Origin: an uncultured Kordia sp.
GTDB taxonomy: Bacteria > Bacteroidota > Bacteroidia > Flavobacteriales > Flavobacteriaceae
DNA length: 64,000 nt
Reading direction: 5' to 3'
NCBI RefSeq assembly: GCF_947496985.1
Contig: NZ_CANMEZ010000012.1
Span: forward strand, 62,001-126,000
Shown: positions 1 to 64,000 of the stretch, in pieces
Layout of the letters: every line of letters starts with the position of its first letter
How positions within the stretch are numbered: position 1 is the first letter of the stretch
Translations under genes and position numbers: made by a program
Notes under the pieces: model-generated
The model's input: only the letters and a program-made list of their open reading frames with translations
What the model was told of the DNA's origin: nothing
The model's database searches: none

Positions 1-37
1 TTAGAATTTCGTCTATATGTTGATTAGTTGCGATCAT
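1..37 (-). CDS. paaD: PaaD-like subunit, N-terminal fragment (cut by window start)
   Basis: Only the first 12 codons lie in the window, beginning with an ATG read on the minus strand at 37-35 and giving MIATNQHIDEIL. It follows paaC on the same strand, where paaD (a DUF59/MIP18-type protein needed to mature the phenylacetyl-CoA epoxidase) is normally found. An N-terminal helix of this kind precedes the DPEIP motif in PaaD proteins, but that motif is outside the window. The identification is inferred from position. It could be another gene or a chance start. Confidence 0.45.
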   Translation of the reverse strand, partial: MIATNQHIDEIL

Positions 38-76
38 AGTTAGATAAATGTCGAATACTGATTTTTGATTGATGAG

Positions 77-97
77 ATTCCGCATCAAGTGCGGAAT
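77..97. repeat. Short palindromic repeat after paaC
   Basis: The sequence has 8-base arms ATTCCGCA and TGCGGAAT around TCAAG, followed by GACG. The layout (arm, TCAAG or TCGAG, arm, then ATGACG) recurs at 2428-2442 and 2530-2550 with different arm bases, so structure is conserved rather than sequence. It lies just past the paaC stop and could form a hairpin in the mRNA between paaC and the next gene. Confidence 0.7.
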
Positions 98-104
98 GAC
101 GTTG

Positions 105-857
105 TCACCACTTCATATTCGGATAGGTTCTTTGCATGTATTGCATGTCTGAAAGTAAATATCCCATATGTTCTGTGTGAATCCCTGCTTTCCCTCCTTT
201 TTGGAAATATTTTGACTCAGGAACTGTTAAAGTTCCTTCTTCCAATAAAGCTGTTACTTTTTCGTAATATGCTTCTTTTAATGTTGAAACATCAACTGCA
301 ATTCCTTCTTCAGCCAATTCTTTTGCTTCTTCAGTCACTTCAAACAACTCATTTGTGTATATCCAAAGTCCGTCAATAGCTGTTTGCATTTTCTCATGAC
401 TTATTTCTGTTCCATCACCTAAACGCTTGATCCAATCACCTGTAAAACGCACATGATACGATACTTCTTTGATTGACTTTTTTGCAATTGCACTTAGTGT
501 TAAATCTTGACTAAACTGAAGCTTTTCTAGTAATAATAAATGAAAAACATCAAATAAATATTGTCTTGCTATTGTATATGCAAAGTCGCGATTTGGCTGC
601 TCTACTAGTAATATATTTTTATATTCACGTTCGGTACGTAAAAACGCAATGCTATCTTCTGTAGCATCTTTACCTTTGATTTCAGCTGCATATTGAAAAT
701 AACTACGTGTTTGTCCAAATAAGTCTAAAGAAATGTTTGTACATGCAATGTCAGTTTCTAAACTTGGTCCGTGACCACATAATTCTCCTAATCGCTGACC
801 TGCTATTAAACAGTTGTCTGCTAGCTCAAGTATGTAGTTGTATAGATTTGTTTTCAT
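105..857 (-). CDS. paaC: Phenylacetyl-CoA 1,2-epoxidase structural subunit PaaC
   Basis: PaaC is the catalytically inactive ferritin-like partner of PaaA. The PaaA-PaaC complex converts phenylacetyl-CoA to its ring 1,2-epoxide with O2 and NADPH in the cytoplasm. The 250-residue length matches the family (about 250). The helix around NRDFAYTIARQYLFDVF and the C-terminal GGKAGIHTEHMGYLLSDMQ block ending in a final W are PaaC hallmarks. The gene is co-directional with paaE, paaA and paaB upstream. Unlike compact proteobacterial paa operons, it is separated from paaB by about 110 bases of repeat-bearing sequence. Confidence 0.95.
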   Translation of the reverse strand: MKTNLYNYILELADNCLIAGQRLGELCGHGPSLETDIACTNISLDLFGQTRSYFQYAAEIKGKDATEDSIAFLRTEREYKNILLVEQPNRDFAYTIARQYLFDVFHLLLLEKLQFSQDLTLSAIAKKSIKEVSYHVRFTGDWIKRLGDGTEISHEKMQTAIDGLWIYTNELFEVTEEAKELAEEGIAVDVSTLKEAYYEKVTALLEEGTLTVPESKYFQKGGKAGIHTEHMGYLLSDMQYMQRTYPNMKW

Positions 858-863
858 ATTTAT

Positions 864-956
864 TTCCCGTGAAAACGGGAATCTTTTTGTTGTTAAACTT
901 TAGAGTACACTTCGACTCGTTCAGCGTACAGATTTGGATTCCTGCCTTCGCAGAAA
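864..956. repeat. Two palindromic repeats between paaB and paaC
   Basis: The first element (864-881) has TTCCCGT and ACGGGAA around GAAA. The second, degenerate one (939-956) has TTCCTGC and GCAGAAA around CTTC. Between them at 909-928 is a half-palindrome-like stretch, cttcgactcgttcagcgtac, of the kind scattered through flavobacterial genomes. Together they fill almost the whole paaC-paaB spacer. Confidence 0.6.
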
Positions 957-968
957 TAACGCAAATCG

Positions 969-1253
969 TTACATATGTTTTATCTCGTCTGGTAACGTAT
1001 AAAAAGTTGGGTGACGATATATTTTGTCTTGTGCTGGTTCAAATAATTCTCCGTTATTTTCAGGATTTGAAGCTGTAATATTTTTAGATTCTACAACCCA
1101 AATACTTACACCTTCGCTTCTACGTGTGTACACATCTCTAGCATTTTCTAATGCCATTTCTGCATCTGCAGCGTGTAAACTTCCAAAGTGTCTATGTTCT
1201 AATCCGTTTTTACTTCTTACGAATATTTCCCAAAGAGGCCAGTTTTTTTCCAT
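969..1253 (-). CDS. paaB: Phenylacetyl-CoA 1,2-epoxidase subunit PaaB
   Basis: PaaB is a small bridging subunit of the phenylacetyl-CoA epoxidase that helps dimerise the PaaA-PaaC pairs. The 94-residue length equals the family norm (about 95). The N-terminal WPLWEIFVRSKNGLEHRHFG and the following LHAADAEMALENARDVYTRR are the conserved PaaB core, including the GLEHRHFGSLHA stretch. It lies between paaA and paaC on the same strand, so it is almost certainly co-transcribed. No metal-binding or catalytic residues are expected in this subunit. Confidence 0.96.
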   Translation of the reverse strand: MEKNWPLWEIFVRSKNGLEHRHFGSLHAADAEMALENARDVYTRRSEGVSIWVVESKNITASNPENNGELFEPAQDKIYRHPTFYTLPDEIKHM

Positions 1254-1260
1254 TTTCTAT

Positions 1261-1347
1261 GCCCACGTAAGTGGGTAACTTTTAGTTAGTTTTCTATTTT
1301 TTAGTAGCTGTATCTGTCTTGATGTGTCTCGACTGCGCTCGACATGA
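1261..1347. repeat. Two palindromic repeats between paaA and paaB
   Basis: The element at 1261-1276 has GCCCAC and GTGGGT around GTAA. The element at 1325-1347 reads GTCTCGAC-TGCGC-TCGACATGAC, an imperfect dyad ending in the ATGAC tail seen in the other paa-spacer repeats. Nothing else is visible in this spacer of about 110 bases. Confidence 0.6.
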
Positions 1348-1362
1348 CATTTACAGTAATAT

Positions 1363-2349
1363 TTATACCGCTTTCGCTGAATTTTCTTTTTTGATTTTTT
1401 GTTTTTCTGCGTAGCTCATTGCTGCATCACGAACCCAAGTTCCACGTTTCCATGCGCCAACTCTGGCGTTCATACGTTCTTTGTTACATGGCCCATGACC
1501 TTTAACTACTTGCCAGAATTCGTCCCAGTCGATTTCTCCAAAATCATAATGTCCTGTTTTTTCATTCCATTTTAGGTCTGGATCTGGAACTGTTATTCCT
1601 AAAATGTCTGCTTGCGGAACGGTTTGATCTATGAATTGCTGACGTAATTCGTCGTTTGTTTTACGCTTTAGTTTCCACTTCATAGATTGTTCTGTATGTA
1701 CAGATTCTGAATCAGTTGGCCCTAACATCATTAATGATGGCCACCACCAACGATTTAGTGCATCTTGTGCCATTTGCTTTTGTTCTTCTGTTCCGTTGCA
1801 TAAAGACATCATGATTTCAAATCCTTGACGTTGGTGAAAACTTTCTTCTTTACATACACGAATCATTGCTCTTGCATATGGTCCATATGACGTGTTACAC
1901 AATGGTACTTGATTGATGATTGCTGCACCATCTACCAACCAACCAATTGCTCCCATATCTGCCCAAGTTACTGTTGGATAGTTAAAGATACTAGAGTATT
2001 TTGCTTTTCCTGAGTGTAATTGCTCGTATAATTCGTCACGAGAGATTCCTAAGGTTTCACAAGCGCTGTATAAGTATAATCCGTGACCAGCTTCATCTTG
2101 CACTTTGGCTAGCAAAGCTACTTTTCTACGTAGTGAAGGTGCTCTGGTAATCCAGTTTCCTTCTGGTAGCATTCCTACGATTTCAGAGTGCGCGTGTTGC
2201 GATATTTGACGGATGTGTGTTTTCCTATATTTTTCAGGCATCCAATCTTTTGGTTCAATCTTTTCGTCATTTGCAATGCGTTGTTCAAAGATTTCTTCTA
2301 AACTTCGACTGCGCTCTGCTCCAGTGTTTTTTAATTGTGCTTCACTCAT
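1363..2349 (-). CDS. paaA: Phenylacetyl-CoA 1,2-epoxidase catalytic subunit PaaA
   Basis: PaaA is the oxygen-activating subunit that epoxidises the aromatic ring of phenylacetyl-CoA, the first committed step of aerobic phenylacetate breakdown. The protein has 328 residues (E. coli about 309) with a short extra N-terminus. Likely iron ligands are visible: Glu56 in HAHSEIVG, Glu86 and His89 in VQDEAGH, and the EESFH block at 168-172. The conserved C-terminal region [20 protein letters not shown] is present. The gene follows paaE and precedes paaB on the minus strand, with spacers of about 265 and 110 bases that carry palindromic repeats. Confidence 0.97.
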
Positions 2350-2427
2350 AATTATGAATTTTAAATTAAAAATGCTAAATGTAACTTTTTGAGGTTTTCA
2401 TTTAGACTTTATGTTTTTTGTATCATA

Positions 2428-2596
2428 CTGAATCGAGTTCAGCATGACGTTTGATTTTTTTTTTTGACTTCCGCTTTCGCGGGAAGTTTGGCGTTAGGGA
2501 TTGAGCAATTTGTGTGAGCTACTTGTGAGATGCTGAATCAAGTTCAGCATGACGAACAAGAGCGAGTTGCGAAAGCCCGACCACTTTTTCAGTGGT
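2428..2596. repeat. Cluster of four palindromic repeats between paaE and paaA
   Basis: Four small dyads lie in one spacer. They are CTGAA-TCGAG-TTCAG (2428-2442), ACTTCC/GGAAGT with GC-rich inner pairs (2467-2487), ATGCTGAA-TCAAG-TTCAGCAT (2530-2550) and ACCACT-TTTTC-AGTGGT (2580-2596). The first and third share the arm-TCrAG-arm-GACG plan seen at 77-97. The last lies about 18 bases beyond the paaE stop and might cause partial termination, though no T-tract supports a full terminator. Confidence 0.65.
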
Positions 2597-2614
2597 AACG
2601 CCCAAATTATTTGG

Positions 2615-3688
2615 CTACACATCAAAGTCTACAACGACTTTTTCTGTGGTTGGAACGGCTTGGCACGATAGTACTAATCCGCTTGCTAGTTCTGATTCCA
2701 CTAATGCATAGTTGATTTTCATTTCTACTGAACCTTCTAAAACTCTACATTTACATGTACTACAAACACCTCCTTTACAAGCAAATGGCAAATCGGCTCC
2801 TGCAGCTAATGCGCCATCTAGAATGTTATCGTATTCATCTTCCATGATGAAGTGAAATTGTTTTCCACCATCAACAATGGTAACATCTGTTCCTTCTACT
2901 TTTTTCTCAAGTATTTCAGCGATGTGTGCGTTAGACTCTTTTTTATCTCCAGAGAAAAATAATTCGTAATGAATATTTTCTTTTGGCAATCCAGCCGCTT
3001 CTAGTTCGTCTCTGATGAGAAAAATCATTTCTTCTGGTCCGCAGATGAAACAATCAGCTGTATCATTGATATCTATAAACGTTTTTGTGAGTGTTTGAAT
3101 TTTTTCTGGCGTAAATCGTCCATTTAAAAATTCGATATCACGTTGTTCTTTCGTTAAGAAATAAAAGATATTGAAGCGCTGTAAGTATTTGTTTTTCAGC
3201 TGTTCTATTTCTTCCTTAAAGATAATGGATTTTACCGTGCGATTCAAGTAAAACAGTTTGAACGTGCTTTCTGGCTCTAGTTCTAAGTGTGTTTTTATGA
3301 TGGATAGCATTGGTGTAATTCCACTTCCTGCCGCGAATGCGATATAGTTTTTCTTTCCGTTTGGATCAACTTCTACATAAAAACGGCCTGCTGGCGCCAT
3401 TAAATCAAGTGTATCACCTGCTTTTAATTCTGTATTTGCATAGGTTGAGAATATACCTCCTGGAATTTGCTTTACTGCCACTTTCCATTGGTTGTCAACG
3501 GGACTTGAACATAACGAATATGATCTACGAATGTCTTCGTCGTTGATTATTTTGCGTAAGGTTAGGTATTGTCCTTGAATATATTTGAATTCTTCCTGAA
3601 GATGCTCAGGAATATTGAATGTAATTACGGTACAATCTGAAGTTTCTTTGTATACTTCAGCTACTTCGATTTCATGAAACTTTGCCAT
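2615..3688 (-). CDS. paaE: Phenylacetyl-CoA epoxidase reductase subunit PaaE
   Basis: PaaE is an NADPH-dependent flavin and iron-sulfur reductase that feeds electrons to the PaaA iron centre. The order of domains is an FAD-binding barrel (RRSYSLCSS at 54-62), an NAD(P)-binding domain (AAGSGITPM at 119-127; CGPEEMI in the middle) and a C-terminal plant-type 2Fe-2S ferredoxin with ligands Cys304, Cys309, Cys312 and Cys342. The 357-residue length is usual. It is the first paa gene in transcription order, so any paa promoter should lie between it and the peptide gene terminator at 3786-3809. No convincing TAnnTTTG box was assigned there. Confidence 0.95.
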   Translation of the reverse strand: MAKFHEIEVAEVYKETSDCTVITFNIPEHLQEEFKYIQGQYLTLRKIINDEDIRRSYSLCSSPVDNQWKVAVKQIPGGIFSTYANTELKAGDTLDLMAPAGRFYVEVDPNGKKNYIAFAAGSGITPMLSIIKTHLELEPESTFKLFYLNRTVKSIIFKEEIEQLKNKYLQRFNIFYFLTKEQRDIEFLNGRFTPEKIQTLTKTFIDINDTADCFICGPEEMIFLIRDELEAAGLPKENIHYELFFSGDKKESNAHIAEILEKKVEGTDVTIVDGGKQFHFIMEDEYDNILDGALAAGADLPFACKGGVCSTCKCRVLEGSVEMKINYALVESELASGLVLSCQAVPTTEKVVVDFDV

Positions 3689-3785
3689 GTACTTTTTTAG
3701 TTGTTTTACACAAAACTAACGATTGTTAGTTTGACTTGCAACTAATTTCTTGTTAAATATTACATGTCAGCTAATTACCAAAGAA

Positions 3786-3809
3786 AAAGAGCACAACATT
3801 GTGCTCTTT
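3786..3809 (-). terminator. Hairpin terminator after the GG-leader peptide gene
   Basis: Eleven-base arms AAAGAGCACAA and TTGTGCTCTTT face each other with a very short loop. On the minus strand the stem is followed by a U-rich run (CTTTTTCTTTGG). It sits 24 bases past the stop of the peptide gene at 3834 and separates it from paaE. Confidence 0.75.
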
Positions 3810-3833
3810 AGTATTTAAGATTGTTTATATAAA

Positions 3834-4013
3834 TTAACATGCGCGACCACATGTTTCTCTTTCACATGTTATTCCTTCACAGGTTACACATGTTTGTTCT
3901 TGCACGCAAGTGTTACTTCCAGGTGGCGTTGGTGGTCCGCCAGCAATAATAGTGTTAAGGTTTGAGATTAGACTTTTTTTAAATCTCAACTTGTTCATGG
4001 ATTCGTTCTTCAT
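3834..4013 (-). CDS. GG-leader precursor peptide, Cys-rich (59 aa)
   Basis: The 59-codon frame encodes a leader with MNKLRFKKSLISNLN, then IIAGG, then a core starting PPTPPGSNTC that holds six cysteines spaced as TCVQEQTCVTCEGITCE and TCGRAC. The KKSLISNLN...GG layout matches the Bacteroidetes natural-product precursors often annotated as class I lanthipeptides or GG-type ribosomal peptides. Translation may begin at the first Met or at Met6, whose context fits the other five family members better. It has its own terminator. No modification enzyme or peptidase-exporter is adjacent, so the mature product is unknown. Confidence 0.75.
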   Translation of the reverse strand: MKNESMNKLRFKKSLISNLNTIIAGGPPTPPGSNTCVQEQTCVTCEGITCERETCGRAC

Positions 4014-4134
4014 AATGGTAGGTTTTTAAAAGTTTATAACTACCAATTTACAAATTATACTTTACAAAAATTTAATGCTTTTCATTAGTTCTATTAACGC
4101 ATTTATTTGCTTATTCCCGTTAGTTTTCACTATT

Positions 4135-4710
4135 TTATAGAGTAATTCCTTTTAGTAATACATTACTCAATGAAGATATCAGGTCTTGTTGATCAATATC
4201 TTCTTTTTTGGGAAGCCAAAGATATAACGAACGTAATGTGGAAAGAATAGAGAATAGTATTATTTCAGGATTTACTGTTTTCAGTTCACCTTTTGAGATT
4301 CCTTCTTTTAAGATTTGCCGAAAGCTTTCCTCATAGTTTCTACGCAACGTAAGGTAATAGTCAATTTTTTCTTCTAGATGCATCCAATCGTTATTCATCG
4401 TTGCCATTCTGGAAGGATTTTTCATGGTAATGTGTACGTGCAATCCAATAATTTGCTCTAGTTTTTCAATACTTGTATTTTCTGTTGCAACAATTGTAGC
4501 CATTCCTTCTGTAAATTCTTCTCCAATAGCGATGATAATTTCAGAAAGGATTTTTTGTTTGGATTGAATGTGGTTGTATAAACTTGCAGCTTTGATTCCC
4601 ATTGCTTGCGCAATATCTCTCATGGTTACCGCACTGTATCCTTTTTTTTTGAAAAGCATTTCTGCAATTCGCACTATTTCTTCTTTTCGAGTTTCAGGTT
4701 TTAATGACAT
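4135..4710 (-). CDS. TetR/AcrR family transcriptional regulator
   Basis: The 191-residue protein has a TetR helix-turn-helix at about residues 10-57 (KGYSAVTMRDIAQAMGIKAASLYNHIQ) and a ligand-binding all-helical remainder. TetR proteins usually repress neighbouring genes and let go on binding a small molecule. Its nearness to paa suggests control of phenylacetate breakdown, perhaps sensing phenylacetyl-CoA, but that is inference only because a peptide gene and its terminator lie between. It begins 3 bases after the stop of the upstream gene on the same strand, so the two are probably co-transcribed. Confidence 0.85.
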   Translation of the reverse strand: MSLKPETRKEEIVRIAEMLFKKKGYSAVTMRDIAQAMGIKAASLYNHIQSKQKILSEIIIAIGEEFTEGMATIVATENTSIEKLEQIIGLHVHITMKNPSRMATMNNDWMHLEEKIDYYLTLRRNYEESFRQILKEGISKGELKTVNPEIILFSILSTLRSLYLWLPKKEDIDQQDLISSLSNVLLKGITL

Positions 4711-4713
4711 GTG

Positions 4714-5673
4714 TTAAAAATAATCAATTTTTCTATTGAATGTAAACGTTTCATTTTCAGTTATGTTGTTGTATAACATTTGCGTCCAATTTCCTTTTCC
4801 ATCATATGTATATGCAATTATATATTCTCTTTTTAATAATGGTTTTTCAAGATATATGTTATCTTTTTTCCAATCTAACTCTACAATGTTAATGATATTT
4901 TTTTGTGAATCATATTTGTATATAACTTCGGAATAGATACCTCCAGCTTGACTGTAAACAATTTGTATTTCCTTTTTTTCTTTGTCATGATTTATCTTTT
5001 TCCGATGCCACATGAGGTTTCCTAATCGGCTATATATTTCATAGCCATTTTGCGTGTCTGTACAAGTTGCAGTAGTTGTATTTCCTACCATTTTGACATA
5101 GTCTATAAGTTTTTCAACTTTATTGTCTTTTATAAAGTATTTATTAACTCTTTTCATCAAATTGGTATCTTCTTCTCTTTCAAGTATAATTATTGAATCT
5201 TTATAATGCATTAATTCATATAAATATTCATATTTCTCTATTTTTTTATTGTCTAGATATATTTCTTTGATCTCTATACGCTGTAATTTTTGCTCTTCAT
5301 TATATGTGAATTTTGTCTTTTTAGCAGAGTCTGCATCAGTATCTTCTCTAGTTATTAAACTTTTTTCCATGTTAAATTGATCAATTCTAGTACCAGAATG
5401 TTTTTTTTTAGACGTTTCTGAATCAATTTTAAAAACAGTTGTTTCTATTTTTGAGATATTTCCGTAACGCTTTTCATTATGTAATAAGAAGTTTTCAAAA
5501 TTATGCCCAAGGAAGAAAAAGTAGTCATATATATCCAATTCATCTAAATAAAAATCTTTCTTAAAATCATTTAGAGATGTATTATTCATGAAAGGATTTG
5601 GATTTTGAGATACTACCAAATTACTTATTAGCATGAAAATACTAAGGAAAATAAAACGAATTGAAAATCGCAT
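4714..5673 (-). CDS. Secreted protein of unknown function
   Basis: A signal peptide is evident (MRFSIRFIFLSIFMLISNLVVSQ), so the 319-residue protein should enter the periplasm or beyond. The body is rich in Lys, Glu and Tyr and looks beta-rich, with recurring short Y-x-Y-D/E-x units such as KFTYNEEQK, VIYKYDSQKN and AYTYDGKGNWTQ. These recall the YD-like repeats of Bacteroidetes surface proteins but are too few to call. I do not recognise a family. It lies directly upstream of the TetR gene with a 3-base gap. Confidence 0.7.
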   Translation of the reverse strand: MRFSIRFIFLSIFMLISNLVVSQNPNPFMNNTSLNDFKKDFYLDELDIYDYFFFLGHNFENFLLHNEKRYGNISKIETTVFKIDSETSKKKHSGTRIDQFNMEKSLITREDTDADSAKKTKFTYNEEQKLQRIEIKEIYLDNKKIEKYEYLYELMHYKDSIIILEREEDTNLMKRVNKYFIKDNKVEKLIDYVKMVGNTTTATCTDTQNGYEIYSRLGNLMWHRKKINHDKEKKEIQIVYSQAGGIYSEVIYKYDSQKNIINIVELDWKKDNIYLEKPLLKREYIIAYTYDGKGNWTQMLYNNITENETFTFNRKIDYF

Positions 5674-5742
5674 TGTATATTTTTATTTTTTGCTAAGATA
5701 GTATTATTGCTGAACTGTGTTTACTAACAAAATAGAATACAA

Positions 5743-5769
5743 TTGTTATTGTATATTTTAATAGCTTTG
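5743..5769 (+). promoter_or_regulatory. Promoter of the aromatic amino acid hydroxylase gene
   Basis: A perfect Bacteroidetes -7 box TAGCTTTG (5762-5769) is preceded after 16 bases by TTG at 5743-5745. The start codon follows 14 bases later, giving a very short untranslated leader. Confidence 0.65.
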
Positions 5770-5783
5770 TCCAAAATTGCAGT

Positions 5784-7523
5784 ATGAATCAGAATATTGA
5801 AACGAATCCTTTATTGGATAGACTTCCTCCGCACTTACAACAGTATATAAAACCACAAGATTATAACGAATATACAGCTATTAATCAAGCAGTTTGGCGT
5901 TATGTAATGCGAAAAAGTGTTTCATATTTGAGTACAGTAGCGCATCATTCATACTTGGATGGTTTACAAAAAACTGGAATTTCTATAGATACTATTCCAA
6001 GCATGTATGGCATGAATCGTATTTTAAAAGAAATTGGTTGGGCAGCTGTTGCCGTTGATGGTTTTATTCCTCCAAATGCTTTTATGGAATTTCAAGCATA
6101 TAAAGTTTTGGTGATTGCAAGTGATATTCGTCAATTGGAACATATTTCGTACACGCCAGCACCTGATATTATTCATGAAGCTGCTGGGCATGCGCCTATT
6201 ATTGCAAATCCTGATTATGCAGAATATTTACGTCGTTTTGGAGAAATTGGCGCCAAAGCAATTTTATCCGCGCATGATAATGATATGTATGAAGCTGTTC
6301 GAAAACTTTCTATTGTAAAAGAAGCGCCTGGAAGTACAGAGTCTGAGATTGAAGCCGCAGAAAATCGCGTAAACGAATTACAAGCAAAAAAAGTAGAATT
6401 GTCCGAAATGGCAATGATTCGAAATTTACATTGGTGGACTGTTGAATATGGTTTGATTGGAGATGTGAATGATCCCAAGATTTATGGAGCTGGCTTACTT
6501 TCTTCTATTGGCGAGAGTAAATGGTGCATGACAGATGAAGTGAAAAAGATTCCATATTCCGTAGATGCAGCTTATAAAGAGTTTGATATTACACAACCGC
6601 AACCACAATTGTACGTAACTCCTGATTTTTCATATTTGATGCAAGTTTTGGAAGAATTTACAAATACGATGGCATTGCGCAAAGGAGGTTTTAGAGGGTT
6701 ACGCAAGTTGATTGAATCTAAGAAGATTGGAACTATTGAACTAAGTACTGGCTTGCAAGTTTCGGGTGTTTTTACGGAAATGATTACAAATGAAGATAAT
6801 GAAGTTGTATTTTTTAGAACAGAAGGACCAACGGCTTTATCCAACCGAGAAAAAGAATTAATCGGTCATGGTGTTGCTACACATCCACACGGTTTTAGCT
6901 CTCCTTTAGGAAAACTGAAAGGCATCAATTTGGCTATTGAAGATATGAGCCCAAGAGATTTAAAAGCCTATAGTTTTTATGATGGTGAGCGTATTGCTTT
7001 TGAATATGAAAGCGGTATTAAAGTAGAAGGTTTGAACGTTACTGGAATTAGAAATATTAACGGAAAGCTGATCTTGATTCAGTTTACAGATTGCACAGTT
7101 ACTTATAAAGATAAAGTATTATTTAAGCCCGAATACGGAACGTTCGATTTGGCTTTAGGTAAAAAGATTGTCTCTGCCTATGCTGGTGCTGCAGATTATA
7201 ATTCGTTTGATGCCACACATTTTATCTCAGAAACTCAAACCGTAAAAGCGGAAATTTCTCAAGAAGATCAAAATTTGGAAATGTTGTATGGAAAAGTTCG
7301 TGATTTCAGAACAGAAAAAGATACTTCAATTGCTTTAGAATCAATTTTTGAAACACTGGTAAATGAACACCCAAAAGATTGGTTATTATTGGTAGAATTG
7401 TATGAATTGACAAAAAACGAAGAAGATTTACATCAAACTATTAAAAATCGTTTGTACCATTTACAAGAAACGCGTCCTGAAATTGCAGATTTGGTTACTG
7501 ATGGAATCGAGCTGATTGCTTAA
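5784..7523 (+). CDS. phhA: Aromatic amino acid hydroxylase (phenylalanine 4-monooxygenase type), long form
   Basis: The protein is expected to hydroxylate phenylalanine to tyrosine using O2, a pterin cofactor and non-haem iron. The iron triad is clear: His131 and His136 in IIHEAAGHAP and Glu221 in WWTVEYG. Bacterial PhhA is commonly about 260-300 residues. This one has 579, with the catalytic domain in about the first 310 and a C-terminal extension of about 260 residues that I cannot assign. It contains the patch PRDLKAYSFYDGERIAFEYE and a helical end. The gene is monocistronic, with its own promoter and a downstream hairpin. Confidence 0.9.
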   Translation: MNQNIETNPLLDRLPPHLQQYIKPQDYNEYTAINQAVWRYVMRKSVSYLSTVAHHSYLDGLQKTGISIDTIPSMYGMNRILKEIGWAAVAVDGFIPPNAFMEFQAYKVLVIASDIRQLEHISYTPAPDIIHEAAGHAPIIANPDYAEYLRRFGEIGAKAILSAHDNDMYEAVRKLSIVKEAPGSTESEIEAAENRVNELQAKKVELSEMAMIRNLHWWTVEYGLIGDVNDPKIYGAGLLSSIGESKWCMTDEVKKIPYSVDAAYKEFDITQPQPQLYVTPDFSYLMQVLEEFTNTMALRKGGFRGLRKLIESKKIGTIELSTGLQVSGVFTEMITNEDNEVVFFRTEGPTALSNREKELIGHGVATHPHGFSSPLGKLKGINLAIEDMSPRDLKAYSFYDGERIAFEYESGIKVEGLNVTGIRNINGKLILIQFTDCTVTYKDKVLFKPEYGTFDLALGKKIVSAYAGAADYNSFDATHFISETQTVKAEISQEDQNLEMLYGKVRDFRTEKDTSIALESIFETLVNEHPKDWLLLVELYELTKNEEDLHQTIKNRLYHLQETRPEIADLVTDGIELIA

Positions 7524-7553
7524 ATCTTAGGTTGTTTTGAAAATTGTATAAAA

Positions 7554-7575
7554 AAAGCGAACCGAAGTTCACTTT
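7554..7575. terminator. Hairpin between hydroxylase and peptide gene
   Basis: Arms AAAGCGAAC and GTTCACTTT (one mismatch) flank CGAA between two converging genes. The arrangement A-run, GC(A/G)AACCGAA, TTCrCTT is repeated at 7911-7930, so the two peptide genes here share a terminator type. Confidence 0.6.
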
Positions 7576-7602
7576 CCATTTTTACGATCAAACTACTTAT
7601 AC

Positions 7603-7839
7603 TTAACAAAGAGCTTCTGTATCTGTGTTTACTTGATATGTATTTGGTACACATCCGCTCACTTTTGTATGCCAACAATTTTTGTCGGTTTTATAGCAAA
7701 TATTTTGTCCTTGTATATATTTTGATTTATAACAAATATTCACTGTATTTACATTTCCTCCTATTATGTTTTGAGGAGTTTCCAATGCAGAAATTGACTT
7801 TTTATTTAATACTAAGTTTTTTAAATTTTTCTTTTTCAT
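7603..7839 (-). CDS. GG-leader precursor peptide with repeated NICYK core (78 aa)
   Basis: The leader MKKKNLKNLVLNKKSISALE ends at NIIGG (about residue 28). The 50-residue core contains five Cys and an internal repeat in which NICYK occurs twice, 12 residues apart. The KKSISALE...GG leader places it with the other precursor peptides of this window. The double-glycine suggests cleavage by a C39-type peptidase, and the Thr, Ser and Cys content would suit thioether or disulfide formation, but no maturation gene is near. It is a neighbour and likely relative of the peptide gene at 7972, with which it shares upstream and downstream elements. Confidence 0.72.
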   Translation of the reverse strand: MKKKNLKNLVLNKKSISALETPQNIIGGNVNTVNICYKSKYIQGQNICYKTDKNCWHTKVSGCVPNTYQVNTDTEALC

Positions 7840-7882
7840 ATTAATTAAATTTTGAGTTTATATTATTATGGGTGACATTCTG

Positions 7883-7900
7883 AAATTCATTACCCATAAA
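7883..7900 (-). promoter_or_regulatory. Repeated 18-base upstream element, copy 1
   Basis: Read on the minus strand it is TTTATGGGTAATGAATTT, identical to 8200-8217. It ends 44 bases upstream of the peptide start at 7839. The next 30 bases are also alike in both copies (CCCATAATAAT against CCCTAATAAT). A conserved position before two peptide genes suggests a regulatory site or duplicated promoter. Confidence 0.6.
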
Positions 7901-7910
7901 GCATAAAAAA

Positions 7911-7930
7911 AAGCAAACCGAAATTTGCTT
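7911..7930. terminator. Hairpin terminator downstream of the 7972 peptide gene
   Basis: Arms AAGCAAA and TTTGCTT flank CCGAAA, with a run of A on the left that becomes a U-tract on the minus strand. It lies 42 bases beyond the stop at 7972 and just upstream of the 18-base element of the next peptide gene. Confidence 0.65.
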
Positions 7931-7971
7931 AATCACACAAAGACATAATAATCAGTATTAAAAAGATCATA

Positions 7972-8163
7972 TTATTTACGCTTTTCATTAGGCACTATAC
8001 AAATACGAGGTTGTGTAAGATTGTGTCGCACATCTTCATCTTCATCATCATTATCCAAATCATTAATTCCTCCTGTAACTGCAGAAATCACTTGCTTATT
8101 TAATATATACCTCGTGAAATTTCTTGTGCCGATTGTTGTAATTTTTTGTTTTTTCATAATCAT
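7972..8163 (-). CDS. GG-leader precursor-like peptide with acidic core (63 aa)
   Basis: The leader (MKKQKITTIGTRNFTRYILNK then QVISAVTGG) resembles the window's other GG precursors in its basic start and the VIS...GG end. The core differs: GINDLDNDDEDEDV is strongly acidic and there is a single Cys. It may be a diverged member whose product is not cysteine-based, or a small leader-bearing protein of other function. Start codons at 8163 and 8157 are both possible. The shared 18-base element upstream supports real expression. Confidence 0.62.
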   Translation of the reverse strand: MIMKKQKITTIGTRNFTRYILNKQVISAVTGGINDLDNDDEDEDVRHNLTQPRICIVPNEKRK

Positions 8164-8199
8164 TTGATTTTATGTTATGATTATTAGGGGAAAATTTCA

Positions 8200-8217
8200 A
8201 AATTCATTACCCATAAA
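8200..8217 (-). promoter_or_regulatory. Repeated 18-base upstream element, copy 2
   Basis: This is the same 18 bases as at 7883-7900. It ends 37 bases upstream of the peptide start at 8163. No TAnnTTTG box lies between either copy and its gene, so these peptide promoters may use another sigma factor or depend on an activator. Confidence 0.6.
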
Positions 8218-8225
8218 TCATTACA

Positions 8226-9176
8226 TTAAAATTTCATGAAAGGATATTGCTGTTGAAGTTTCGTGATTTTAGCTTGGAGTTTTACTAAGAAATCTTGATG
8301 TTTTATTGAATTTGGATTGAACGGTTTGTGTGCGAGTCCTTTTTGAATGGTTTCTATTTCTGCCATTGTCATTTCACTTTCGCGCGCTATCCAACCTGCT
8401 TTAAATTTCTCCCAAATGTAATTAATGGCTGTATTATTGGGATGAATCATATCTTCCGCATAGAAACGATAATCACGCAATTCGTCCATCATAATTTCAT
8501 AAGAAGGGAAATAATGAATTTGATGTCGGACATCCACAAATTGATGAATTCCTGCCAATAAATGTGCTTTACTTTGTTGATTTTCTACAAAACCATCTTT
8601 TAAATGTCGTACTGGTGAAACCGTAAAAATGGTTGTTATTCTCGGATTGACACTTTTTAGCAAAGCGATACAATTTTCTACACTTGCCGAAACTTCTTCT
8701 ACAGACAATAATTCTTTAAGAAATTTCTTTTGTGGCACTTTATGGCAATTTGCAACAATTGCATCTGTCTCAATATATCGATACGTCCACGCCGTTCCTA
8801 AAGTGATAATAATATGTGATGCTATTTGTAATGTTTTATAGGTTTCCTTTACTGCGGTATTTAAACTTGCTAACAAAATCTCTTTATCGGAATTACTTAA
8901 TGCTGAATGCGCTTCAAAACAATGCCAACGTTCATTTATGTAGAAAAGATCATCAGTTGTAAATTCTTCTTGATTGATCGCTTTTATTAATAAATTTTCA
9001 ATTGCATTTGGATGAAATAGAATTCCAAATGGATTTTGAAACGTGTCAAATTTGTAATATGACAACTTTTCCCCAATATGTTCAGAAAAACAAGAACCTA
9101 GCAAACATATTTTTTTAGTATGTATTATTGGATGATACAATTCTTTTTTAAACGAAATATTGGTTTGTAATATCAT
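8226..9176 (-). CDS. GSCFA domain protein
   Basis: The 316-residue protein carries the defining GSCFSEHIG motif at about residues 27-35, with further conserved blocks ITLGTAWTYRY, TVSPVRHLKDG and DMIHPN. The GSCFA family is related to SGNH/GDSL hydrolases; its Ser/Cys near the N-terminus and the late D-x-x-H (in EDMIHPN) would be the catalytic elements. The substrate is not established; acyl- or acetyl-esterase activity on glycans is a family-based guess. There is no signal peptide, so it is probably cytoplasmic. It stands alone on the minus strand upstream of the peptide gene. Confidence 0.88.
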   Translation of the reverse strand: MILQTNISFKKELYHPIIHTKKICLLGSCFSEHIGEKLSYYKFDTFQNPFGILFHPNAIENLLIKAINQEEFTTDDLFYINERWHCFEAHSALSNSDKEILLASLNTAVKETYKTLQIASHIIITLGTAWTYRYIETDAIVANCHKVPQKKFLKELLSVEEVSASVENCIALLKSVNPRITTIFTVSPVRHLKDGFVENQQSKAHLLAGIHQFVDVRHQIHYFPSYEIMMDELRDYRFYAEDMIHPNNTAINYIWEKFKAGWIARESEMTMAEIETIQKGLAHKPFNPNSIKHQDFLVKLQAKITKLQQQYPFMKF

Positions 9177-9284
9177 ACAGTATTATTTTTCCTTTTTTTT
9201 ACAAATAACATGATGTCCCTATTAGAACTTCTAACATAGGACTATTGCTCGTTTTTCAAAATTCTAAGTTACTTAAAAATTAAG

Positions 9285-9322
9285 AACCCAATAACATAAC
9301 TTTAAAAGTGTGTTATTGGGTT
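9285..9322 (-). terminator. Hairpin terminator after the 9359 gene
   Basis: Twelve-base arms AACCCAATAACA and TGTTATTGGGTT enclose a 14-base loop. T-rich sequence follows on the minus strand. It lies 37 bases past the stop of the gene at 9359. Confidence 0.8.
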
Positions 9323-9358
9323 TTGTATGCTTCTTTAGAATAGAATATTTAGCTTGTA

Positions 9359-9751
9359 TTATTGCTTGCCTTCTTGTGCGCGTTTTGCAGTGTAATATGC
9401 TAAAATCAATCTATTTTTCATTCCTTGTGTAATTCCTGTCAATTCATTTGTATTATACGTAACGCCTCTTGCTTTTTCCATCCTTAAGATCGCATCACTT
9501 GTTGCTCTGTTAAAAACACCTCTTTCTGTAACCTCTTCTTTATCTAACAATTCAAGATAGATTAATTTATCCTGAAAATCAGCAACTTCTCCTGGTGTTG
9601 GTATCTTTAGCGTAAGCCATTGTCCTTTGTTCTTTCCTGGCATAGTGCACAATACTGAAACTTCTCTTGGAGTTTCTTTCTTTTTTGTCTCCTGTGCCAA
9701 AGCCGGTATAGAAAAAAGAAATGCTAAGATGATAATATAAACGTTTTTCAT
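9359..9751 (-). CDS. Small secreted protein, possibly peptidoglycan-binding-like
   Basis: A signal peptide (MKNVYIIILAFLFSIPALAQ) precedes about 110 residues. The second half, with LDKEEVTERGVFNRATSDAI, resembles the helical repeat of peptidoglycan-binding domain 1, in which a short loop 'G.f...T..Ai' is typical. The match is partial and the family call is tentative. The gene sits downstream of alaS on the same strand with a spacer of about 117 bases and has its own terminator. Confidence 0.6.
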   Translation of the reverse strand: MKNVYIIILAFLFSIPALAQETKKKETPREVSVLCTMPGKNKGQWLTLKIPTPGEVADFQDKLIYLELLDKEEVTERGVFNRATSDAILRMEKARGVTYNTNELTGITQGMKNRLILAYYTAKRAQEGKQ

Positions 9752-9868
9752 TTGTTTGTTTTATTAGATTATTTTGTCAAATGTAATTTACCAATTGTCA
9801 TATCAGTTGTAATCAACTTATAATTAGTCTGGCTTATTTCATAAGGCTATTTATAAATTATTGTTACA

Positions 9869-12481
9869 TTATTTCACATAGTCTTTTACACGCTCAATCG
9901 CTTTTGGAATTCCACCAGGGTTTTTCCCTCCAGCAGTTGCAAAAAACGGTTGTCCGCCGCCGCCGCCGTGGATAAGCTTCCCTAATTCACGAACCACTTT
10001 TCCTGCATCATATCCGCGTGCTGCTACTAAATCTTTCGAAATATAGCAGGTCAACATTACTTTGTTTTCGTTTGCTGTAGCGAAGAATAAAAATAAATTA
10101 TCCATTTCACCACCAAGTTCAAACGCTAAGTTTTTGATTCCATTTTGATCTAAGTCCACTTTTTGTGCCAAAAAGTTAACACCATTGATTTCTTCTAGTT
10201 GATTTTTTAAATCTCCTTTTAAGTTTTTGGATTTATCTTTTAGTAAACTTTCAATTTCCTTACGCAATTTAGCATTGTCTTCTTTTAAATCAACAACTGC
10301 TTTTACAGCATCCTTCGGATTATTTAGAACATCTTTTATTTCGTAATACGCTCTGTTATTTTCAAAGTAAAATTCTTTGGTAGCGTCAAATGTAATCGCT
10401 TCAATTCTTCTAATTCCTGCAGCAACTGCACCTTCCGATTTTATTTTAAAATGCCATATATCTGCCGTGTTTTGCACATGTGTTCCTCCACATAATTCAA
10501 TTGATTGTCCAAAACGAATAGAACGCACTGTATCACCGTATTTCTCACCAAATAAAGCCATTGCACCATCTGCCATTGCTTCTGCAACAGGTCTGTTTCG
10601 TTTTTCTTCTAGTGGAAGTTTGCCTTCTATTCTTGCGTTTACAAAGTTTTCCACATCGCGTAATTCTTCTACAGTCAATTTTGAAAAGTGAGAAAAGTCA
10701 AAACGTAAATATTTTGAATGTACTGCCGAACCTTTTTGCTCCACATGTGTTCCTAGTATTTCACGTAATGCTTGGTGTAATAAGTGTGTTGCTGTATGAT
10801 TTGCAGCTGTACGTTCACGCTGTTTTTTATCAACAACAGCACGCAATGTTTCGTTTAAGTGTTTTGGTAAATTCTTTGTAATATGAATGATTAAGTTGTT
10901 TTCTTTTTTAGTATCTAAAATATATACAACATCACCATTTGGCACTTCTAAATATCCTTTATCTCCAACTTGTCCACCACCTTCTGGATAAAATGGCGTA
11001 AGGTTAAAAACTAATTGATACTGAACACCTTCTTTTTTGGTTTCAATTTTACGATAACGTGTTAATTTTACATCAACTTCTAAGGTATCATACCCTACGA
11101 ATTCTTCGTCTTCATCTTCTAAAACAGTTACCCAATCATCTGCTTGAATTGCCGTTGCCTCACGACCTTTTCCTTTTTGTTCTTGTAGCAATTTTTCGAA
11201 TTCTTCTTTGTTGTATGATAAATCGCGCTCACGCAGAATTAATTCTGTTAAGTCTTCTGGAAAACCATAGGTATCTTTCAATTCAAATACTTTTTTACCA
11301 GAAATCACCGTTCCATCTACATTTTCAATCACACGATCAAGCAAAATTAATCCCTGATCTAGTGTACGTAAGAATGATTGTTCTTCTTCTTTTATTACAT
11401 TCTGGATTAGTTGTTTTTGCTCTTTCAATTCAGGAAATGCTTTCCCCATTTTTTTATCTAATACATCTACTAAACGATAAATAAACGGTTCCTTTTTGTT
11501 TAAGAATGTAAATCCATAACGAATTGCTCTACGCAAAATTCTACGAATTACATATCCAGCCGCATTGTTACTTGGCAACTGTCCGTCAGCAATAGAGAAA
11601 GATACAGCACGCACATGATCTGCGATCACACGAATAGCGACATCTATTTTATCATCATTTCCGTATTCTGTATTTGTAATGGCCTCAATTTCACGAATAA
11701 TTGGCGTAAACACATCTGTATCGTAATTCGATTTTACATCTTGTAATACCATACATAAACGCTCAAACCCCATTCCTGTATCTACATGATTTGCAGGCAG
11801 TTTTTCTAGCGACTTGTCTGCTTTACGATTATATTGCATGAATACTAAATTCCAGATTTCCACTACTTGCGGATGATCCATATTTACTAAATCGGCACCT
11901 GGTGTTTTTGCTTTTTCTTCATCTGTACGAATATCTACGTGAATCTCAGAACAAGGTCCGCAAGGTCCTTGACTTCCCATTTCCCAGAAATTATCTTTCT
12001 TATTCCCCATCAAAATACGTTCTTCTGGAACAATTTCTTTCCATAAGTCATATGCTTCTTGATCGAGTTTTAAACCATCTTCATCACTTCCTTCAAAAAC
12101 GGTAACATATAAAATGTCTTTATCTATTCCGTACACTTCTGTCAATAACTCCCATGCCCAAGCAATGGCTTCTTTCTTAAAGTAATCACCAAAACTCCAG
12201 TTTCCAAGCATTTCAAACATTGTATGATGATATGTATCATACCCAACTTCTTCTAAGTCATTATGTTTTCCACTCACACGCAAACATTTCTGCGTATCAG
12301 CGATACGATTGCTTTTTGGCGTTCCATTTCCTAAAAAATATTCTTTAAAAGGTGCCATTCCAGAGTTGATAAACATCAAAGTTGGGTCATTTTTCAAAAC
12401 CATTGGCGCCGAAGGCACAATTTGATGTGTTTTAGATTTATAAAACTCTAAAAACTTAGCTCTAATATCCTGAGATTTCAT
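9869..12481 (-). CDS. alaS: Alanyl-tRNA synthetase
   Basis: The enzyme charges tRNA-Ala in the cytoplasm. The 870-residue protein is of normal full length. Its order of domains is a class II catalytic core ([12 protein letters not shown]-like start with [19 protein letters not shown]), a linker, an editing domain with the zinc-binding NHTATHLLH and CGGTH motifs, and the C-terminal DHHA1-type C-Ala domain with the glycine run [15 protein letters not shown]. It is essential and single-copy in bacteria. It is transcribed divergently from the M23 peptidase gene, with 267 bases between them. Confidence 0.98.
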
Positions 12482-12748
12482 GTGTTTATATATTATTGAC
12501 TTTCAACGGTTACATGCTTTTCATTATTCATTATTTAGTTAACTAATGATACTTTTAACATGCTCGTTTCATGTATTTATACTCCTATATTTACTGTGTA
12601 AGATAATTCGTGAATCACTCATAAATTTATCTTAACCTACTTTAAAAAACTTAAAAACTGTAAAACAATAGCTATATTTGTTCGTTTTTCAGCTATTTTA
12701 TGATCTAATTTCATAAATAATCTGTGCAAAAATAGTATAATTTAAGGA

Positions 12749-13723
12749 ATGAGTAAGGTAAAATATTATTACGATTCAGAAACATTATCATATCGAAAGA
12801 TTGAAAGCAAGCGTGGACGCAAAATCGGGTATGTAATTTTGTTCATTACATCTGTTGTTTTATGCTCTTTTTTACTGTTAACTGTTATGTTTAATACGAC
12901 TTTAGAAACGCCAAAAGAGAAAGTATTACAACGTGAATTGGCTAACATGAAGTTTCAATATGATTTATTGAATAAAAAAGTAACACAAGCTGAAACTGTA
13001 CTTGCGAATATAGAAGAAAGAGATAATAATATTTACAGATTATATTTTGAAGCGAATCCAATTCCGGAAGAACAACGAAAAGCAGGTTTTGGAGGAGTAA
13101 ACAGATATGAAGCGTTGTACAATTATGAAAATTCAGACTTAATTGTTGAAACCACAAAACGCTTAGAAATTTTACAAAAACAATTGGTTGTTCAGTCTAA
13201 ATCTTTAGATGAGATAGCTAAATTAGCTGAAGATAAAGAAGAGTTTCTAGCCTCTATTCCCGCTATTCAACCTGTTAACAACGAAGACTTAACACGTATG
13301 GCTTCTGGTTACGGATTTCGAAATGATCCGTTTACGAAAGCTCGAAAAATGCATTGGGGAATGGATTTTACAGCACCAAGAGGAACGCCAGTATATGCTT
13401 CTGGAGATGGTGTTGTGGTTCGCGCTGATAATTCGGCATCTGGTTTCGGAAAGCATATTCGAATTGATCATGGATATGGATATGTTTCATTATACGCACA
13501 TTTAAGCAAGTATAATGTTCGAAAAGGAAAAAAAGTAAAGCGTGGTGATTTAATTGGTTTTGTTGGAAGTACAGGTCGATCGCAAGCACCACATTTACAT
13601 TATGAAATTCGCAAGAATGGCGACAAAATAAATCCAATCAACTTCTACTACGGAAATTTATCTGCAAAGGAATTTGAAGAGTTGTTAAAAAATGCTGCTA
13701 AACAAAATCAATCGCTCGACTAA
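12749..13723 (+). CDS. M23 family metallopeptidase, membrane-anchored
   Basis: This is a likely zinc endopeptidase acting on peptidoglycan cross-links in the periplasm. An N-terminal transmembrane helix (about residues 25-48) and a coiled-coil stretch (60-120, 145-175) precede a LytM/M23 domain from about residue 185. The zinc ligands are His202 and Asp206 (HWGMD) and His284 of HLHYE, with His282 as a catalytic residue, so the enzyme should be active. Its stop shares a base with the next ATG (TAATG), implying translational coupling to the MerR-type gene. Confidence 0.92.
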   Translation: MSKVKYYYDSETLSYRKIESKRGRKIGYVILFITSVVLCSFLLLTVMFNTTLETPKEKVLQRELANMKFQYDLLNKKVTQAETVLANIEERDNNIYRLYFEANPIPEEQRKAGFGGVNRYEALYNYENSDLIVETTKRLEILQKQLVVQSKSLDEIAKLAEDKEEFLASIPAIQPVNNEDLTRMASGYGFRNDPFTKARKMHWGMDFTAPRGTPVYASGDGVVVRADNSASGFGKHIRIDHGYGYVSLYAHLSKYNVRKGKKVKRGDLIGFVGSTGRSQAPHLHYEIRKNGDKINPINFYYGNLSAKEFEELLKNAAKQNQSLD

Positions 13724-14052
13724 TGCATATTGATTTACCCGAAAAACGATATTATAGTATTGGCGAAGTCGCCAAGGCATTTGACGTAAACGCTTCTTTG
13801 ATTCGTTTTTGGGAAAAAGAATTTGACGTAATTCAGCCTAAAAAAAACGCAAAAGGGAATCGTAAATTTACTCCAGAAGACATCAAAAACTTAGAACTCA
13901 TTTACCACTTGGTAAAAGAACGCGGCTTTACACTTGAAGGCGCAAAAGTTCATTTAAAAGAGGAAAAGAAGAAAACCCTTTCCAATTTTGAGATTATTCG
14001 TAAATTACAGCATATTAGAGCTGAACTTGTAAAAATCAAGGACAATCTGTAA
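13723..14052 (+). CDS. MerR family transcriptional regulator
   Basis: The 109-residue protein is mostly a winged helix-turn-helix: YYSIGEVAKAFDVNASLIRFWEKEF at 9-33, then the wing and FTPEDIKNLELIYHLVKERGFTLEGAK. It lacks the long C-terminal effector domain and the cysteines of metal-sensing MerR proteins, so its signal is unknown. The gene overlaps the M23 peptidase stop by one base and precedes lemA. This peptidase-MerR-LemA-TPM order is one I associate with Flavobacteriia. Confidence 0.88.
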   Translation: MHIDLPEKRYYSIGEVAKAFDVNASLIRFWEKEFDVIQPKKNAKGNRKFTPEDIKNLELIYHLVKERGFTLEGAKVHLKEEKKKTLSNFEIIRKLQHIRAELVKIKDNL

Positions 14053-14101
14053 CGTTTGAACCAAAAATAACACTATACTAATACAATAAACCCGAATAAT
14101 T

Positions 14102-14701
14102 ATGAAGAAATGGTTAATCCCTTTAATCGTTATCGTACTTATTGGTGTTGCTTTCTATCAATGGTCAGTTAACATCAATAATACTGCTGTAGAATTAGAA
14201 GCAAATGCTAAAACTGCTTGGTCTAATGTTGAAAGTGAATATCAACGTAGAAACGATTTGATTGGCGACTTAGTAAAAATAGTAAAAGGAGCCGCTGACT
14301 TTGAACGTACAACACTTAGAGAAGTCATTGAAGCTAGAGCCAAAGCTACTGCAACAACAATAGATGTTGGCGATTTAACACCAGAAAACATGGCAAAGTT
14401 TCAACAAGCACAAGCTGGACTTTCAGGTGCTTTAAGTAGACTATTAGTTTCTGTAGAGCGATATCCTGAATTGAAAGCTAACGAGAATTTTTTAAAGTTT
14501 ATGGACGAAAGAACCAGTACTGCAAACTCCATAAGAACAGCAAGAAATAGGTACAATGAAGCTGTAAATAAATATGATATTTACACTACACAATTTCCTA
14601 ACAAACTTGTCGCAGGAATGTTTGGGTTTAAAGAAATGGCACGTTATAAAGCTGACCCAGGCTCTGAAAAGACACCTGATATTGATTTAGATTTTAACTA
14701 G
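14102..14701 (+). CDS. LemA family protein
   Basis: The protein has one N-terminal transmembrane helix (residues 4-23) and an all-helical periplasmic body: NNTAVELEANAKTAWSNVESEYQRRNDLI matches the LemA core, in which long antiparallel helices follow 'W..v...yqRR.dLi.nLv'. The 199-residue length is typical. LemA proteins often sit beside TPM-domain genes, as here, and have been linked to envelope maintenance, though the molecular role is unsettled. It is the third gene of a plus-strand run. Confidence 0.93.
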   Translation: MKKWLIPLIVIVLIGVAFYQWSVNINNTAVELEANAKTAWSNVESEYQRRNDLIGDLVKIVKGAADFERTTLREVIEARAKATATTIDVGDLTPENMAKFQQAQAGLSGALSRLLVSVERYPELKANENFLKFMDERTSTANSIRTARNRYNEAVNKYDIYTTQFPNKLVAGMFGFKEMARYKADPGSEKTPDIDLDFN

Positions 14702-14719
14702 ATAACACATAACAAAAAC

Positions 14720-15160
14720 ATGTCTAAAGTAGAAGATTTCCTTTCTGTTCAAGAAGAGCAGGAAATCATAACTGCTATCAGAAAAGCAGAGCGAAGTACT
14801 TCTGGCGAAATCAGAATACATATCGAAACACATACAGATATTGATCATTTTGATCGCACGCTGGAAGTATTTCATTTGCTTAAAATGGACAATACACGAT
14901 TGCAAAATGGTGTATTAATTTATGTTGCTGTTGATGACAAAGCATTTGTTATTTATGGTGATGAAGGTATTAACAAAGTTGTACCTCCTTATTTTTGGGA
15001 TACAACTCGCGATGTTATACGCAACCACTTTTCGCAAGGAAACTTTAAACAAGGACTTATTGAAGGTGTTTTACAAGCTGGACGCGAATTAGAAAAGCAT
15101 TTCCCTTGGGATGTTGACACGCATGAAGATGAACTACCAAACGAAATTTCTAGAGGCTAA
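14720..15160 (+). CDS. TPM domain protein, soluble
   Basis: The 146-residue protein is essentially one TPM (TLP18.3/Psb32/MOLO-1) domain with no signal peptide: EEQEIITAIRKAERSTSGEIRIHIE opens the fold and YVAVDDKAFVIYGDEGINKVVPPYFW the middle. TPM domains have been linked to photosystem repair in plants and to membrane-protein accessory roles. In bacteria the function is open. Its end touches the start of the second TPM gene (15160), so the two are translationally coupled. Confidence 0.88.
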   Translation: MSKVEDFLSVQEEQEIITAIRKAERSTSGEIRIHIETHTDIDHFDRTLEVFHLLKMDNTRLQNGVLIYVAVDDKAFVIYGDEGINKVVPPYFWDTTRDVIRNHFSQGNFKQGLIEGVLQAGRELEKHFPWDVDTHEDELPNEISRG

Positions 15161-16047
15161 TGCATATCATTCCCAAAACATATATTAAATCATTACTCTT
15201 TATTTTAGGAATATTTTTCTTGAATGCTGCCCATGCGCAGTATAAAATTCCTGAGAAACCAAGTGATGAAGATCAAAAGTTTGTATATGATTATGCAAAA
15301 CTACTTTCGAAAGGTGACAATTCTTTTTTAGAGTCTAAGCTAAATAGATATGCCGATAGTACTTCCACACAAGTAGTGATCGTTATTATTGAATCACTTA
15401 AAGGTGAAAGTATTGGTATGCTGACTCCTAAATGGGGACATAAATGGGGAATTGGGCAAGCGGAAGATGATAATGGCGTTATTATTCTTTTAGCAAAAAA
15501 TGAACGTAAAATATGGATTTCCCCTGGTTATGGAGCTGAAAATAAACTAACTGCAGGAATTACAGGACAAATCGTTCGTAATAGAATTATCCCACATTTT
15601 AAACGCGGTGATTATGCAAGCGGTTTAAATGCTGGAATTAATAGTATTATTGAGGTGCTTAGTGGTGAATTTAAAAACACCCGAAAACGTACCAGACAGA
15701 GTAATAGCAATAGTGATGGAATTCCGGCTGGCGTTGTTATTTTCTTAATTATATTTTTTATAATTCTCATCTCTATTTTAGCCAATAATAAACGAAACGG
15801 CGGCGGTGGAAATCATGGTGGCGGACGCCATTCTACAGGAAGCGACTTACTCGATATTATTATTTTAAGTAACATGGGACGTGGCGGATTCGGTTCTGGA
15901 AGCAGTAGCAGAGGCAGTAGTCGTGGTGGTGGATTCGGTTCTGGAAGCAGTAGTCGTGGTGGTGGATTCGGCGGTGGCGGAAGCTTTGGAGGAGGCGGTT
16001 TCGGCGGCGGCGGATTTAGTGGTGGTGGTGCTGGTGGAAGCTGGTAG
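15160..16047 (+). CDS. TPM domain protein with transmembrane helix and Gly/Ser-rich tail
   Basis: After a signal peptide (residues 1-26, ending NAAHAQ) comes a TPM domain (about 35-170; FVYDYAKLLSKGD, GVIILLAKNERKIWISPGYG), one transmembrane helix (about 190-210) and a tail of Gly-Gly-Ser-Phe-type repeats to the C-terminus. This matches the YgcG-like architecture. The low-complexity tail is encoded by short GGCGGT/GGAAGC repeats and could vary in length by slippage. The stop codon TAG lies inside a palindromic repeat (16043-16067), so the present C-terminus may be set by that insertion. Confidence 0.9.
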   Translation: MHIIPKTYIKSLLFILGIFFLNAAHAQYKIPEKPSDEDQKFVYDYAKLLSKGDNSFLESKLNRYADSTSTQVVIVIIESLKGESIGMLTPKWGHKWGIGQAEDDNGVIILLAKNERKIWISPGYGAENKLTAGITGQIVRNRIIPHFKRGDYASGLNAGINSIIEVLSGEFKNTRKRTRQSNSNSDGIPAGVVIFLIIFFIILISILANNKRNGGGGNHGGGRHSTGSDLLDIIILSNMGRGGFGSGSSSRGSSRGGGFGSGSSSRGGGFGGGGSFGGGGFGGGGFSGGGAGGSW

Positions 16048-16067
16048 CTTCGACAAGCTCAGCTACC
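16043..16067. repeat. Palindromic repeat overlapping the TPM gene stop
   Basis: Arms GGTAGCT and AGCTACC flank TCGACAAGCTC. The plan resembles the scattered repeats of the paa region (tcgac...gctcag). The TAG at 16045-16047 within the left arm is the stop codon of the upstream gene. Confidence 0.6.
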
Positions 16068-16157
16068 GTATTCAAAAGGCTCAGCTATCTTATATTCAAC
16101 AGACTTTGCTTATTTCAACGATTTAAAATTCAATGATTTAAGTTTTTTTTATTAAAA

Positions 16158-18581
16158 TTATCTTTTTAGTGTGAAATGCCCTGTAAATGCTCTTCCATCT
16201 TCTAATTGAACAGAAAACCAATAATCACTTGATGGCATTTTTGCACCTTTATTGGTTCCATTCCAAGCATCATCAGCATTTATTAATACTCTAAGAAGTT
16301 TCCCGAAACGATCGTAGATGTATACTTGTGTTTTTGATTGAAACATGTCTGATATTCCTTTGATTTGCCATGTATCATTTACACCATCATTGTTTGGTGT
16401 GAAAAATTTCGGGTATCCTATTACTGCGATTTCTTCGTTTACAATTCCACAATTATTTTTTACATCTTTTATATATACCGTATGAAAACCTGCTCCTACA
16501 TTTTCAAATATATTTGATTCTTGATAGACTCCATTTGGATTATCTAATGCATATACATATTCACCTTCTCCAGAGACCAACACAGTTACTAGGTTTTCAT
16601 CTGAAATGTCATCAACTTTAATCGTATTGATCGTTGCTACATCTGAAGGTTGTACCATAATTGTATTCGTTTTGGAACAACCGCCAATTTTTGTAACTGT
16701 TACAGTATAATTTCCAATTTGATTGACTTGAATTCCGGGTGTTGTTTCTCCTGTAGACCACAGAAATGTATATTCACTATAGTTACTAGTAATTCCGCTT
16801 TGTAATGTTATCAATTGTGGTGTATAGTTGACACAATAGTATACTGTATCCGAAGTTGGAATATTTGGCAAGTTAATTACATTTAACATCACTTCTCCGA
16901 TTCCGTAACATTCTCCATTAAGTTCCACTCGCGCATAAATGGTTTGTGAATATGCTTCTGTATTAGAAAAATTTGTGCCTAACGGATTCGTCAACAATAG
17001 TGCATTTTGAAGTGTTTCATAATACGCCACAGTAGTTCCTGCTGGCAAGCCATTTAAGATTTGCCCGTCTGCCAATGATAAATCAAATATTGTTAGTCCG
17101 ACTTCTTCTTCCGCATCGCAGGCATTTAGACTTGCATTGTTTATTGCATTCGAACTTACTGATAAGACGACTTCAGCTGTATGTACACAGCCAGAAACTA
17201 AATCGGTTACTTCGGCATATACCGTTTGCGGATTGGACAGATTTGTATACGCATTTGTTGTGATTTCTTGCGTAAGCGTACTATCTTCATAATAACGCAC
17301 TTGACGTTCGGCTAAAATTCCTGCTGCAACTTCTTGCGCATATTCAAATAGATTGAAGACTGTTGCTCCTGTTGTTGATCCACATTGCACTATTGAGATG
17401 TCCTCTGTAGTTGGCAATCCGTAAATGGTTGCCGTAATTGGACTTCGAACACCACCAGTACATCCTGAAAATGCTGGCAATACCCAAAACGTAGTAGTTT
17501 CCGAAACCGTAACCGTATAACTTTCTCCATTGTGAATTGGTGTCGTTGCCGTTTCTGAATCGAACCATAAAATAGTATCTGCATTGGTATCCACATTTAA
17601 AACAATTGTATCTTCATCACAACTTGCGCCTTCTGTCAATGTTGATTTTGGTGTTTCAATTCGTGTACTTGCAGATAGATTAATCATTGGTTCACCTGGC
17701 ATTCCTCCATATTCTATAATGTATCCTTGCGGATGATATGGATTGTTTGGATCCATTGAACCTGCATTTGGCAAATCGTTCCAAGAACCTAACAATCCTA
17801 TACTTGGATCTGTAATATGCGCATAATGTTCTTCTCCAAAGTTGTTTGGCTCACCTGAATTCCAAAAGGTATATGAACCGTTTTGCGCCGTTCCATTGAC
17901 TTGCCCTATCCAAAACACCGTACCAGCTTCAGGTCCTGTCACCCATTGCCAAGTTCCTTCCTGATTTACATCTGAAGCGCCAATCCAACCTGTTCCAGAA
18001 CTTTGCGAACCTGCCAATTCAGCTTCCTCTTCCGTTGTCAGTGTTGCTAGATATCCCTGTAATCCAAAATAGGTTTGTGATTCGGCAGCTGCGCGTGCTT
18101 CCGTCCATGTGATTCCTGTGCTTTGCACATAAAAGTAGTAGTGTCCTGTAGATGGCAAATAGTTGGCATCTCCTAGATTTATAGAAAAGAATTTATCTTC
18201 CGTAAAGATTGTTTGTGTTGTTTCAAAAACAACAGCTTCTATTGCAGCTTCATATTCTGCAAATGTTGCTGGTCCAACAAGTGCTAATCTTCCTAGAGCT
18301 GGTGTCCAAAAAGCATTTATATTTGGATGTATTCCTGTGAGTGATAATTGATCTTGTCCATTAGTGTATCCTTCTGAAATTTGAATATATATAACTGGCA
18401 GTGTTGTATCCGCAGGATCTGGGTCAGTGATGGAAACACTTGTAACAATACTCATTGGCATATTTCCACAATATTGCTGATCGCCTTGCGCTGTAATTGT
18501 TGGCGGTGTGTTTTGCGCATGCAAAATCATGGTAGTTAATAGCAAAAAGCATGTTAATATTGATTGAGAAAAACTGCGCAT
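16158..18581 (-). CDS. T9SS type B substrate with C-type lectin domain
   Basis: This 807-residue secreted protein has a signal peptide (1-22), an early beta-rich region, then a C-type lectin domain at about 140-290 with GSYTFWNSGEPNN and a later WND. The EPN motif is the calcium/mannose-type sugar signature. Ig-like modules follow (about 310-700). The last 85 residues are the gliding-motility-associated C-terminal domain (GYPKFFTPNNDGVNDTW ... DYWFSVQLEDGR), which directs export by the type IX system and surface anchoring. A role in sugar or algal surface adhesion is inferred. The gene is monocistronic. Confidence 0.9.
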   Translation of the reverse strand: MRSFSQSILTCFLLLTTMILHAQNTPPTITAQGDQQYCGNMPMSIVTSVSITDPDPADTTLPVIYIQISEGYTNGQDQLSLTGIHPNINAFWTPALGRLALVGPATFAEYEAAIEAVVFETTQTIFTEDKFFSINLGDANYLPSTGHYYFYVQSTGITWTEARAAAESQTYFGLQGYLATLTTEEEAELAGSQSSGTGWIGASDVNQEGTWQWVTGPEAGTVFWIGQVNGTAQNGSYTFWNSGEPNNFGEEHYAHITDPSIGLLGSWNDLPNAGSMDPNNPYHPQGYIIEYGGMPGEPMINLSASTRIETPKSTLTEGASCDEDTIVLNVDTNADTILWFDSETATTPIHNGESYTVTVSETTTFWVLPAFSGCTGGVRSPITATIYGLPTTEDISIVQCGSTTGATVFNLFEYAQEVAAGILAERQVRYYEDSTLTQEITTNAYTNLSNPQTVYAEVTDLVSGCVHTAEVVLSVSSNAINNASLNACDAEEEVGLTIFDLSLADGQILNGLPAGTTVAYYETLQNALLLTNPLGTNFSNTEAYSQTIYARVELNGECYGIGEVMLNVINLPNIPTSDTVYYCVNYTPQLITLQSGITSNYSEYTFLWSTGETTPGIQVNQIGNYTVTVTKIGGCSKTNTIMVQPSDVATINTIKVDDISDENLVTVLVSGEGEYVYALDNPNGVYQESNIFENVGAGFHTVYIKDVKNNCGIVNEEIAVIGYPKFFTPNNDGVNDTWQIKGISDMFQSKTQVYIYDRFGKLLRVLINADDAWNGTNKGAKMPSSDYWFSVQLEDGRAFTGHFTLKR

Positions 18582-18643
18582 GTTAGTCTTAGTATAACTC
18601 TAAAAATAGCTATTTTTTCCTAGCATAACAGCTTACTAGTCAT

Positions 18644-18677
18644 TTTTTAACAACTACAACGTTGTAGTTGTTAAAAA
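18644..18677. other. 34-base perfect palindrome overlapping a stop codon
   Basis: Each half has 17 bases (TTTTTAACAACTACAAC and its complement) with no spacer. It covers the stop codon of the gene at 18671. The arms end in A on both outgoing sides, so there is no T-tract after the stem in either direction, and a standard intrinsic terminator is not a clean fit. Confidence 0.7.
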
Positions 18678-19579
18678 TTTGTTCGCACGATCTTTTCTGG
18701 GTAGATTTTCTTGATTTCTTCCTGAGCAATTTCTGTTAACTCGTTAAATAAAAGTTGATGTTTTTTCATTGCCAATTCATCTCGAAATCCGCTAATGACT
18801 TTAGCTATTTGTTGTTTGATCGCTCCAAGAAATTGTTTGGATATATTGTATTCTACTTTTAAAGCGATTAAAGTATTCGAAGTGTTTTTTCGTACATATT
18901 TTTTTACTTCTTCAAGCAATTCTCCAAAAGAAACCGTTGTATTTTTTATTATAATTTCATCTTGTGTTTTGATGTGGATTTTTAAGGCATTTTGTAAAGT
19001 TTCTTCGCTTAGCTCAATGTTTTCATTAGGTTTTTTTAAACTTTTACTCCCATTAACTTCTAAAAAATTTAGAATTAATAATCTGTAATATATATGATCA
19101 AAACTTTCAGGAGTGAGGATTTTTGCCACTTTTGAAGTTACATCTTGTACATTGTTTGCTGTTTTTATTTCCTTTAAAATTTTATCGAGCTGATTCATTT
19201 TAGAGCTTTCGTATCCTTCTTGCTTTTCTAAAACAGCTGAACACTCTCTGAATGTATCCATATCAAAATTACCAGCACTCAGTTGTCCCAACATAAAGTT
19301 CATGAAACCTAATTTTGAATATTTAATACTTGTGTATCTTCCACTATTTTTTAGAAAATATATGTAGTTTTCACCGCTGGTTCCTTTAAACACATTTGCT
19401 TCTGACAGCATTTTTTCTGCTTGCTGTACATATTCACGGAGTGCTTTTCCTTCATCTTTAAAATTACTATCGTAACATTTCATGTATGCATCTTCAAAAC
19501 TCACATTGTTTGATTGTGCTGAAAGTATTGAAATTGAGCCAAGAAAAATAATGAATAACTGTATTAATTTCATGAGCAT
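18671..19579 (-). CDS. Secreted protein with ExbD-like C-terminal domain, paralogue A
   Basis: A signal peptide (1-22) is followed by an N-terminal helical domain shared with the genes at 19591 and 21461, containing conserved Cys35 and Cys113 and the motif GTSGENYIYFLKN. Residues about 200-298 resemble the periplasmic part of Bacteroidetes ExbD, most clearly near SGFRDELAMKK and EIKKIYPEKIV (ExbD: ..ELRDe.akkkyg...L...q...I...yP..I). The membrane anchor and Asp of true ExbD are absent. The function is unknown; I infer a periplasmic partner or decoy of TonB-type machinery. It is the last of four co-directional genes. Confidence 0.72.
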   Translation of the reverse strand: MLMKLIQLFIIFLGSISILSAQSNNVSFEDAYMKCYDSNFKDEGKALREYVQQAEKMLSEANVFKGTSGENYIYFLKNSGRYTSIKYSKLGFMNFMLGQLSAGNFDMDTFRECSAVLEKQEGYESSKMNQLDKILKEIKTANNVQDVTSKVAKILTPESFDHIYYRLLILNFLEVNGSKSLKKPNENIELSEETLQNALKIHIKTQDEIIIKNTTVSFGELLEEVKKYVRKNTSNTLIALKVEYNISKQFLGAIKQQIAKVISGFRDELAMKKHQLLFNELTEIAQEEIKKIYPEKIVRTNF

Positions 19580-19590
19580 TTTGTTTTTCT

Positions 19591-20520
19591 TTATTTAATA
19601 ATATCTATAATCTTAACTGGAAACTCTCTATCTATCCATACTTTTTGATCAAATTTCAATTCATTGTATACTGAATTATACTTTTTTATTGATAATTGAT
19701 CTCTGAGCTCCCAATACACTTTATTTACCTCATCTTCTACTTTTATATAAAATTTTAATAACACACTTTTAGATATTTTAAAAGCAATAATCTTTGCATT
19801 TATATCCGTTTGCAAGTATGTTTTAACACTTCCATTCAATTGCTGAAGAGTCATTTTTTTGTTCTTTATGAGAATCACATCTTCTTCTGTTAATTCTATT
19901 ATCAATGCAGTTTCCATTTCTTTAGCTGAAGGTTTTTTATTTAAATCAACCTCTTCCACTGTTGGTTTTACATGGTATGCTTCTATAAATGTAAAAGCTA
20001 TCAATTTGTAGTAATCATGAGTAAAGTCTTCAGCTGTGAATCTTTTTAAAATTTCATCTTGTATTTCAGCAATACTCATTGTCACTTTGTTTTCTCTAAT
20101 AGATTTGATGAAATTCGTATTCTCATTCATACGAGATTCTGTGAACCCTTTTGAATTACGCAGTGCTTTTACACATGGTTCAAATTTACTTTTATCGAAT
20201 TCATTAGTTCCAATCATAAATTTTATAATATAATCTTGAATTCCTAAACTTTTAACATCGGAGCTCTCGATTTTTTTTAAATTCCGAAAGAAGTTTAGAT
20301 AACTTTCACCTGAACTATCTCTTAGTAATTTATTTTCAATTAGTGTAGTTTCTGCATTTTGAATAATATTTTTAAACTTAGCGCCATTGTCTCTAAAAGC
20401 ATTGTAAAAACAATTCAATGCAGCGGTTTCTTTTTCAAAATTTCCTGTTTGCCCAAAAATATTCATTGAACCACATAAAAGCAGTACACATATAAGTTGC
20501 TGAAATATTGTTTTCATCAT
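19591..20520 (-). CDS. Secreted protein with ExbD-like C-terminal domain, paralogue B
   Basis: The 309 residues have a signal peptide (1-24), the shared N-terminal domain with Cys37 and Cys116 and the motif RDSSGESYLNFFRN, and a segment FTHDYYKLIAFTFIEAY that aligns with FDHIYYRLLILNFLEVN in paralogue A. The C-terminal ~100 residues again look ExbD-like (VYWELRDQLSIKKY ... DREFPVKII). It lies 11 bases upstream of paralogue A in transcription order, so the pair are probably one transcript from a tandem duplication. No family is recognised for the N-terminal domain. Confidence 0.72.
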   Translation of the reverse strand: MMKTIFQQLICVLLLCGSMNIFGQTGNFEKETAALNCFYNAFRDNGAKFKNIIQNAETTLIENKLLRDSSGESYLNFFRNLKKIESSDVKSLGIQDYIIKFMIGTNEFDKSKFEPCVKALRNSKGFTESRMNENTNFIKSIRENKVTMSIAEIQDEILKRFTAEDFTHDYYKLIAFTFIEAYHVKPTVEEVDLNKKPSAKEMETALIIELTEEDVILIKNKKMTLQQLNGSVKTYLQTDINAKIIAFKISKSVLLKFYIKVEDEVNKVYWELRDQLSIKKYNSVYNELKFDQKVWIDREFPVKIIDIIK

Positions 20521-20534
20521 TTTTTATCTTGAGT

Positions 20535-21428
20535 TTACTTCAATTGCTTCTTTATAAAACTCAGCAGCTTATTTTCATAGTTTTTTCCGCCTTTAGCGTA
20601 TACATCAAAATGTCCTGCATCTTTTACTAATACAAATTCTTTTTCGGCGGAAGCCAAATTTTCATAAAGTTGTTCTCCGTAGGTGTAGTGTATATTTTCA
20701 TCATTATCTCCATGCCCAATAAAAATCGGTTGCTGAATATTTGCTACTGAAATTACAGGTTTTACTTCATCAGGAATAAAGTTCGCAATTTTGCCTGCTT
20801 CCTGCAATGCAGCATCCGTAATGAAACGCACACCAATGCCTTTACATATCTTTTTTTGATAATCGTATACAGTTTGATTTAATTCTGTAAATGTACTTTC
20901 TATAACACCAAATTCAATGCGTTTGTCATGTTCTAAAGCTTGAATTGCAATAGCGCCACCAAGTGAGTTTCCCCAGATTCCAACCGAAAGTTTTGGGTTT
21001 TTCTGTTTTATGAAATCTACAATTTTAGAAATATCTTTTTTCTCATAGAAACCATATGTACAGTATTTTCCACCGCTTTCACCATGCGCTCTTCCGTCAA
21101 ATACAATTGAAGCGATTCCTTTGTTGGCTAAGTTTCCTGCGAGTCCTAAAAAATGTTCTTTACAACCGCCAATTCCATGAAGGAGAATCATGATTCCTTT
21201 AGTTTCTGTAGTGTTCGATTTTACCCAATAGCCTTTTAATTGAATACTATCTTCTACTTGTATCGCGAGCGTTTCACTTTCTAAATTGAGCGATTTTGGT
21301 GTTATAGCCAAGTTGATTCGTTGCGGCTGTATAATAGCATACGGAGCTATATGAATAGCAAGCACATAACTTGCAATTCCTACGAAAATTAAAAGTCCTA
21401 ACAGTAGATATAGCAACTTTTTTTTCAT
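20535..21428 (-). CDS. Alpha/beta hydrolase, membrane-anchored
   Basis: The 297-residue protein has one N-terminal hydrophobic helix (1-25) and an alpha/beta-hydrolase fold. An oxyanion-type HG loop is seen in LLHGIGGCKEHF, the nucleophile elbow in GNSLGGA, an acid in GHGDNDENI and the catalytic His in DAGHFDVY. It resembles the family of YqkD/BEM46-like hydrolases. The substrate is unknown. It sits between members of the secreted paralogue family, 14 bases upstream of paralogue B, so it may be expressed with them. Confidence 0.85.
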   Translation of the reverse strand: MKKKLLYLLLGLLIFVGIASYVLAIHIAPYAIIQPQRINLAITPKSLNLESETLAIQVEDSIQLKGYWVKSNTTETKGIMILLHGIGGCKEHFLGLAGNLANKGIASIVFDGRAHGESGGKYCTYGFYEKKDISKIVDFIKQKNPKLSVGIWGNSLGGAIAIQALEHDKRIEFGVIESTFTELNQTVYDYQKKICKGIGVRFITDAALQEAGKIANFIPDEVKPVISVANIQQPIFIGHGDNDENIHYTYGEQLYENLASAEKEFVLVKDAGHFDVYAKGGKNYENKLLSFIKKQLK

Positions 21429-21460
21429 GCTATTTACGAATCAAACGTTTTCTGTACATG

Positions 21461-22036
21461 CTAATTTTGTCCTTTTGGCGGATTGCTTTGCTTTTTGTTT
21501 GCAGTATTAAATTTGTCAATTAATGAAAATGTAAGGTATTTGTAAAAGTCGTGATCAAAATCTTTTGCTTCAAAAATTAAAAGTAATTTTTCTGTTATAG
21601 CAGTTATTTTAGGGTTGCTACTTCCTGAAGAAGATAGTTGTATCAATTTGCTGAGTTTTGAACCTTCAAAGTTTTCCGATTTCATCATTACCTGCATACA
21701 AGTCATGTTTTCTTTTACTTTTACTTTGTCGCTCATTCCTTCAATTACATGATCACTTACACCTAAACTTGAAATGCGTCCGTCCACTGCTTTTTCTATA
21801 TTTTTAAATAATGCTATGTAACTTTCGCCACTTGTATCTTTTAAAAGCTTTGCTGCTACTAGTTTTTGTTCGGCGTTTTTGATGAGCTCTTTTAATTCAG
21901 CTCCATCATCTTCAAATATTCCATACATACAGTTCATGTATGTAGCTTCTAATTCATAGTTTTTATCTTGTCCAAAACTTACACATGAAGTGAATAAGAT
22001 AATGGCGCATATGATCGGCTTTAGCATTTTATTCAT
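21461..22036 (-). CDS. Secreted protein, short paralogue C without ExbD-like domain
   Basis: I use the ATG at 22036; a TTG further upstream is unlikely. The 191 residues have a signal sequence (FTSC may be a lipobox at Cys18, or cleavage follows SFGQ), then the shared domain with Cys36, Cys113 and KDTSGESYIALFKN, and FDHDFYKYLTFSLID near the end. It ends where paralogues A and B continue into their ExbD-like part. So the N-terminal domain can stand alone. It heads the four-gene minus-strand run and is cut off from the barrel gene upstream by a strong hairpin. Confidence 0.72.
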   Translation of the reverse strand: MNKMLKPIICAIILFTSCVSFGQDKNYELEATYMNCMYGIFEDDGAELKELIKNAEQKLVAAKLLKDTSGESYIALFKNIEKAVDGRISSLGVSDHVIEGMSDKVKVKENMTCMQVMMKSENFEGSKLSKLIQLSSSGSSNPKITAITEKLLLIFEAKDFDHDFYKYLTFSLIDKFNTANKKQSNPPKGQN

Positions 22037-22110
22037 GATTATTTTCTGTTTGACGATTGTTTTCAGCAATTAGTTACATTTTGTTTTCAATATACAAACT
22101 CTATTCCATA

Positions 22111-22144
22111 AAAAAAGCTTTTGAGAATATTCAAAAGCTTTTTT
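22111..22144. terminator. Strong bidirectional hairpin terminator
   Basis: Fourteen-base arms AAAAAAGCTTTTGA and TCAAAAGCTTTTTT enclose GAATAT. It lies 23 bases past the stop of the outer-membrane barrel gene and ends that transcript. Confidence 0.9.
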
Positions 22145-22167
22145 GTATTTGTTAGTTTTTATTTTGT

Positions 22168-24939
22168 CTAGAAAAATTCCATTCCGCCACTTTTTTTGCC
22201 ACCTACTTTACTGATTTTATAGGTAAACCCTAACATAAAGTAACGTTGCAATACGGTACTTTGCGAATCTTGAATGTAATCAGCAGTTACCGATCTACGT
22301 GTGTTTATATTTTGATTTAATAAATCGTATGCCGTTAGTTTGATGGTTCCTTTTTCTTTTAAGATTTTGATTCCTAAACTCATATTCCAAAATAATGCAC
22401 TTCGTTCAAAACCTGGCGCTACATTGGTTCGATATGTATAACGTAAATCGTTTCCAAAGACAATGTTTTTTGGCCAAAATGTAGTTGTTTTTAACCCTAC
22501 ATTATGTGTTTGAAATGTTTCATCATTAAAGTTATCCAAGCTGTACTTTGTTGAGTTTAATGATACAGAATATCTCGGTTCTATTTCTAATAATTCTTTG
22601 TAATTGTAATTAACACTTGCTCTTGGTGTTAATGCATTTCGTTTTGTTGAAAATTTCACACCATTACTAAAGTTAAATTCTTTATTGTAATTATTATATA
22701 TTCCAACTCTAAAACGCACTGAAGAACTATCGCGTTTTATTGTTTTATTATATGAAAAGCCTCCGCTTCCTCTTAATACTCCATCAACATTTGTGTAAGT
22801 TGTCGTTCTAATTCTGTTTTCATCTGTAACAGATATTGGTACAATTCTATCATTTGTTAGTCCTCCCGAAACCCATAAGAAGAATCCACTTTTACTTTTG
22901 AAATCATAGTTGTTATAATTTGCATATAAACGATGATTGAATTCACGATTTAGACTTGGGTTACCAACCGTAATGTTTAGCGGATTACTTACATCTGCAA
23001 CAGGCTGTAATTGTCGTGCACTTGGTGCTTGCGTGTTCGTATTATAGTTTAACGAAACACTTGTTCCTTGTTTGATACGATAACGAATGTAACTATTAAT
23101 ATTGATATCTGTAAAATTTGATGTTACTTCCGTATTTTGGATGAATTCTTCATTTTTCAATTCAGAGATACGCACACCAGTATTCAAACTTAAATACAGT
23201 TTTTCAGTTTCGTAGTTGATTCCAATTTTTGGTAAATGTGTTTGAAAGTTTACTTTTAAATCTGAACTCAACGTTTCATTAAAATCATCATATTGATTTG
23301 TTGTATTATCAAAATCAAACACTTTTTTATCATTGCGTTCACGTCTATTACTGAAACTATATCCTACATCTATGAAGAGTTTTTCTTTTAACGGAATTCT
23401 ATATTCAATATCTGCCGTAAGTGTTCTTTCTTTTGAATCAATATCAGTTAATTGGTCTCTTGTTTCGAGTGATGGAGTTGTTCCAAATATTTCGTTCGTT
23501 GTATTTAAAAAGTTCTCAGAAGTATTGTTAATTATTCCATTATTTATATTAAAACTTAAGTATGAACCTTTACTTCCAAACTTTTTGATAATGTCTATAT
23601 CACTTCCAAAATTACGACGTTCAGAATCTGTTCTGTTACGTGAATCACCTCTGTTTAAAATCGTTCCAGCATCGTCTAATGATTCTTCATTTCGTGATGA
23701 AAAGTTTTCTCCTTCTGTAAATCTAAAACTTGGCGCTACTACTACTTTAAATGTAGAATCAATTTCAAATTGCAATTCTGCAGTTGCTCTATGACTATCA
23801 TTTAAGTTTGTAGATGTACTTCTTGAGTTTGTAAAGAAACTTCCGTCTGGCAAAATGTTTTCACGCTCTACTCTACTTTCGTTTTCCGAATCGGCTCGTG
23901 AGAAGAAGTAATCTGCTATAATTTCCGTTTTATCTTTATATTCATCGACAAAACTTGCACCTACATTTGAAGATGTTGTAATTCCTTGTCCGCCACCAAA
24001 GCTTAATCCGCCAACAGAAAATGAGCCATTTCTACTCCAAGAAATTCCGCCACCTGCATTCCCCATCATATCATAGATTTCATCAAAACTAAACCCTGAA
24101 CTGTTGATGTTATTTTTACTTGCTAATACGCTTACTCGTTGTTTATCATTAAAATAGTTTCCTATTCCACTCATTGCATAGCGTTCATCCGTTCCACCAC
24201 TAATAGTACCACGTCCAAAGAACCCTTTGTTTTGGTCTTCTTTGAGTTCTATGTTTATCGTTTGTTCTTCTGAAGTCCCTTGTTTTCCGGTAAATTCTTC
24301 AGATTCACTTTTTGTAGTCGTTACTTGAATTTTATCAACGATTTCTTTCGTTAAGTTCTTCGTTGCAATATTTGGATCATTCCCAAAGAATGGCTTTCCG
24401 TTTACTAAAATTTTGTTTACTTCTTTACCATTTACCGTAATTTTTCCGTCACTATCCACCTCAACACCTGGTAATTTTTTAATTAAATCTTCTACTGTTG
24501 CATCTGGTCTAGCTTTAAAAGAATCTGCATTAAATTCCAGGGTATCTTTTTTTACCGTAATTGGTGCACGCACAGCTACCAATTGTACAGCGTCTAACTC
24601 GTTTGAAGCTGGCTCCATAATAATATCTGGTAATTCAATTACTGATTTATCCAACGTAATTTTTTGCTTGTACGTTTGAAATCCATTAAACGTTATAAAC
24701 AAGTTCACTTCTTTGAGTTTGGTCCGTGTACCCAATTCAAACATTCCTTTTTTATCACTAATTGTATATGTGATTAATGTAGTGTCTTTGATGGATTCTA
24801 AATATACCGTTGCAGATTCTAACGGTGTTTTTGTAGTGTTGTCAATAATTTTTCCTTTGACTTCGTATTCCTGTGCAGCAATTTGTCCAGAAAATAAACT
24901 GATCATAATAACCAGTAGCGTAATAAATGGTTTATTCAT
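22168..24939 (-). CDS. Outer membrane beta-barrel protein, TonB-dependent receptor-like
   Basis: I choose the ATG at 24939, which opens a clean signal peptide (MNKPFITLLVIMISLFSGQIAAQ). The order is a carboxypeptidase-regulatory-like beta-sandwich (about 25-110), a plug-like region (PGVEVDSDGKITVNGKEVNK ... VNGKPFFGNDPN), and a long barrel typical of the Bacteroidetes OMP_b-brl_3 group, ending in a final aromatic FF. The 923-residue length is usual. The ligand is unknown, and there is no SusD-like partner beside it, so a polysaccharide locus is unlikely. The neighbours downstream include two secreted ExbD-like proteins. Confidence 0.88.
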   Translation of the reverse strand: MNKPFITLLVIMISLFSGQIAAQEYEVKGKIIDNTTKTPLESATVYLESIKDTTLITYTISDKKGMFELGTRTKLKEVNLFITFNGFQTYKQKITLDKSVIELPDIIMEPASNELDAVQLVAVRAPITVKKDTLEFNADSFKARPDATVEDLIKKLPGVEVDSDGKITVNGKEVNKILVNGKPFFGNDPNIATKNLTKEIVDKIQVTTTKSESEEFTGKQGTSEEQTINIELKEDQNKGFFGRGTISGGTDERYAMSGIGNYFNDKQRVSVLASKNNINSSGFSFDEIYDMMGNAGGGISWSRNGSFSVGGLSFGGGQGITTSSNVGASFVDEYKDKTEIIADYFFSRADSENESRVERENILPDGSFFTNSRSTSTNLNDSHRATAELQFEIDSTFKVVVAPSFRFTEGENFSSRNEESLDDAGTILNRGDSRNRTDSERRNFGSDIDIIKKFGSKGSYLSFNINNGIINNTSENFLNTTNEIFGTTPSLETRDQLTDIDSKERTLTADIEYRIPLKEKLFIDVGYSFSNRRERNDKKVFDFDNTTNQYDDFNETLSSDLKVNFQTHLPKIGINYETEKLYLSLNTGVRISELKNEEFIQNTEVTSNFTDININSYIRYRIKQGTSVSLNYNTNTQAPSARQLQPVADVSNPLNITVGNPSLNREFNHRLYANYNNYDFKSKSGFFLWVSGGLTNDRIVPISVTDENRIRTTTYTNVDGVLRGSGGFSYNKTIKRDSSSVRFRVGIYNNYNKEFNFSNGVKFSTKRNALTPRASVNYNYKELLEIEPRYSVSLNSTKYSLDNFNDETFQTHNVGLKTTTFWPKNIVFGNDLRYTYRTNVAPGFERSALFWNMSLGIKILKEKGTIKLTAYDLLNQNINTRRSVTADYIQDSQSTVLQRYFMLGFTYKISKVGGKKSGGMEFF

Positions 24940-25180
24940 TTTAATTTTTTGATTGATGGTAATCGGTTTGTCCCACAAACAAACAGAAAAAAAGGTTATT
25001 TATTATTAAAATAATCTTAAAAATATTTTTTAAATCTTAAAATATAGGAATACATCAAAGCTAAGCTTACATTTTAACGTTTTTGCAAGTATTTTATGTC
25101 ATTGAATTTTTATTTTTTAAATTAAAGTTCGTATTTACACATCGCTGATTTACTTTTTTAATTTGATTTTCTTTATTGAT

Positions 25181-25188
25181 TACTTTTG
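25181..25188 (+). promoter_or_regulatory. Promoter -7 box of the TPR-AraC gene
   Basis: TACTTTTG fits TAnnTTTG exactly, with TTTG at 25162-25165 as a possible upstream box 15 bases away. The box lies 36 bases before the ATG at 25224, which argues against the earlier TTG at 25176 as a start. Confidence 0.6.
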
Positions 25189-25223
25189 TTTGTCAGCTAT
25201 ACGTTTTAATTCCTACTTTACTT

Positions 25224-26942
25224 ATGATAAAATATGTCCTTTTAGTTTGTTCTTATTTTTTATTTTCTTCATTTCTGTATGCACAAGAAAACATTATACA
25301 AACGGACAGTTTAGCTCAGTTTTCTTATGAAAAATTGAATAATCAATATGATTTTCATAAGAATACAAATCCAATCATTGCAAAAGTATATTTAGACCAA
25401 ATGCTTTTGAAAGCAACAACTTTAGAGCAACGCGTAACTTCACTTTTATTGGCTTGTAGGCATGAAACTTTCTATGGAACATCAGCAAAGGCATTTTCAC
25501 ATGTTGATGCAGCAATTTTAATGTTACAGACTCAAAAAAACGCAACACTATTAGGGAAAGCATATGAACGAAAAGGGTTTGTTTTTTATCATAGAAAGAT
25601 AGCATATGATACTGCATTAGAATTCTATTCGAAAGCACTGAAACTTGCAACAGAAACGAATGACCAATTATTGATGATTACTGTAGAACATAAAATTGCA
25701 GCCTTGTATTTTATGATTGATAATAAAAAAGTTGCTTTACAAAAGTATCGTGCTTTATACCACAAAGCCTATGATAAAAAAGAGATTCCATATGCTATAA
25801 AGATTCTTTTCCTGAAGAGTTTGAGCAATGTGTATTTAAAAAAATACACCATAGACTCTACCGCAACAAAATTTTTAGATTCTTCAAATTTTTTTTCTGA
25901 GAAAGCATTAAAGCTCGCTTTCGCAGAACAGAATAAAAAAGATATTGCGTATTTAACCAATTTGCTAGGAATTGCTTCTTTTACAAATAAAGCATATGAT
26001 GAAGCCTTGACTCATCTCGCGAAAGCGGAAACAATAGCCACCGAAATAGGTTTGAAAGAACGTTTGAAATCTGTTTATCATTATAAAGGAATCGTATTTT
26101 TAGCCAAACAACAATCGGATTCGGCTATTTATTATTTTCAAAAGAACGCTGTCCATTTAGCAGATACTACAAAGTTGTTTCTGTATCCAAACACTTATTC
26201 TCTTTTGTCAGAGAGTTATAAACAACAAAACAATTTGAAAGAGGCATTGCATTATTCTCAACTTGCTATTGAATATACAACAAATACATATTCTAAAAGA
26301 GCTGAATTGCAATATACGTTAGATACTAAATACGACATTCCAAAGTTGAAAGAGAAGTCGAAACAGCTACAGCAAGCATTACTACAAACATCGTATACAA
26401 AGAATATTTGGACAGTTTTAGCATTGTTTTTAGTGGTTATTTTAATCGGTAGTTTTTTGTTTTTTAGAAGAAGAGAGCGTATAAATAGAACTAATTTTGA
26501 AAAAACAGTAGCAAACTTATCAAAAGTAGAAAAAGTAATCTCAATTCCTAAAAATTCGGCAAGTACTCATGTTTCAGAAGCGCAAACTGAAAGTATTTTG
26601 AAAGCATTGACTCAGTTTGAGCAAAGTGTTTTGTTTGTAAATCCTGATTGTACTTTGTCTTTTTTAGCACAAGAATTAAATACAAACACAACGTATCTTT
26701 CTAAAATCATAAATACACATAAAAAACAAAGTTACACTGAGTATTTAGTAAATTTACGTATTTCGTATGCATTGAAACGATTGAAAAATGAAAAACGTTT
26801 TAGAGCATATTCTATTGCTTCTATTGCTGAAGAATGTGGCTTTAAGAGTGCAAAATCATTCTCTAGAGCTTTTAAAAAGCATACTGAAATTTACCCTTCA
26901 TATTACATTAAAAACATAGAAGCAAAAATGTTATCAGTGTAA
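25224..26942 (+). CDS. TPR and AraC-type regulator with membrane segment
   Basis: From the ATG at 25224 the protein has 572 residues: a signal-like helix (MIKYVLLVCSYFLFSSFLYAQ), periplasmic tetratricopeptide-like helices (about 40-380), one transmembrane helix (TVLALFLVVILIGSFLFF), and a cytoplasmic AraC-type DNA-binding domain in the last 110 residues (NTNTTYLSKIINTHKKQSY; SIASIAEECGFKSAKSFSRAF). Such TPR-TM-AraC proteins sense an external signal and act on DNA directly. Its target is unknown. The peptide gene 95 bases downstream is a candidate by position. Confidence 0.88.
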   Translation: MIKYVLLVCSYFLFSSFLYAQENIIQTDSLAQFSYEKLNNQYDFHKNTNPIIAKVYLDQMLLKATTLEQRVTSLLLACRHETFYGTSAKAFSHVDAAILMLQTQKNATLLGKAYERKGFVFYHRKIAYDTALEFYSKALKLATETNDQLLMITVEHKIAALYFMIDNKKVALQKYRALYHKAYDKKEIPYAIKILFLKSLSNVYLKKYTIDSTATKFLDSSNFFSEKALKLAFAEQNKKDIAYLTNLLGIASFTNKAYDEALTHLAKAETIATEIGLKERLKSVYHYKGIVFLAKQQSDSAIYYFQKNAVHLADTTKLFLYPNTYSLLSESYKQQNNLKEALHYSQLAIEYTTNTYSKRAELQYTLDTKYDIPKLKEKSKQLQQALLQTSYTKNIWTVLALFLVVILIGSFLFFRRRERINRTNFEKTVANLSKVEKVISIPKNSASTHVSEAQTESILKALTQFEQSVLFVNPDCTLSFLAQELNTNTTYLSKIINTHKKQSYTEYLVNLRISYALKRLKNEKRFRAYSIASIAEECGFKSAKSFSRAFKKHTEIYPSYYIKNIEAKMLSV

Positions 26943-26956
26943 ATTATTTGTGGTCA

Positions 26957-27012
26957 ATTTATAAATGGGCACTAGTACTTTTTATACCATGAAGGTTTTA
27001 CTAATACATTTG
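26957..27012 (+). promoter_or_regulatory. Promoter and upstream element of the 27039 peptide gene
   Basis: The element ATTTATAAATGGGCACTA (26957-26974) is followed 30 bases later by a perfect -7 box TACATTTG (27005-27012). The same element and box, at exactly the same spacing, precede the peptide gene at 27809. There is no clear -33 box, so an activator bound at the upstream element is plausible. Confidence 0.7.
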
Positions 27013-27038
27013 AGAACACATTTGAAAACATTAATTTT

Positions 27039-27269
27039 ATGAAAAGAAAACTCGTATTGAAGAAACGTTTAATTTCTAATTTGAATAGTTTTAAAATTGC
27101 TGGTGGAACTGGCGGAAACTCTTTGGATGATGAAACAAACCAACAACCTACAACGCAGTGCACCCCTAACCCTACGCAAAATCAGAATACCTGTGTTTAT
27201 ACAGATTGTCATGATACTTGTAGCATAGATCCTATGCGATGTATGGTAGATCCGCCTACACATCCATAA
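27039..27269 (+). CDS. GG-leader precursor peptide, CMVDPPTHP type (76 aa)
   Basis: The leader MKRKLVLKKRLISNLNSFKIAGG is followed by a core of about 53 residues, GNSLDDETN then a Thr/Pro/Cys-rich part, and a C-terminus RCMVDPPTHP. Five Cys are present. The leader KKRLISNLN...GG is the common signature of the peptide genes in this window. The end CMVDPPTHP and the start GNSL(D/E)DETN are shared with the gene at 27809, so both ends of the core, not just the leader, are under constraint. No modification or export gene adjoins it. Confidence 0.78.
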   Translation: MKRKLVLKKRLISNLNSFKIAGGTGGNSLDDETNQQPTTQCTPNPTQNQNTCVYTDCHDTCSIDPMRCMVDPPTHP

Positions 27270-27288
27270 TTTTTTTATGATGAAAGGC

Positions 27289-27325
27289 AATTCCATTGTC
27301 GCTATTATTTAACGACAATGGAATT
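27289..27325. terminator. Hairpin terminator between converging peptide genes
   Basis: Thirteen-base arms AATTCCATTGTCG and CGACAATGGAATT enclose an 11-base loop. It serves both the plus-strand gene ending at 27269 and the minus-strand gene ending at 27335. A weaker copy is at 28030-28064. Confidence 0.85.
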
Positions 27326-27334
27326 ATTTATAAA

Positions 27335-27598
27335 TTATGGTCCCATTGGTTCACACATACCATTGAAACATGATTCTGCACAGCTTACTGCTGTTGGACA
27401 ATTGTTATTTGTTGGACATGTTACCGTACAATTAGCTGCTGATGGACAATTTGCCACACTTAGGCATACAAATATTAGTGATGTATCACAATCAACTGCT
27501 GCAGTGAAGACTGTTCCTCCTTTTAGCTGTGAAGCGTTAAAGTTGGATACTGTACTTTTGGTCAATAAAAGTTTTGCTTTAAGATTTCTCTTTTTCAT
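27335..27598 (-). CDS. GG-leader precursor peptide with Cys-rich repeats (87 aa)
   Basis: The leader (MKKRNLKAKLLLTKSTVSNFN ... QLKGG) precedes a 57-residue core with nine Cys. The core carries a loose repeat in which NC is followed by P-(S/T)-A and a second Cys: ANCPSAANCTVTC and NNCPTAVSC. The order leader-GG-core and the Thr/Cys content match the other precursors here. It converges on the peptide gene at 27039 through a shared hairpin. A decayed copy of its 3' end is found at 28068-28120. Confidence 0.75.
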   Translation of the reverse strand: MKKRNLKAKLLLTKSTVSNFNASQLKGGTVFTAAVDCDTSLIFVCLSVANCPSAANCTVTCPTNNNCPTAVSCAESCFNGMCEPMGP

Positions 27599-27720
27599 GG
27601 TTATAAATTTAATGTTATATACTTTGAACTTCGTTTATGCAGTCAAAGTTTCTGCATTTAAACGCAAATGATTCTGAACGAATTTAGCTATTCAGCGTCC
27701 ACTATAAAAGAAAAAGGTGC

Positions 27721-27780
27721 GCCCATTTATAAATGGGCACTACAAACATATCTTTAAAACCTTATGATACATTACATTTG
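27721..27780 (+). promoter_or_regulatory. Palindromic upstream element and promoter of the 27809 peptide gene
   Basis: Here the upstream element is a perfect 18-base palindrome, GCCCATTTATAAATGGGC (27721-27738), continuing ACTA. The -7 box TACATTTG (27773-27780) follows at the same distance as in the 26957 copy. The palindrome centre lies 47 bases upstream of the box centre, where an activator dimer could bind. Confidence 0.7.
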
Positions 27781-27808
27781 AATGAATCGTATAAAAACAT
27801 TCTATATC

Positions 27809-28009
27809 ATGAAGAAAAAACTTGTATTGAAGAAAACTTTAATTTCCAGTATGAATACTCAAAAAATATTAGGTGGAACTGACCGCGGAAATTCTTTAGA
27901 AGATGAAACCAACACAGATGCGACATACATTAATTGTCTTGAAACTGAACAACTTAATTGCAGTGCAGATCCAAGAAAATGCATGGTAGATCCACCAACG
28001 CATCCTTAA
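27809..28009 (+). CDS. GG-leader precursor peptide, CMVDPPTHP type, second copy (66 aa)
   Basis: I use the ATG at 27809, since the promoter and start spacing then match the first copy and the leader reads MKKKLVLKKTLISSMNTQKILGG. The shorter core GNSLEDETN ... KCMVDPPTHP has three Cys against five in the 27039 peptide; the middle has lost the Pro/Gln-rich part. It was clearly produced by duplication of the segment around 26957-27395. An earlier in-frame Met at 27782 lies right behind the -7 box and is unlikely. Confidence 0.76.
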   Translation: MKKKLVLKKTLISSMNTQKILGGTDRGNSLEDETNTDATYINCLETEQLNCSADPRKCMVDPPTHP

Positions 28010-28029
28010 TTTTTTCATATTAATAAACA

Positions 28030-28064
28030 ATTCCATTGCCGCTATAGTTTAACAACAATGGAAT
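28030..28064. terminator. Hairpin terminator, second copy
   Basis: Arms ATTCCATTG and CAATGGAAT remain, with a larger loop; inner pairs of the first copy (27289-27325) have been lost by substitutions. It follows the peptide stop by 20 bases. Confidence 0.7.
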
Positions 28065-28067
28065 AAA

Positions 28068-28120
28068 TTATAGTCTCATTGACTCTAATATACTATTGAA
28101 ACATGATTCTGCATAGTTTA
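28068..28120 (-). pseudogene. Relic of the 3' end of a Cys-rich peptide gene
   Basis: The 53 bases align closely with 27335-27390, the 3' end of the minus-strand peptide gene. Read in that frame the relic gives VNYAESCFNSILESMRL and a stop, against VSCAESCFNGMCEPMGP in the intact gene. The flanking hairpin copy is also present. The leader and most of the core are gone, and the next gene's stop codon follows at once. It is the far end of the duplicated segment. Confidence 0.75.
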
Positions 28121-29671
28121 CTAGTTTTCATTTTCATAGATAGAAACGGTTCCACTATCTTCATATGAAATGATAAGCAATGCATTTCCTGTTGGACTAT
28201 CTTCTGCTTTGATTGCTAATAAACCTTCAGGTGCATAATCTGTATCACGTTGTAAAAATTGTAAAAACTGTGGCGCAACTGGGTTTGTAATGTCGTATAC
28301 CATTACCTGACTGTTACGCTCTAACCCTACAAATAAGATGTAACGTTGGTTAGCTATGTTTAAGATTTCTACAGATTCAGGTTCAGCTCCTTTGTCATCA
28401 CTTCTCTTGTCTGTTTCATTGTCTTCCCAATCCCAATTGAAACGATTTGGTGTATCTGCTAATACACGTGTTGCAATTTCGTTTCCACTATCATATAGTA
28501 AGTTTCCATCAGCAGACCAAACACTGAATGAACGCGCTCCATAATTGTAAAGTTTATCATAATCGCCATCATTATCTGTATCACCTAAATCTAAAGCAAT
28601 TTTTAATCGTCCAATATTTTCATTGGCTTGATAGTCTTCTGCTACAGGAAAAGCAATTTCATCCAATGTAATATCTTTCACACGATCTTCTCCAACATAT
28701 CCCGGAGTTCCTTCGTATTCTCTTGAATCGCCTTCATTTGCAGAAAAGATATATTCTATTCCATTGATATTTACAGAAGTGATTGCGTCAGGCTGATACA
28801 TTCCGTATACAGGCCAATTTTTGAGTTCATTTACACCATCTTTATCACTTGCATCGATAGCATTTCCCGAAACACTATAATCTTTATATCCTAATGGATA
28901 GATAGCTTCAATTGTTTTCGTTAATAAGTTAATCTTGGCAATTCCATTGTTTTCTTGTAATGAAACCCACGCATATTGTGAATCTTCTGAAACTGTAATA
29001 TATTCTGGCTCTACATCCGCAGCCAAGTTTGCATTTGGTCCAAAAACTCTAAAACCTTGACTTTCTAATGTTGCTTCTTGCGAATTGAACGCTGCGAAGT
29101 TTAAGGTAGTTACGTTATTATTTACGACATCTATAATACTAACTGTTCCATCTGGATCTACCGTATAATCGTCATTTGGTTCTCCTTCATTTGCTGACAG
29201 AATAAAGTTTCCGTCTTTTGTGAATGTTACCATATCTGGTAATGCACCTACTGTATATTCATTTGCTAAAGAAGCATCTGCTGTATTGTATACATATATT
29301 TTCCCCGAAGCTTGTTTGTTTGCAGCCTCTACTGCAATTGCGAGTTTTCCGTTGTGAACAGCAACACTATTTGGCGCTCCAAAACCACTTACATCAATAG
29401 GCGTTTTTTGAATTGGCAATGTAATGTCTGAAATATCATAGATTGATATTTGATCAGCTTCTGTATTTACGGTAAAAATTTGATTTGTTATTGGGTCAAA
29501 TGCAGAGATTTCTGCTGAACCTTCTCCACCTACATTGATTGTATTTTTGAATTGAAAGTTTACAGAAGTATCTACAGATGTGGTTGAATTTTGACTATCG
29601 TCATCATTTTCACAACTTTGAAAAGCAACGATTGTCATTGCTATAAGAAGTGATTGTTTTAAGATTTTCAT
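28121..29671 (-). CDS. Choice-of-anchor I family lipoprotein, copy 1
   Basis: The 516-residue protein begins with a lipoprotein signal (lipobox ending FQSC at Cys20) and folds as a predicted beta-propeller of the choice-of-anchor I family. Hallmarks are SANEGEPNDDYTVDPDG, ANEGDSREYEG and DNDGDYDKLYNYG, Asp-rich loops that probably bind calcium. The enzymatic role is not established; some relatives are called alkaline-phosphatase-like or phytase-like. It lies 105 bases downstream of the GldM-like gene on the same strand. A paralogue is at 34262. Confidence 0.88.
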   Translation of the reverse strand: MKILKQSLLIAMTIVAFQSCENDDDSQNSTTSVDTSVNFQFKNTINVGGEGSAEISAFDPITNQIFTVNTEADQISIYDISDITLPIQKTPIDVSGFGAPNSVAVHNGKLAIAVEAANKQASGKIYVYNTADASLANEYTVGALPDMVTFTKDGNFILSANEGEPNDDYTVDPDGTVSIIDVVNNNVTTLNFAAFNSQEATLESQGFRVFGPNANLAADVEPEYITVSEDSQYAWVSLQENNGIAKINLLTKTIEAIYPLGYKDYSVSGNAIDASDKDGVNELKNWPVYGMYQPDAITSVNINGIEYIFSANEGDSREYEGTPGYVGEDRVKDITLDEIAFPVAEDYQANENIGRLKIALDLGDTDNDGDYDKLYNYGARSFSVWSADGNLLYDSGNEIATRVLADTPNRFNWDWEDNETDKRSDDKGAEPESVEILNIANQRYILFVGLERNSQVMVYDITNPVAPQFLQFLQRDTDYAPEGLLAIKAEDSPTGNALLIISYEDSGTVSIYENEN

Positions 29672-29776
29672 TGTGTTGATTTATGTTTATTTCAACAAAG
29701 ATGAATCTCGTATTTTATTGGAATGTTAGTGAATTATGATAGAATTATGTAGCTTTTGATAATTTAATGTAAAGTT

Positions 29777-30376
29777 TTACTTCGCAGTTAACGCAAACGT
29801 AATGATATCTTTTCGTTTAGTTTCAATAGTAGCTTCCATAGCTGTCAATTGTGTATATACAGCTATCGCTGGAAAGTCTTTAAAATTGTACACTAGCCAA
29901 TCTTTAGTTTTGTCTGTATTACGTAGTTTTGAGGATGTCGTTTTCGTTTCTGGAAATTCTAAATTTACAATAACAAGCATATTTTCATATGCTTCAATTT
30001 TTGTCATTAAGTTATTTCCTTTTTCAGTATATCCATTTGAACCTTTTATGAAGAGGATTTCATTTTTATGCGCATCCATTTCTTCATAATTATCACTCTT
30101 AGCTATATAATCCTTTTTTAAATTCTGGATATATTCGAGTAAGTCTTTTGCTACTCTCTCGTATTGTTGTATAATTTCCGGATACGTATCAGCAGTAGCT
30201 TCAAATTGCCTTTCTTTTTCTTGTTCTAACGAAGTATTTGTATTTTTAAACTCTTCTTCCATTGTAGAAAAATCGTCCAATATCGTATTCATTCTCACAT
30301 CTGCAATCAATAACATCAATCCTAATAATAGAAGACTGACAATAAATACAGTTATGAGAAATACCTTTTTAGACAT
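29777..30376 (-). CDS. Stand-alone GldM N-terminal-domain-like membrane protein
   Basis: The 199 residues have one N-terminal transmembrane helix (5-25) and a helical periplasmic part. Two stretches match the N-terminal domain of GldM, the gliding/T9SS motor-shaft protein: GSNGYTEKGNNLMTKIEAYE and DWLVYNFKDFPAIAVYTQL. Full GldM has over 500 residues with beta domains D2-D4; these are missing here, and no gldK, gldL or gldN is adjacent. So it is a short relative of unknown job rather than the motor component itself. It abuts der with no gap (30376/30377), implying co-transcription. Confidence 0.75.
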   Translation of the reverse strand: MSKKVFLITVFIVSLLLLGLMLLIADVRMNTILDDFSTMEEEFKNTNTSLEQEKERQFEATADTYPEIIQQYERVAKDLLEYIQNLKKDYIAKSDNYEEMDAHKNEILFIKGSNGYTEKGNNLMTKIEAYENMLVIVNLEFPETKTTSSKLRNTDKTKDWLVYNFKDFPAIAVYTQLTAMEATIETKRKDIITFALTAK

Positions 30377-31684
30377 TTATTTTTTCCTAAAGTATACCGT
30401 TACAGGTACACCGTTAAAGTCAAACTGTTCACGGAGTTTGTTTTCTACAAATCGTTTATATGGATCACGTACATATTGCGGCAAGTTGGCAAAGAAGGCA
30501 AATTGCGGATATCCTGTTGGTAATTGCGTACAGAATTTAATTTTCACATATTTTCCTTTGTGTGCTGGCGGTGGCGTACGTTCGATAATATCTAACATAA
30601 CGTCATTCAGCTTGCTTGTCGGAATTCTGTTTGATCTGTTTTTGTATACTTGAACTGCCGTTTCAATAGCTTTGTAGATACGTTGCTTTGTTAAGGCAGA
30701 AATAAATACAATTGGCACGTCTGTAAAAGGTTCTATTTGTTGACGAATGTGTTTTTCAAATTCTTTTACTGTAGATGTTTCCTTTTCTACTAAATCCCAC
30801 TTATTCACTAAGATAACAACTCCTTTGTTGTTCTTTTCTGCTAGCCAAAAGATATTTTGTACTTGCGAATCAAATCCACGTGTGGCATCTACCACTAACA
30901 AACATACATCACTGTGTTCAATAGCACGAATAGAACGCATTACTGAGTAAAATTCTAAGTCCTCTTTTACTTTTGCTTTTCTACGAATCCCTGCGGTATC
31001 CACTAAATTGAATTCAAATCCAAAACGATTGTAACGTGTATCAATTGAATCACGTGTAGTTCCAGCAATGTCAGTTACAATGTATCGATCTTCTCCAATT
31101 AAAGCATTGATTAAAGATGATTTTCCTGCGTTTGGTCGTCCAACAACTGCAAAACGTGGTAGTTTTTCTTCTTCCTCTTCTTCAACATCATCAGGTAATG
31201 CTTCTACCAAAGCATCTAATAAATCACCTGTTCCACTTCCATTGATACTTGCTATTGGGAAATATTCGCCTAAACCTAAGGAATAAAATTCCGTAGCATC
31301 GTGTAAACGATTTGCAGCATCTACTTTGTTTACTACTAAAAAGACAGGCTTGTTAACTCTACGAAGTAGGTTTGCTACTTCTTCGTCCATTCCTGTAATT
31401 CCAGATTCAACATCTACTACAAAAAGAATCGCATCTGCTTCATCAATAGCCAATTCTACTTGTTTGTCAATTTCAGCTTCAAAAACATCGTCACTTCCTA
31501 TGACATATCCACCTGTATCGATTAATGAAAATTCTTTTCCATTCCAGTCTGATTTCCCGTAATGTCTATCTCTTGTTACACCACTCACAGCATCAACAAT
31601 GGCTTCTCTACGTTTGATCATTCGATTAAACAAGGTCGATTTTCCAACATTTGGACGTCCAACTATGGCTACTATATTACTCAT
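30377..31684 (-). CDS. der: Ribosome-assembly GTPase Der (EngA)
   Basis: Der is an essential double GTPase that matures the 50S ribosomal subunit. Both G domains are complete: [12 protein letters not shown] (about 8-19), DTGG and NKVD in the first; [12 protein letters not shown] (about 180), DTAGI and NKWD in the second. The KH-like C-terminal domain follows. The 435-residue length is usual. It is the first gene of a minus-strand run with the GldM-like gene and the choice-of-anchor I lipoprotein. Confidence 0.97.
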
Positions 31685-31861
31685 TTCGTTCTTTTTGTGC
31701 CTGCAAAGGTACGTTTTCTGTTGATGAGTAAAAAGTAATTTTAAGTAAGTCTTTCGTGAAGTTTATATTTTGATACGCTTATTGCCAATTATCCTTGTTT
31801 TTAATTGTATTTTAATAGTTATCTACTACAATTGATATGATATTTATCAGTTCATATATAT

Positions 31862-32395
31862 ATGAAAAACAGTATTATTGAAATTAACAAATACTGTATC
31901 ATGAGTTTAGGAGAAGAAATTGTATTACGTCCACGATTTAAGCGAACGATTTCCGAAAGTAACGAAACAATTCTGAAACGTTTGGAAAGTTCAAAAAACA
32001 CACAAAAAGATTTTATTGTTACACGTGTGGACAATCATGTTTTTATCAAAATTCCGAAAAATAAACAACATTTTTGGTCGCCACAATTACACGTAGAAGT
32101 GGATGAAATTGACGCACAAAGTTGTGAATTAAATGGTTTATTTGGTCCAAGTCCGACAGTTTGGACATTTTTTATGTTTCTTCACTTTTTAGTAGTTTGT
32201 TTATTTATCGGTTTTGGTATTTGGGCATATACCAACGCTACTTTAGGAAACTCATATGCAATACAAGTAGCCTTGATGATTTTTATGATATTTGTTTGGT
32301 TTGTGCTTTATTTTGGTGGACGAATGGGAAAAGCTACAGGAAAACCTGAGATGATTGATTTGTATACGTTTTTGAAAACAACAATTAATATCTAA
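31862..32395 (+). CDS. Membrane protein of unknown function, two transmembrane helices
   Basis: The 177 residues comprise a cytoplasmic N-terminal half (RPRFKRTISESNETILKRLE, then beta-like FIVTRVDNHVFIKI ... SPQLHVEVDE) and two adjacent transmembrane helices near 100-150. Met14 (31901, MSLGEEIV) is an alternative and perhaps better start, since the first 13 residues have no family feel. I do not recognise the family. It is transcribed away from der, and lies upstream of the rhomboid gene with 259 bases between. Confidence 0.68.
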   Translation: MKNSIIEINKYCIMSLGEEIVLRPRFKRTISESNETILKRLESSKNTQKDFIVTRVDNHVFIKIPKNKQHFWSPQLHVEVDEIDAQSCELNGLFGPSPTVWTFFMFLHFLVVCLFIGFGIWAYTNATLGNSYAIQVALMIFMIFVWFVLYFGGRMGKATGKPEMIDLYTFLKTTINI

Positions 32396-32654
32396 AAAAT
32401 ACACCTTTAACACTTTCAGGTTTCCCCGAAAGTCTATTGCATAACTGCGAAAAGGTTTCGGAAGCGATTTTATCGAGAATTATTTAATGAAATTACTGAA
32501 AATTTAATTTTTATTACGAGTTTCGCAAAAATACCTTTTTAAAGCATTTCATTATATTGCATTAAAAACTTCTGTTACTTTTGATTGCGTCATATTGTAA
32601 CAAAATTACCATGATGCATACTGATATACATACAACTCAATCATTCCCTTTTCA

Positions 32655-34208
32655 TTGCAAAACCTCAAATTAAAGTTTTTTAAAATTTACATTCCCTTTC
32701 TGACAATTGCCTTTGGCTGCATTCTTTTTTATTATGGCTTTCGATTGTTGTTTGATATCAAGCTTGGTTTATTACCTCTTAAGGAAGATGTACTCAACAT
32801 TTGGATCCCAATAACTTTCATATGGATTCCTGTATTTATTTGGCTTCGCAAACCCATACGAATTGTAAATCTAAGAGGAAAAAATGGTGATGGTCACTTT
32901 TTGACACTATTACTTATGTGTATTGTAATTGTGATTCCGACAGTTATCAGTCAGAAATACTTAGAAAAGAACGCCTATAGTATAAACGAAATTGCCACGA
33001 GTGTTGAGTTGGATGAACTTCCCAATGAAAAGTATTTTAAGATTAATCAGTTTGAAGTAGTCAATACTTTAAATCACACTTATGTATCGACACGTATTTC
33101 TGGCAAGTACAATGAACATTTGAATGTTACTATGTACATTGCATGCCCTTTTAATAAATCAAGTCTTGCTTGGTATGGCATTCAGTATGATTTACAACTC
33201 AGAAATAAGGATACCGAAACGAATAAAAGACAGGCTATTCGACGGTTTTTAGTCAATTCTAATAAAGATTTCAAATCGCATGACTTTCAAGATGTTACTT
33301 ATTTTGAAAAGCTTAACCATTCTGATAATAGAGACGGATTTATTAGAGCTATCAAGGAAAAAATACCAATTATTAATGAAGATGAGGAAATTATTTTAAT
33401 TCCAAAAAAGAAACTTTTTGAAACGCGCTTTGGAAGTTCCATTTCAGCTGGTTTTATCATTTTTGGTATTGGTCTGTTGATCATTTTATTGTTAGTCATG
33501 ATTCCTAAGATTGACAAAAAAGAATTAGCCAATTTTAAAAAAAATAAACCACCTAAAGATGATGATTTCACAGATACGCTAAGTTATTTTAATCCATTTG
33601 GCGCACACAAAGCCACGGCTATTTTACTAATTTCGAACATATTGGTTTTTATTATCATGGTTTTAAAAGGGATCAGTGTTGTCTCGCCAACTGCTGTCGA
33701 ATTACTTGAATTTGGTGGAAATAGGCAATCTGAAATCGCAATTCATGGAGAACTTTGGCGTTTGTTTACCTCAACATTTATACATGCTGGCTTTATGCAT
33801 TTGGCATTAAACTTATTTGGGATTGCAGTATACAATAGCTTTTTGGAAAAAATACTATCTCCTACAAAATTGATTTTAGCCTATGTAACTTGTGGTTGTA
33901 CGGCCAGTATTGCAAGCGTTATGTTTCATGAAAATACTGTTAGTGTTGGTGCTTCAGGAGCTATTTTTGGACTTTCGGGAATAATTTTAGCTTTTATCAT
34001 TTTTAAAGTTTATCCAAAGTACTCTAGAGGGATGATTTGGACTTTATTAATTGCATACGGTGGTTTGAATCTTGTGATTGGATTTTTGTCTGCAGGTATT
34101 GATAATGCAGCGCATGTAGGTGGATTGCTTACTGGGTTTATTATTGGAACTTTTCTTTCCATATTTTGTAAAGAAGAACTTGTACAAAAAGCTTCGAAAA
34201 AATATTAA
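32655..34208 (+). CDS. Rhomboid family intramembrane serine protease
   Basis: The 517-residue protein has three hydrophobic segments near the N-terminus, an extracytoplasmic region (about 95-250) and another TM near 260, then a C-terminal rhomboid core. The catalytic dyad is Ser434 in VGASGAIFG and His487 in NAAHVGG, and the HAGFMHLALN motif is present, so it should be active on transmembrane substrates. The large N-terminal part is unlike minimal GlpG. The start is TTG at 32655, the only plausible start after an in-frame stop. Its substrate is unknown. Confidence 0.9.
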   Translation: MQNLKLKFFKIYIPFLTIAFGCILFYYGFRLLFDIKLGLLPLKEDVLNIWIPITFIWIPVFIWLRKPIRIVNLRGKNGDGHFLTLLLMCIVIVIPTVISQKYLEKNAYSINEIATSVELDELPNEKYFKINQFEVVNTLNHTYVSTRISGKYNEHLNVTMYIACPFNKSSLAWYGIQYDLQLRNKDTETNKRQAIRRFLVNSNKDFKSHDFQDVTYFEKLNHSDNRDGFIRAIKEKIPIINEDEEIILIPKKKLFETRFGSSISAGFIIFGIGLLIILLLVMIPKIDKKELANFKKNKPPKDDDFTDTLSYFNPFGAHKATAILLISNILVFIIMVLKGISVVSPTAVELLEFGGNRQSEIAIHGELWRLFTSTFIHAGFMHLALNLFGIAVYNSFLEKILSPTKLILAYVTCGCTASIASVMFHENTVSVGASGAIFGLSGIILAFIIFKVYPKYSRGMIWTLLIAYGGLNLVIGFLSAGIDNAAHVGGLLTGFIIGTFLSIFCKEELVQKASKKY

Positions 34209-34261
34209 TGATTGTCCACAAGTAAGAAGTGTGTTTGATTTTAGAAAACTTATCGACTGTG

Positions 34262-35758
34262 TTACTTTACTTCAAACAAACTAATAGTTCCACTAATTTC
34301 GTTAGAAACGACTAAGATGTTTTCGCCTGTTGGACTTTCCGTAGCTGGAATAACAAATAATCCTTCTGGAGAAATGTCGCCTTCATGATTAATCCATTTT
34401 AAAAACACAGGTTTTCTAGGGTTAGAAATGTCATACATCAACACTCCACTTGTACGTTCTAAACCTACAAAAAGCAATGTCTTATTTTTTAATTGCAATG
34501 TTGCCAAAGCTTCAGGCTCTGAACCTTTGTCATCGCTTCGTGAATCATTTTGATTAAATGCTTTTGGATTAGTTTGCGTTTGTTTGGCAATATCATTGCC
34601 ACTATCATAGACTAAATTTCCTTTGGTTGTCCAAATAGAAAAAGATCGTGTTCCAAACATATACAATTCATCATAATCACCATCATTATCAATATCACCT
34701 TGTGCTTTTGTAACTTTTAAACGACCTAATTGATCATCTTTTTGTAATTCTGCAGCATTTGGAAATGCTATTGCATCTAATTTTATTTCTGAAACGCGCA
34801 CTTCTTCTGAAAATCCTGCATAATTTCTTGAATCACCTTCATTTGCGGTTATAATATATGTATCGCCATTTATTTGTGCATTTGTAATAGCGTCAGGCAA
34901 ATAGAATCCTTTTAGGTTTTTCCAAGTTTTAAACTGTATTTTTCCATCTTTATCGCTTACGTCCAATGCATTTTTAGGCAAACTAAAATCTTTTACACCT
35001 AATGGATATATATTATTGAGTTCGGCATTTACAATATCAATTTCAGCAATAGCATTGTTTTCTTGCAAAACAACCCAAGCTTTTGTTCCATCTTTGGAAA
35101 CAGTTAAATACTCAGGTTCAGCATCTTTGGAAAATGTAGCGTTTTCACCAAAAACTCGCAATCCCTTTTCTTCCAATACGCTTATTTGCAAATCACTTAA
35201 TTCAAAACCTAGCGTAGTCGCTTTATTTTCTTTTAAATCTATAATCGTAACCGAACCGCTTGGATCAATAGTATAATCATCATTTGGCTCACCTTCATTT
35301 GCAGAAATGATATATCTTCCGTCAGGAGAATATGCAACCATATCTGGGAGAGCATCTGCGAAATGCACTTCTATTTCCTCAAGTTTTTTTGTATCGTATA
35401 CAACAACAAAACCGTATTCTTGGCGATTTGTGTTTTCCACAGCCATAGCAACGTTTCCATTATGTATAGCAACACTATTTACATTTCCTCCATATTTTGA
35501 AATATCAATAGTAGCTACTTTTATAACATTTTTCACATCAGACATGTCATATACTAAGACGCCTTTATATAAAGTGCTTGCCGTAAACAAACGCTTCGTT
35601 TTAGCACAATAGGCGCTAATTTCGACAGCGTTCATTCCGCCTGCATTAATTGTATTCAAATGTGTAACCTGAACCGTTACGGAAGTTTCATTTTTTGGCT
35701 GCGAGGCACAACCAATTAATAAAAGAAAACTTAGGAAACCAAAAACTTTTTTAATCAT
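34262..35758 (-). CDS. Choice-of-anchor I family lipoprotein, copy 2
   Basis: The 498 residues share the layout and Asp-rich loops of the protein at 28121 (SANEGEPNDDYTIDPSG, ANEGDSRNYAG, DNDGDYDELYMFG). The lipobox LIGC puts the lipidated Cys at position 17. It follows era on the same strand after 3 bases, so the two should be one transcript. The parallel with copy 1, which follows der, is curious. The two copies are well diverged, so the duplication is old. Confidence 0.88.
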   Translation of the reverse strand: MIKKVFGFLSFLLLIGCASQPKNETSVTVQVTHLNTINAGGMNAVEISAYCAKTKRLFTASTLYKGVLVYDMSDVKNVIKVATIDISKYGGNVNSVAIHNGNVAMAVENTNRQEYGFVVVYDTKKLEEIEVHFADALPDMVAYSPDGRYIISANEGEPNDDYTIDPSGSVTIIDLKENKATTLGFELSDLQISVLEEKGLRVFGENATFSKDAEPEYLTVSKDGTKAWVVLQENNAIAEIDIVNAELNNIYPLGVKDFSLPKNALDVSDKDGKIQFKTWKNLKGFYLPDAITNAQINGDTYIITANEGDSRNYAGFSEEVRVSEIKLDAIAFPNAAELQKDDQLGRLKVTKAQGDIDNDGDYDELYMFGTRSFSIWTTKGNLVYDSGNDIAKQTQTNPKAFNQNDSRSDDKGSEPEALATLQLKNKTLLFVGLERTSGVLMYDISNPRKPVFLKWINHEGDISPEGLFVIPATESPTGENILVVSNEISGTISLFEVK

Positions 35759-35761
35759 GTA

Positions 35762-36646
35762 CTACTTATTATTGTAACCAAAACGGCGTAATTGCTTGGA
35801 ATTACTACGCCAATTTTTATTGACTTTTACGTATAATTCAATATGAATTTGCTTTCCAAAAAACTTTTCTAAGTCTTTTCTGGCTTGCATCCCAACTCTT
35901 TTTAACGCGCTTCCTTTATGCCCAATGATGATTCCTTTTTGCGTTTCGCGCTCTACCATTATTACAGAACGAATACGAATAATGTCTTCTTCTTCAAAAA
36001 ACTCCTCTGTTTCGACTTCTACGGCGTATGGAATTTCTTTTTTGTAATTAATTAAGATTTTTTCACGAATAGATTCGTTAACAAAGAAACGTTCTGGTTT
36101 ATCGGTTAATTGATCTTTTGGATAGAATGCTGGTGAAGCTGGTAACAGTTCCAAAATCCTTGAAAACACTTGTGACACATTGAAGTTTTCCAATGCTGAG
36201 ATTGGATAAATTTCTGCCGTTGGCACTTTTTCTCTCCACAATTCCATTTGTGTTTCTAGTTCTTCTTGCGAAGACTTGTCAATTTTATTTAATAATAAAA
36301 TCACTGGAATTTTTGAATTGATGATTTTTTTGAAGAACGCTTCATCTTTTAAGCTTTTTTCTCCAATTTCAACCATATAAATCAACACATCAGCATCTTC
36401 AAAGGCCGACTTTACAAAATCCATCATAGATGATTGTAATTCGTATGCTGGTTTTATGATTCCTGGTGTATCTGACAAGATTACTTGAAAATCATCTCCA
36501 TTGACAATTCCCAAAATTCGATGTCGTGTTGTCTGTGCTTTTGAAGTAATAATGGAGAGTTTTTCTCCAATAAAGGCGTTCATCAATGTTGATTTTCCAA
36601 CATTTGGATTCCCTATAATATTTACAAATCCTGCTTTATGTGTCAT
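35762..36646 (-). CDS. era: GTPase Era
   Basis: Era binds 16S rRNA and helps assemble the 30S subunit. The 294-residue protein has the G domain ([21 protein letters not shown]) and a C-terminal KH RNA-binding domain (IIGHKGSALKRVG). All the usual motifs are intact. It is transcribed divergently from the TetR gene at 36880, with 233 bases between, and is followed at 3 bases by the choice-of-anchor I gene. Confidence 0.97.
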   Translation of the reverse strand: MTHKAGFVNIIGNPNVGKSTLMNAFIGEKLSIITSKAQTTRHRILGIVNGDDFQVILSDTPGIIKPAYELQSSMMDFVKSAFEDADVLIYMVEIGEKSLKDEAFFKKIINSKIPVILLLNKIDKSSQEELETQMELWREKVPTAEIYPISALENFNVSQVFSRILELLPASPAFYPKDQLTDKPERFFVNESIREKILINYKKEIPYAVEVETEEFFEEEDIIRIRSVIMVERETQKGIIIGHKGSALKRVGMQARKDLEKFFGKQIHIELYVKVNKNWRSNSKQLRRFGYNNK

Positions 36647-36859
36647 GTATTTTTATGGTCATCAAGCATATACATAGCATTATTGCGCCGTATACACTTG
36701 TCATTCGCAGGCAAAAGTACATATTATTTCAGAATAACATATATCCTCATTCTTACAAAACAGTGCTTTTCAAACCTTTTCACAGTATTACCAATAATAT
36801 TTAATACTATTTTTTTCAAAAAAATTAGTTAAACTTTTATTTTTTGATAGTATTACTAT

Positions 36860-36867
36860 TATATTTG
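36860..36867 (+). promoter_or_regulatory. -7 box of the TetR gene at 36880
   Basis: TATATTTG fits TAnnTTTG exactly and lies 12 bases before the ATG, which predicts an almost leaderless mRNA. Confidence 0.55.
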
Positions 36868-36879
36868 TAGTTACTGAAT

Positions 36880-37548
36880 ATGGAAAATCTTCAAATACAT
36901 ATTGTCATTAGCGATGAGCTTTACACTAAAAATCCTGAGTCATCAGAATTAGGAAAGAAAATTGTATCGCGAAGCATTGAAATGATTGATGAATTAGGTT
37001 TTGAATGTTTTACATTTAAAAAATTAGGGCAATCAATTGGCTCTAATGAAAGTTCTATTTATCGTTATTTCGAAAGTAAGCATATGCTTTTGGTATACTT
37101 AAATTGTTGGTATTGGAGTTGGGTTGAATACAAATTAGTTTTTGCAACTACCAATTTACAATCAAAGGAAGATAAGCTTTCTTCGGCTATCAATATTTTG
37201 ACAAGAAAAGTAGATGTAGATAATTCGTTCTCATACATTAATGAAGTTATTTTAAACAGGATTATCATTGCCGAATCTTCAAAAGCGTATCATACGAAAG
37301 AAATTGATTCTGAAAATGAAAAAGGATACTACAAAGTTTACAAACGTGTTGTACAACGTGTTAGCAATTTTGTTTCAGATATGAATCCGAGTTTTGAATT
37401 TCCTCACATGTTAGTTTCAACAGTTATTGAAGGTGCGCACAAACAGCGTTACTTTTCAGAACATTTACCATCGTTAACAGATGTAAAAGAAGGCGTTGAT
37501 GTAATTGTAAAATTTTACACCGATCTAGTTTTTAAAGCCATAAAATAA
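36880..37548 (+). CDS. TetR family transcriptional regulator
   Basis: The 222-residue protein has a TetR-type helix-turn-helix (about 30-70: FECFTFKKLGQSIGSNESSIYRYFESKHMLL) and a helical ligand domain. Its gene is directly followed by a small membrane protein and the SulP-Usp-carbonic anhydrase-DUF2490 set, so control of that bicarbonate module is plausible. The ligand is unknown. The N-terminal 25 residues before the HTH are longer than in most TetR proteins. Confidence 0.82.
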   Translation: MENLQIHIVISDELYTKNPESSELGKKIVSRSIEMIDELGFECFTFKKLGQSIGSNESSIYRYFESKHMLLVYLNCWYWSWVEYKLVFATTNLQSKEDKLSSAINILTRKVDVDNSFSYINEVILNRIIIAESSKAYHTKEIDSENEKGYYKVYKRVVQRVSNFVSDMNPSFEFPHMLVSTVIEGAHKQRYFSEHLPSLTDVKEGVDVIVKFYTDLVFKAIK

Positions 37549-37878
37549 ATGTCGTATAAAGATTCACAAATATTTAATATGTTGAAGCAAATTTCTTTTG
37601 CTTTGGTACTTTTTGTGATGGTTTTACAACCTATTTCACAGGCTTTTTCTTCTTACACATATATAAATTATGAACTTGTAGATACTGATTGGGAAGATGA
37701 TACTGATAATGAAGAAACCGAAGACAAGCTTGAAGAAGATCAAAAAGTTAGACCGTATGCAACTAGTTTTGCTGTAACTGACACAGATCTTTCCCATTAC
37801 ACAACACATTTTTACATACTACAAACAGATGCTTCTCATAGCATTGAAATATTAATTCCACCTCCGGAATTCGTATAA
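37549..37878 (+). CDS. Small membrane protein of unknown function
   Basis: The ATG follows the TetR stop with no gap. The 109 residues have one hydrophobic segment (about 12-33, LKQISFALVLFVMVLQPIS) that may be an uncleaved or cleaved signal, an acidic run (DWEDDTDNEETEDKLEEDQK) and a C-terminus ILIPPPEFV. I do not recognise it. Tight coupling to the regulator suggests a shared role, for instance as a membrane-side partner. Confidence 0.65.
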   Translation: MSYKDSQIFNMLKQISFALVLFVMVLQPISQAFSSYTYINYELVDTDWEDDTDNEETEDKLEEDQKVRPYATSFAVTDTDLSHYTTHFYILQTDASHSIEILIPPPEFV

Positions 37879-38075
37879 AAATACAAACTCATAAAAAATA
37901 CACGTACGTCTTTCAATGAAGTATGCGTTTTAGAATGTTCTCCACTCATCACAAATTAAATGGGGAATTGTTCTTCTATTCTATTATAAATACAACAAAA
38001 ATTAGCTAACAACGAATTAACTTAAAGCAACTATAACATTGCTTTTCCAATTCAAAAAAAAACATTATCACTATC

Positions 38076-39671
38076 ATGAATAGTTCAAACCCATTCAAAA
38101 ACTTAAAAGCGGATTTCCCCGCAAGTATTGTCGTTTTCTTTGTCGCCCTTCCTCTCTGTTTAGGTATTGCCTTAGCCAGTGGTGCTCCATTATTTTCTGG
38201 TTTAATTGCCGGTATTATTGGAGGTATTGTTGTTGGAGCCTTTAGTGGCTCGCAAGTTGGTGTCAGTGGACCAGCAGCAGGTTTAGCTGCAATTGTATTA
38301 ACGGCTATTACAGCTTTAGGTGGTTATCAAAACTTTTTAGTTGCCGTGGTAATTGGTGGTGTAATTCAAGTTGTTTTTGGTGTTTTAAGATTTGGAATTA
38401 TAGGATATTTTTTCCCATCATCTGTAATTAAAGGAATGCTTACCGGAATTGGAATCATTATTATTTTAAAACAAATTCCACACTTCTTTGGTTACGACTC
38501 TGACCCAGAAGGAGATTTTGCTTTTGCACAAGTAGACGGACAAAATACTTTTTCAGAAATTTTTGACACTATAAACCATATTAGTCTTGGTGCTACAACA
38601 ATTGCAATAGTTGGATTGGGAATTTTAATACTTTGGAATACCGTTTTATCTAAAAAAGGAAAGATATTTCAATTAGTACAAGGTCCATTAGTTGCAGTAG
38701 CTTTAGGAATCATTTACTATATTTTAACAAAAGATAGCGAAACATTTGCTATTTCATCTGAGCATTTGGTTAAAGTACCAGTTCCTGATAGTTTTGACTC
38801 TTTTGTGGGACAGTTTAGTTTTCCAAATTTTGCTGTCATTGACAATCCTGCAATTTGGGTCACTGGTTTTACAATTGCATTAGTAGCAAGTTTAGAGACG
38901 TTATTATGTGTGGAAGCTACAGATAAGTTAGATCCATTAAAACGTGTAACACCAACAAATAAAGAATTATTAGCACAAGGAACAGGAAACATTCTTTCTG
39001 GATTAATTGGTGGATTACCAATTACACAAGTAATTGTAAGAAGTTCGGCTAACATACAATCAGGTGGAAAAACAAAAATGGCTGCTATTGTTCACGGTTT
39101 CTTATTATTGATTTCTGTGATTTTAATTCCAACATTATTAAACATGATTCCACTTTCGGTACTAGCAGCAATCTTATTAATTGTAGGATACAAACTAGCA
39201 AAACCAACACTATTTAAAAAGATGTACAACGCAGGTTGGAAACAATTTGTTCCGTTTATCATCACCATTTTAGGAATCGTATTTATTGACTTGTTATGGG
39301 GAATTGGTTTAGGATTAGCTGTTGGAATTGTAGTAATCTTAATCAAGAGTTTCCAAAATTCACACTTCTTACATATTGAAGATAAGAGTAATGGGAAGCA
39401 TAAAATTAAAATGACATTTGCCGAAGAAGTTACTTTCTTTAATAAAGGTGCTATTTTAAAAGAATTAGACAGTTTACCAAGAGATACATTCTTAGAATTG
39501 GACGTACGTAAAACACGCTTCTTGGATAATGATATTATTGAAATATTGGAAGATTTCTCAGAAAAAGCACGTAATAGAGACATTGATATTAAGTTGATTT
39601 CTGAGCGTGGAACTGTTGAAAACCCAAAAAGTTTTATTGAGTTTTTCCAACTCAGACCAAAAAGTGCCTAA
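38076..39671 (+). CDS. SulP family anion transporter (likely bicarbonate)
   Basis: The 531 residues have the SulP fold with about 12 membrane segments, opening FPASIVVFFVALPLCLGIALASGAP, with GVSGPAAGLA in TM3, and a cytoplasmic STAS domain (about 430-531). SulP proteins carry sulfate, bicarbonate or other anions. The adjacent beta-carbonic anhydrase (two genes on) argues for bicarbonate, as in BicA, coupled with sodium. The gene leads a four-gene run with spacers of 27, 53 and 2 bases. Confidence 0.92.
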   Translation: MNSSNPFKNLKADFPASIVVFFVALPLCLGIALASGAPLFSGLIAGIIGGIVVGAFSGSQVGVSGPAAGLAAIVLTAITALGGYQNFLVAVVIGGVIQVVFGVLRFGIIGYFFPSSVIKGMLTGIGIIIILKQIPHFFGYDSDPEGDFAFAQVDGQNTFSEIFDTINHISLGATTIAIVGLGILILWNTVLSKKGKIFQLVQGPLVAVALGIIYYILTKDSETFAISSEHLVKVPVPDSFDSFVGQFSFPNFAVIDNPAIWVTGFTIALVASLETLLCVEATDKLDPLKRVTPTNKELLAQGTGNILSGLIGGLPITQVIVRSSANIQSGGKTKMAAIVHGFLLLISVILIPTLLNMIPLSVLAAILLIVGYKLAKPTLFKKMYNAGWKQFVPFIITILGIVFIDLLWGIGLGLAVGIVVILIKSFQNSHFLHIEDKSNGKHKIKMTFAEEVTFFNKGAILKELDSLPRDTFLELDVRKTRFLDNDIIEILEDFSEKARNRDIDIKLISERGTVENPKSFIEFFQLRPKSA

Positions 39672-39698
39672 AAATTTTAACCATTAAAATTAAGCATC

Positions 39699-40526
39699 AT
39701 GAGCAACCCGAAGTATAAATTACTTGTTTTAACTGATCTATCTAAATCATCTACCAGAGCTTTAGATAACGCTGTAAATCTTGCAAAGATTATAGACGGA
39801 AGTATTGACGTTTTTCATGTATTAAAACCTTCGGATGTTGCTGAATACGAAAACCAATATTCAGCTATGCGAACGATTGATGAAGAACGCTACTCAACCA
39901 AACATAAGCTAAGAGCATTAGTTAGAGAGATTGCCAAGCGAGAAAATATAAAGATAAATGCAAGTTTTCGTTTGGGTCATTTAAAAAGCGAAGTACTTGA
40001 TGAAATTGAAAGTACAAAACCTGATATCATTGTATTAGGAAAACGCACAAAAAAACTCATCAACTTTTTAGGAGATAGTTTTACAAAATTCATCTTGAAA
40101 AATTTTAATGGTTCTGTATTAATTTCTGGAAAAAACACTGCTATACATACTACAGAAGAAATGTCTTTAGGTTTATTAAATACAACGACAGCAGATTTAC
40201 CGCAAGGAATTACTGCCGATTTACAACGACTTGTTAAAAATCCGATTAAGCAATTTCATGTACGTAAAGCTTCAGAAAAAAACTCTGAAAAAGCAATACC
40301 AAAAGCAGAAAACGTAATAACTTATGTATTTGAAAATAGTTCTAATGCTATGGATAATATTGCAACTTACGTCGCAAAAAACAATATTGGGATATTATGT
40401 GTGAATCAACAATCAAAAACAAATTCACGCTTCAAAAATCTTAAAACAAACATAAAAGAAGCCATTCATAAAATTAATGTACCTATTCTAATTGTAAAGA
40501 ACTCATCAACTATACAATTACAATAA
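39699..40526 (+). CDS. Universal stress protein, tandem domain
   Basis: The 275-residue protein has a clear N-terminal Usp fold (KLLVLTDLSKSSTRALDNAVNLAK, then VLGKRTKKLINFLGDSFTKFIL) and a diverged second Usp-like half ending NVPILIVKNSS. The nucleotide loop of the first half (G-2x-G-9x-G(S/T)) is not typical, so ATP binding is doubtful. Placement between SulP and carbonic anhydrase suggests it tunes the transporter, as Usp proteins often pair with carriers. That is inference. Confidence 0.87.
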   Translation: MSNPKYKLLVLTDLSKSSTRALDNAVNLAKIIDGSIDVFHVLKPSDVAEYENQYSAMRTIDEERYSTKHKLRALVREIAKRENIKINASFRLGHLKSEVLDEIESTKPDIIVLGKRTKKLINFLGDSFTKFILKNFNGSVLISGKNTAIHTTEEMSLGLLNTTTADLPQGITADLQRLVKNPIKQFHVRKASEKNSEKAIPKAENVITYVFENSSNAMDNIATYVAKNNIGILCVNQQSKTNSRFKNLKTNIKEAIHKINVPILIVKNSSTIQLQ

Positions 40527-40579
40527 TAACGGTACATAGTAATATATTAACAACAAAAAACTAGATTAAACAAAGCTAT

Positions 40580-41206
40580 ATGAAAGCACAAACAAAAGAA
40601 ACACAAGCTGTAATGACTCCAGATTCATCTTTGCAAGCATTAAAAGATGGGAATGAAAGATTTGTACAAAGTACACAAGTAAGTCGTGATTTATTAGATC
40701 AGGTTTCTGACACAAGTACAGGACAATACCCGTTTGCTACGGTATTGAGTTGTATTGATTCTAGAGTTTCTTCAGAATTAATTTTTGATCAAGGAATTGG
40801 AGATATTTTTAGTGTTCGTATTGCTGGAAACTTTGTCAATGAAGACATTTTAGGAAGCATGGAATTTGCTTGTAAATTGGCAGGAACAAAATTAGTAGTG
40901 GTCTTAGGACATACTGCCTGTGGAGCGGTAAAAGGAGCTTGCGATCATGCACGCCTTGGGAATTTAACTGCTCTAATTAACAAAATTGAACCTGCGGTAG
41001 AAGCTGTTACAGAACCAACAGATGAAAGTTTACGTAATTCAAAAAATATTGATTTCGTAAATAATGTAGCTGTTAAAAACGTAGAAATGACTATTGAAAA
41101 TATTCGCAAGCAAAGCCCTGTATTAGCAGAGCTTGAAGCTAATGGAGAAATTAAAGTTGTTGGCGGAATGTATGATATCAACAATGGTAAAGTAACGTTT
41201 TTATAG
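40580..41206 (+). CDS. Beta-class carbonic anhydrase
   Basis: The enzyme interconverts CO2 and bicarbonate in the cytoplasm. The 208-residue protein holds the zinc ligands Cys58 (SCIDSR, with Asp60), His111 and Cys114 (GHTACGAVKGAC), so it should be active. The length is typical. Lying behind a SulP transporter, it probably balances imported bicarbonate with CO2 for carboxylases and pH control. The DUF2490 gene begins 2 bases after its stop. Confidence 0.95.
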   Translation: MKAQTKETQAVMTPDSSLQALKDGNERFVQSTQVSRDLLDQVSDTSTGQYPFATVLSCIDSRVSSELIFDQGIGDIFSVRIAGNFVNEDILGSMEFACKLAGTKLVVVLGHTACGAVKGACDHARLGNLTALINKIEPAVEAVTEPTDESLRNSKNIDFVNNVAVKNVEMTIENIRKQSPVLAELEANGEIKVVGGMYDINNGKVTFL

Positions 41207-41208
41207 GA

Positions 41209-41907
41209 ATGAATTTAAAACAGAAACTAAGTATCGTTTTACTGGTACTTTGCATGATTCCGTTCGCAAGTTGGAGTCAAGATGAAACAGGTAACTGGCT
41301 CATGTATTTTGGTTCAAACCGTATTAGCGAGAAGTTCAGCATACATACTGAAGTACAATTTCGTAATCACACCGTTTTTCCAAACAATACAGAACAATGG
41401 TTATTGCGTACAGGACTAAACTATCATTTTACCAAAAATGCCTTTGCTACTGCTGGTTATGCATACATTGGAAGTTTTGTATATGATAGTGAACGTGACA
41501 GTCCAGAAACGGAAGAACATCGTATTTGGCAACAATTAATTACAAATAATAAGTTAGGACGCGTAAAATTTGAACATCGTTACAGAGCTGAACAACGTTG
41601 GGTTGAAGACGATTTTAAAACACGTTTTCGTTACCGATTAATGTTATTTATTCCTGTAAATAAACCTGTTATAGAAAAAGGAACATTTTTCTTCGGAGCG
41701 TACAATGAAATTTTTGTAAACGGACAAGAAGAACTGTTTGATAGAAATCGTTTGTATGGTGGTATTGGATATCAATTAAATAAAAATATAAACCTACAAT
41801 CAGGAATGCTATATCAACGTGTAAGCACAACTGGAAAAGGATATTTACAATTTAGTATTGTGTACAACACTGATTTACGCAAAAAACAAAAAGAAATAAA
41901 AAAATAA
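41209..41907 (+). CDS. DUF2490 outer-membrane protein
   Basis: The 232 residues start with a signal peptide (about 1-24, ending ASWSQ) and then follow an amphipathic beta pattern with WLMYFGSNRISEKFSIHTEVQFR and paired motifs such as FEHRYRAEQRW and FRYRLMLFIP. DUF2490 proteins are predicted small beta-barrels. A channel feeding the SulP module across the outer membrane is an attractive inference. Two hairpins in tandem close the transcript downstream. Confidence 0.88.
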   Translation: MNLKQKLSIVLLVLCMIPFASWSQDETGNWLMYFGSNRISEKFSIHTEVQFRNHTVFPNNTEQWLLRTGLNYHFTKNAFATAGYAYIGSFVYDSERDSPETEEHRIWQQLITNNKLGRVKFEHRYRAEQRWVEDDFKTRFRYRLMLFIPVNKPVIEKGTFFFGAYNEIFVNGQEELFDRNRLYGGIGYQLNKNINLQSGMLYQRVSTTGKGYLQFSIVYNTDLRKKQKEIKK

Positions 41908-41937
41908 AACTTTAGTTAGTTTATTTTTTGTTGTTAC

Positions 41938-41976
41938 GAAAAGCTACAACAGCAAATGTTGAAGTTGTAGCTTTTC
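41938..41976 (+). terminator. Terminator 1 after the SulP-carbonic anhydrase run
   Basis: Thirteen-base arms GAAAAGCTACAAC and GTTGTAGCTTTTC enclose a 13-base loop. It lies 30 bases past the DUF2490 stop. Confidence 0.85.
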
Positions 41977-41998
41977 TAACACGCTAAAATAGTTTACA

Positions 41999-42024
41999 AA
42001 AACCACATTATATGATGTGGTTTT
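41999..42024 (+). terminator. Terminator 2, in tandem
   Basis: Ten-base arms AAAACCACAT and ATGTGGTTTT enclose TATATG and are followed by more T. It is a backup to the hairpin 22 bases upstream. Together they insulate the sulfur region that follows. Confidence 0.85.
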
Positions 42025-42182
42025 TTCATTTCTAAACAGCACACAACTTCTTTGTTTATAATGTTTTAACAATTGTTGTTAAAATAATAATAAACTATGC
42101 TATCTGCAGAACTTCATGCTAGCAATCGTAGTTTTTAAGTCGTATTTTTACAGTATAATAAAAATTAAGAAAAAGATAAATT

Positions 42183-42344
42183 ATGTTCGGATTATTCAAA
42201 AAGAAATCAGTAAAAGATAAACTTTACGATCAGTATACAAAATTGACCAAGCAAGCGTTTGATCTTTCTACTTCCAACAGAAAACTTAGTGATCAAAAAA
42301 CAGCAGAAGCAGAAGCTATTATGAAACAAATTGAAGCGTTATAA
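42183..42344 (+). CDS. Lacal_2735-type small protein (53 aa)
   Basis: The 53-codon frame begins MFGLFKKKSVKDKLYDQYTK and ends TAEAEAIMKQIEAL, with the central LSTSNRKLSDQK. This pattern, a basic start, SxxNRxxSDxK in the middle and IxxQIEAL at the end, recalls the Lacal_2735 family of tiny flavobacterial proteins. It is a helical cytoplasmic protein with no known role. It lies between two terminators and the Crp/Fnr gene, on its own. Confidence 0.78.
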   Translation: MFGLFKKKSVKDKLYDQYTKLTKQAFDLSTSNRKLSDQKTAEAEAIMKQIEAL

Positions 42345-42391
42345 AAAATTTTCCCGAATCAAGTTTGATGACTTTATATTGAACGGCATTT

Positions 42392-42435
42392 GTAACCATT
42401 GTTACTGAGTACTTTTACAAAAAACTATAATTTTG
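42392..42435 (+). promoter_or_regulatory. GTAAC-N4-GTTAC operator and promoter of the Crp/Fnr gene
   Basis: Operator GTAAC-CATT-GTTAC at 42392-42405, and a perfect -7 box TATAATTTTG-type (TAATTTTG core TA-AT-TTTG, 42428-42435). The operator centre lies about 33 bases upstream of the box centre. Since this promoter serves the regulator itself, it points to positive autoregulation. The start codon lies further away (58 bases past the box) than in the target promoters. Confidence 0.75.
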
Positions 42436-42493
42436 GATTTTAAATACTTTCAGTATTTTTAACTCAAAATAGTGAAGCTCAAAAACGCAATTC

Positions 42494-43129
42494 ATGATTC
42501 AAGAACTAAAAGACAATTATGGTCATCTTTTTGAAGAAGATTTACTAAACGAAATTGCACAAGTTGGCACGTATAAAGAAGTTCCTGCTGGCTTTACCAT
42601 GATGTCTATTGGCGATTATGTACGTGGAATGCCATTGCTCATTTCTGGCGCTATTAAAATAATGCGAGAAGACAAAGAAGGTGATGAACTACTATTGTAT
42701 TATCTAGAAAGCGGCGAAACCTGTTCTATGACGATGAATTGCTGTATGGGACAAACCAAAAGTGAAATAAAAGCAGTTGCCGAACACGATACAAAACTGA
42801 TCATGGTTCCTGTTCAAAAAATGGAAGAATGGACCGCAAACTATAAAACATGGCGAAATTTTGTCTTTCAAAGTTATCATACACGCTTAAATGAAGTATT
42901 ACACATTCTAGACAGTGTTGCTTTTGAAAAGATGGATCAACGATTACTCAACTACCTAAAAGAGAAAGTTCGTATCAATAAAACCATGACAATTCACAAT
43001 ACACATCAAGAAATTGCCTATGATCTACACAGTTCCAGAGTAGTAATATCAAGGCTTTTAAAAAAATTAGAACAATTGGGTAGCATAGAATTGCATAGAA
43101 ATCATATTAAAATTATAAATTTAGCCTAA
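42494..43129 (+). CDS. Crp/Fnr family regulator with Cys77 and Cys83-Cys84
   Basis: The 211-residue protein has a cyclic-nucleotide-type beta-roll (about 15-120), a dimer helix and a winged helix-turn-helix (about 150-205). Within the roll, GETCSMTMNCCMG places Cys77, Cys83 and Cys84 together, which could sense persulfide or redox state. There is no FNR-type N-terminal Fe-S motif. In the recognition helix (SSRVVISRLL, 180-189) the Glu that FNR and CRP use to read the half-site is Val183, which fits an unusual operator. Its own and five neighbouring promoters carry GTAAC-N4-GTTAC. I infer it activates the sulfur genes. Confidence 0.85.
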   Translation: MIQELKDNYGHLFEEDLLNEIAQVGTYKEVPAGFTMMSIGDYVRGMPLLISGAIKIMREDKEGDELLLYYLESGETCSMTMNCCMGQTKSEIKAVAEHDTKLIMVPVQKMEEWTANYKTWRNFVFQSYHTRLNEVLHILDSVAFEKMDQRLLNYLKEKVRINKTMTIHNTHQEIAYDLHSSRVVISRLLKKLEQLGSIELHRNHIKIINLA

Positions 43130-43133
43130 ATAT

Positions 43134-43176
43134 GTAACTTTGGTTACTGCTAGCTCATTGCATGTACTGTATTTTG
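43134..43176 (+). promoter_or_regulatory. GTAAC-N4-GTTAC operator before the TauE/SafE gene
   Basis: Operator GTAAC-TTTG-GTTAC at 43134-43147. A weak -7 box ends in TTTG at 43173-43176 (GTATTTTG), at nearly the same distance as in the other copies. The ATG lies 60 bases past the operator centre. Confidence 0.72.
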
Positions 43177-43200
43177 CACTGACAAACAACGAAAATAACT

Positions 43201-43998
43201 ATGGAAATACTTGGCTATGCTAGTGCCTTGATTATTGGAATTTCATTAGGTCTTATCGGCGGCGGCGGCTCTATATTAGCAGTCCCTGTACTCGCCTATT
43301 TATTCTCAGTTGACGAAAAAGTAGCAACTGCATACTCTCTCTTTATTGTAGGTACAAGTTCACTAGTTGGAGGACTAAAACAACATCTAAATAAAAATGT
43401 TGATTGGCGTACAGCAATTGTTTTTGGAATTCCTGCCATTGTTGGCGTTACGCTAGTTCGTTACTATGTAGTTCCCGCGTTACCTGACATATTATTCACA
43501 GTAGGAACATTTGACTTTACTCGTCGTATGGGAATGTTTGGCTTGTTTGCTATACTTATGTTTCCCGCTGCATTGTCTATGCTCAAAAAACGAAAAGAAA
43601 AGGAATCTGCAGGAACTATCCGCTACAATTACCCACTTATCTTAATAGAAGGATTAGTCGTTGGTGGAGTTACCGGACTCATTGGCGCAGGTGGTGGATT
43701 CTTAATTATTCCTGCATTGGTCATATTAGCAAATATAGAGATGAAAGTTGCCGTAGGAACTTCACTTATTATCGTTGCTTTTAAATCCTTATTAGGTTTC
43801 TTTCTTGGCGATGCACAAACCATTGAGATCGATTGGCAATTCTTAGCATTATTCACAAGCATTTCATTAGTTGGAATCTTTATTGGAAGTTATTTAGGAA
43901 ACTTTATCGATGGCAAAAAACTTAAAAAGGGATTTGGCTATTTCATCTTCGTCATGGCAATTTTCATCTTCTACATGGAGTTTTTTGTAAAACAATAA
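43201..43998 (+). CDS. TauE/SafE family anion exporter
   Basis: The 265 residues show about eight membrane segments and the two inverted TauE/SafE repeats, each opening with a glycine-rich hairpin: ISLGLIGGGGSILAVPVLAY and VTGLIGAGGGFLIIPALVI. Members export sulfite, sulfoacetate or related anions. Beside a persulfide dioxygenase, which makes sulfite, export of toxic sulfite is the natural reading; staphylococcal cst operons include a tauE gene next to cstB. The gene has its own operator-bearing promoter. Confidence 0.9.
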   Translation: MEILGYASALIIGISLGLIGGGGSILAVPVLAYLFSVDEKVATAYSLFIVGTSSLVGGLKQHLNKNVDWRTAIVFGIPAIVGVTLVRYYVVPALPDILFTVGTFDFTRRMGMFGLFAILMFPAALSMLKKRKEKESAGTIRYNYPLILIEGLVVGGVTGLIGAGGGFLIIPALVILANIEMKVAVGTSLIIVAFKSLLGFFLGDAQTIEIDWQFLALFTSISLVGIFIGSYLGNFIDGKKLKKGFGYFIFVMAIFIFYMEFFVKQ

Positions 43999-44022
43999 AC
44001 ACACCAAAAAGGGAGTTGTTCT

Positions 44023-44066
44023 GTAACTCTAGTTACTGTGTATCTTTCTGTTATAACGTAATTTTA
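44023..44066 (+). promoter_or_regulatory. GTAAC-N4-GTTAC operator before the persulfide dioxygenase gene
   Basis: Operator GTAAC-TCTA-GTTAC at 44023-44036 and a near-consensus -7 box TAATTTTA at 44059-44066. The spacing equals that of the Crp/Fnr and rhodanese promoters. The ATG lies 59-60 bases past the operator centre. Confidence 0.75.
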
Positions 44067-44088
44067 TATCATATTAAAATTACATATT

Positions 44089-45495
44089 ATGAATATTGAA
44101 CAAATATATACAGGCTGTTTAGCGCAAGGCGCTTATTATATAGAAAGTAACGGCGAAGTTGCTATTATTGATCCATTACGTGAAGTACAATCTTACATTG
44201 ACAAAGCTGTAAAACAAAATGCTTCTATCAAATACATTTTTGAAACACATTTTCATGCCGATTTTGTTAGCGGACATGTAACGCTAGCCAAAAAAACAGG
44301 TGCTCCAATTGTATACGGACCTAACGCAAAACCATCTTTTGATGCTATTATTGCTGAAGACTTTCAAGAATTTCCGCTTGGAAACATAACGATTATTGCA
44401 TTGCATACGCCAGGGCATACAATGGAAAGTACAAGCTATTTATTAAGAGATGAGAATGGAAAAGATCATGCATTATTTAGTGGTGACACGTTATTTTTAG
44501 GCGATGTTGGACGACCAGATTTAGCTCAGAAAGCGGGAGAAATTACTGTAGAAGATTTAGCTAGTTATTTGTATGATAGCTTACGCGAAAAAATAATACC
44601 CTTAGCAGATGATGTGATTGTGTATCCTGCGCATGGTGCTGGTTCAGCTTGTGGTAAAAACATGATGAAAGAAACGATTGATACACTCGGAAATCAAAAG
44701 AATGTAAATTATGCATTGCGAGCAGATATGACTAAAGAAGAGTTTATCAAAGAAGTCACAGACGGATTGTTACCACCTCCAAGTTATTTTCCCGAAAATG
44801 TAAAACTTAACAAAGAAGGATACGCAGATATTTCAGACATTTTACTACGTGGAACAAGAGCATTATTACCAACAGAATTTGAAATGATCGCCAATGAAAC
44901 AAATGCTATTATTTTAGATGTTAGACATCAAAATGATTTTGTAAAAGGACACATTCCACGTTCAATTTTCATTGGGCTTAACGGAAATTTTGCTCCTTGG
45001 GTTGGTGCCTTAATTGCCGACATTCAACAACCAATTTTATTAATTACTCCACAAGGACGTGAAGAAGAAACGGTAACACGATTATCTAGAGTTGGTTTTG
45101 ATCATACACTTGGGTATTTACAAGGTGGATTTGATTCCTGGAAAAAAGCTTCTAAAGAGTATGATACCATAAGTTCGGTCACAGCCGAAAAATTCAAAGA
45201 AGATTATAACGATCATCTTCAAATATTTGATGTTCGAAAAGAAAATGAATTCAACTCAGAACATATGTTGAACGCAAAAAACACACCGTTAGATTATCTA
45301 AATAATCATTTAGCAGAATTTCCAAAAAATGACCCATTTTACGTGCATTGTGCTGGTGGATATAGAAGTGTCATTGCAGCTTCTATTCTAAAAAGTAGAG
45401 GAATTCATAACCTCATTAATGTTGAAGGTGGATTTAAAGCAATAAAAGAAACAAACATTCCTATCTCAGATTTTGTTTGCCCTTCTAGCTTATAA
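44089..45495 (+). CDS. CstB-like persulfide dioxygenase-rhodanese fusion
   Basis: The 468-residue protein joins a metallo-beta-lactamase-fold dioxygenase (1-250) to two rhodanese domains. Metal-site motifs are THFHADFVSGH (His54, His56, Asp58), HTPGHTMES and SGDTLFLGDVGRPD, as in ETHE1-type persulfide dioxygenases. The first rhodanese lacks its catalytic Cys (LLITPQGREEE at the active loop), while the second keeps it as Cys421 in HCAGGYRS. This matches staphylococcal CstB (about 444 residues), which turns low-molecular-weight persulfides plus sulfite into thiosulfate. A cytoplasmic role in clearing reactive sulfur is likely. Confidence 0.88.
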   Translation: MNIEQIYTGCLAQGAYYIESNGEVAIIDPLREVQSYIDKAVKQNASIKYIFETHFHADFVSGHVTLAKKTGAPIVYGPNAKPSFDAIIAEDFQEFPLGNITIIALHTPGHTMESTSYLLRDENGKDHALFSGDTLFLGDVGRPDLAQKAGEITVEDLASYLYDSLREKIIPLADDVIVYPAHGAGSACGKNMMKETIDTLGNQKNVNYALRADMTKEEFIKEVTDGLLPPPSYFPENVKLNKEGYADISDILLRGTRALLPTEFEMIANETNAIILDVRHQNDFVKGHIPRSIFIGLNGNFAPWVGALIADIQQPILLITPQGREEETVTRLSRVGFDHTLGYLQGGFDSWKKASKEYDTISSVTAEKFKEDYNDHLQIFDVRKENEFNSEHMLNAKNTPLDYLNNHLAEFPKNDPFYVHCAGGYRSVIAASILKSRGIHNLINVEGGFKAIKETNIPISDFVCPSSL

Positions 45496-45542
45496 TAAAT
45501 AAAAGCTTTATGAAGTTTTAGAACTTTGTAAAGCTTTGTTAT

Positions 45543-45586
45543 GTAACTAAAGTTACTGCGTCTAAATCAACAACAATCTATTTTTG
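45543..45586 (+). promoter_or_regulatory. GTAAC-N4-GTTAC operator before the rhodanese gene
   Basis: Operator GTAAC-TAAA-GTTAC at 45543-45556 and a perfect -7 box TATTTTTG at 45579-45586. The four-base spacer TAAA and flanks are the same as in the YeeE/YedE promoter (50243). Confidence 0.78.
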
Positions 45587-45608
45587 TATTAAAATAAACC
45601 TAAAACAT

Positions 45609-45953
45609 ATGTCTTTCATAAATGCGCTATTTGGCAAAAAAGAAACGCCTTCAGATCATATAGAAATTCTAGATTCTACAACATTTAAAGAAGCTATTAC
45701 TGCTAAAAAAGTACAATTAGTGGACGTTAGAACTAGTTTAGAATATAAAAGCGGACATATTGAAAATGCTGTTAATATTGATTTTTTTGACCGTGCACAT
45801 TTTAATGAAAATTTTGCAGGATTTAATAAAGAACAACCTATCTATTTATATTGTCGTTCGGGAAATAGGAGCCAACGAACTGCCAAAAAATTACTTCAAA
45901 TCGGTTTTAAGAAAATCTATGATTTGAAAGGTGGCTACAAAGCTTGGAAGTAA
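45609..45953 (+). CDS. Single-domain rhodanese
   Basis: The 114-residue protein is one rhodanese domain: VQLVDVRTSLEYKSGHIENAVN near the start and the active loop YCRSGNRS with Cys82. It should carry sulfane sulfur as a Cys-persulfide and hand it to acceptors such as thiols or the CstB-like dioxygenase. It has no signal peptide, though an N-terminal 20-residue segment (MSFINALFGKKETP) precedes the domain. It is transcribed from its own operator promoter and closed by a hairpin shared with the gene at 46023. Confidence 0.92.
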   Translation: MSFINALFGKKETPSDHIEILDSTTFKEAITAKKVQLVDVRTSLEYKSGHIENAVNIDFFDRAHFNENFAGFNKEQPIYLYCRSGNRSQRTAKKLLQIGFKKIYDLKGGYKAWK

Positions 45954-45975
45954 TAAAAAATTTGTTTTAAAATAA

Positions 45976-46007
45976 AAAGCGACTCAAGTTTTAACTCGAA
46001 TCGCTTT
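45976..46007. terminator. Bidirectional hairpin between rhodanese and DUF1330 genes
   Basis: Arms AAAGCGA and TCGCTTT continue inward through G-U-tolerant pairs (GACTCAAGTT against AACTCGAATC), making a long stem. T-rich sequence follows on both sides. Confidence 0.85.
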
Positions 46008-46022
46008 AATTTTATGCGTTAT

Positions 46023-46316
46023 CTATTCACTAATATAAGCTTCCAATTTTGAAAAAGCTTTATCACGGTATGGAATTAATTCTTGATATGCAGCACTTTC
46101 AAAAACATCATGTAATGCATTCATATCAGGAAACTCCATAATGGAAACTATAGTAGGTGTATAAGTACCGATTAATGGTTTTGACACTTTAAATTTATTG
46201 ACTGACTTAGCTTGTACTTTCTTATAAAGATCACCTACTTTTTCAATATAATGTGCTAATTGTTCTTTTCCTTCCGGATTAACTGTTGCAACGATTGTTA
46301 CATGTACTTTACTCAT
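46023..46316 (-). CDS. DUF1330 family protein
   Basis: The 97 residues form a ferredoxin-like dimeric alpha-beta barrel fold: VHVTIVATVNPEGKEQLAHY opens it and IVSIMEFPDMNALHDVFES and AYQELIPYRDKA complete the typical DUF1330 pattern. Function is unknown; relatives are small cytoplasmic proteins often under HxlR or other stress regulators. It lies 174 bases downstream of the HxlR gene on the same strand, so control by it is plausible. Confidence 0.82.
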   Translation of the reverse strand: MSKVHVTIVATVNPEGKEQLAHYIEKVGDLYKKVQAKSVNKFKVSKPLIGTYTPTIVSIMEFPDMNALHDVFESAAYQELIPYRDKAFSKLEAYISE

Positions 46317-46490
46317 TATTTTATTTTTAATTGTTTAACTATTTTGTATTACCCATAGCGTTATCATATAATTTGAAATAGAATTTTTTCTAGATAGTAA
46401 AAGTGTTTTTACTTTCTACCATTCCATTAATTTCTTTAATAGAAAACTATTGCAATTCTTTAACTTCAACTGGGTTATTGAAATTATATG

Positions 46491-46826
46491 TTATACAGCT
46501 GTTTCAAAATTTTTAGCCCATACTCTAGCCCAAGATTCTAAAGGCTCAAGGAGTTCAAAAATTTCTTTTCCTTTAGCAGTTAATGCATATCCTTCAACTG
46601 TTCTTTCTATCAAAAAAGCTTGAGTTAACTCTTTTAATCTTCTATTAAGTGTTGTTGGTGAGATAGATTCACATCTTTCTTGAAGCACTCTAAACGTACA
46701 AGAACCTTCTTGTAACCTCCAAATGATTCCCATAGCCCAACTTCTTCCTAATAAATCAAAAAGAGCCATTAAATGGTTTCCTGACTTTGATCCTCGTACT
46801 GGTTTTCCTGGAATTGGTAATGACAT
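46491..46826 (-). CDS. HxlR family transcriptional regulator
   Basis: The 111-residue protein is a winged helix-turn-helix of the HxlR/MarR-like class: LLGRSWAMGIIWRLQEGSCTFRVLQERCESISPTTLNRRLKEL then the wing VERTVEGYALTAKG. Cys43 and Cys53 flank the DNA-binding helices and might sense oxidants or electrophiles, as in HypR and YodB-type members. A 13-base inverted repeat flanks its own -7 box (46836-46878), implying autorepression. Target genes may include the DUF1330 gene next to it. Confidence 0.88.
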   Translation of the reverse strand: MSLPIPGKPVRGSKSGNHLMALFDLLGRSWAMGIIWRLQEGSCTFRVLQERCESISPTTLNRRLKELTQAFLIERTVEGYALTAKGKEIFELLEPLESWARVWAKNFETAV

Positions 46827-46835
46827 AAAATTATA

Positions 46836-46878
46836 TTTGCTACATTTTCGATAGCAAAGCTACACAAAATGTAGCAAA
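46836..46878 (-). promoter_or_regulatory. Inverted-repeat operator around the -7 box of the HxlR gene
   Basis: Perfect 13-base half-sites TTTGCTACATTTT (46836-46848) and AAAATGTAGCAAA (46866-46878) are 17 bases apart. Between them, at 46855-46862, the minus strand reads TAGCTTTG, a perfect -7 box. A protein bound across both halves would block polymerase, which suggests autorepression by HxlR. Confidence 0.75.
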
Positions 46879-46957
46879 CTACAAATAAAAATAAAGTCTG
46901 TTTATTTAAAAAGAGCGAAACAAACATTTCAAAACACTAAATATCAATAACTTGAAT

Positions 46958-47554
46958 TTATTTTTTCAACACCAACGTCGTCATACTTCGTAAATCGTTT
47001 ACATTGGTGCTTTTTACATGTTCTAATAATGAAAGTTGATGTGTTGAAAGTATTTCGTTCAATAATTTACGCGTCAATAAAAAACGTTTGGATTCATCAG
47101 GCAAAAAATATACGCCATCTTGTACGTGTGTTGGTTTTCCTTCAATACCAATATCAGAAGTCATCCGTATAAATAAACTTCCTCCTTGCTTTAGTACACG
47201 TACCAATTCTGCAAACATATCTTTAAAATGTGTTTCGCTTTGCGCGAAATGTAACACGGCATTACATAAAATATGATCAAAAGTAGCATTTGTATATGGT
47301 AACTTTTCTAATGTGGCAACTTGAAAATTAGCAGAAAGTTTAGGATAGCGTTTTTGAAGATGCGCTATATGTTCAGTATTTATATCAATTGCATAAAAAG
47401 TAAAACCACTCTCGTGGAAATAATGCAAATTTCGACCACTTCCACAACCTGCATCTAAAATGACATCATTTTCTTGATAGCGACCTTTTAAAATTTGATC
47501 AATTAAATAAATATCTGCATTTCCTGAAATTTCGGTCAATACGTGTTGTTTCAT
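46958..47554 (-). CDS. Class I SAM-dependent methyltransferase
   Basis: The 198-residue protein has the Rossmann-like fold with motif I DAGCGSGRNLHYF (SAM-binding), motif II near YAIDINTEHI and the segment DHILCNAVLHFAQSE. The general layout resembles TehB/UbiE-type small-molecule methyltransferases. The substrate is not clear; near sulfur genes a thiol, selenium or tellurium species could be considered but nothing in the sequence decides it. It is transcribed divergently from cydA. An inverted repeat around its -7 box points to tight control. Confidence 0.85.
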   Translation of the reverse strand: MKQHVLTEISGNADIYLIDQILKGRYQENDVILDAGCGSGRNLHYFHESGFTFYAIDINTEHIAHLQKRYPKLSANFQVATLEKLPYTNATFDHILCNAVLHFAQSETHFKDMFAELVRVLKQGGSLFIRMTSDIGIEGKPTHVQDGVYFLPDESKRFLLTRKLLNEILSTHQLSLLEHVKSTNVNDLRSMTTLVLKK

Positions 47555-47583
47555 TCGTTAAAATTTTGAACCAAGATATCATT

Positions 47584-47620
47584 TTTATACCGACAAAAAT
47601 AATTCCTTTAGCGGTATAAA
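47584..47620 (-). promoter_or_regulatory. Inverted repeat around the -7 box of the methyltransferase gene
   Basis: Perfect 9-base half-sites TTTATACCG (47584-47592) and CGGTATAAA (47612-47620) are 19 bases apart. Between them the minus strand carries TATTTTTG (47594-47601), a perfect -7 box. The half-site differs from that of the HxlR promoter, so another regulator is expected. Confidence 0.65.
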
Positions 47621-47712
47621 TATTTCTCAAAAAAGCAGTCTTTATCTGTTAGAATTCACTATTTTATATAGTATAATATACATAAAAAATAATTCTTAAA
47701 AAAACGTTTTAT

Positions 47713-47757
47713 GTAACCTTAATCACCTCTTTTTTTGAGCTTTGTACTGTATCTTTG
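47713..47757 (+). promoter_or_regulatory. Imperfect GTAAC-N4-GTTAC operator and promoter of cydAB
   Basis: The left half GTAAC (47713-47717) is exact, but the right half is ATCAC (47722-47726). The -7 box TATCTTTG (47750-47757) is perfect, and spacing to the box and to the ATG at 47778 (58-59 bases) fits the other copies. So the site looks real but weaker. Confidence 0.65.
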
Positions 47758-47777
47758 TTATATCAAAACACTTCGTT

Positions 47778-49163
47778 ATGGATACAGAAATTCTCGCTCG
47801 AATCCAATTTGCTTTCACTATTGCCTTTCACTACATTTATCCTCCTTTAAGTATCGGCCTAGGACTTTTAATGGTCATTTTTGAAAGCGCATATATGCGT
47901 ACTAAAAACAAACAATATCATATTCTTGCTAAATTCTGGACAAAAATATTTGCGCTTACATTCGGAATTGGTGTCGTAACTGGAATTGTTATGGAATTCG
48001 AATTTGGAACCAATTGGGCTGTCTATTCACGCTATGTTGGTGATGTATTTGGAAGTGCGCTTGCTGCAGAAGGAATTTTTGCATTTGCTCTAGAAAGTGG
48101 ATTTTTAGGAGTCTTATTATTTGGCTGGAATCGTGTAAAACCTTGGGTACATTTGGTTTCTACGATTGGCGTTTTTCTAGGCTCTATGTTTTCTGCCGTT
48201 TGGATTGTAGTTGCAAACAGTTGGCAACAAACACCTGCAGGGTATCATATAGTTGGGGAAGGAATCAACGCACGTGCCGAAATCACCGATTTTTGGGCAA
48301 TGGTATTCAATCCTTCAAGCGTAGATAGAATACTGCATGTGTGGCTTGGTGCTTTATTGGCTGGTGCGTTTTTAGTGTTGAGCGTACATGCTTATTATAT
48401 TGTTAAAAATCGTTTTGTAAACATTTCAAAACGTGCTTTTAAAATTGCTTTGGCAGTTGCAGCTATTTTTTCATTAGCGCAATTAGCTACAGGACATAGC
48501 TCAGCCGAAGGCGTTGCCGTGAATCAACCTGCAAAATTAGCAGCTATGGAAGGACACTTTCCTGCAAGTGCTTCCGCTGATATGTATTTGTTTGGTTGGG
48601 TTGATAAAGAATCACAAGAAGTAACTGGTTTGAAAATTCCTGGCGGGCTTTCGTTTTTATTACATTATGATTTTGAAACACCCGTAACTGGTTTAAATGC
48701 TTTTCCTGAAGAAGACAGACCTGGGCAAATTAATGCTGTGTTTCAGTTTTATCACATTATGATCGCTATTGGAATGTTACTGATTGTTTTATCATTATAC
48801 GGCATGTTTTTATGGTGGAAAGGAAAACTTTTTAAGAAAAAATGGGTTTTATGGACATTTGTATTTGCCGCTATATTACCACAAATTGCAAATCAAACAG
48901 GTTGGTTTGCTGCCGAAATGGGAAGACAACCTTGGGTGGTTTATGGACATTTACGAACCAATCAGGCATTCTCACAAGCTGTCACAGATAATCAGATATT
49001 GTTCTCGTTAATTCTGTTTTTGATCGTATACACGTTGCTGTTTTTACTCTTTATCTATTTATTAAATAAAAAAATTCAACATGGACCGTATGAAACATCA
49101 GAAGACGAACATAGTGATAGACCGCATACCAAAGAAATTACACAAATAGTAACTGGAAATTAA
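47778..49163 (+). CDS. cydA: Cytochrome bd ubiquinol oxidase subunit I
   Basis: CydA carries haems b558, b595 and d and oxidises quinol to reduce O2 to water at the membrane. I take the ATG at 47778; a TTG at 47742 sits inside the promoter. The 461 residues are shorter than in E. coli (522) because the quinol loop is of the short type: [12 protein letters not shown] keeps the conserved Lys and Glu. The first His haem ligand is in IAFHYIYPP (His18) and GRQPW is present near residue 380. bd oxidases resist sulfide poisoning, which fits the sulfur genes around it. Confidence 0.96.
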
Positions 49164-49169
49164 AAACGT

Positions 49170-50207
49170 ATGGAAACTTTTTTAGGCTTAGATTATCCCA
49201 CATGGTGGTTTTTAGTAATTGGCGGATTATTCTCTGGATATGCGATTTTAGATGGTTTCGATTTTGGAGCTGGTGCTTGGCATTTGTTTTTCAAAAAAGA
49301 TCATAGTAGACGTATTGCCATGAACGCCGTTGGTCCAGTTTGGGATGGAAACGAAGTTTGGCTGGTGATTGGTGGCGGTGCTTTATTTGCTGGTTTCCCT
49401 GTGATGTATGCAACGTTTTTCTCAGGAATGTATATTCCATTTATGCTATTTTTAGTCTTTCTTATATTAAGAGGAATTTCTATTGAAGTTCGCGGAAAAG
49501 AAGAATGGCCTTGGTGGCGAAACATGTTTGATATTATTTATAGTGTTTCTAGTATTATGCTTGCATTTTTACTAGGAGTTGTACTAGGAAATGTATTGCA
49601 AGGCATTGCTATTGGTGAAAATTATCAATATCAGGGCGCTGGTTTTTTTGAGTTTTTAAATCCATATTCGCTACTTACTGGTTTTACAACGTTGTTTTTA
49701 TTCATGACACATGGCGCTATTTATTTATTACTAAAAACAGAAGGACGATTGTTTGCAAAACTGACACTTCTCATGAAAAAAGGAATGATCCTGTTTATGG
49801 TGTTTTTCGGAATCACAACCATGTATACATTATTATATATTCCACACTTGTCAGATGATTTTAAAGCAAATCCAATCTTATTTTTAGCACCATTAATTAC
49901 ATTTTTAGCAATTGCCAATGTTCCGCGTTTAGCTAACAAAAAAAGATACAGATTAGCTTTTATTTTTTCATCTTTAACTATTGCTTCTATGCTTGTTTTG
50001 GTAGCAATAGAATTGTATCCTACTTTACTATTTTCAACAGTAGATCCTCAATATCATATTGATATTTATAATGCAGCTTCTTCTGAAGGTTCAATGGAAA
50101 ACATGTTGATTATTGTTGCCATTGGAACACCATTAGTACTTGGATACACTTATTTTGTATACCGTACATTTAGAGGAAAAGTACAATTGGATGAAACGAG
50201 TTATTGA
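49170..50207 (+). CDS. cydB: Cytochrome bd ubiquinol oxidase subunit II
   Basis: CydB is the partner membrane subunit of CydA. The 345-residue protein has eight to nine predicted helices and the family opening YPTWWFLVIGGLFSGYAILDGFDFGAG, with VGPVWDGNEVWLV following. It begins 6 bases after the cydA stop, so the two are one operon. No short CydX-like frame is visible in the 99 bases downstream, where the next operator is found instead. Confidence 0.96.
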   Translation: METFLGLDYPTWWFLVIGGLFSGYAILDGFDFGAGAWHLFFKKDHSRRIAMNAVGPVWDGNEVWLVIGGGALFAGFPVMYATFFSGMYIPFMLFLVFLILRGISIEVRGKEEWPWWRNMFDIIYSVSSIMLAFLLGVVLGNVLQGIAIGENYQYQGAGFFEFLNPYSLLTGFTTLFLFMTHGAIYLLLKTEGRLFAKLTLLMKKGMILFMVFFGITTMYTLLYIPHLSDDFKANPILFLAPLITFLAIANVPRLANKKRYRLAFIFSSLTIASMLVLVAIELYPTLLFSTVDPQYHIDIYNAASSEGSMENMLIIVAIGTPLVLGYTYFVYRTFRGKVQLDETSY

Positions 50208-50242
50208 TTAAAACATACTTCTTAACTACTTTTTAATGCTCT

Positions 50243-50286
50243 GTAACTAAAGTTACTTTCCACATCATATGATTTTCTTTTTTTTG
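50243..50286 (+). promoter_or_regulatory. GTAAC-N4-GTTAC operator before the YeeE/YedE pair
   Basis: Operator GTAAC-TAAA-GTTAC at 50243-50256. A poor -7 box ends in TTTG at 50283-50286, at the common spacing. The weak box and strong operator suggest full dependence on the activator. Confidence 0.75.
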
Positions 50287-50306
50287 TTAAAAATGATAGA
50301 TAATAT

Positions 50307-50864
50307 ATGGATTGGATATATGAACCGTGGCCTTGGTATGTTTCTGGTTTTATGATTGCATTGATTATGGTTTTATTAATCATGGTTGGAAAAAACTTTG
50401 GAATATCTGGAAACCTAAGAACGATTTGTAGTATTTGTGGAGGTGGAAATAAAGCTGATTTTTTTCGATTTGACTGGAAAACACAACGTTGGAATTTAGT
50501 GGTTGTGTTCGGTGCAATTATTGGTGGATTTATTGCAAATCAATTTTTAACGATTGATACTTCCGTTGCTATAGATCCTAAAACTATTGACAATTTGCAA
50601 CAATTAGGATTTGAAAATGCAGGCAACACATATATGCCTGAAAAATTATTTTCTACAGCAGTATTTTCAGATATAAAAAATCTTTCTCTTTTAATCATTG
50701 GCGGTTTTTTTGTTGGTTTTGGTTCACGTTATGCTGGTGGTTGTACTTCAGGACATGCTATTTCTGGACTAAGTAATTTACAACTTCCATCTTTGATCGC
50801 TGTAATTGGCTTCTTTATTGGCGGCTTAGTTATGATACATTTAATTTTCCCTTTACTTTTTTAA
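50307..50864 (+). CDS. YeeE/YedE family transporter, N-terminal half
   Basis: The 185 residues have about four membrane segments with a conserved cysteine loop GGCTSGHAISGLS, the signature of YeeE/YedE (TsuA-type) channels that take up thiosulfate or sulfur species. A second Cys pair (CSICGGGNKADFF, about 43-50) lies in the loop after the first helix. The family is often split into two proteins, as in PmpA/PmpB; the partner follows 3 bases later. The gene has its own operator promoter. Confidence 0.9.
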   Translation: MDWIYEPWPWYVSGFMIALIMVLLIMVGKNFGISGNLRTICSICGGGNKADFFRFDWKTQRWNLVVVFGAIIGGFIANQFLTIDTSVAIDPKTIDNLQQLGFENAGNTYMPEKLFSTAVFSDIKNLSLLIIGGFFVGFGSRYAGGCTSGHAISGLSNLQLPSLIAVIGFFIGGLVMIHLIFPLLF

Positions 50865-50867
50865 ACT

Positions 50868-51281
50868 ATGAGAACTCTTATTTATTTACTGATTGGAATT
50901 GTATTCGGAATAACCATGTTTAAATCGGAAGCAGCTTCTTGGTATCGTATTTATGAAATGTTCCGATTTGATTCATTTCATATGTACGGAATTATAGGAA
51001 CTTCTTTATTTTTTGGCGTCATCGTTACTCAACTCATAAAACGTTTTCAAATAAAATCATTTTATGGTGAATTTATAAAGTTTCCTCCGAAACAAAAAAG
51101 TTTTGCTCGTTATGCTTTTGGAGGAATCCTATTTGGACTTGGCTGGGCTTTAGCTGGCGCTTGTCCTGGACCAATGTTTACTTTAGTTGGCGCAGGATTT
51201 TCACCTATTATCATTACGATTCTAGCAGCATTGCTAGGAACTTTCGTCTATGGTTTATTAAAAGATAAGTTACCACATTGA
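50868..51281 (+). CDS. YeeE/YedE family transporter, C-terminal half (DUF6691)
   Basis: The 137-residue protein has four membrane segments and the second family signature GWALAGACPGPMFTLVGAG, in which the Cys faces the pore in TsuA. Together with the previous protein it makes a full two-repeat channel. Thiosulfate import would supply the reverse of the CstB reaction, and export of sulfur species cannot be excluded. No terminator is obvious before the separate promoter at 51313. Confidence 0.9.
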   Translation: MRTLIYLLIGIVFGITMFKSEAASWYRIYEMFRFDSFHMYGIIGTSLFFGVIVTQLIKRFQIKSFYGEFIKFPPKQKSFARYAFGGILFGLGWALAGACPGPMFTLVGAGFSPIIITILAALLGTFVYGLLKDKLPH

Positions 51282-51312
51282 TTGTTTTAGTTTTTTGACC
51301 TTATCTCTAAAA

Positions 51313-51320
51313 TATATTTG
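51313..51320 (+). promoter_or_regulatory. -7 box of the metallopeptidase gene
   Basis: TATATTTG fits TAnnTTTG, with TTG at 51295-51297 fifteen bases upstream. There is no GTAAC-N4-GTTAC here, so the gene at 51363 is probably outside the sulfur regulon. Confidence 0.6.
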
Positions 51321-51362
51321 AAAAGCCTTCGTTTCATTATTTAGAAAACCAAACAGCCAATT

Positions 51363-52496
51363 ATGAAACAAGCTTTACTTTTATTTTTTTTAATTGTAAA
51401 TACCATTGGACATGCTCAAAATCCGACAGATTTTGAAGTAAAAATTGATACAAATGTTGAAAATGCAAATGATCCTGAAGAAAAAGAAATTATTGCACTT
51501 TGGACAGCCTATTTAAAATCTGGTGAATATGAAAATGCAGAAACTACGCATTGGGACACAAGTCAATATAGGATTCCTGATAATTTTTTGTGGATGGTTA
51601 ACATCAAAACAGTACGCACTAGAACTCCAAAAGTTCAATGTACAATACTTGGTATATTTCCTGTAGAAAACGGTCATTATGCAATTAAAACTTCTTTAGC
51701 ACATTTAGATGAAAATAATACTATTGTATTGGAAGCTATCCTTTCCGTGTATGCTAAAAAAGTGAATGGAAAATATCTATTGATCAACAGCTCTCAATAT
51801 CACAAAGATATTTGGCAAAAAAAGAAAGTTGGTAACATTACGTATTACATTCATCCAATGCATCAATTTGATGAGAAAGATGCTATTCGGATGAACGTTT
51901 TTAATGAAGAAATTTCAAAAATGTTTACTACCTCACCTATTCCTTTTGATTATTTCCTTAGTAGCTATTCTAGAGAAATTGTCCGTTTATTGGGGTACGA
52001 CTATATGTCTAAAATTTATATCCCAGGACAAACTGGTGGTGTAGCCGACATACGTAATCGTTCTGTTTATGCAGGAAATAATTCAGCATATTATGCGCAT
52101 GAATTGGTTCATATTTATACGCACGAATTGTTCCCTGATGCTGATCATTTTTGGCTAAATGAAGGTTTTGCAACTTATATGGGCGGAAGTGGTGGCAATG
52201 AATTGGATTGGCATATTGAAAAATTAAAAGCGTATGTTTTAGAAAATCCTGGTCTTGAAATTTCACTTCAAAATTTACGTGGTTACATTCCGAATGGAGA
52301 ACATCACACAGAATTTCGTTATGTTATTGGTGGACTTGTTTGTAAAAAGGTTTTTGAAAAACATGGAATGCAAGGTATAATTGATGGCTTGCGAACTGTT
52401 GATACAGATGAAGATTTTTTTAGTTTCATCAAAGAAAAGTTAGGCGTAAGCCAAGAAAACTTCTCAACTTATATTAAAAAGATTGTTATTGAATAG
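51363..52496 (+). CDS. Secreted gluzincin-type metallopeptidase-like protein
   Basis: A signal peptide (MKQALLLFFLIVNTIGHAQ) precedes 358 residues. The zinc site is plain: HELVH at 246-250 and Glu267 in FWLNEGFATYMGG, as in M1-like gluzincins (HExxH then NExxA). The N-terminal half (30-200) is a NTF2-like or unknown domain. The overall length is short for an aminopeptidase of the M1 family. Function is probably envelope or outside peptide hydrolysis; the substrate is unknown. Confidence 0.8.
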   Translation: MKQALLLFFLIVNTIGHAQNPTDFEVKIDTNVENANDPEEKEIIALWTAYLKSGEYENAETTHWDTSQYRIPDNFLWMVNIKTVRTRTPKVQCTILGIFPVENGHYAIKTSLAHLDENNTIVLEAILSVYAKKVNGKYLLINSSQYHKDIWQKKKVGNITYYIHPMHQFDEKDAIRMNVFNEEISKMFTTSPIPFDYFLSSYSREIVRLLGYDYMSKIYIPGQTGGVADIRNRSVYAGNNSAYYAHELVHIYTHELFPDADHFWLNEGFATYMGGSGGNELDWHIEKLKAYVLENPGLEISLQNLRGYIPNGEHHTEFRYVIGGLVCKKVFEKHGMQGIIDGLRTVDTDEDFFSFIKEKLGVSQENFSTYIKKIVIE

Positions 52497-52519
52497 TTAT
52501 TTTTAATATCAAAATTATA

Positions 52520-52930
52520 TTGATCGCGAAACCAGAGATTAAGTATATTGAATTAAAGAGTGATTACAGCTATGGTAGTCCTGCATGGATTGGAAGCGTT
52601 TCTTTTTCAAAAAGTGGAAGAACAATTTATTTCAACAATACTGCTTTTCAGAGTTTAAATGGAAATGGAATTTCTGGGAATTATTTTGATCTGGAAACTG
52701 GTGATGGATATTGGATTTCAAACTTGAAAAGGAATAAAAAGCTAGAAAGTACTGAGTTTGGTGATGAAATGTATGCAAAACAACCTAATAAACTTTCTAC
52801 GAAAGAACTTGAGTTTTTGATTGCCAAATTGGTCGAAAATGAAGAGAATACACTATATAATAAAGGGCGAAGAACCATTAAAAGAGAACGTATTGTACTC
52901 AAAACAAAATTGAAAAAACGCTTAGAATAA
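52520..52930 (+). CDS. Conserved-looking small protein of unknown function, TTG start
   Basis: No ATG fits; the frame opens with TTG at 52520, 23 bases after the previous stop. The 136 residues have a beta-rich N-terminal half (IKYIELKSDYSYGSPAWIG ... GRTIYFNNTAFQSL, GNYFDLETGDGYWISNL) and a basic helical C-terminus. The pattern 'W-I-G-x-V-x-F-S-K-S-G-x-T-I-Y' suggests a small nucleic-acid or toxin/immunity-like protein, but I do not recognise it. No signal peptide. Confidence 0.6.
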   Translation: MIAKPEIKYIELKSDYSYGSPAWIGSVSFSKSGRTIYFNNTAFQSLNGNGISGNYFDLETGDGYWISNLKRNKKLESTEFGDEMYAKQPNKLSTKELEFLIAKLVENEENTLYNKGRRTIKRERIVLKTKLKKRLE

Positions 52931-53028
52931 ACTTTGTGCTATTTTACATACTTTATAAGATACTGAATAAAGTTAAACATTACATACATAAGAAATTTCA
53001 CTGCTCATTACTAATTCTCACGACTAAA

Positions 53029-53679
53029 CTATATAAGTTTTTGCGATTTTGCTTTTTGAACGGCTTCCATTTTGTTATGTACTTGTAGTTTTCGGTAAAT
53101 ATTTTCTACATGTTTTCTAATTGTCCCAGAAGAAATGAATAGGTTGTTTGCAATTTCGTTATAGTTTAAACCTTTGCTCAATTGTAATAAAACATCTGTT
53201 TCACGTTTGGTCAACTTTACTTTTTCAATTTCTTCTTCTTTTGTCAACGTTAATGGGTTTCGAAGTAACTTCAAGGCTTTTAACGCAATACTTGGCGACA
53301 TAGGTGCGCCATCATTGACAACTTCTAAAATTGATTTATGAATATTTTCTGCGTTGATTTCTTTTAACAAATAACCATCTGCACCAGCCTGAATTGCTCT
53401 GAATACATTCTCTTCATCGTCAAAAACTGTTAACATGATAATCTTGATTTGCGGATATTTTTTCTTGATGATTTCTGTAGCTTTAATTCCATCCATTTCT
53501 GGCATTTGAATGTCCATCAAAATCACATCTATATTATGATTGGCTTCCAGTTTTCCAATCATTTCAGCACCATTCGCAGCTTTAAATTTAAATGCAAAAT
53601 CGTCAAAAAAAGATAGTTTTTCTATCACAGCTTTTGCTAAAAAATGATTGTCTTCCGCAATGGCAATTTTGAGTTTCAT
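53029..53679 (-). CDS. NarL/LuxR-type response regulator
   Basis: The 216-residue protein has a receiver domain (1-125) with Asp56 as the phosphorylation site (VILMDIQMPEMDG) and a LuxR-type helix-turn-helix at about 150-210 (LTKRETDVLLQLSKGLNYNEIANNLFISSGTIRKHVENIYRKL, shortened). It is the partner of the histidine kinase gene 27 bases upstream on the same strand. The output genes are unknown. Confidence 0.94.
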   Translation of the reverse strand: MKLKIAIAEDNHFLAKAVIEKLSFFDDFAFKFKAANGAEMIGKLEANHNIDVILMDIQMPEMDGIKATEIIKKKYPQIKIIMLTVFDDEENVFRAIQAGADGYLLKEINAENIHKSILEVVNDGAPMSPSIALKALKLLRNPLTLTKEEEIEKVKLTKRETDVLLQLSKGLNYNEIANNLFISSGTIRKHVENIYRKLQVHNKMEAVQKAKSQKLI

Positions 53680-53706
53680 GTGATTTTTCTATTTAATTTA
53701 TATTTT

Positions 53707-55500
53707 CTAAATATGATATTTTACACTAATTTCCGTTCCTTTATTTGGTATTGAATCAATATCAATATGCGCATTAATTTCATCCATACGTTTTTGCATA
53801 TTATACAAACCGTTCCCTAGTTGAACTGATTCTTTTTCAAAACCGATTCCATTATCTTTTACACTAAAAATAAGCTGATTGTTTTCTTCTTTAAAATGTA
53901 CCGTAACCAAACTTGCTTCTGCGTATTTTAGCGCATTATTAACTGCTTCTTGAATGACTCTGAACAAATGCATTCCTTCAATTGCTGTAAATTGAATAGT
54001 GTTAGTTACTTCATTATCAAATGTAAATTTCACTTGTTGTCTAGCAACTTTTGCTTTTTCAATGAATGCTAAAGTTCGGCTTTGTAAATCAATAATAGAT
54101 ATTTCATCTTTGTTCATTGCCCAGATGGTATCGCGTAATTGATCTATAGTTGCCAATGTAAACTCACTGATGTAACTGAGCTTGTTTTTGAATTCATCAG
54201 AAGTCTCTTTTGAAGCATATTTTAGGTTGTCAATTGATGAGATGATAAAAGATAATTGTGCTCCAATATTATCATGTAAATCGCGTGAAATTCGCAATCG
54301 TTGTTCTTGTAATTTATTTTGCGTTTCTATCTCTTTCAAGGCAACTTTCAACTTGTTTTCTTTCATTAATTGCCTATTTTTTAATTTTTGTTGATTGTAA
54401 AAGAGATATCCTAAAATACAGAATAACAATGCCAAACCTAATGCTCCATAGAGTTGATATTTGCGCTCTTGCAGCAAAAAACGTTGTTCTAAAATTTCAC
54501 GCTCTTTTTCAGCAGTTTTGTACTTGGTTTCCATTTCCGAAATTCCATCTGCAAAACGTTTATTGTAGTTTGCAATTGCTAAGTTATAAATAGAATCTCC
54601 TAGCTTACTGGCTGCTTCATACGCTTCCATAAGCATATACATACGTTTTTTTTCTATGTATGCATACAATAGAGACGGATTGTCGTCTGCATTTTGATAT
54701 GTTTTAATGGCTGCATTAAACATTTTTTTTGCTTGCAGATATCTTTTTTCTTTTGTCAAAAGATTTGCCTTTTTTATCAATGCAAAACCTTCTTGTCCTA
54801 GATTTTTATCTTTTTTTGCAAAATAAATAGCACTATCTAATAATTGAATTGCTTTTTGTTTATTTTGGAGTTGGTTATAACTTTCGGCAAGTAAGCTATA
54901 GTTTGAAGCAAGTTTCGTATAATTTTTTCTTTTTTTATTGATTAAAATTGCTCTATTAAATCGTTGAACAGCATCTTGCAACAATGATTCATCTTTTTGT
55001 TGCATGCCTAATTCTATATTAACCGCACCAACATTTGCCAGGGCGCTTGTTGCCAAATCTTCACTTACATATTGTTTGTTTTCCAATACTTCTAACATTG
55101 CAATTTTGGTGTCTTCACGACGATTTACATAGTAATAGCAAATCCCTATTTTATAACGTCCACGATAATAGTTTTTGTAGTCTTTTTGCAGTTTGAAGAA
55201 TTCGGCAGCTTTTAGCAACACTTTCATTGCTTGATCTGGTTGCGTATTTCTAGTCAATACAGAACCGCGAATTAAATCTGCTCTGTAATTATAGGATGAA
55301 TCCCGAATTTTTAGCAACAATGCATCTAACTTTTCTAAGTATACTTGCATCGAATCCAATTGCCTTTTTTGATTGAATGCTTCACTTTGTTGTTCGTATT
55401 TTTCAAATAATGAAATTGCCTCTGCAGATAATATATCTGCATTTTGCGCAACTAAACAGGTTGAAAGTAAGAGTAAGAATATAAGCACGCGTTTTTTCAT
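53707..55500 (-). CDS. TPR-containing sensor histidine kinase
   Basis: I start at the ATG at 55500, giving a signal peptide (MKKRVLIFLLLLSTCLVAQ); a GTG at 55554 would bury it. The 597 residues have periplasmic TPR-like helices (about 25-340), one transmembrane helix (about 352-372), a HisKA_3 phosphoacceptor helix (RISRDLHDNIGAQLSF, His near 408) and a HATPase domain (VQEAVNNALKYAEAS; KDNGIGF; GNGLYNMQKR). It is of the NarX/DegS type and phosphorylates the regulator at 53029. The signal sensed is unknown. Confidence 0.92.
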   Translation of the reverse strand: MKKRVLIFLLLLSTCLVAQNADILSAEAISLFEKYEQQSEAFNQKRQLDSMQVYLEKLDALLLKIRDSSYNYRADLIRGSVLTRNTQPDQAMKVLLKAAEFFKLQKDYKNYYRGRYKIGICYYYVNRREDTKIAMLEVLENKQYVSEDLATSALANVGAVNIELGMQQKDESLLQDAVQRFNRAILINKKRKNYTKLASNYSLLAESYNQLQNKQKAIQLLDSAIYFAKKDKNLGQEGFALIKKANLLTKEKRYLQAKKMFNAAIKTYQNADDNPSLLYAYIEKKRMYMLMEAYEAASKLGDSIYNLAIANYNKRFADGISEMETKYKTAEKEREILEQRFLLQERKYQLYGALGLALLFCILGYLFYNQQKLKNRQLMKENKLKVALKEIETQNKLQEQRLRISRDLHDNIGAQLSFIISSIDNLKYASKETSDEFKNKLSYISEFTLATIDQLRDTIWAMNKDEISIIDLQSRTLAFIEKAKVARQQVKFTFDNEVTNTIQFTAIEGMHLFRVIQEAVNNALKYAEASLVTVHFKEENNQLIFSVKDNGIGFEKESVQLGNGLYNMQKRMDEINAHIDIDSIPNKGTEISVKYHI

Positions 55501-55794
55501 CCTTATAAAGATAGAAAATGTTTTGATTGATTCTGTTTTCTGTGAAATTATCACATATACAATGTTCTTTCTTTTTCGAAGATTTTCCTATACGATGAGT
55601 TGCGTATTTTTTAAAATGAACCTACTTAGACATAGCGTTTTCAAGTTATTATTTTTAAATTAAGGTATTTATGAATGCTCCGCATTTTCAGAGGTGTTTT
55701 TAGCTAAAAAAACTAAAACCATAAGTCTTTCTATAAATTCTCACCAAGGTTTCAAAAATTCTCTAAATTCAATACTTGTTATCATTTAGCATAC

Positions 55795-56814
55795 TCATTC
55801 ATATCCTAATTCGCCTAAAAGTTGTATAATTTCTTTATTTATAATGGCTGCATTTTCTTTTTTGGTGTAGATACTATTATGATTCCCGTCAATTAAAATT
55901 TGCCTTCCATTCGTTGATAAATTTGCTAATTTCTCATTCATTTGTATCGTTTTCTGTAATCGTTTATCAGGATCAATTCCTGCTTTACGATAGGCTTCAT
56001 TGTCCATTTCAATTGCCGTGAATACTCGTATTGGCAAAGCACCATAACTTTTAACTTCTCCTGCTCGCTGTAACGTTTCATGATAATATTCCATTTCTCT
56101 AGAAGCTGTCTGAATTAATTTTCCATTCATCAAAAAATCAGGCATTCGATCGTTAATTTCATCAGGTAAACCTTCCATTTTTAATATAGGTCCAAATGTT
56201 CTATCATATAACGAAACAATTCCTAAATCTCCTAAAATCGCCAATGCATCATACATCCAAATAATTGATTTAAATTTTAGAGAAGACTTTTCAGGTAGTT
56301 TCATTTTTTCTACTCGTTTAGGATGTGTCGCATCTAAAAAAAACATTCCCGCAACTTCATCAGGATATAATTGTGAAAAGACAGAAATATATGGTCCGCC
56401 AAGTGAATGACCTACCAAAATATATGGTCCTGATTCTCCTGTTTTTTCTAATAAAGTATGCAATTCACGAGCAATCGTTTCTGGATCACGCGGTGTGTCA
56501 CTTGCTTCACTGTATCCAATTCCAGCTCTATCATAACGAATAACACGCATGGTATCTTTTAAGCCTTCATTTAGCCAATAATAGTTTTCAGTTGCCACAC
56601 CAGCGCCACCTTCAATGACTAACGTAGGTTTATGATTCCTTTTTCCATCTGCGTGAATATGCAATTTGAAATCATCAATAGTTACAAGTTTTCCTTTTGG
56701 TTCGTGCGGATCTGGTCCAAAAATACGAAGTGACAAACCCGCTACAATAATGATGAGTATCAAAACGCCTATTACTTGACCAATTCTTTTTAGTACTTTT
56801 AATATGATTTTCAT
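55795..56814 (-). CDS. Alpha/beta hydrolase, membrane-anchored
   Basis: The 339 residues begin with a transmembrane helix (about 13-32) and hold an alpha/beta-hydrolase domain: VIEGGAGVATENYYW (oxyanion loop), VRYDRAGIGYSE, nucleophile Ser in GHSLGGPY, and a late catalytic His in DGNHNSIY. The sequence looks like the proline iminopeptidase/haloalkane dehalogenase-like branch (RYDRAGIGYS). Substrate unknown. It stands alone on the minus strand between two two-component systems. Confidence 0.86.
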   Translation of the reverse strand: MKIILKVLKRIGQVIGVLILIIIVAGLSLRIFGPDPHEPKGKLVTIDDFKLHIHADGKRNHKPTLVIEGGAGVATENYYWLNEGLKDTMRVIRYDRAGIGYSEASDTPRDPETIARELHTLLEKTGESGPYILVGHSLGGPYISVFSQLYPDEVAGMFFLDATHPKRVEKMKLPEKSSLKFKSIIWMYDALAILGDLGIVSLYDRTFGPILKMEGLPDEINDRMPDFLMNGKLIQTASREMEYYHETLQRAGEVKSYGALPIRVFTAIEMDNEAYRKAGIDPDKRLQKTIQMNEKLANLSTNGRQILIDGNHNSIYTKKENAAIINKEIIQLLGELGYE

Positions 56815-57021
56815 AATGTGTATATTTTAATATTTGATTCAAACCTAAACGCATTAAAATATGTACACTAATTCTTTTGATCAATCAACTTAAAAACAAC
56901 ACACATTTCCTCTAATTCTTGATAAATAGAGTTCAACAAAAAAATGATAGGACTGAACATGAAATTTGTAGTGTTTATCAAAAAGATTGTAAGTTGTTGA
57001 AAGGAGTTCTATTTTTACTGT

Positions 57022-58131
57022 ATGCTTAGTTTTTTTAAGAAATATTACAATTCTTTAGCCAAAGGAGGCATTATTGCCATTCTATTGGGTATTGTTTTGT
57101 ACCGAGTGGGAGTTGTTATGATCTATCCAGATTTTATATCAGGACCTATTTATGTTATTGTTCATATAGTGATATTAATTTTGTATTGGTTGACACTTTC
57201 TTTTTTGATTCATAAGTTTTCAGTGTATAAAATTTTGGGAGTATTAAGTTTGCTTATCGTTGGTATTATTGCAGAGCAATATATGGGCGGATTTAACCCT
57301 ATTAGTATTCCTATTCTCATCATATTTTGGTTGGCAGTAATGTATCTTATCGTGCCTGATTTTTTCAAAAAGTACCAAAAGATTATTCTACCCTTGTATG
57401 GTTTCGTTTTGCTGTATTTTCTAATTTTTAGAATGCTGCCAAATTATGCAGAAACGTATCATCAAAATTTCATCTATTTTATTTTGTTTCCAATTCCATT
57501 TTTTTTCGTTTTATGGATGTATGAACAATGGAAATGGCTACAAACATTACAAGCAGATAAAGCAAAAGCCGAATTAATGCTACTTAAGAGTCAAGTGAAT
57601 CCGCATTTCTTTTTTAACACGTTGAATAATTTATATGGATTGGTGGTGGAACAATCCGAGAAAGCGCCCGAAGTTGTATTGAAATTATCAGACATGATGC
57701 GCTATACTATTGACAAAGGAAAAGAAGATGTTGTGTTGCTAAAAGATGAAATTAGTTATCTTGAAAATTACATCGAACTACATAAAATCCGTTATCAGAA
57801 AAAAGTAGACATTGTATTTACACATGATGTGGAAGAAAACTTACAGGTAACTCCTTTATTATTTATTATCTTACTTGAAAATGCTTTTAAACACGGTATA
57901 GAAACCTTACGTGAACATGCTTTTATTCACCTCAACATGGAATCAAAAGACAAGCAACTTTTTTTTAGTATTGAGAATAATTTTAACGAAATAATTACGA
58001 ATGATAGACAAGGTATTGGGCTCGAAAATTTAAAACAACGATTGCAGTTTTCGTATTCAAATACGCATAAACTTCGTATAGAAAAAAAAGCTACGTTGTA
58101 TACAGTACAACTTAATATTGATTTGACATGA
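57022..58131 (+). CDS. LytS-type sensor histidine kinase
   Basis: The 369 residues have four or five transmembrane helices (about 15-170) and a cytoplasmic kinase region: the LytS/YehU phosphoacceptor motif VNPHFFFNTLNN with His195, the X-box MMRYTID, and a HATPase domain (LLFIILLENAFKHG; GIGLENLKQRL). There is no long sensor domain, so the signal probably acts in the membrane. The stop overlaps the start of the LytTR regulator gene by 4 bases (ATGA), indicating coupled translation. Confidence 0.93.
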   Translation: MLSFFKKYYNSLAKGGIIAILLGIVLYRVGVVMIYPDFISGPIYVIVHIVILILYWLTLSFLIHKFSVYKILGVLSLLIVGIIAEQYMGGFNPISIPILIIFWLAVMYLIVPDFFKKYQKIILPLYGFVLLYFLIFRMLPNYAETYHQNFIYFILFPIPFFFVLWMYEQWKWLQTLQADKAKAELMLLKSQVNPHFFFNTLNNLYGLVVEQSEKAPEVVLKLSDMMRYTIDKGKEDVVLLKDEISYLENYIELHKIRYQKKVDIVFTHDVEENLQVTPLLFIILLENAFKHGIETLREHAFIHLNMESKDKQLFFSIENNFNEIITNDRQGIGLENLKQRLQFSYSNTHKLRIEKKATLYTVQLNIDLT

Positions 58132-58823
58132 GATATTGTATCATTGACGACGAACCTATTGCCCATAGAATTATAGAAGGATATTGTAAAAATTTGTTAC
58201 ATCTTCAAAAAGTAGGGAATTGCTATGATGCTTTTGAAGCGATGCAGTTTTTGAATACAAATGTGGTGGATCTTATTTTTTTAGATATTAATATGCCACA
58301 ACTTTCAGGATTTGATTTACTGAAAACTATGCAACAGTTTCCAAAAGTTATTGTGACTTCAGCTTATAAAGAATTTGCGCTTGAAGGTTATGAATTAAAT
58401 ATTTCCGACTATTTGCTAAAGCCTTTTTCTTTTGAACGTTTTTTGAAAGCCATCAACAAAGTTACAGAACAACCTATGGCACCTATTGCTATTTCTGTAG
58501 AAAAAAAGAATACTCGATTTTTTTTAAAAGGCGATAAGAAGATGCATCAAATACATACAGATACTATTTTGTTTATTGAAGCCTACGGCAATTACACCAA
58601 AGTGTTTTTAAAAGATGAAATGCTGGTGAGTCATGAAAAAATTTCTGCTTTAGAAGCTATTTTAGCTACTTCCGATTTTTTACGAGTTCATAAGTCGTTT
58701 ATTGTTGCTATTGACAAAATAAAATTGATTGAAGGAAATAGAATTACCATTGATTCACATATAATTCCAATAGGACAAACGTATAAGCAAAACTTAAAAA
58801 AGCTTTTTAGTGATGATCAATAG
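58128..58823 (+). CDS. LytTR-type response regulator
   Basis: The 231-residue protein has a receiver domain (1-120) with Asp53 as phosphorylation site (LIFLDINMPQLSG) and a C-terminal LytTR DNA-binding domain (about 128-230: ILFIEAYGNYTKVFL, RVHKSFIVAIDKI). It forms a pair with the kinase gene just before it. The 3' end overlaps the converging gene at 58807 by 17 bases. Confidence 0.94.
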   Translation: MRYCIIDDEPIAHRIIEGYCKNLLHLQKVGNCYDAFEAMQFLNTNVVDLIFLDINMPQLSGFDLLKTMQQFPKVIVTSAYKEFALEGYELNISDYLLKPFSFERFLKAINKVTEQPMAPIAISVEKKNTRFFLKGDKKMHQIHTDTILFIEAYGNYTKVFLKDEMLVSHEKISALEAILATSDFLRVHKSFIVAIDKIKLIEGNRITIDSHIIPIGQTYKQNLKKLFSDDQ

Positions 58824-59937
58824 TTTTATGTTTTTTTTGTTTTTGCATATACTTCTTAAATAAAAAATCTACCAGAATCGAAAAAACTACATAATACAAA
58901 ATGTATTTTGGCAAGTTTATAAATTCAAAGAAAGCTCCGTAACTTTCACGTCCACTTGCGTACGGTTCTCCAATTGCTACATCAATCAAAAATGTAGCTA
59001 CGATAAGTAAAAAGATAAACAGAAAAGGAATTATGCACATTCCTATAAACGCAGGCGTTGAAAATTTTCGTCTTGGATATTTTTTTCGAAACCGAAACAT
59101 CATCCAAACATGAAATAATACAATGAAACTTATGAAAAATAGTGCTAATTGAAAGGATTCTATTTTTATAAGAAACCTAGCCAAACTACTCAATTTTGGC
59201 ACTCGTGATATTTGCAAAATCTCCACTGGCAACTTACTAAATTCATACGTAGTTACGCCATTAATACCGCCAGTTTCTGGTGTTCCAACATTCGCAAAAA
59301 CAGTATCTTTCACTTTACTTGCGTCTATTGTCACATTGAGTGTTCCGAACGATTTCCAGTATTTTGCAGGTGCTAATGCATATAAAAAACTATCTTCATT
59401 TACACGATTGTGTTTGTAGCGCCAATTGGTCGCTTTGTAAGTAACTTTTATAGTATGATTTCCTTCTGATATATCAGTTTCAAAGTATAAAAAATCTTTT
59501 AGATAGATATGTTCACTTCTTCCATATTTGAATTGATTTTCTATTTCTGAAATTGCTTTTCGGTCTGCATTATAGAGATAATGAAAGCTCGTCAGCTTTT
59601 CTTTTTCTGGTCCGTAAGCACTCCAAAAATCTTCTTGTCGTGCTAGTGTTACTTCTTTCCCATCAATGGTAACTTTGAAATTTTCATAGTAAGAAGATGC
59701 ATAAAACAGTAATGGAATTTGTGTTCCACTTTTTTCGGCATGAATGTTATATTCAACTACAAAATCAGCATATTCAAAGTTTTCATCAATGACAATATGC
59801 AAGTTTTCATGTAAAATATTCACATACTGACTGATAAAAGGACTCGTACCAAATGTTCCTTCATTTACAGGAGAAGCCATATTTGCGTACAAACTTATTG
59901 CACTTAGTAAAGAAATAATGAGCAGTTTGATTCGCAT
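58807..59937 (-). CDS. Membrane protein with periplasmic beta-rich domain, unknown function
   Basis: The ATG at 59937 gives a signal peptide (MRIKLLIISLLSAISLYANMA); a GTG at 59961 would only lengthen it. The 376 residues have an extracytoplasmic beta-rich part (to about 245, with NEGTFGTSPFISQYVNILHE and EKLTSFHYLYNAD) followed by three transmembrane helices (about 265-285, 300-325, 345-365) and a basic tail. I do not recognise the family. Its 3' end overlaps the LytTR gene on the other strand by 17 bases. Confidence 0.72.
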   Translation of the reverse strand: MRIKLLIISLLSAISLYANMASPVNEGTFGTSPFISQYVNILHENLHIVIDENFEYADFVVEYNIHAEKSGTQIPLLFYASSYYENFKVTIDGKEVTLARQEDFWSAYGPEKEKLTSFHYLYNADRKAISEIENQFKYGRSEHIYLKDFLYFETDISEGNHTIKVTYKATNWRYKHNRVNEDSFLYALAPAKYWKSFGTLNVTIDASKVKDTVFANVGTPETGGINGVTTYEFSKLPVEILQISRVPKLSSLARFLIKIESFQLALFFISFIVLFHVWMMFRFRKKYPRRKFSTPAFIGMCIIPFLFIFLLIVATFLIDVAIGEPYASGRESYGAFFEFINLPKYILYYVVFSILVDFLFKKYMQKQKKHKTIDHH

Positions 59938-59996
59938 ATAGTCAGTTTTTGTAGTTTTCACATTTAAATGTCAAGACTTAACATTCATAATTTAAA

Positions 59997-60041
59997 AATA
60001 AAGAAGCTATGTATATACAAGATCTACACAGCCTCTTTATT
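59997..60041 (-). terminator. Hairpin terminator after the 60055 gene
   Basis: Arms AATAAAGA and TCTTTATT continue as an interrupted stem (A-GCT, then TGTA pairing with TACA). It lies 14 bases past the stop of the gene at 60055 and separates it from the gene at 58807. Confidence 0.7.
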
Positions 60042-60054
60042 ACGATTAACAGGA

Positions 60055-60678
60055 TTATTTAAGGTATGTAAAGGATTTCCAAACGGTTGAAATAGCCAAT
60101 TTATCTTTGAAGTCAGCATATGTTTTTACCTGAGTATCTTTTGCTGCCATTAGCATAATAATATGGGTATTGCTATATGGATTTGGTTTTGCGATGACAT
60201 TAAAAAAGTAACGTCCCACGAAAAGATCGCTCAAACCTTCTTTCATTTTTCCAATTGCACGAAGCGACAAGTATTTTTCTCCATCAAATTCTTCAATTGC
60301 AATGTTATCTTCTTCTATTTCATATCCGCCGCTTTTAAGCATGTCTCTGATTTGTTTCATGAATGTTTTACCATCTTTTTCAAGTTGCATGCCGCCATCC
60401 ATGGAAATATATCCAAACGAATACATTTCTGAAACAATACTATCTTTTCCTATTTTTTGAATCATTCCATAGGAATATGTTTTTTTGCCTTCAACAGGTT
60501 TGTCAAATTTTAAATTTTTTGGAATATCTACTGTAAAGTGTATTTCTGGTTTGTTTATTTTTTTTGAAAATTCAGGCGTCACTTCATATGTTATGACCTC
60601 TATGTTTTCTTTGGTTTGACATTGTATAAAGCCAAATTGAAGATAGATTAGTATTGCAATGAGTTTTATCTTTTTCAT
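60055..60678 (-). CDS. Probable lipoprotein of unknown function
   Basis: The 207 residues have a lipoprotein signal with lipobox FIQC (Cys20). The mature part is alpha/beta, with NKPEIHFTVDIPKNLKFD, GEKYLSLRAIGKMKEGLS and RYFFNVIAKPNPYSN, which resemble the PsbP/MOG1-like fold seen in secreted bacterial proteins of stress response. That likeness is tentative. It lies 16 bases downstream of the MORN-repeat gene on the same strand. Confidence 0.68.
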   Translation of the reverse strand: MKKIKLIAILIYLQFGFIQCQTKENIEVITYEVTPEFSKKINKPEIHFTVDIPKNLKFDKPVEGKKTYSYGMIQKIGKDSIVSEMYSFGYISMDGGMQLEKDGKTFMKQIRDMLKSGGYEIEEDNIAIEEFDGEKYLSLRAIGKMKEGLSDLFVGRYFFNVIAKPNPYSNTHIIMLMAAKDTQVKTYADFKDKLAISTVWKSFTYLK

Positions 60679-60694
60679 ACGTTATTTTTAGTTT

Positions 60695-62806
60695 TTAATA
60701 TTCTTTAACTCTAGCTCCTTTATTATTGAAAACACCTTGTACAATATTACCTGTCGATTTGTATTTCATAACTCCAAGTCCGTCAATTTTATCATTTATG
60801 AATATTCCTTTGAATACCGAACGGTCAACGTAGGTGTATATCCCGTAACCGTTTCGTTTTCCATCTGCAGTATATGCTCCTGTGTATACACTTTTGTTTT
60901 TCCACAGATACGTTCCAACATTGCTACGTTGTCTATTTTTAAAAAATCCCCAATATACATCTCCATTATTGTACGTGTATTTACCAAATCCATCAATGCA
61001 ATTTCCTGTACAGTTTCCTGCTTTTTTATTAGCTATATAGTCTGCAGCTTGCTTTTCAATTAGTTTGCCTTCTTCAAATCGTCCGGCTGATGTAATTTGT
61101 AAATCTTTGTTCATTGTGTAGCCAAAACCATGTTGTTTTCCGTTTTTCCATTCTCCAATGTAAATGTTACCATTACTCCATTTATAATAACCTACTCCAT
61201 CGCGACGATTGTTTTTGTATTGTCCGTGATAATACGATCCGTTAGGATATGTAATATATGCTACGCCATCAATAGCTCCGTTTTTGAAAGTAGCATCCGT
61301 AATAATATTATTTACTTTTACGCTTCCCCAACCTTCTTTACAATCACCTTTAATACAATTGAAATCACTTACTTTTTCAGTTGTTGTGTTTTCTATATTG
61401 TTTGCGTTGGTTTCATCCGTGTTACTGTTATCTAGTTCTCCTTTGTAAAGTCTTCCCAATAAAATTTCATCTGTTTTTGCTGTTCGAAATCCTGTTAAAA
61501 TGTACAATGGTTTATCGTCAATAAAAATTACAGGATCACCATTAGATAAGTATTCAAATCGTGCTTTTTCATAATCAATATGCTTACCTTTTACAACAAT
61601 GAAAAAATTATCTTCTTTTAATTCACGTGTGTACAAAATAGATGCTTTGTCTGTTGTGAATAAGGTTAAGTCTTTTACTGCTTGTGATTTTATATTATTG
61701 TAATTGTACACAACATAGGTTCTTCCTAAAACTTTATCAATACGATAATCAATCATGTGTGGACCTAAGAATGCAAAATCGCGTGCTTTTACCTTATTGT
61801 TTCCTTCAACGTAGTTTATAAATTTTCCATCATGTGCATAGCTAATCATGGCTTTTCCTTTAGAAATCACTTTTGTTATGGGAATACGTGTATCCATAGT
61901 TTGTGTTGATTTTTCTTTAACACCATCAACTGCATAGTATGTTTTTGTTAAACCATCGTACACTACTTTTTCATTGGGTTTTACACCTTTACTCATGGCT
62001 ATATCTGTAGCCCTAGCGCCATTAACATAAACGGTTTCTAGCTTTCCTCCTGTTTTTCCTCCTCCAGATGTATAATAACCAAATTTTAATTTCATTGACT
62101 TATTTGCATCACTGTAGTAACGATTAAAAGTTTTATAGTGTTTGGCATCTGCATCATTTGCCACGTAGAAATCAATTTTATTTCCTTTTTTATCAGTATC
62201 TACCGTGTATTCATAAATTCCAGAAGACAACTCTTCTTTGATTAAAAACCCGTTTTTATAATGATATTTTCCTTTGAATCCAGGAATACGATCTGACTTT
62301 GTATATTGCACAGAAACGATGACTACACTTCCTTTTTTCTGGTAACTATAATCTCGCTGTTGATAGAAAACTCCTTTTTTATTAATGACTGTTTTTACAA
62401 TTCGATCTTGTGAATCATAAGTGTATATTTTTTCTTCTCCATAGCTGTTTTTTTCATATGTCAATACATTTTTTTTATTGAAAGAATACTTACTAACACT
62501 TCCACTTTTGTATTGAAACAATACTATATTTCCACGCGAATCATATTCAATTTTATCATCATAATTGTTACCAATCATTTTTCCATTCGCGTCATAATAG
62601 TACCGTGTTCCATAGTTATACAGCAAGTTTCCTTTTTTATCAAATATTTTTCCGCTTGACGAATAAATATCACCTCGCAAAAAGAAATGTTCTTTTTTAT
62701 GCTTAAAACCTATTGGATTTTTGGGCGCATTATTCATGTCAATTTTTTGTGCATTTATCGTTTGAGACACAAAGAAAAAGAGTAAAAGAAAGAGTATACG
62801 TTTCAT
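60695..62806 (-). CDS. Secreted MORN-repeat protein
   Basis: The 703 residues begin with a signal peptide (1-19). The N-terminal 200 residues hold YD-like repeats (GNLLYNYGTRYYYDANGKM; YSFNKKNVLTYEKN); a middle part of unknown fold follows. The last ~200 carry about six MORN repeats (GSYYHGQYKNNRRDGVGYYKW, then IYIGEWKNGKQHGFGY and others), each with the Y-x-G-x-(W/F)-x-x-G-x-x-x-G-x-G pattern. The two repeat types in one secreted protein suggest a surface or periplasmic scaffold. It lies 15 bases from the next upstream gene at 62822. Confidence 0.85.
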   Translation of the reverse strand: MKRILFLLLFFFVSQTINAQKIDMNNAPKNPIGFKHKKEHFFLRGDIYSSSGKIFDKKGNLLYNYGTRYYYDANGKMIGNNYDDKIEYDSRGNIVLFQYKSGSVSKYSFNKKNVLTYEKNSYGEEKIYTYDSQDRIVKTVINKKGVFYQQRDYSYQKKGSVVIVSVQYTKSDRIPGFKGKYHYKNGFLIKEELSSGIYEYTVDTDKKGNKIDFYVANDADAKHYKTFNRYYSDANKSMKLKFGYYTSGGGKTGGKLETVYVNGARATDIAMSKGVKPNEKVVYDGLTKTYYAVDGVKEKSTQTMDTRIPITKVISKGKAMISYAHDGKFINYVEGNNKVKARDFAFLGPHMIDYRIDKVLGRTYVVYNYNNIKSQAVKDLTLFTTDKASILYTRELKEDNFFIVVKGKHIDYEKARFEYLSNGDPVIFIDDKPLYILTGFRTAKTDEILLGRLYKGELDNSNTDETNANNIENTTTEKVSDFNCIKGDCKEGWGSVKVNNIITDATFKNGAIDGVAYITYPNGSYYHGQYKNNRRDGVGYYKWSNGNIYIGEWKNGKQHGFGYTMNKDLQITSAGRFEEGKLIEKQAADYIANKKAGNCTGNCIDGFGKYTYNNGDVYWGFFKNRQRSNVGTYLWKNKSVYTGAYTADGKRNGYGIYTYVDRSVFKGIFINDKIDGLGVMKYKSTGNIVQGVFNNKGARVKEY

Positions 62807-62821
62807 TGTTTAGTGTGGGTT

Positions 62822-63517
62822 TTATTCTGCAATTTTCACAGTATTCATTAGTTCATCACACATATGAACTTTTAATGGTTGATTGTCAAATGCTATCTTT
62901 GCCATTTCGCCTCCGAATAGTTTTAGCAACGTAACTGTTGATTCATTTTTCAGCTTTTCTTCAGCAAGTACCATTTTAAATATATATGTGTCATTTTCTT
63001 TATCTAGTTCTACAGTTTTACGATTATCATTATCTGAAAAACCATATTCTAGTAAAAAGCTTTTTAGTTTTTCTACTTCTTCTAACGTTACATTTTTGGT
63101 GTATCGAATTTCTGTAGCTTTTGCCATTATTACTTTTCGCGCATCTTCTAGTTTGTGTACACGTAACGTATTAAATGTATCATCACATAAGTGTAAATCA
63201 ACAGGTAAATTCATGTAATCAGAGAGTTCTTTTGGAAAAATATTGAAAACACTCTCTAAAGATTCATCATTTAAAAATTCATCTTTGATTACCATTCTAA
63301 ATACATAAACATCTCCTTCTTTTACAAACTGAACCGATTTTGTATCTCCATTTGCAAATCCTGAACTAGTTAAATTTTCGCCTAGTTTGTCTGCTATTTC
63401 CTCCGTTACTCCATCTTTATAATATACTTCTGTTCCGTTGTATACTTTCTTTTCACCGTAATTAGCACAAGAAATTAATAGTAATATTGCAGAAAGTAAT
63501 GTGATTAATTTTTTCAT
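62822..63517 (-). CDS. Lipoprotein with internally duplicated domain
   Basis: The lipobox LISC places the lipidated Cys at residue 17. The 231-residue protein is two copies of one ~95-residue unit. Copy 1 (about 31-122) runs YYKDGVTEEIADKLGENL ... GFANGD ... YVFRMVIKDEFLNDES ... VDLHLCDDTFNTLR. Copy 2 (about 137-228) runs RYTKNVTLEEVEKLKSFL ... GFSDND ... YIFKMVLAEEKLKNES ... LKVHMCDELMNTVK. One Cys is kept in each. I do not recognise the fold. It heads the minus-strand run with the MORN and lipoprotein genes. Confidence 0.78.
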   Translation of the reverse strand: MKKLITLLSAILLLISCANYGEKKVYNGTEVYYKDGVTEEIADKLGENLTSSGFANGDTKSVQFVKEGDVYVFRMVIKDEFLNDESLESVFNIFPKELSDYMNLPVDLHLCDDTFNTLRVHKLEDARKVIMAKATEIRYTKNVTLEEVEKLKSFLLEYGFSDNDNRKTVELDKENDTYIFKMVLAEEKLKNESTVTLLKLFGGEMAKIAFDNQPLKVHMCDELMNTVKIAE

Positions 63518-63631
63518 TTTATTATTGTTATTAGTTGTAAAAAAATTGCTTTAACTTTCTTCAAAATTCATTATTAAGTGTCTTTTTTACAATACGACAA
63601 ATTGCGTATTTTCACATGTACTCTAGCTGTT

Positions 63632-64000
63632 TTACTGTTGTTTACACTTTGACTGGTAACGTCTTTGGCTTCCTAAATACCCTAATGTTATTGCTTTTTT
63701 CCAGTTTTTACATGCATTTACTTCATCACGTTTCATATCATATACATTTCCGAGATTTGAATATGCTTTTGCATAGGTAGTATCTATTTCTATTGCTTTT
63801 TCAAAATGTGATAAGGCAAGCATTATTTTTCCTTTTTTCGCATAACAAACTCCCATGCTATTATATACTTCTGATTGTTTTTCATTTAGTGTTATTGCGT
63901 CCATATAATCAATTAAAGCTTCGTCCAAAAAGCCCATTGCATCATGTGCGCCGCCTCTAAAGAAAAATGCCTGCGCATGTTTTGGATTGAGCTGAATTAC
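63632..64000 (-). CDS. TPR protein, C-terminal part (cut by window end)
   Basis: The frame is open to position 64000, the codons upstream of the Met at 63937 reading VIQLNPKHAQAFFFRGG, so the gene starts beyond the window. The 122 visible residues hold three tetratricopeptide repeats (AFFFRGGAHDAMGFLDEAL; EVYNSMGVCYAKKGKIMLAL; AKAYSNLGNVYDMKRDEVN) and a C-terminal WKKAITLGYLGSQRRYQSKC typical of the final repeat. Such proteins are scaffolds. The spacer to the lipoprotein gene is 114 bases. Confidence 0.85.
   Translation of the reverse strand, partial: VIQLNPKHAQAFFFRGGAHDAMGFLDEALIDYMDAITLNEKQSEVYNSMGVCYAKKGKIMLALSHFEKAIEIDTTYAKAYSNLGNVYDMKRDEVNACKNWKKAITLGYLGSQRRYQSKCKQQ

Follow-up and report, generated by a model that had tools for sequence, protein, structure and literature searches.

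The window analysed here, a stretch of 64,000 nucleotides from an uncultured Kordia sp. (Flavobacteriaceae), carries on its forward strand a group of genes led by a Crp/Fnr-type regulator of 211 aa (42494–43129; Pfam HTH_Crp_2 and cNMP_binding, both above cut-off). It is followed by a TauE/SafE-family exporter (265 aa, 43201–43998; PF01925, E 8e-40), a 468-aa metallo-beta-lactamase (MBL)/rhodanese/rhodanese fusion (44089–45495), a single-domain rhodanese (114 aa, 45609–45953; PF00581, E 2.9e-24), the cytochrome bd subunits CydA (47778–49163; PF01654, E 9e-162) and CydB (49170–50207; TIGR00203 above its cut-off), and the two halves of a YeeE/YedE-type sulfur transporter, of 185 aa (50307–50864; PF04143, E 1.1e-17) and 137 aa (DUF6691, 50868–51281; PF20398 and PF04143). 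The fusion protein was recognized by profile search and by full-length matches to PDB 3tp9 and 3r2u, and is probably of the persulfide dioxygenase-sulfurtransferase type. Its second rhodanese domain retains the cysteine (HCAGGYRS), and the first reads TPQGREEE at that place. PDB 3r2u, which we take to be S. aureus CstB, has the same MBL-rhodanese-rhodanese architecture and matches query residues 3–453 (E 1.5e-58).

The dyad GTAAC-N4-GTTAC occurs exactly five times in the window, each time on the forward strand in front of one of these genes: as GTAACCATTGTTAC (42392–42405) in the promoter of the Crp/Fnr gene itself, as GTAACTTTGGTTAC (43134–43147) before the TauE/SafE gene, as GTAACTCTAGTTAC (44023–44036) before the MBL-rhodanese gene, and as GTAACTAAAGTTAC before both the rhodanese gene (45543–45556) and the YeeE/YedE pair (50243–50256). 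An imperfect copy on the same strand, GTAACCTTAATCAC with two mismatches, lies 5' of cydA (47713–47726). Measured from the dyad centre, the -7 box (first T of its TTTG or TTTA) lies 33.5 bases away at 42392, 44023, 45543 and 50243, 32.5 at 43134 and 34.5 at 47713. The box reads TAATTTTG at 42392 and is perfect at 47713 (TATCTTTG), and it departs from TAnnTTTG at 43134 (GTATTTTG, one base short), 44023 (TAATTTTA) and 50243 (TTTTTTTG). The ATG follows the dyad centre by 95.5 bases in the Crp/Fnr gene, by 60.5 at 43134, by 59.5 at both 44023 and 45543, by 58.5 in cydA (ATG at 47778) and by 57.5 at 50243. Base composition predicts 0.065 exact dyads for the window and 5.6 for the genome, and the Poisson probability of at least five in the window is about 9e-9; dyads with up to two mismatches number 37 against 24.6 expected, a mild enrichment barely beyond chance. 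These values bear out the original prediction, which had located the same five exact dyads and the imperfect one, a spacing of 32.5–34.5 bases to the box at all six, an ATG 57–61 bases past the centre at five of them, and less than one exact dyad expected per window.

In the whole genome the exact dyad occurs ten times: five copies are those of the window, four lie within long open reading frames and one is intergenic (C1:445707), with an FNR-like gene on one side and a CcoI-type ATPase gene on the other (both identified by eye). A further candidate site outside the cluster is that of a DUF983 gene (C1:9258). The reversed pattern, used as a control, occurs 17 times; the dyad is therefore unenriched genome-wide, and the signal consists in its clustering at promoters. 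The opposing picture, a dyad common throughout the genome and unconnected with promoters or sulfur genes, was not what the genome scan found. A second Crp/Fnr paralogue in this genome (C6, L292:9519-10142) has cysteines at the places of Cys77 and Cys84 (CSC) and a different recognition helix, AREVISR; its 20-kb locus contains no exact dyad. The genome contains no clear type III sulfide:quinone oxidoreductase (SQR).

The association of dyad and regulator recurs in relatives. We collected 80 stretches from 76 genomes, some on short contigs, picked over the range of identity among the matches listed; one stretch (L113) had no Crp open reading frame and was dropped, which left 79 loci, none longer than 20 kb. 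These contain 180 exact dyads, whereas the best of 119 dyads of like composition reached 11 (median 1), and spacers of 0–3 or 5–11 bases gave 0–4 occurrences each. Although intergenic bases make up 11% of the loci, 172 of the 180 dyads are intergenic, and in part of the relatives they lie upstream of the Crp gene or of a DUF983-Crp pair. In a further, named set of 80 loci we counted 236 dyads, compared with 8 copies of one control dyad. For the spacing analysis, 158 of 185 sites (the 180 and the five of the window) were kept, 27 being dropped for lack of a nearby start, an ambiguous divergent start or a short flank. A perfect TAnnTTTG lies 32.5–34.5 bases from the centre at 83 of the 158 (76 of them at 33.5), and only two perfect boxes were found elsewhere within 70 bases downstream. 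Thus 76 of 85 perfect boxes have their TTTG 33.5 bases away, which supports the predicted placement of the operator near -41, overlapping the -35/-33 region as in class II activator promoters. Apart from a weak TG right after the dyad, no clear -33 element was seen outside it at the 158 sites.

Across 199 genomes of the family, the dyad combined with the box gave 290 sites, compared with 20 for the reversed pattern, and it recurs in 133 of 198 genera. Of the 164 family genomes that encode a relative of the protein, 132 have it, and the remaining 32 lack a dyad with a perfect box. Of the 35 that encode none (15 of them assigned by elimination), 2 have it. This contrast is not free of shared ancestry because the genomes are related. 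In the phylum sample, dyad plus box occurred in 23 genomes with a relative (E <= 1e-30) and in four without (G307, G382, G418, G426), and 73 of 96 genomes with a relative have no such site.

The genes behind the dyads encode MBL-rhodanese fusions, TauE, SQR-like and SorA-like proteins, Prx, SulP, YeeE, TolC, CydA and DUF983, and further thioredoxins, TolC-MFP-RND export systems and an HMA protein. The SQR-like and SorA-like assignments are NCBIfam matches below the curated cut-off, and TolC, MFP, Prx, SulP, DUF983, HMA, thioredoxin and an aldehyde dehydrogenase-like gene were named by eye. Since the representatives of SQR, SorA, TolC, Prx, SulP, DUF983 and others were drawn from genes behind dyads, their high dyad ratios are partly circular. 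Away from the regulator, 26 of 43 sites precede the same gene families, in a sample of 40 stretches hand-picked from such sites among those listed. Among the MBL-rhodanese genes of the loci, 27 of 73 have no dyad within 200 bases. The imperfect site before cydA has better-preserved counterparts: cydA genes 76–78% identical to that of the window have an exact or one-mismatch dyad in all four other loci (L043, L067, L104, L126). Control of persulfide dioxygenase, rhodanese, SQR and sulfite/thiosulfate transport genes, which characterizes a sulfide/persulfide regulon, is found here at the level of operator placement. The predicted sulfur regulon of a Crp/Fnr protein is thus supported by a dyad that is tied to the protein, to a promoter of fixed spacing and to sulfur genes.

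The window protein belongs to the Crp/Fnr superfamily by PF00027 and PF13545, both above cut-off, and by the fold of its AF2 model (pLDDT 87, pTM 0.60), for which all 50 Foldseek matches listed are Crp/Fnr-type by title. It shares this fold with E. coli CRP and with PDB 3dv8 (EUBREC_1222; Foldseek E 1.2e-14), and its putative class II placement is like that of CRP. The cAMP contacts of CRP are replaced: the position of Glu72 is aligned with Met79, and positions 127/128, Thr-Ser in wild-type CRP, with Val135/Leu136 (Leu/Leu in the profile), the aligned chain 4bh9 itself having Leu-Ile there. Against the NCBIfam CRP model the protein scores 47 bits, where the cut-off is 266. An FNR-type N-terminal cysteine cluster for a 4Fe-4S centre is likewise absent, as no cysteine precedes residue 77. 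Instead, the protein has Cys77, Cys83 and Cys84, of which the first is present in 80 of 80 orthologues and the other two in 79 each; 3dv8 has cysteines at the first two places but Ile at the third. Distant relatives of the CGG type (10 of 118 loci), with the same helix and sometimes the dyad, retain only Cys77, so that Cys83 and Cys84 are dispensable for use of the dyad. A cysteine at position 77 in all 118 relatives is suggestive of a regulator that reacts with persulfide through this residue. Because the three cysteines lie in the lost cAMP site, the protein is probably a sensor of reactive sulfur, and conserved cysteines where relatives bind cAMP may be how it senses sulfur.

In the recognition helix SRVVISR, Arg182, Val183, Val184, Ser186 and Arg187 are each found in 80 of 80 orthologues. 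A dyad is present in 82 of 97 loci with Val183 and in 1 of 21 with Glu at this position, an association that would fit a role of this residue in setting the operator but rests on four changes in a quick tree, and for which significance is therefore unreachable. In the Glu183 group no other dyad emerged; the top dyads there were A/T runs.

The computational analysis establishes the operator, its spacing, the gene set, the co-occurrence with the protein and the conservation of its cysteines. With these in hand, we consider it likely that the Crp/Fnr protein is the class II master activator of a regulon for handling sulfide and sulfane sulfur, and that it senses through the thiols of Cys77, Cys83 and Cys84. 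We propose that its dimer binds directly to GTAAC-N4-GTTAC centred about 40–41 bases before the transcription start, where it would stand in for the Bacteroidota -33 promoter element and recruit polymerase to the TAnnTTTG -7 box. It would thereby activate its own gene and genes to oxidise, transfer, detoxify and export persulfide, sulfite and thiosulfate, and would also bring in a sulfide-tolerant cytochrome bd oxidase. The three cysteines occupy the place of the CRP phosphate-binding cassette, with the cAMP contacts lost, and persulfides or polysulfides, as the presumed signal, would most likely modify or bridge them. We also lean, somewhat less firmly, towards the broader view that the cAMP pocket of this Crp/Fnr lineage has turned into a cysteine sensor of persulfides and polysulfides, and that the lineage serves throughout Flavobacteriaceae, and also in further families and orders of Bacteroidota, as the general master activator of genes that detoxify sulfide and oxidise sulfane sulfur.

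The same regulon could respond to another signal, namely oxidants, electrophiles, or copper or another metal, with the sulfur genes as part of a thiol-stress response. The peroxiredoxin, thioredoxins, TolC-MFP-RND export, HMA protein and cytochrome bd among the targets fit this explanation, and the cysteine trio could bind metal; however, the most widespread targets (MBL-rhodanese, TauE, SQR-like, SorA-like, YeeE) speak for persulfide, sulfite and thiosulfate. Peroxiredoxin and thioredoxin fit persulfide handling too, and we judge such another signal rather unlikely. The protein could also be a repressor. Several persulfide regulators, such as CstR and BigR/SqrR, act as repressors, and the dyad might block its promoters until sulfur species release the protein. 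A repressor requires no fixed spacing, so the fixed distance between dyad and box counts against repression; class II activation would explain both why the centre lies at about -40 to -41 and why, apart from the weak TG, no clear -33 element stands outside the dyad, and we judge repression to be unlikely.

The dyad itself has a published counterpart, since the HcpR2 operator consensus is GTAACnnnnGTTAC (PMC1274295), identical to that of the window protein, and both proteins are of the Crp/Fnr superfamily; the motif is thus not new, only its gene set. HcpR2 was defined by hcp genes, and in most Bacteroides and several others its regulons consist of hcp alone (PMC1274295), whereas the window-type regulon serves sulfur genes. 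In 12 of 12 dyad-bearing genomes checked, no hcp (PF03063) was found by a search that was positive in 5 of 14 controls, and we rejected an HcpR2-type function in nitrosative stress as very improbable. The intergenic dyad beside the FNR-like gene, of which G179 conserves 9 of the 10 bases, raises the question of whether that protein reads the dyad in an oxygen response. In general, cydAB is a usual FNR target. Eight family genomes without the window protein, of at least 2.5 Mb and at least 94% completeness, have no dyad-plus-box site. Because four of them (G033, G050, G085, G141) encode an FNR-like protein, FNR as reader of the dyad was rejected and seems to us extremely improbable. Neighbouring promoters could also be duplicates that share the repeat by ancestry or chance without regulatory meaning, and the sites at 45543 and 50243 do share the spacer TAAA. 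The spacers and flanks otherwise differ, and dyad plus box stands before many unrelated genes in the genera counted above and tracks the presence of the protein. Given the enrichment over dyads of equal composition and the fixed box spacing in addition, chance was rejected and is hardly credible.

The activator proposed here shares its target class (persulfide dioxygenase-rhodanese, rhodanese, TauE, SQR), and likely cysteine-based sensing, with CstR, BigR/SqrR and FisR. These are CsoR, ArsR and sigma54-type proteins, whereas the window protein is of Crp/Fnr type, probably acts as a class II activator and carries its cysteines in a former cAMP site. The CstB-like gene lies behind the dyad promoter here, in place of a CstR operator. 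To our knowledge, persulfide sensing is otherwise known only from the CsoR, ArsR, MarR-type and sigma54 regulator families. In the open-access (PMC) literature we found no account of this regulon, no such sulfide/persulfide master regulator for Bacteroidota and no description of sulfide or reactive-sulfur sensing in marine flavobacteria.

If the cysteines sense persulfide, the protein would bring the Crp/Fnr type into a role that has so far been assigned to other regulator families. The operators are predicted to place TolC-MFP-RND export operons, DUF983 proteins and a family of small secreted proteins with SPPPR-like tails in sulfur stress as well. Marine flavobacteria rank with the most common heterotrophs of algae and sediments, and for their sulfur sensing the regulon supplies a regulator together with an exact operator, the geometry of the promoters and a set of target genes.

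The window holds five exact copies of the dyad GTAAC-N4-GTTAC (42392, 43134, 44023, 45543 and 50243) and one with two mismatches (47713), all at the positions of the original prediction. The genes behind them were confirmed as those of the Crp/Fnr regulator itself (42494..43129, plus strand), a TauE/SafE exporter, an MBL-rhodanese-rhodanese fusion, a rhodanese, cydAB (imperfect site) and a YeeE/YedE pair. The predicted fixed spacing also held: the distance from the dyad centre to the TTTG or TTTA of the -7 box is 32.5-34.5 bases at six of six sites, and that to the start codon is 57.5-60.5 bases at five of the six. As the prediction had estimated, less than one exact dyad is expected per window (0.065 versus 5 observed). 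In the whole genome of 5.48 Mb, 5.6 are expected and 10 were found. Away from the cluster the dyad is at chance level in this genome, because four of the remaining copies lie inside long ORFs and one lies between the genes of an FNR-like protein and a CcoI-type ATPase (named by eye). This intergenic copy (L001:1501-1514; G000:C1:445707-445720) has a near -7 box at the correct spacing; 9 of its 10 bases are kept in genome G179, and the same place in G085 and G141, both without the window regulator, has no dyad within two mismatches. A DUF983-like gene of the window's genome, preceded by GTGACAAAAGTTAC and a perfect box, is judging from its upstream sequence likely a seventh target.

The genes ahead of the regulator (38076-41907) encode a SulP-like transporter (by eye), a universal stress protein, a carbonic anhydrase and a DUF2490 protein, and no exact dyad precedes any of them. 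The order of SulP, carbonic anhydrase and DUF2490 is kept in Kordia algicida, whose regulator is 94% identical to that of the window; the nearest named relatives belong to Kordia, which places the genome in Flavobacteriaceae. On the minus strand between rhodanese and cydAB (46023-47554) are genes for a 97-aa protein, an HxlR-like regulator (by eye) and a methyltransferase. In K. algicida a single ORF lies between rhodanese and YeeE, and that locus shows no cydA match.

Relatives of the regulator at E <= 1e-30 are present in 164 of 199 family genomes. A family set of stretches of up to ~20 kb was taken around 80 of the matches listed, and the Crp ORF was obtained in 79. These 79 loci (1.51 Mb) contain 180 exact dyads, compared with a maximum of 11 and a median of 1 for 119 control dyads made of the same letters or their complements, and with only 0-4 occurrences for each of the spacer variants 0-3 and 5-11. 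Of the exact dyads 172 are intergenic, though between-ORF bases make up 11% of the sequence, and seven loci lack any. In the 97 loci with Val183 in the recognition helix, GTAAC-N4 ranks first among all 5-base intergenic dyads with spacers of 2-8 (164 in 70 loci). A separately searched named set of 80 loci, which shares some genomes with the family set, yielded 236 dyads versus 8 for one control dyad.

At 158 dyad sites with one clear downstream start, TAnnTTTG occupies columns 29.5-36.5 past the centre (T 0.90, A 0.88, T 0.96, T 0.97, T 0.85, G 0.63). A perfect box stands at 32.5-34.5 in 83 of these sites, 76 of them at 33.5, and only two perfect boxes occur elsewhere downstream; the interval between dyad and box shows a weak TG directly after the dyad and nothing else. 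The start codon lies ~50-66 bases from the centre at 119 of the 168 sites that have one within 200 bases. Setting the box at -7 puts the dyad centre at about -40 to -41, where class II activators bind.

Targets were counted as genes that have an exact dyad no more than 200 bases ahead of them (named set, family set): MBL-rhodanese (46/76, 46/73), TauE (35/46, 30/46), SQR-like (13/18, 13/15), YeeE (14/26, 11/26), rhodanese (14/52, 11/36), peroxiredoxin (10/14, 7/13), SorA-like (7/9, 5/5), TolC (4/5, 8/8), DUF983 (13/21, 5/5), SulP (7/25, 5/18), Crp itself (14/85, 10/81) and cydA (5/11, 2/13), where low ratios stem in part from operon-internal genes and high ones are partly circular for families first met behind dyads. 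The degenerate cydA site of the window compares with an exact or one-mismatch dyad in four of four same-subfamily loci at 76-78% identity (L043, L067, L104, L126); cydA of L301 (73% identity) has neither. A search of the window's whole genome found no clear type III SQR, with only a 31% partial match.

Away from the regulator, in 40 stretches, 26 of 43 sites precede target-type families. Six of the other 17 stand before small secreted proteins. Behind the rest are several thioredoxin-like or otherwise small proteins, some nameless genes, a cytochrome that matches SoxA weakly and an aldehyde dehydrogenase-like gene (by eye). The six small proteins (L213, L216, L220, L225, L227, L232) have 83-125 aa and conserved cysteines, most with an N-terminal hydrophobic stretch and five with an SPPPRLA-like end; that of L213, the one scanned, has no NCBIfam match. 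TolC is the commonest target at these distant sites (12 of 43; L203-L242), often with MFP and RND genes behind it in linked loci, which suggests export of a sulfur compound or sulfur-stress product.

Genome-wide, the 199 family genomes contain 290 copies of the dyad with the box 20-24 bases further on, versus 20 of the reversed pattern; such sites are present in 132 of the 164 genomes that have a regulator relative and in 2 of the 35 that lack one. Both exceptions are incomplete genomes (G147, 73%; G088, 87%). Regulator-less family genomes tend to be small, but the eight that reach 2.5 Mb and 94% completeness have no site either. An FNR-like protein was considered as the reader of the dyad and rejected, because four of these eight site-less genomes encode one. 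Of 247 genomes sampled across the phylum, 96 contain a relative at E <= 1e-30 and 27 carry sites (50 versus 12 for the reversed pattern). A relative is present in 23 of the 27 genomes with sites, and sites are missing from 73 of the 96 with a relative. The four site-bearing genomes without a relative at this threshold (G307, G382, G418, G426) count as evidence against the explanation proposed below. G418 and G426, both of family f11, carry two sites and one, respectively.

Among distant loci, an exact intergenic dyad lies near the regulator in one locus each of families f3, f4, f5, f6, f8 and f23, three of which have at least two sulfur gene families close by. In genus g128, the loci L308 and L309 carry diverged regulator copies with Glu183 and have no exact dyad. 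A sister group (L316, L320, L322) has Cys77 only (CGG type), retains the helix RVV and lies close to three or four sulfur gene families, with an exact dyad in one of the three loci. For a second Crp/Fnr paralogue of the window's genome (L292:9519-10142, G000:C6; cysteines at the C77 and C84 places, helix AREVISR), neither dyads nor sulfur gene families were found nearby.

Domain profiles, predicted structure and structure search all assign the regulator to the Crp/Fnr fold. Cys77 is present in 80 of 80 orthologue sequences and Cys83 and Cys84 in 79 each, and the recognition helix shows no variation at Arg182, Val183, Val184, Ser186 and Arg187; in a wider set, Cys77 occurs in 118 of 118 loci and the full trio in 96. 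The cysteine segment aligns with the phosphate-binding cassette of CRP, and PDB 3dv8 likewise has cysteines at the C77 and C83 places. In the alignment Met79 replaces CRP Glu72 and Val135/Leu136 replace CRP 127/128 (Leu-Ile in the chain used). Wild-type CRP has Thr-Ser at 127/128, and given the cAMP-contact roles of these CRP residues, the replacements make cAMP binding unlikely.

Operator, geometry, gene set and co-occurrence with the regulator are computational observations, from which we infer binding to the dyad, the sign of control and the signal. Persulfide or polysulfide would react with Cys77, which in the trio-bearing clade could be bridged to Cys83 or Cys84; the bridge may alter the C-helix and the DNA-binding state, and the dimer would then activate class II promoters. 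The strongest rival is that the signal is another thiol-reactive species. An identity with HcpR2, the nitrosative-stress regulator of hcp, draws on its operator being the same dyad, as already published in PMC1274295; however, HcpR2 serves hcp, and an hcp match was found in 0 of 12 dyad-bearing genomes checked. Searches of the open-access literature turned up neither a Crp/Fnr protein that controls this gene set nor a persulfide sensor of the Crp/Fnr family. We propose that, on a known dyad, these genes form a sulfide/persulfide regulon, undescribed in the literature searched, whose regulator comes from another protein family than in known regulons of this kind.
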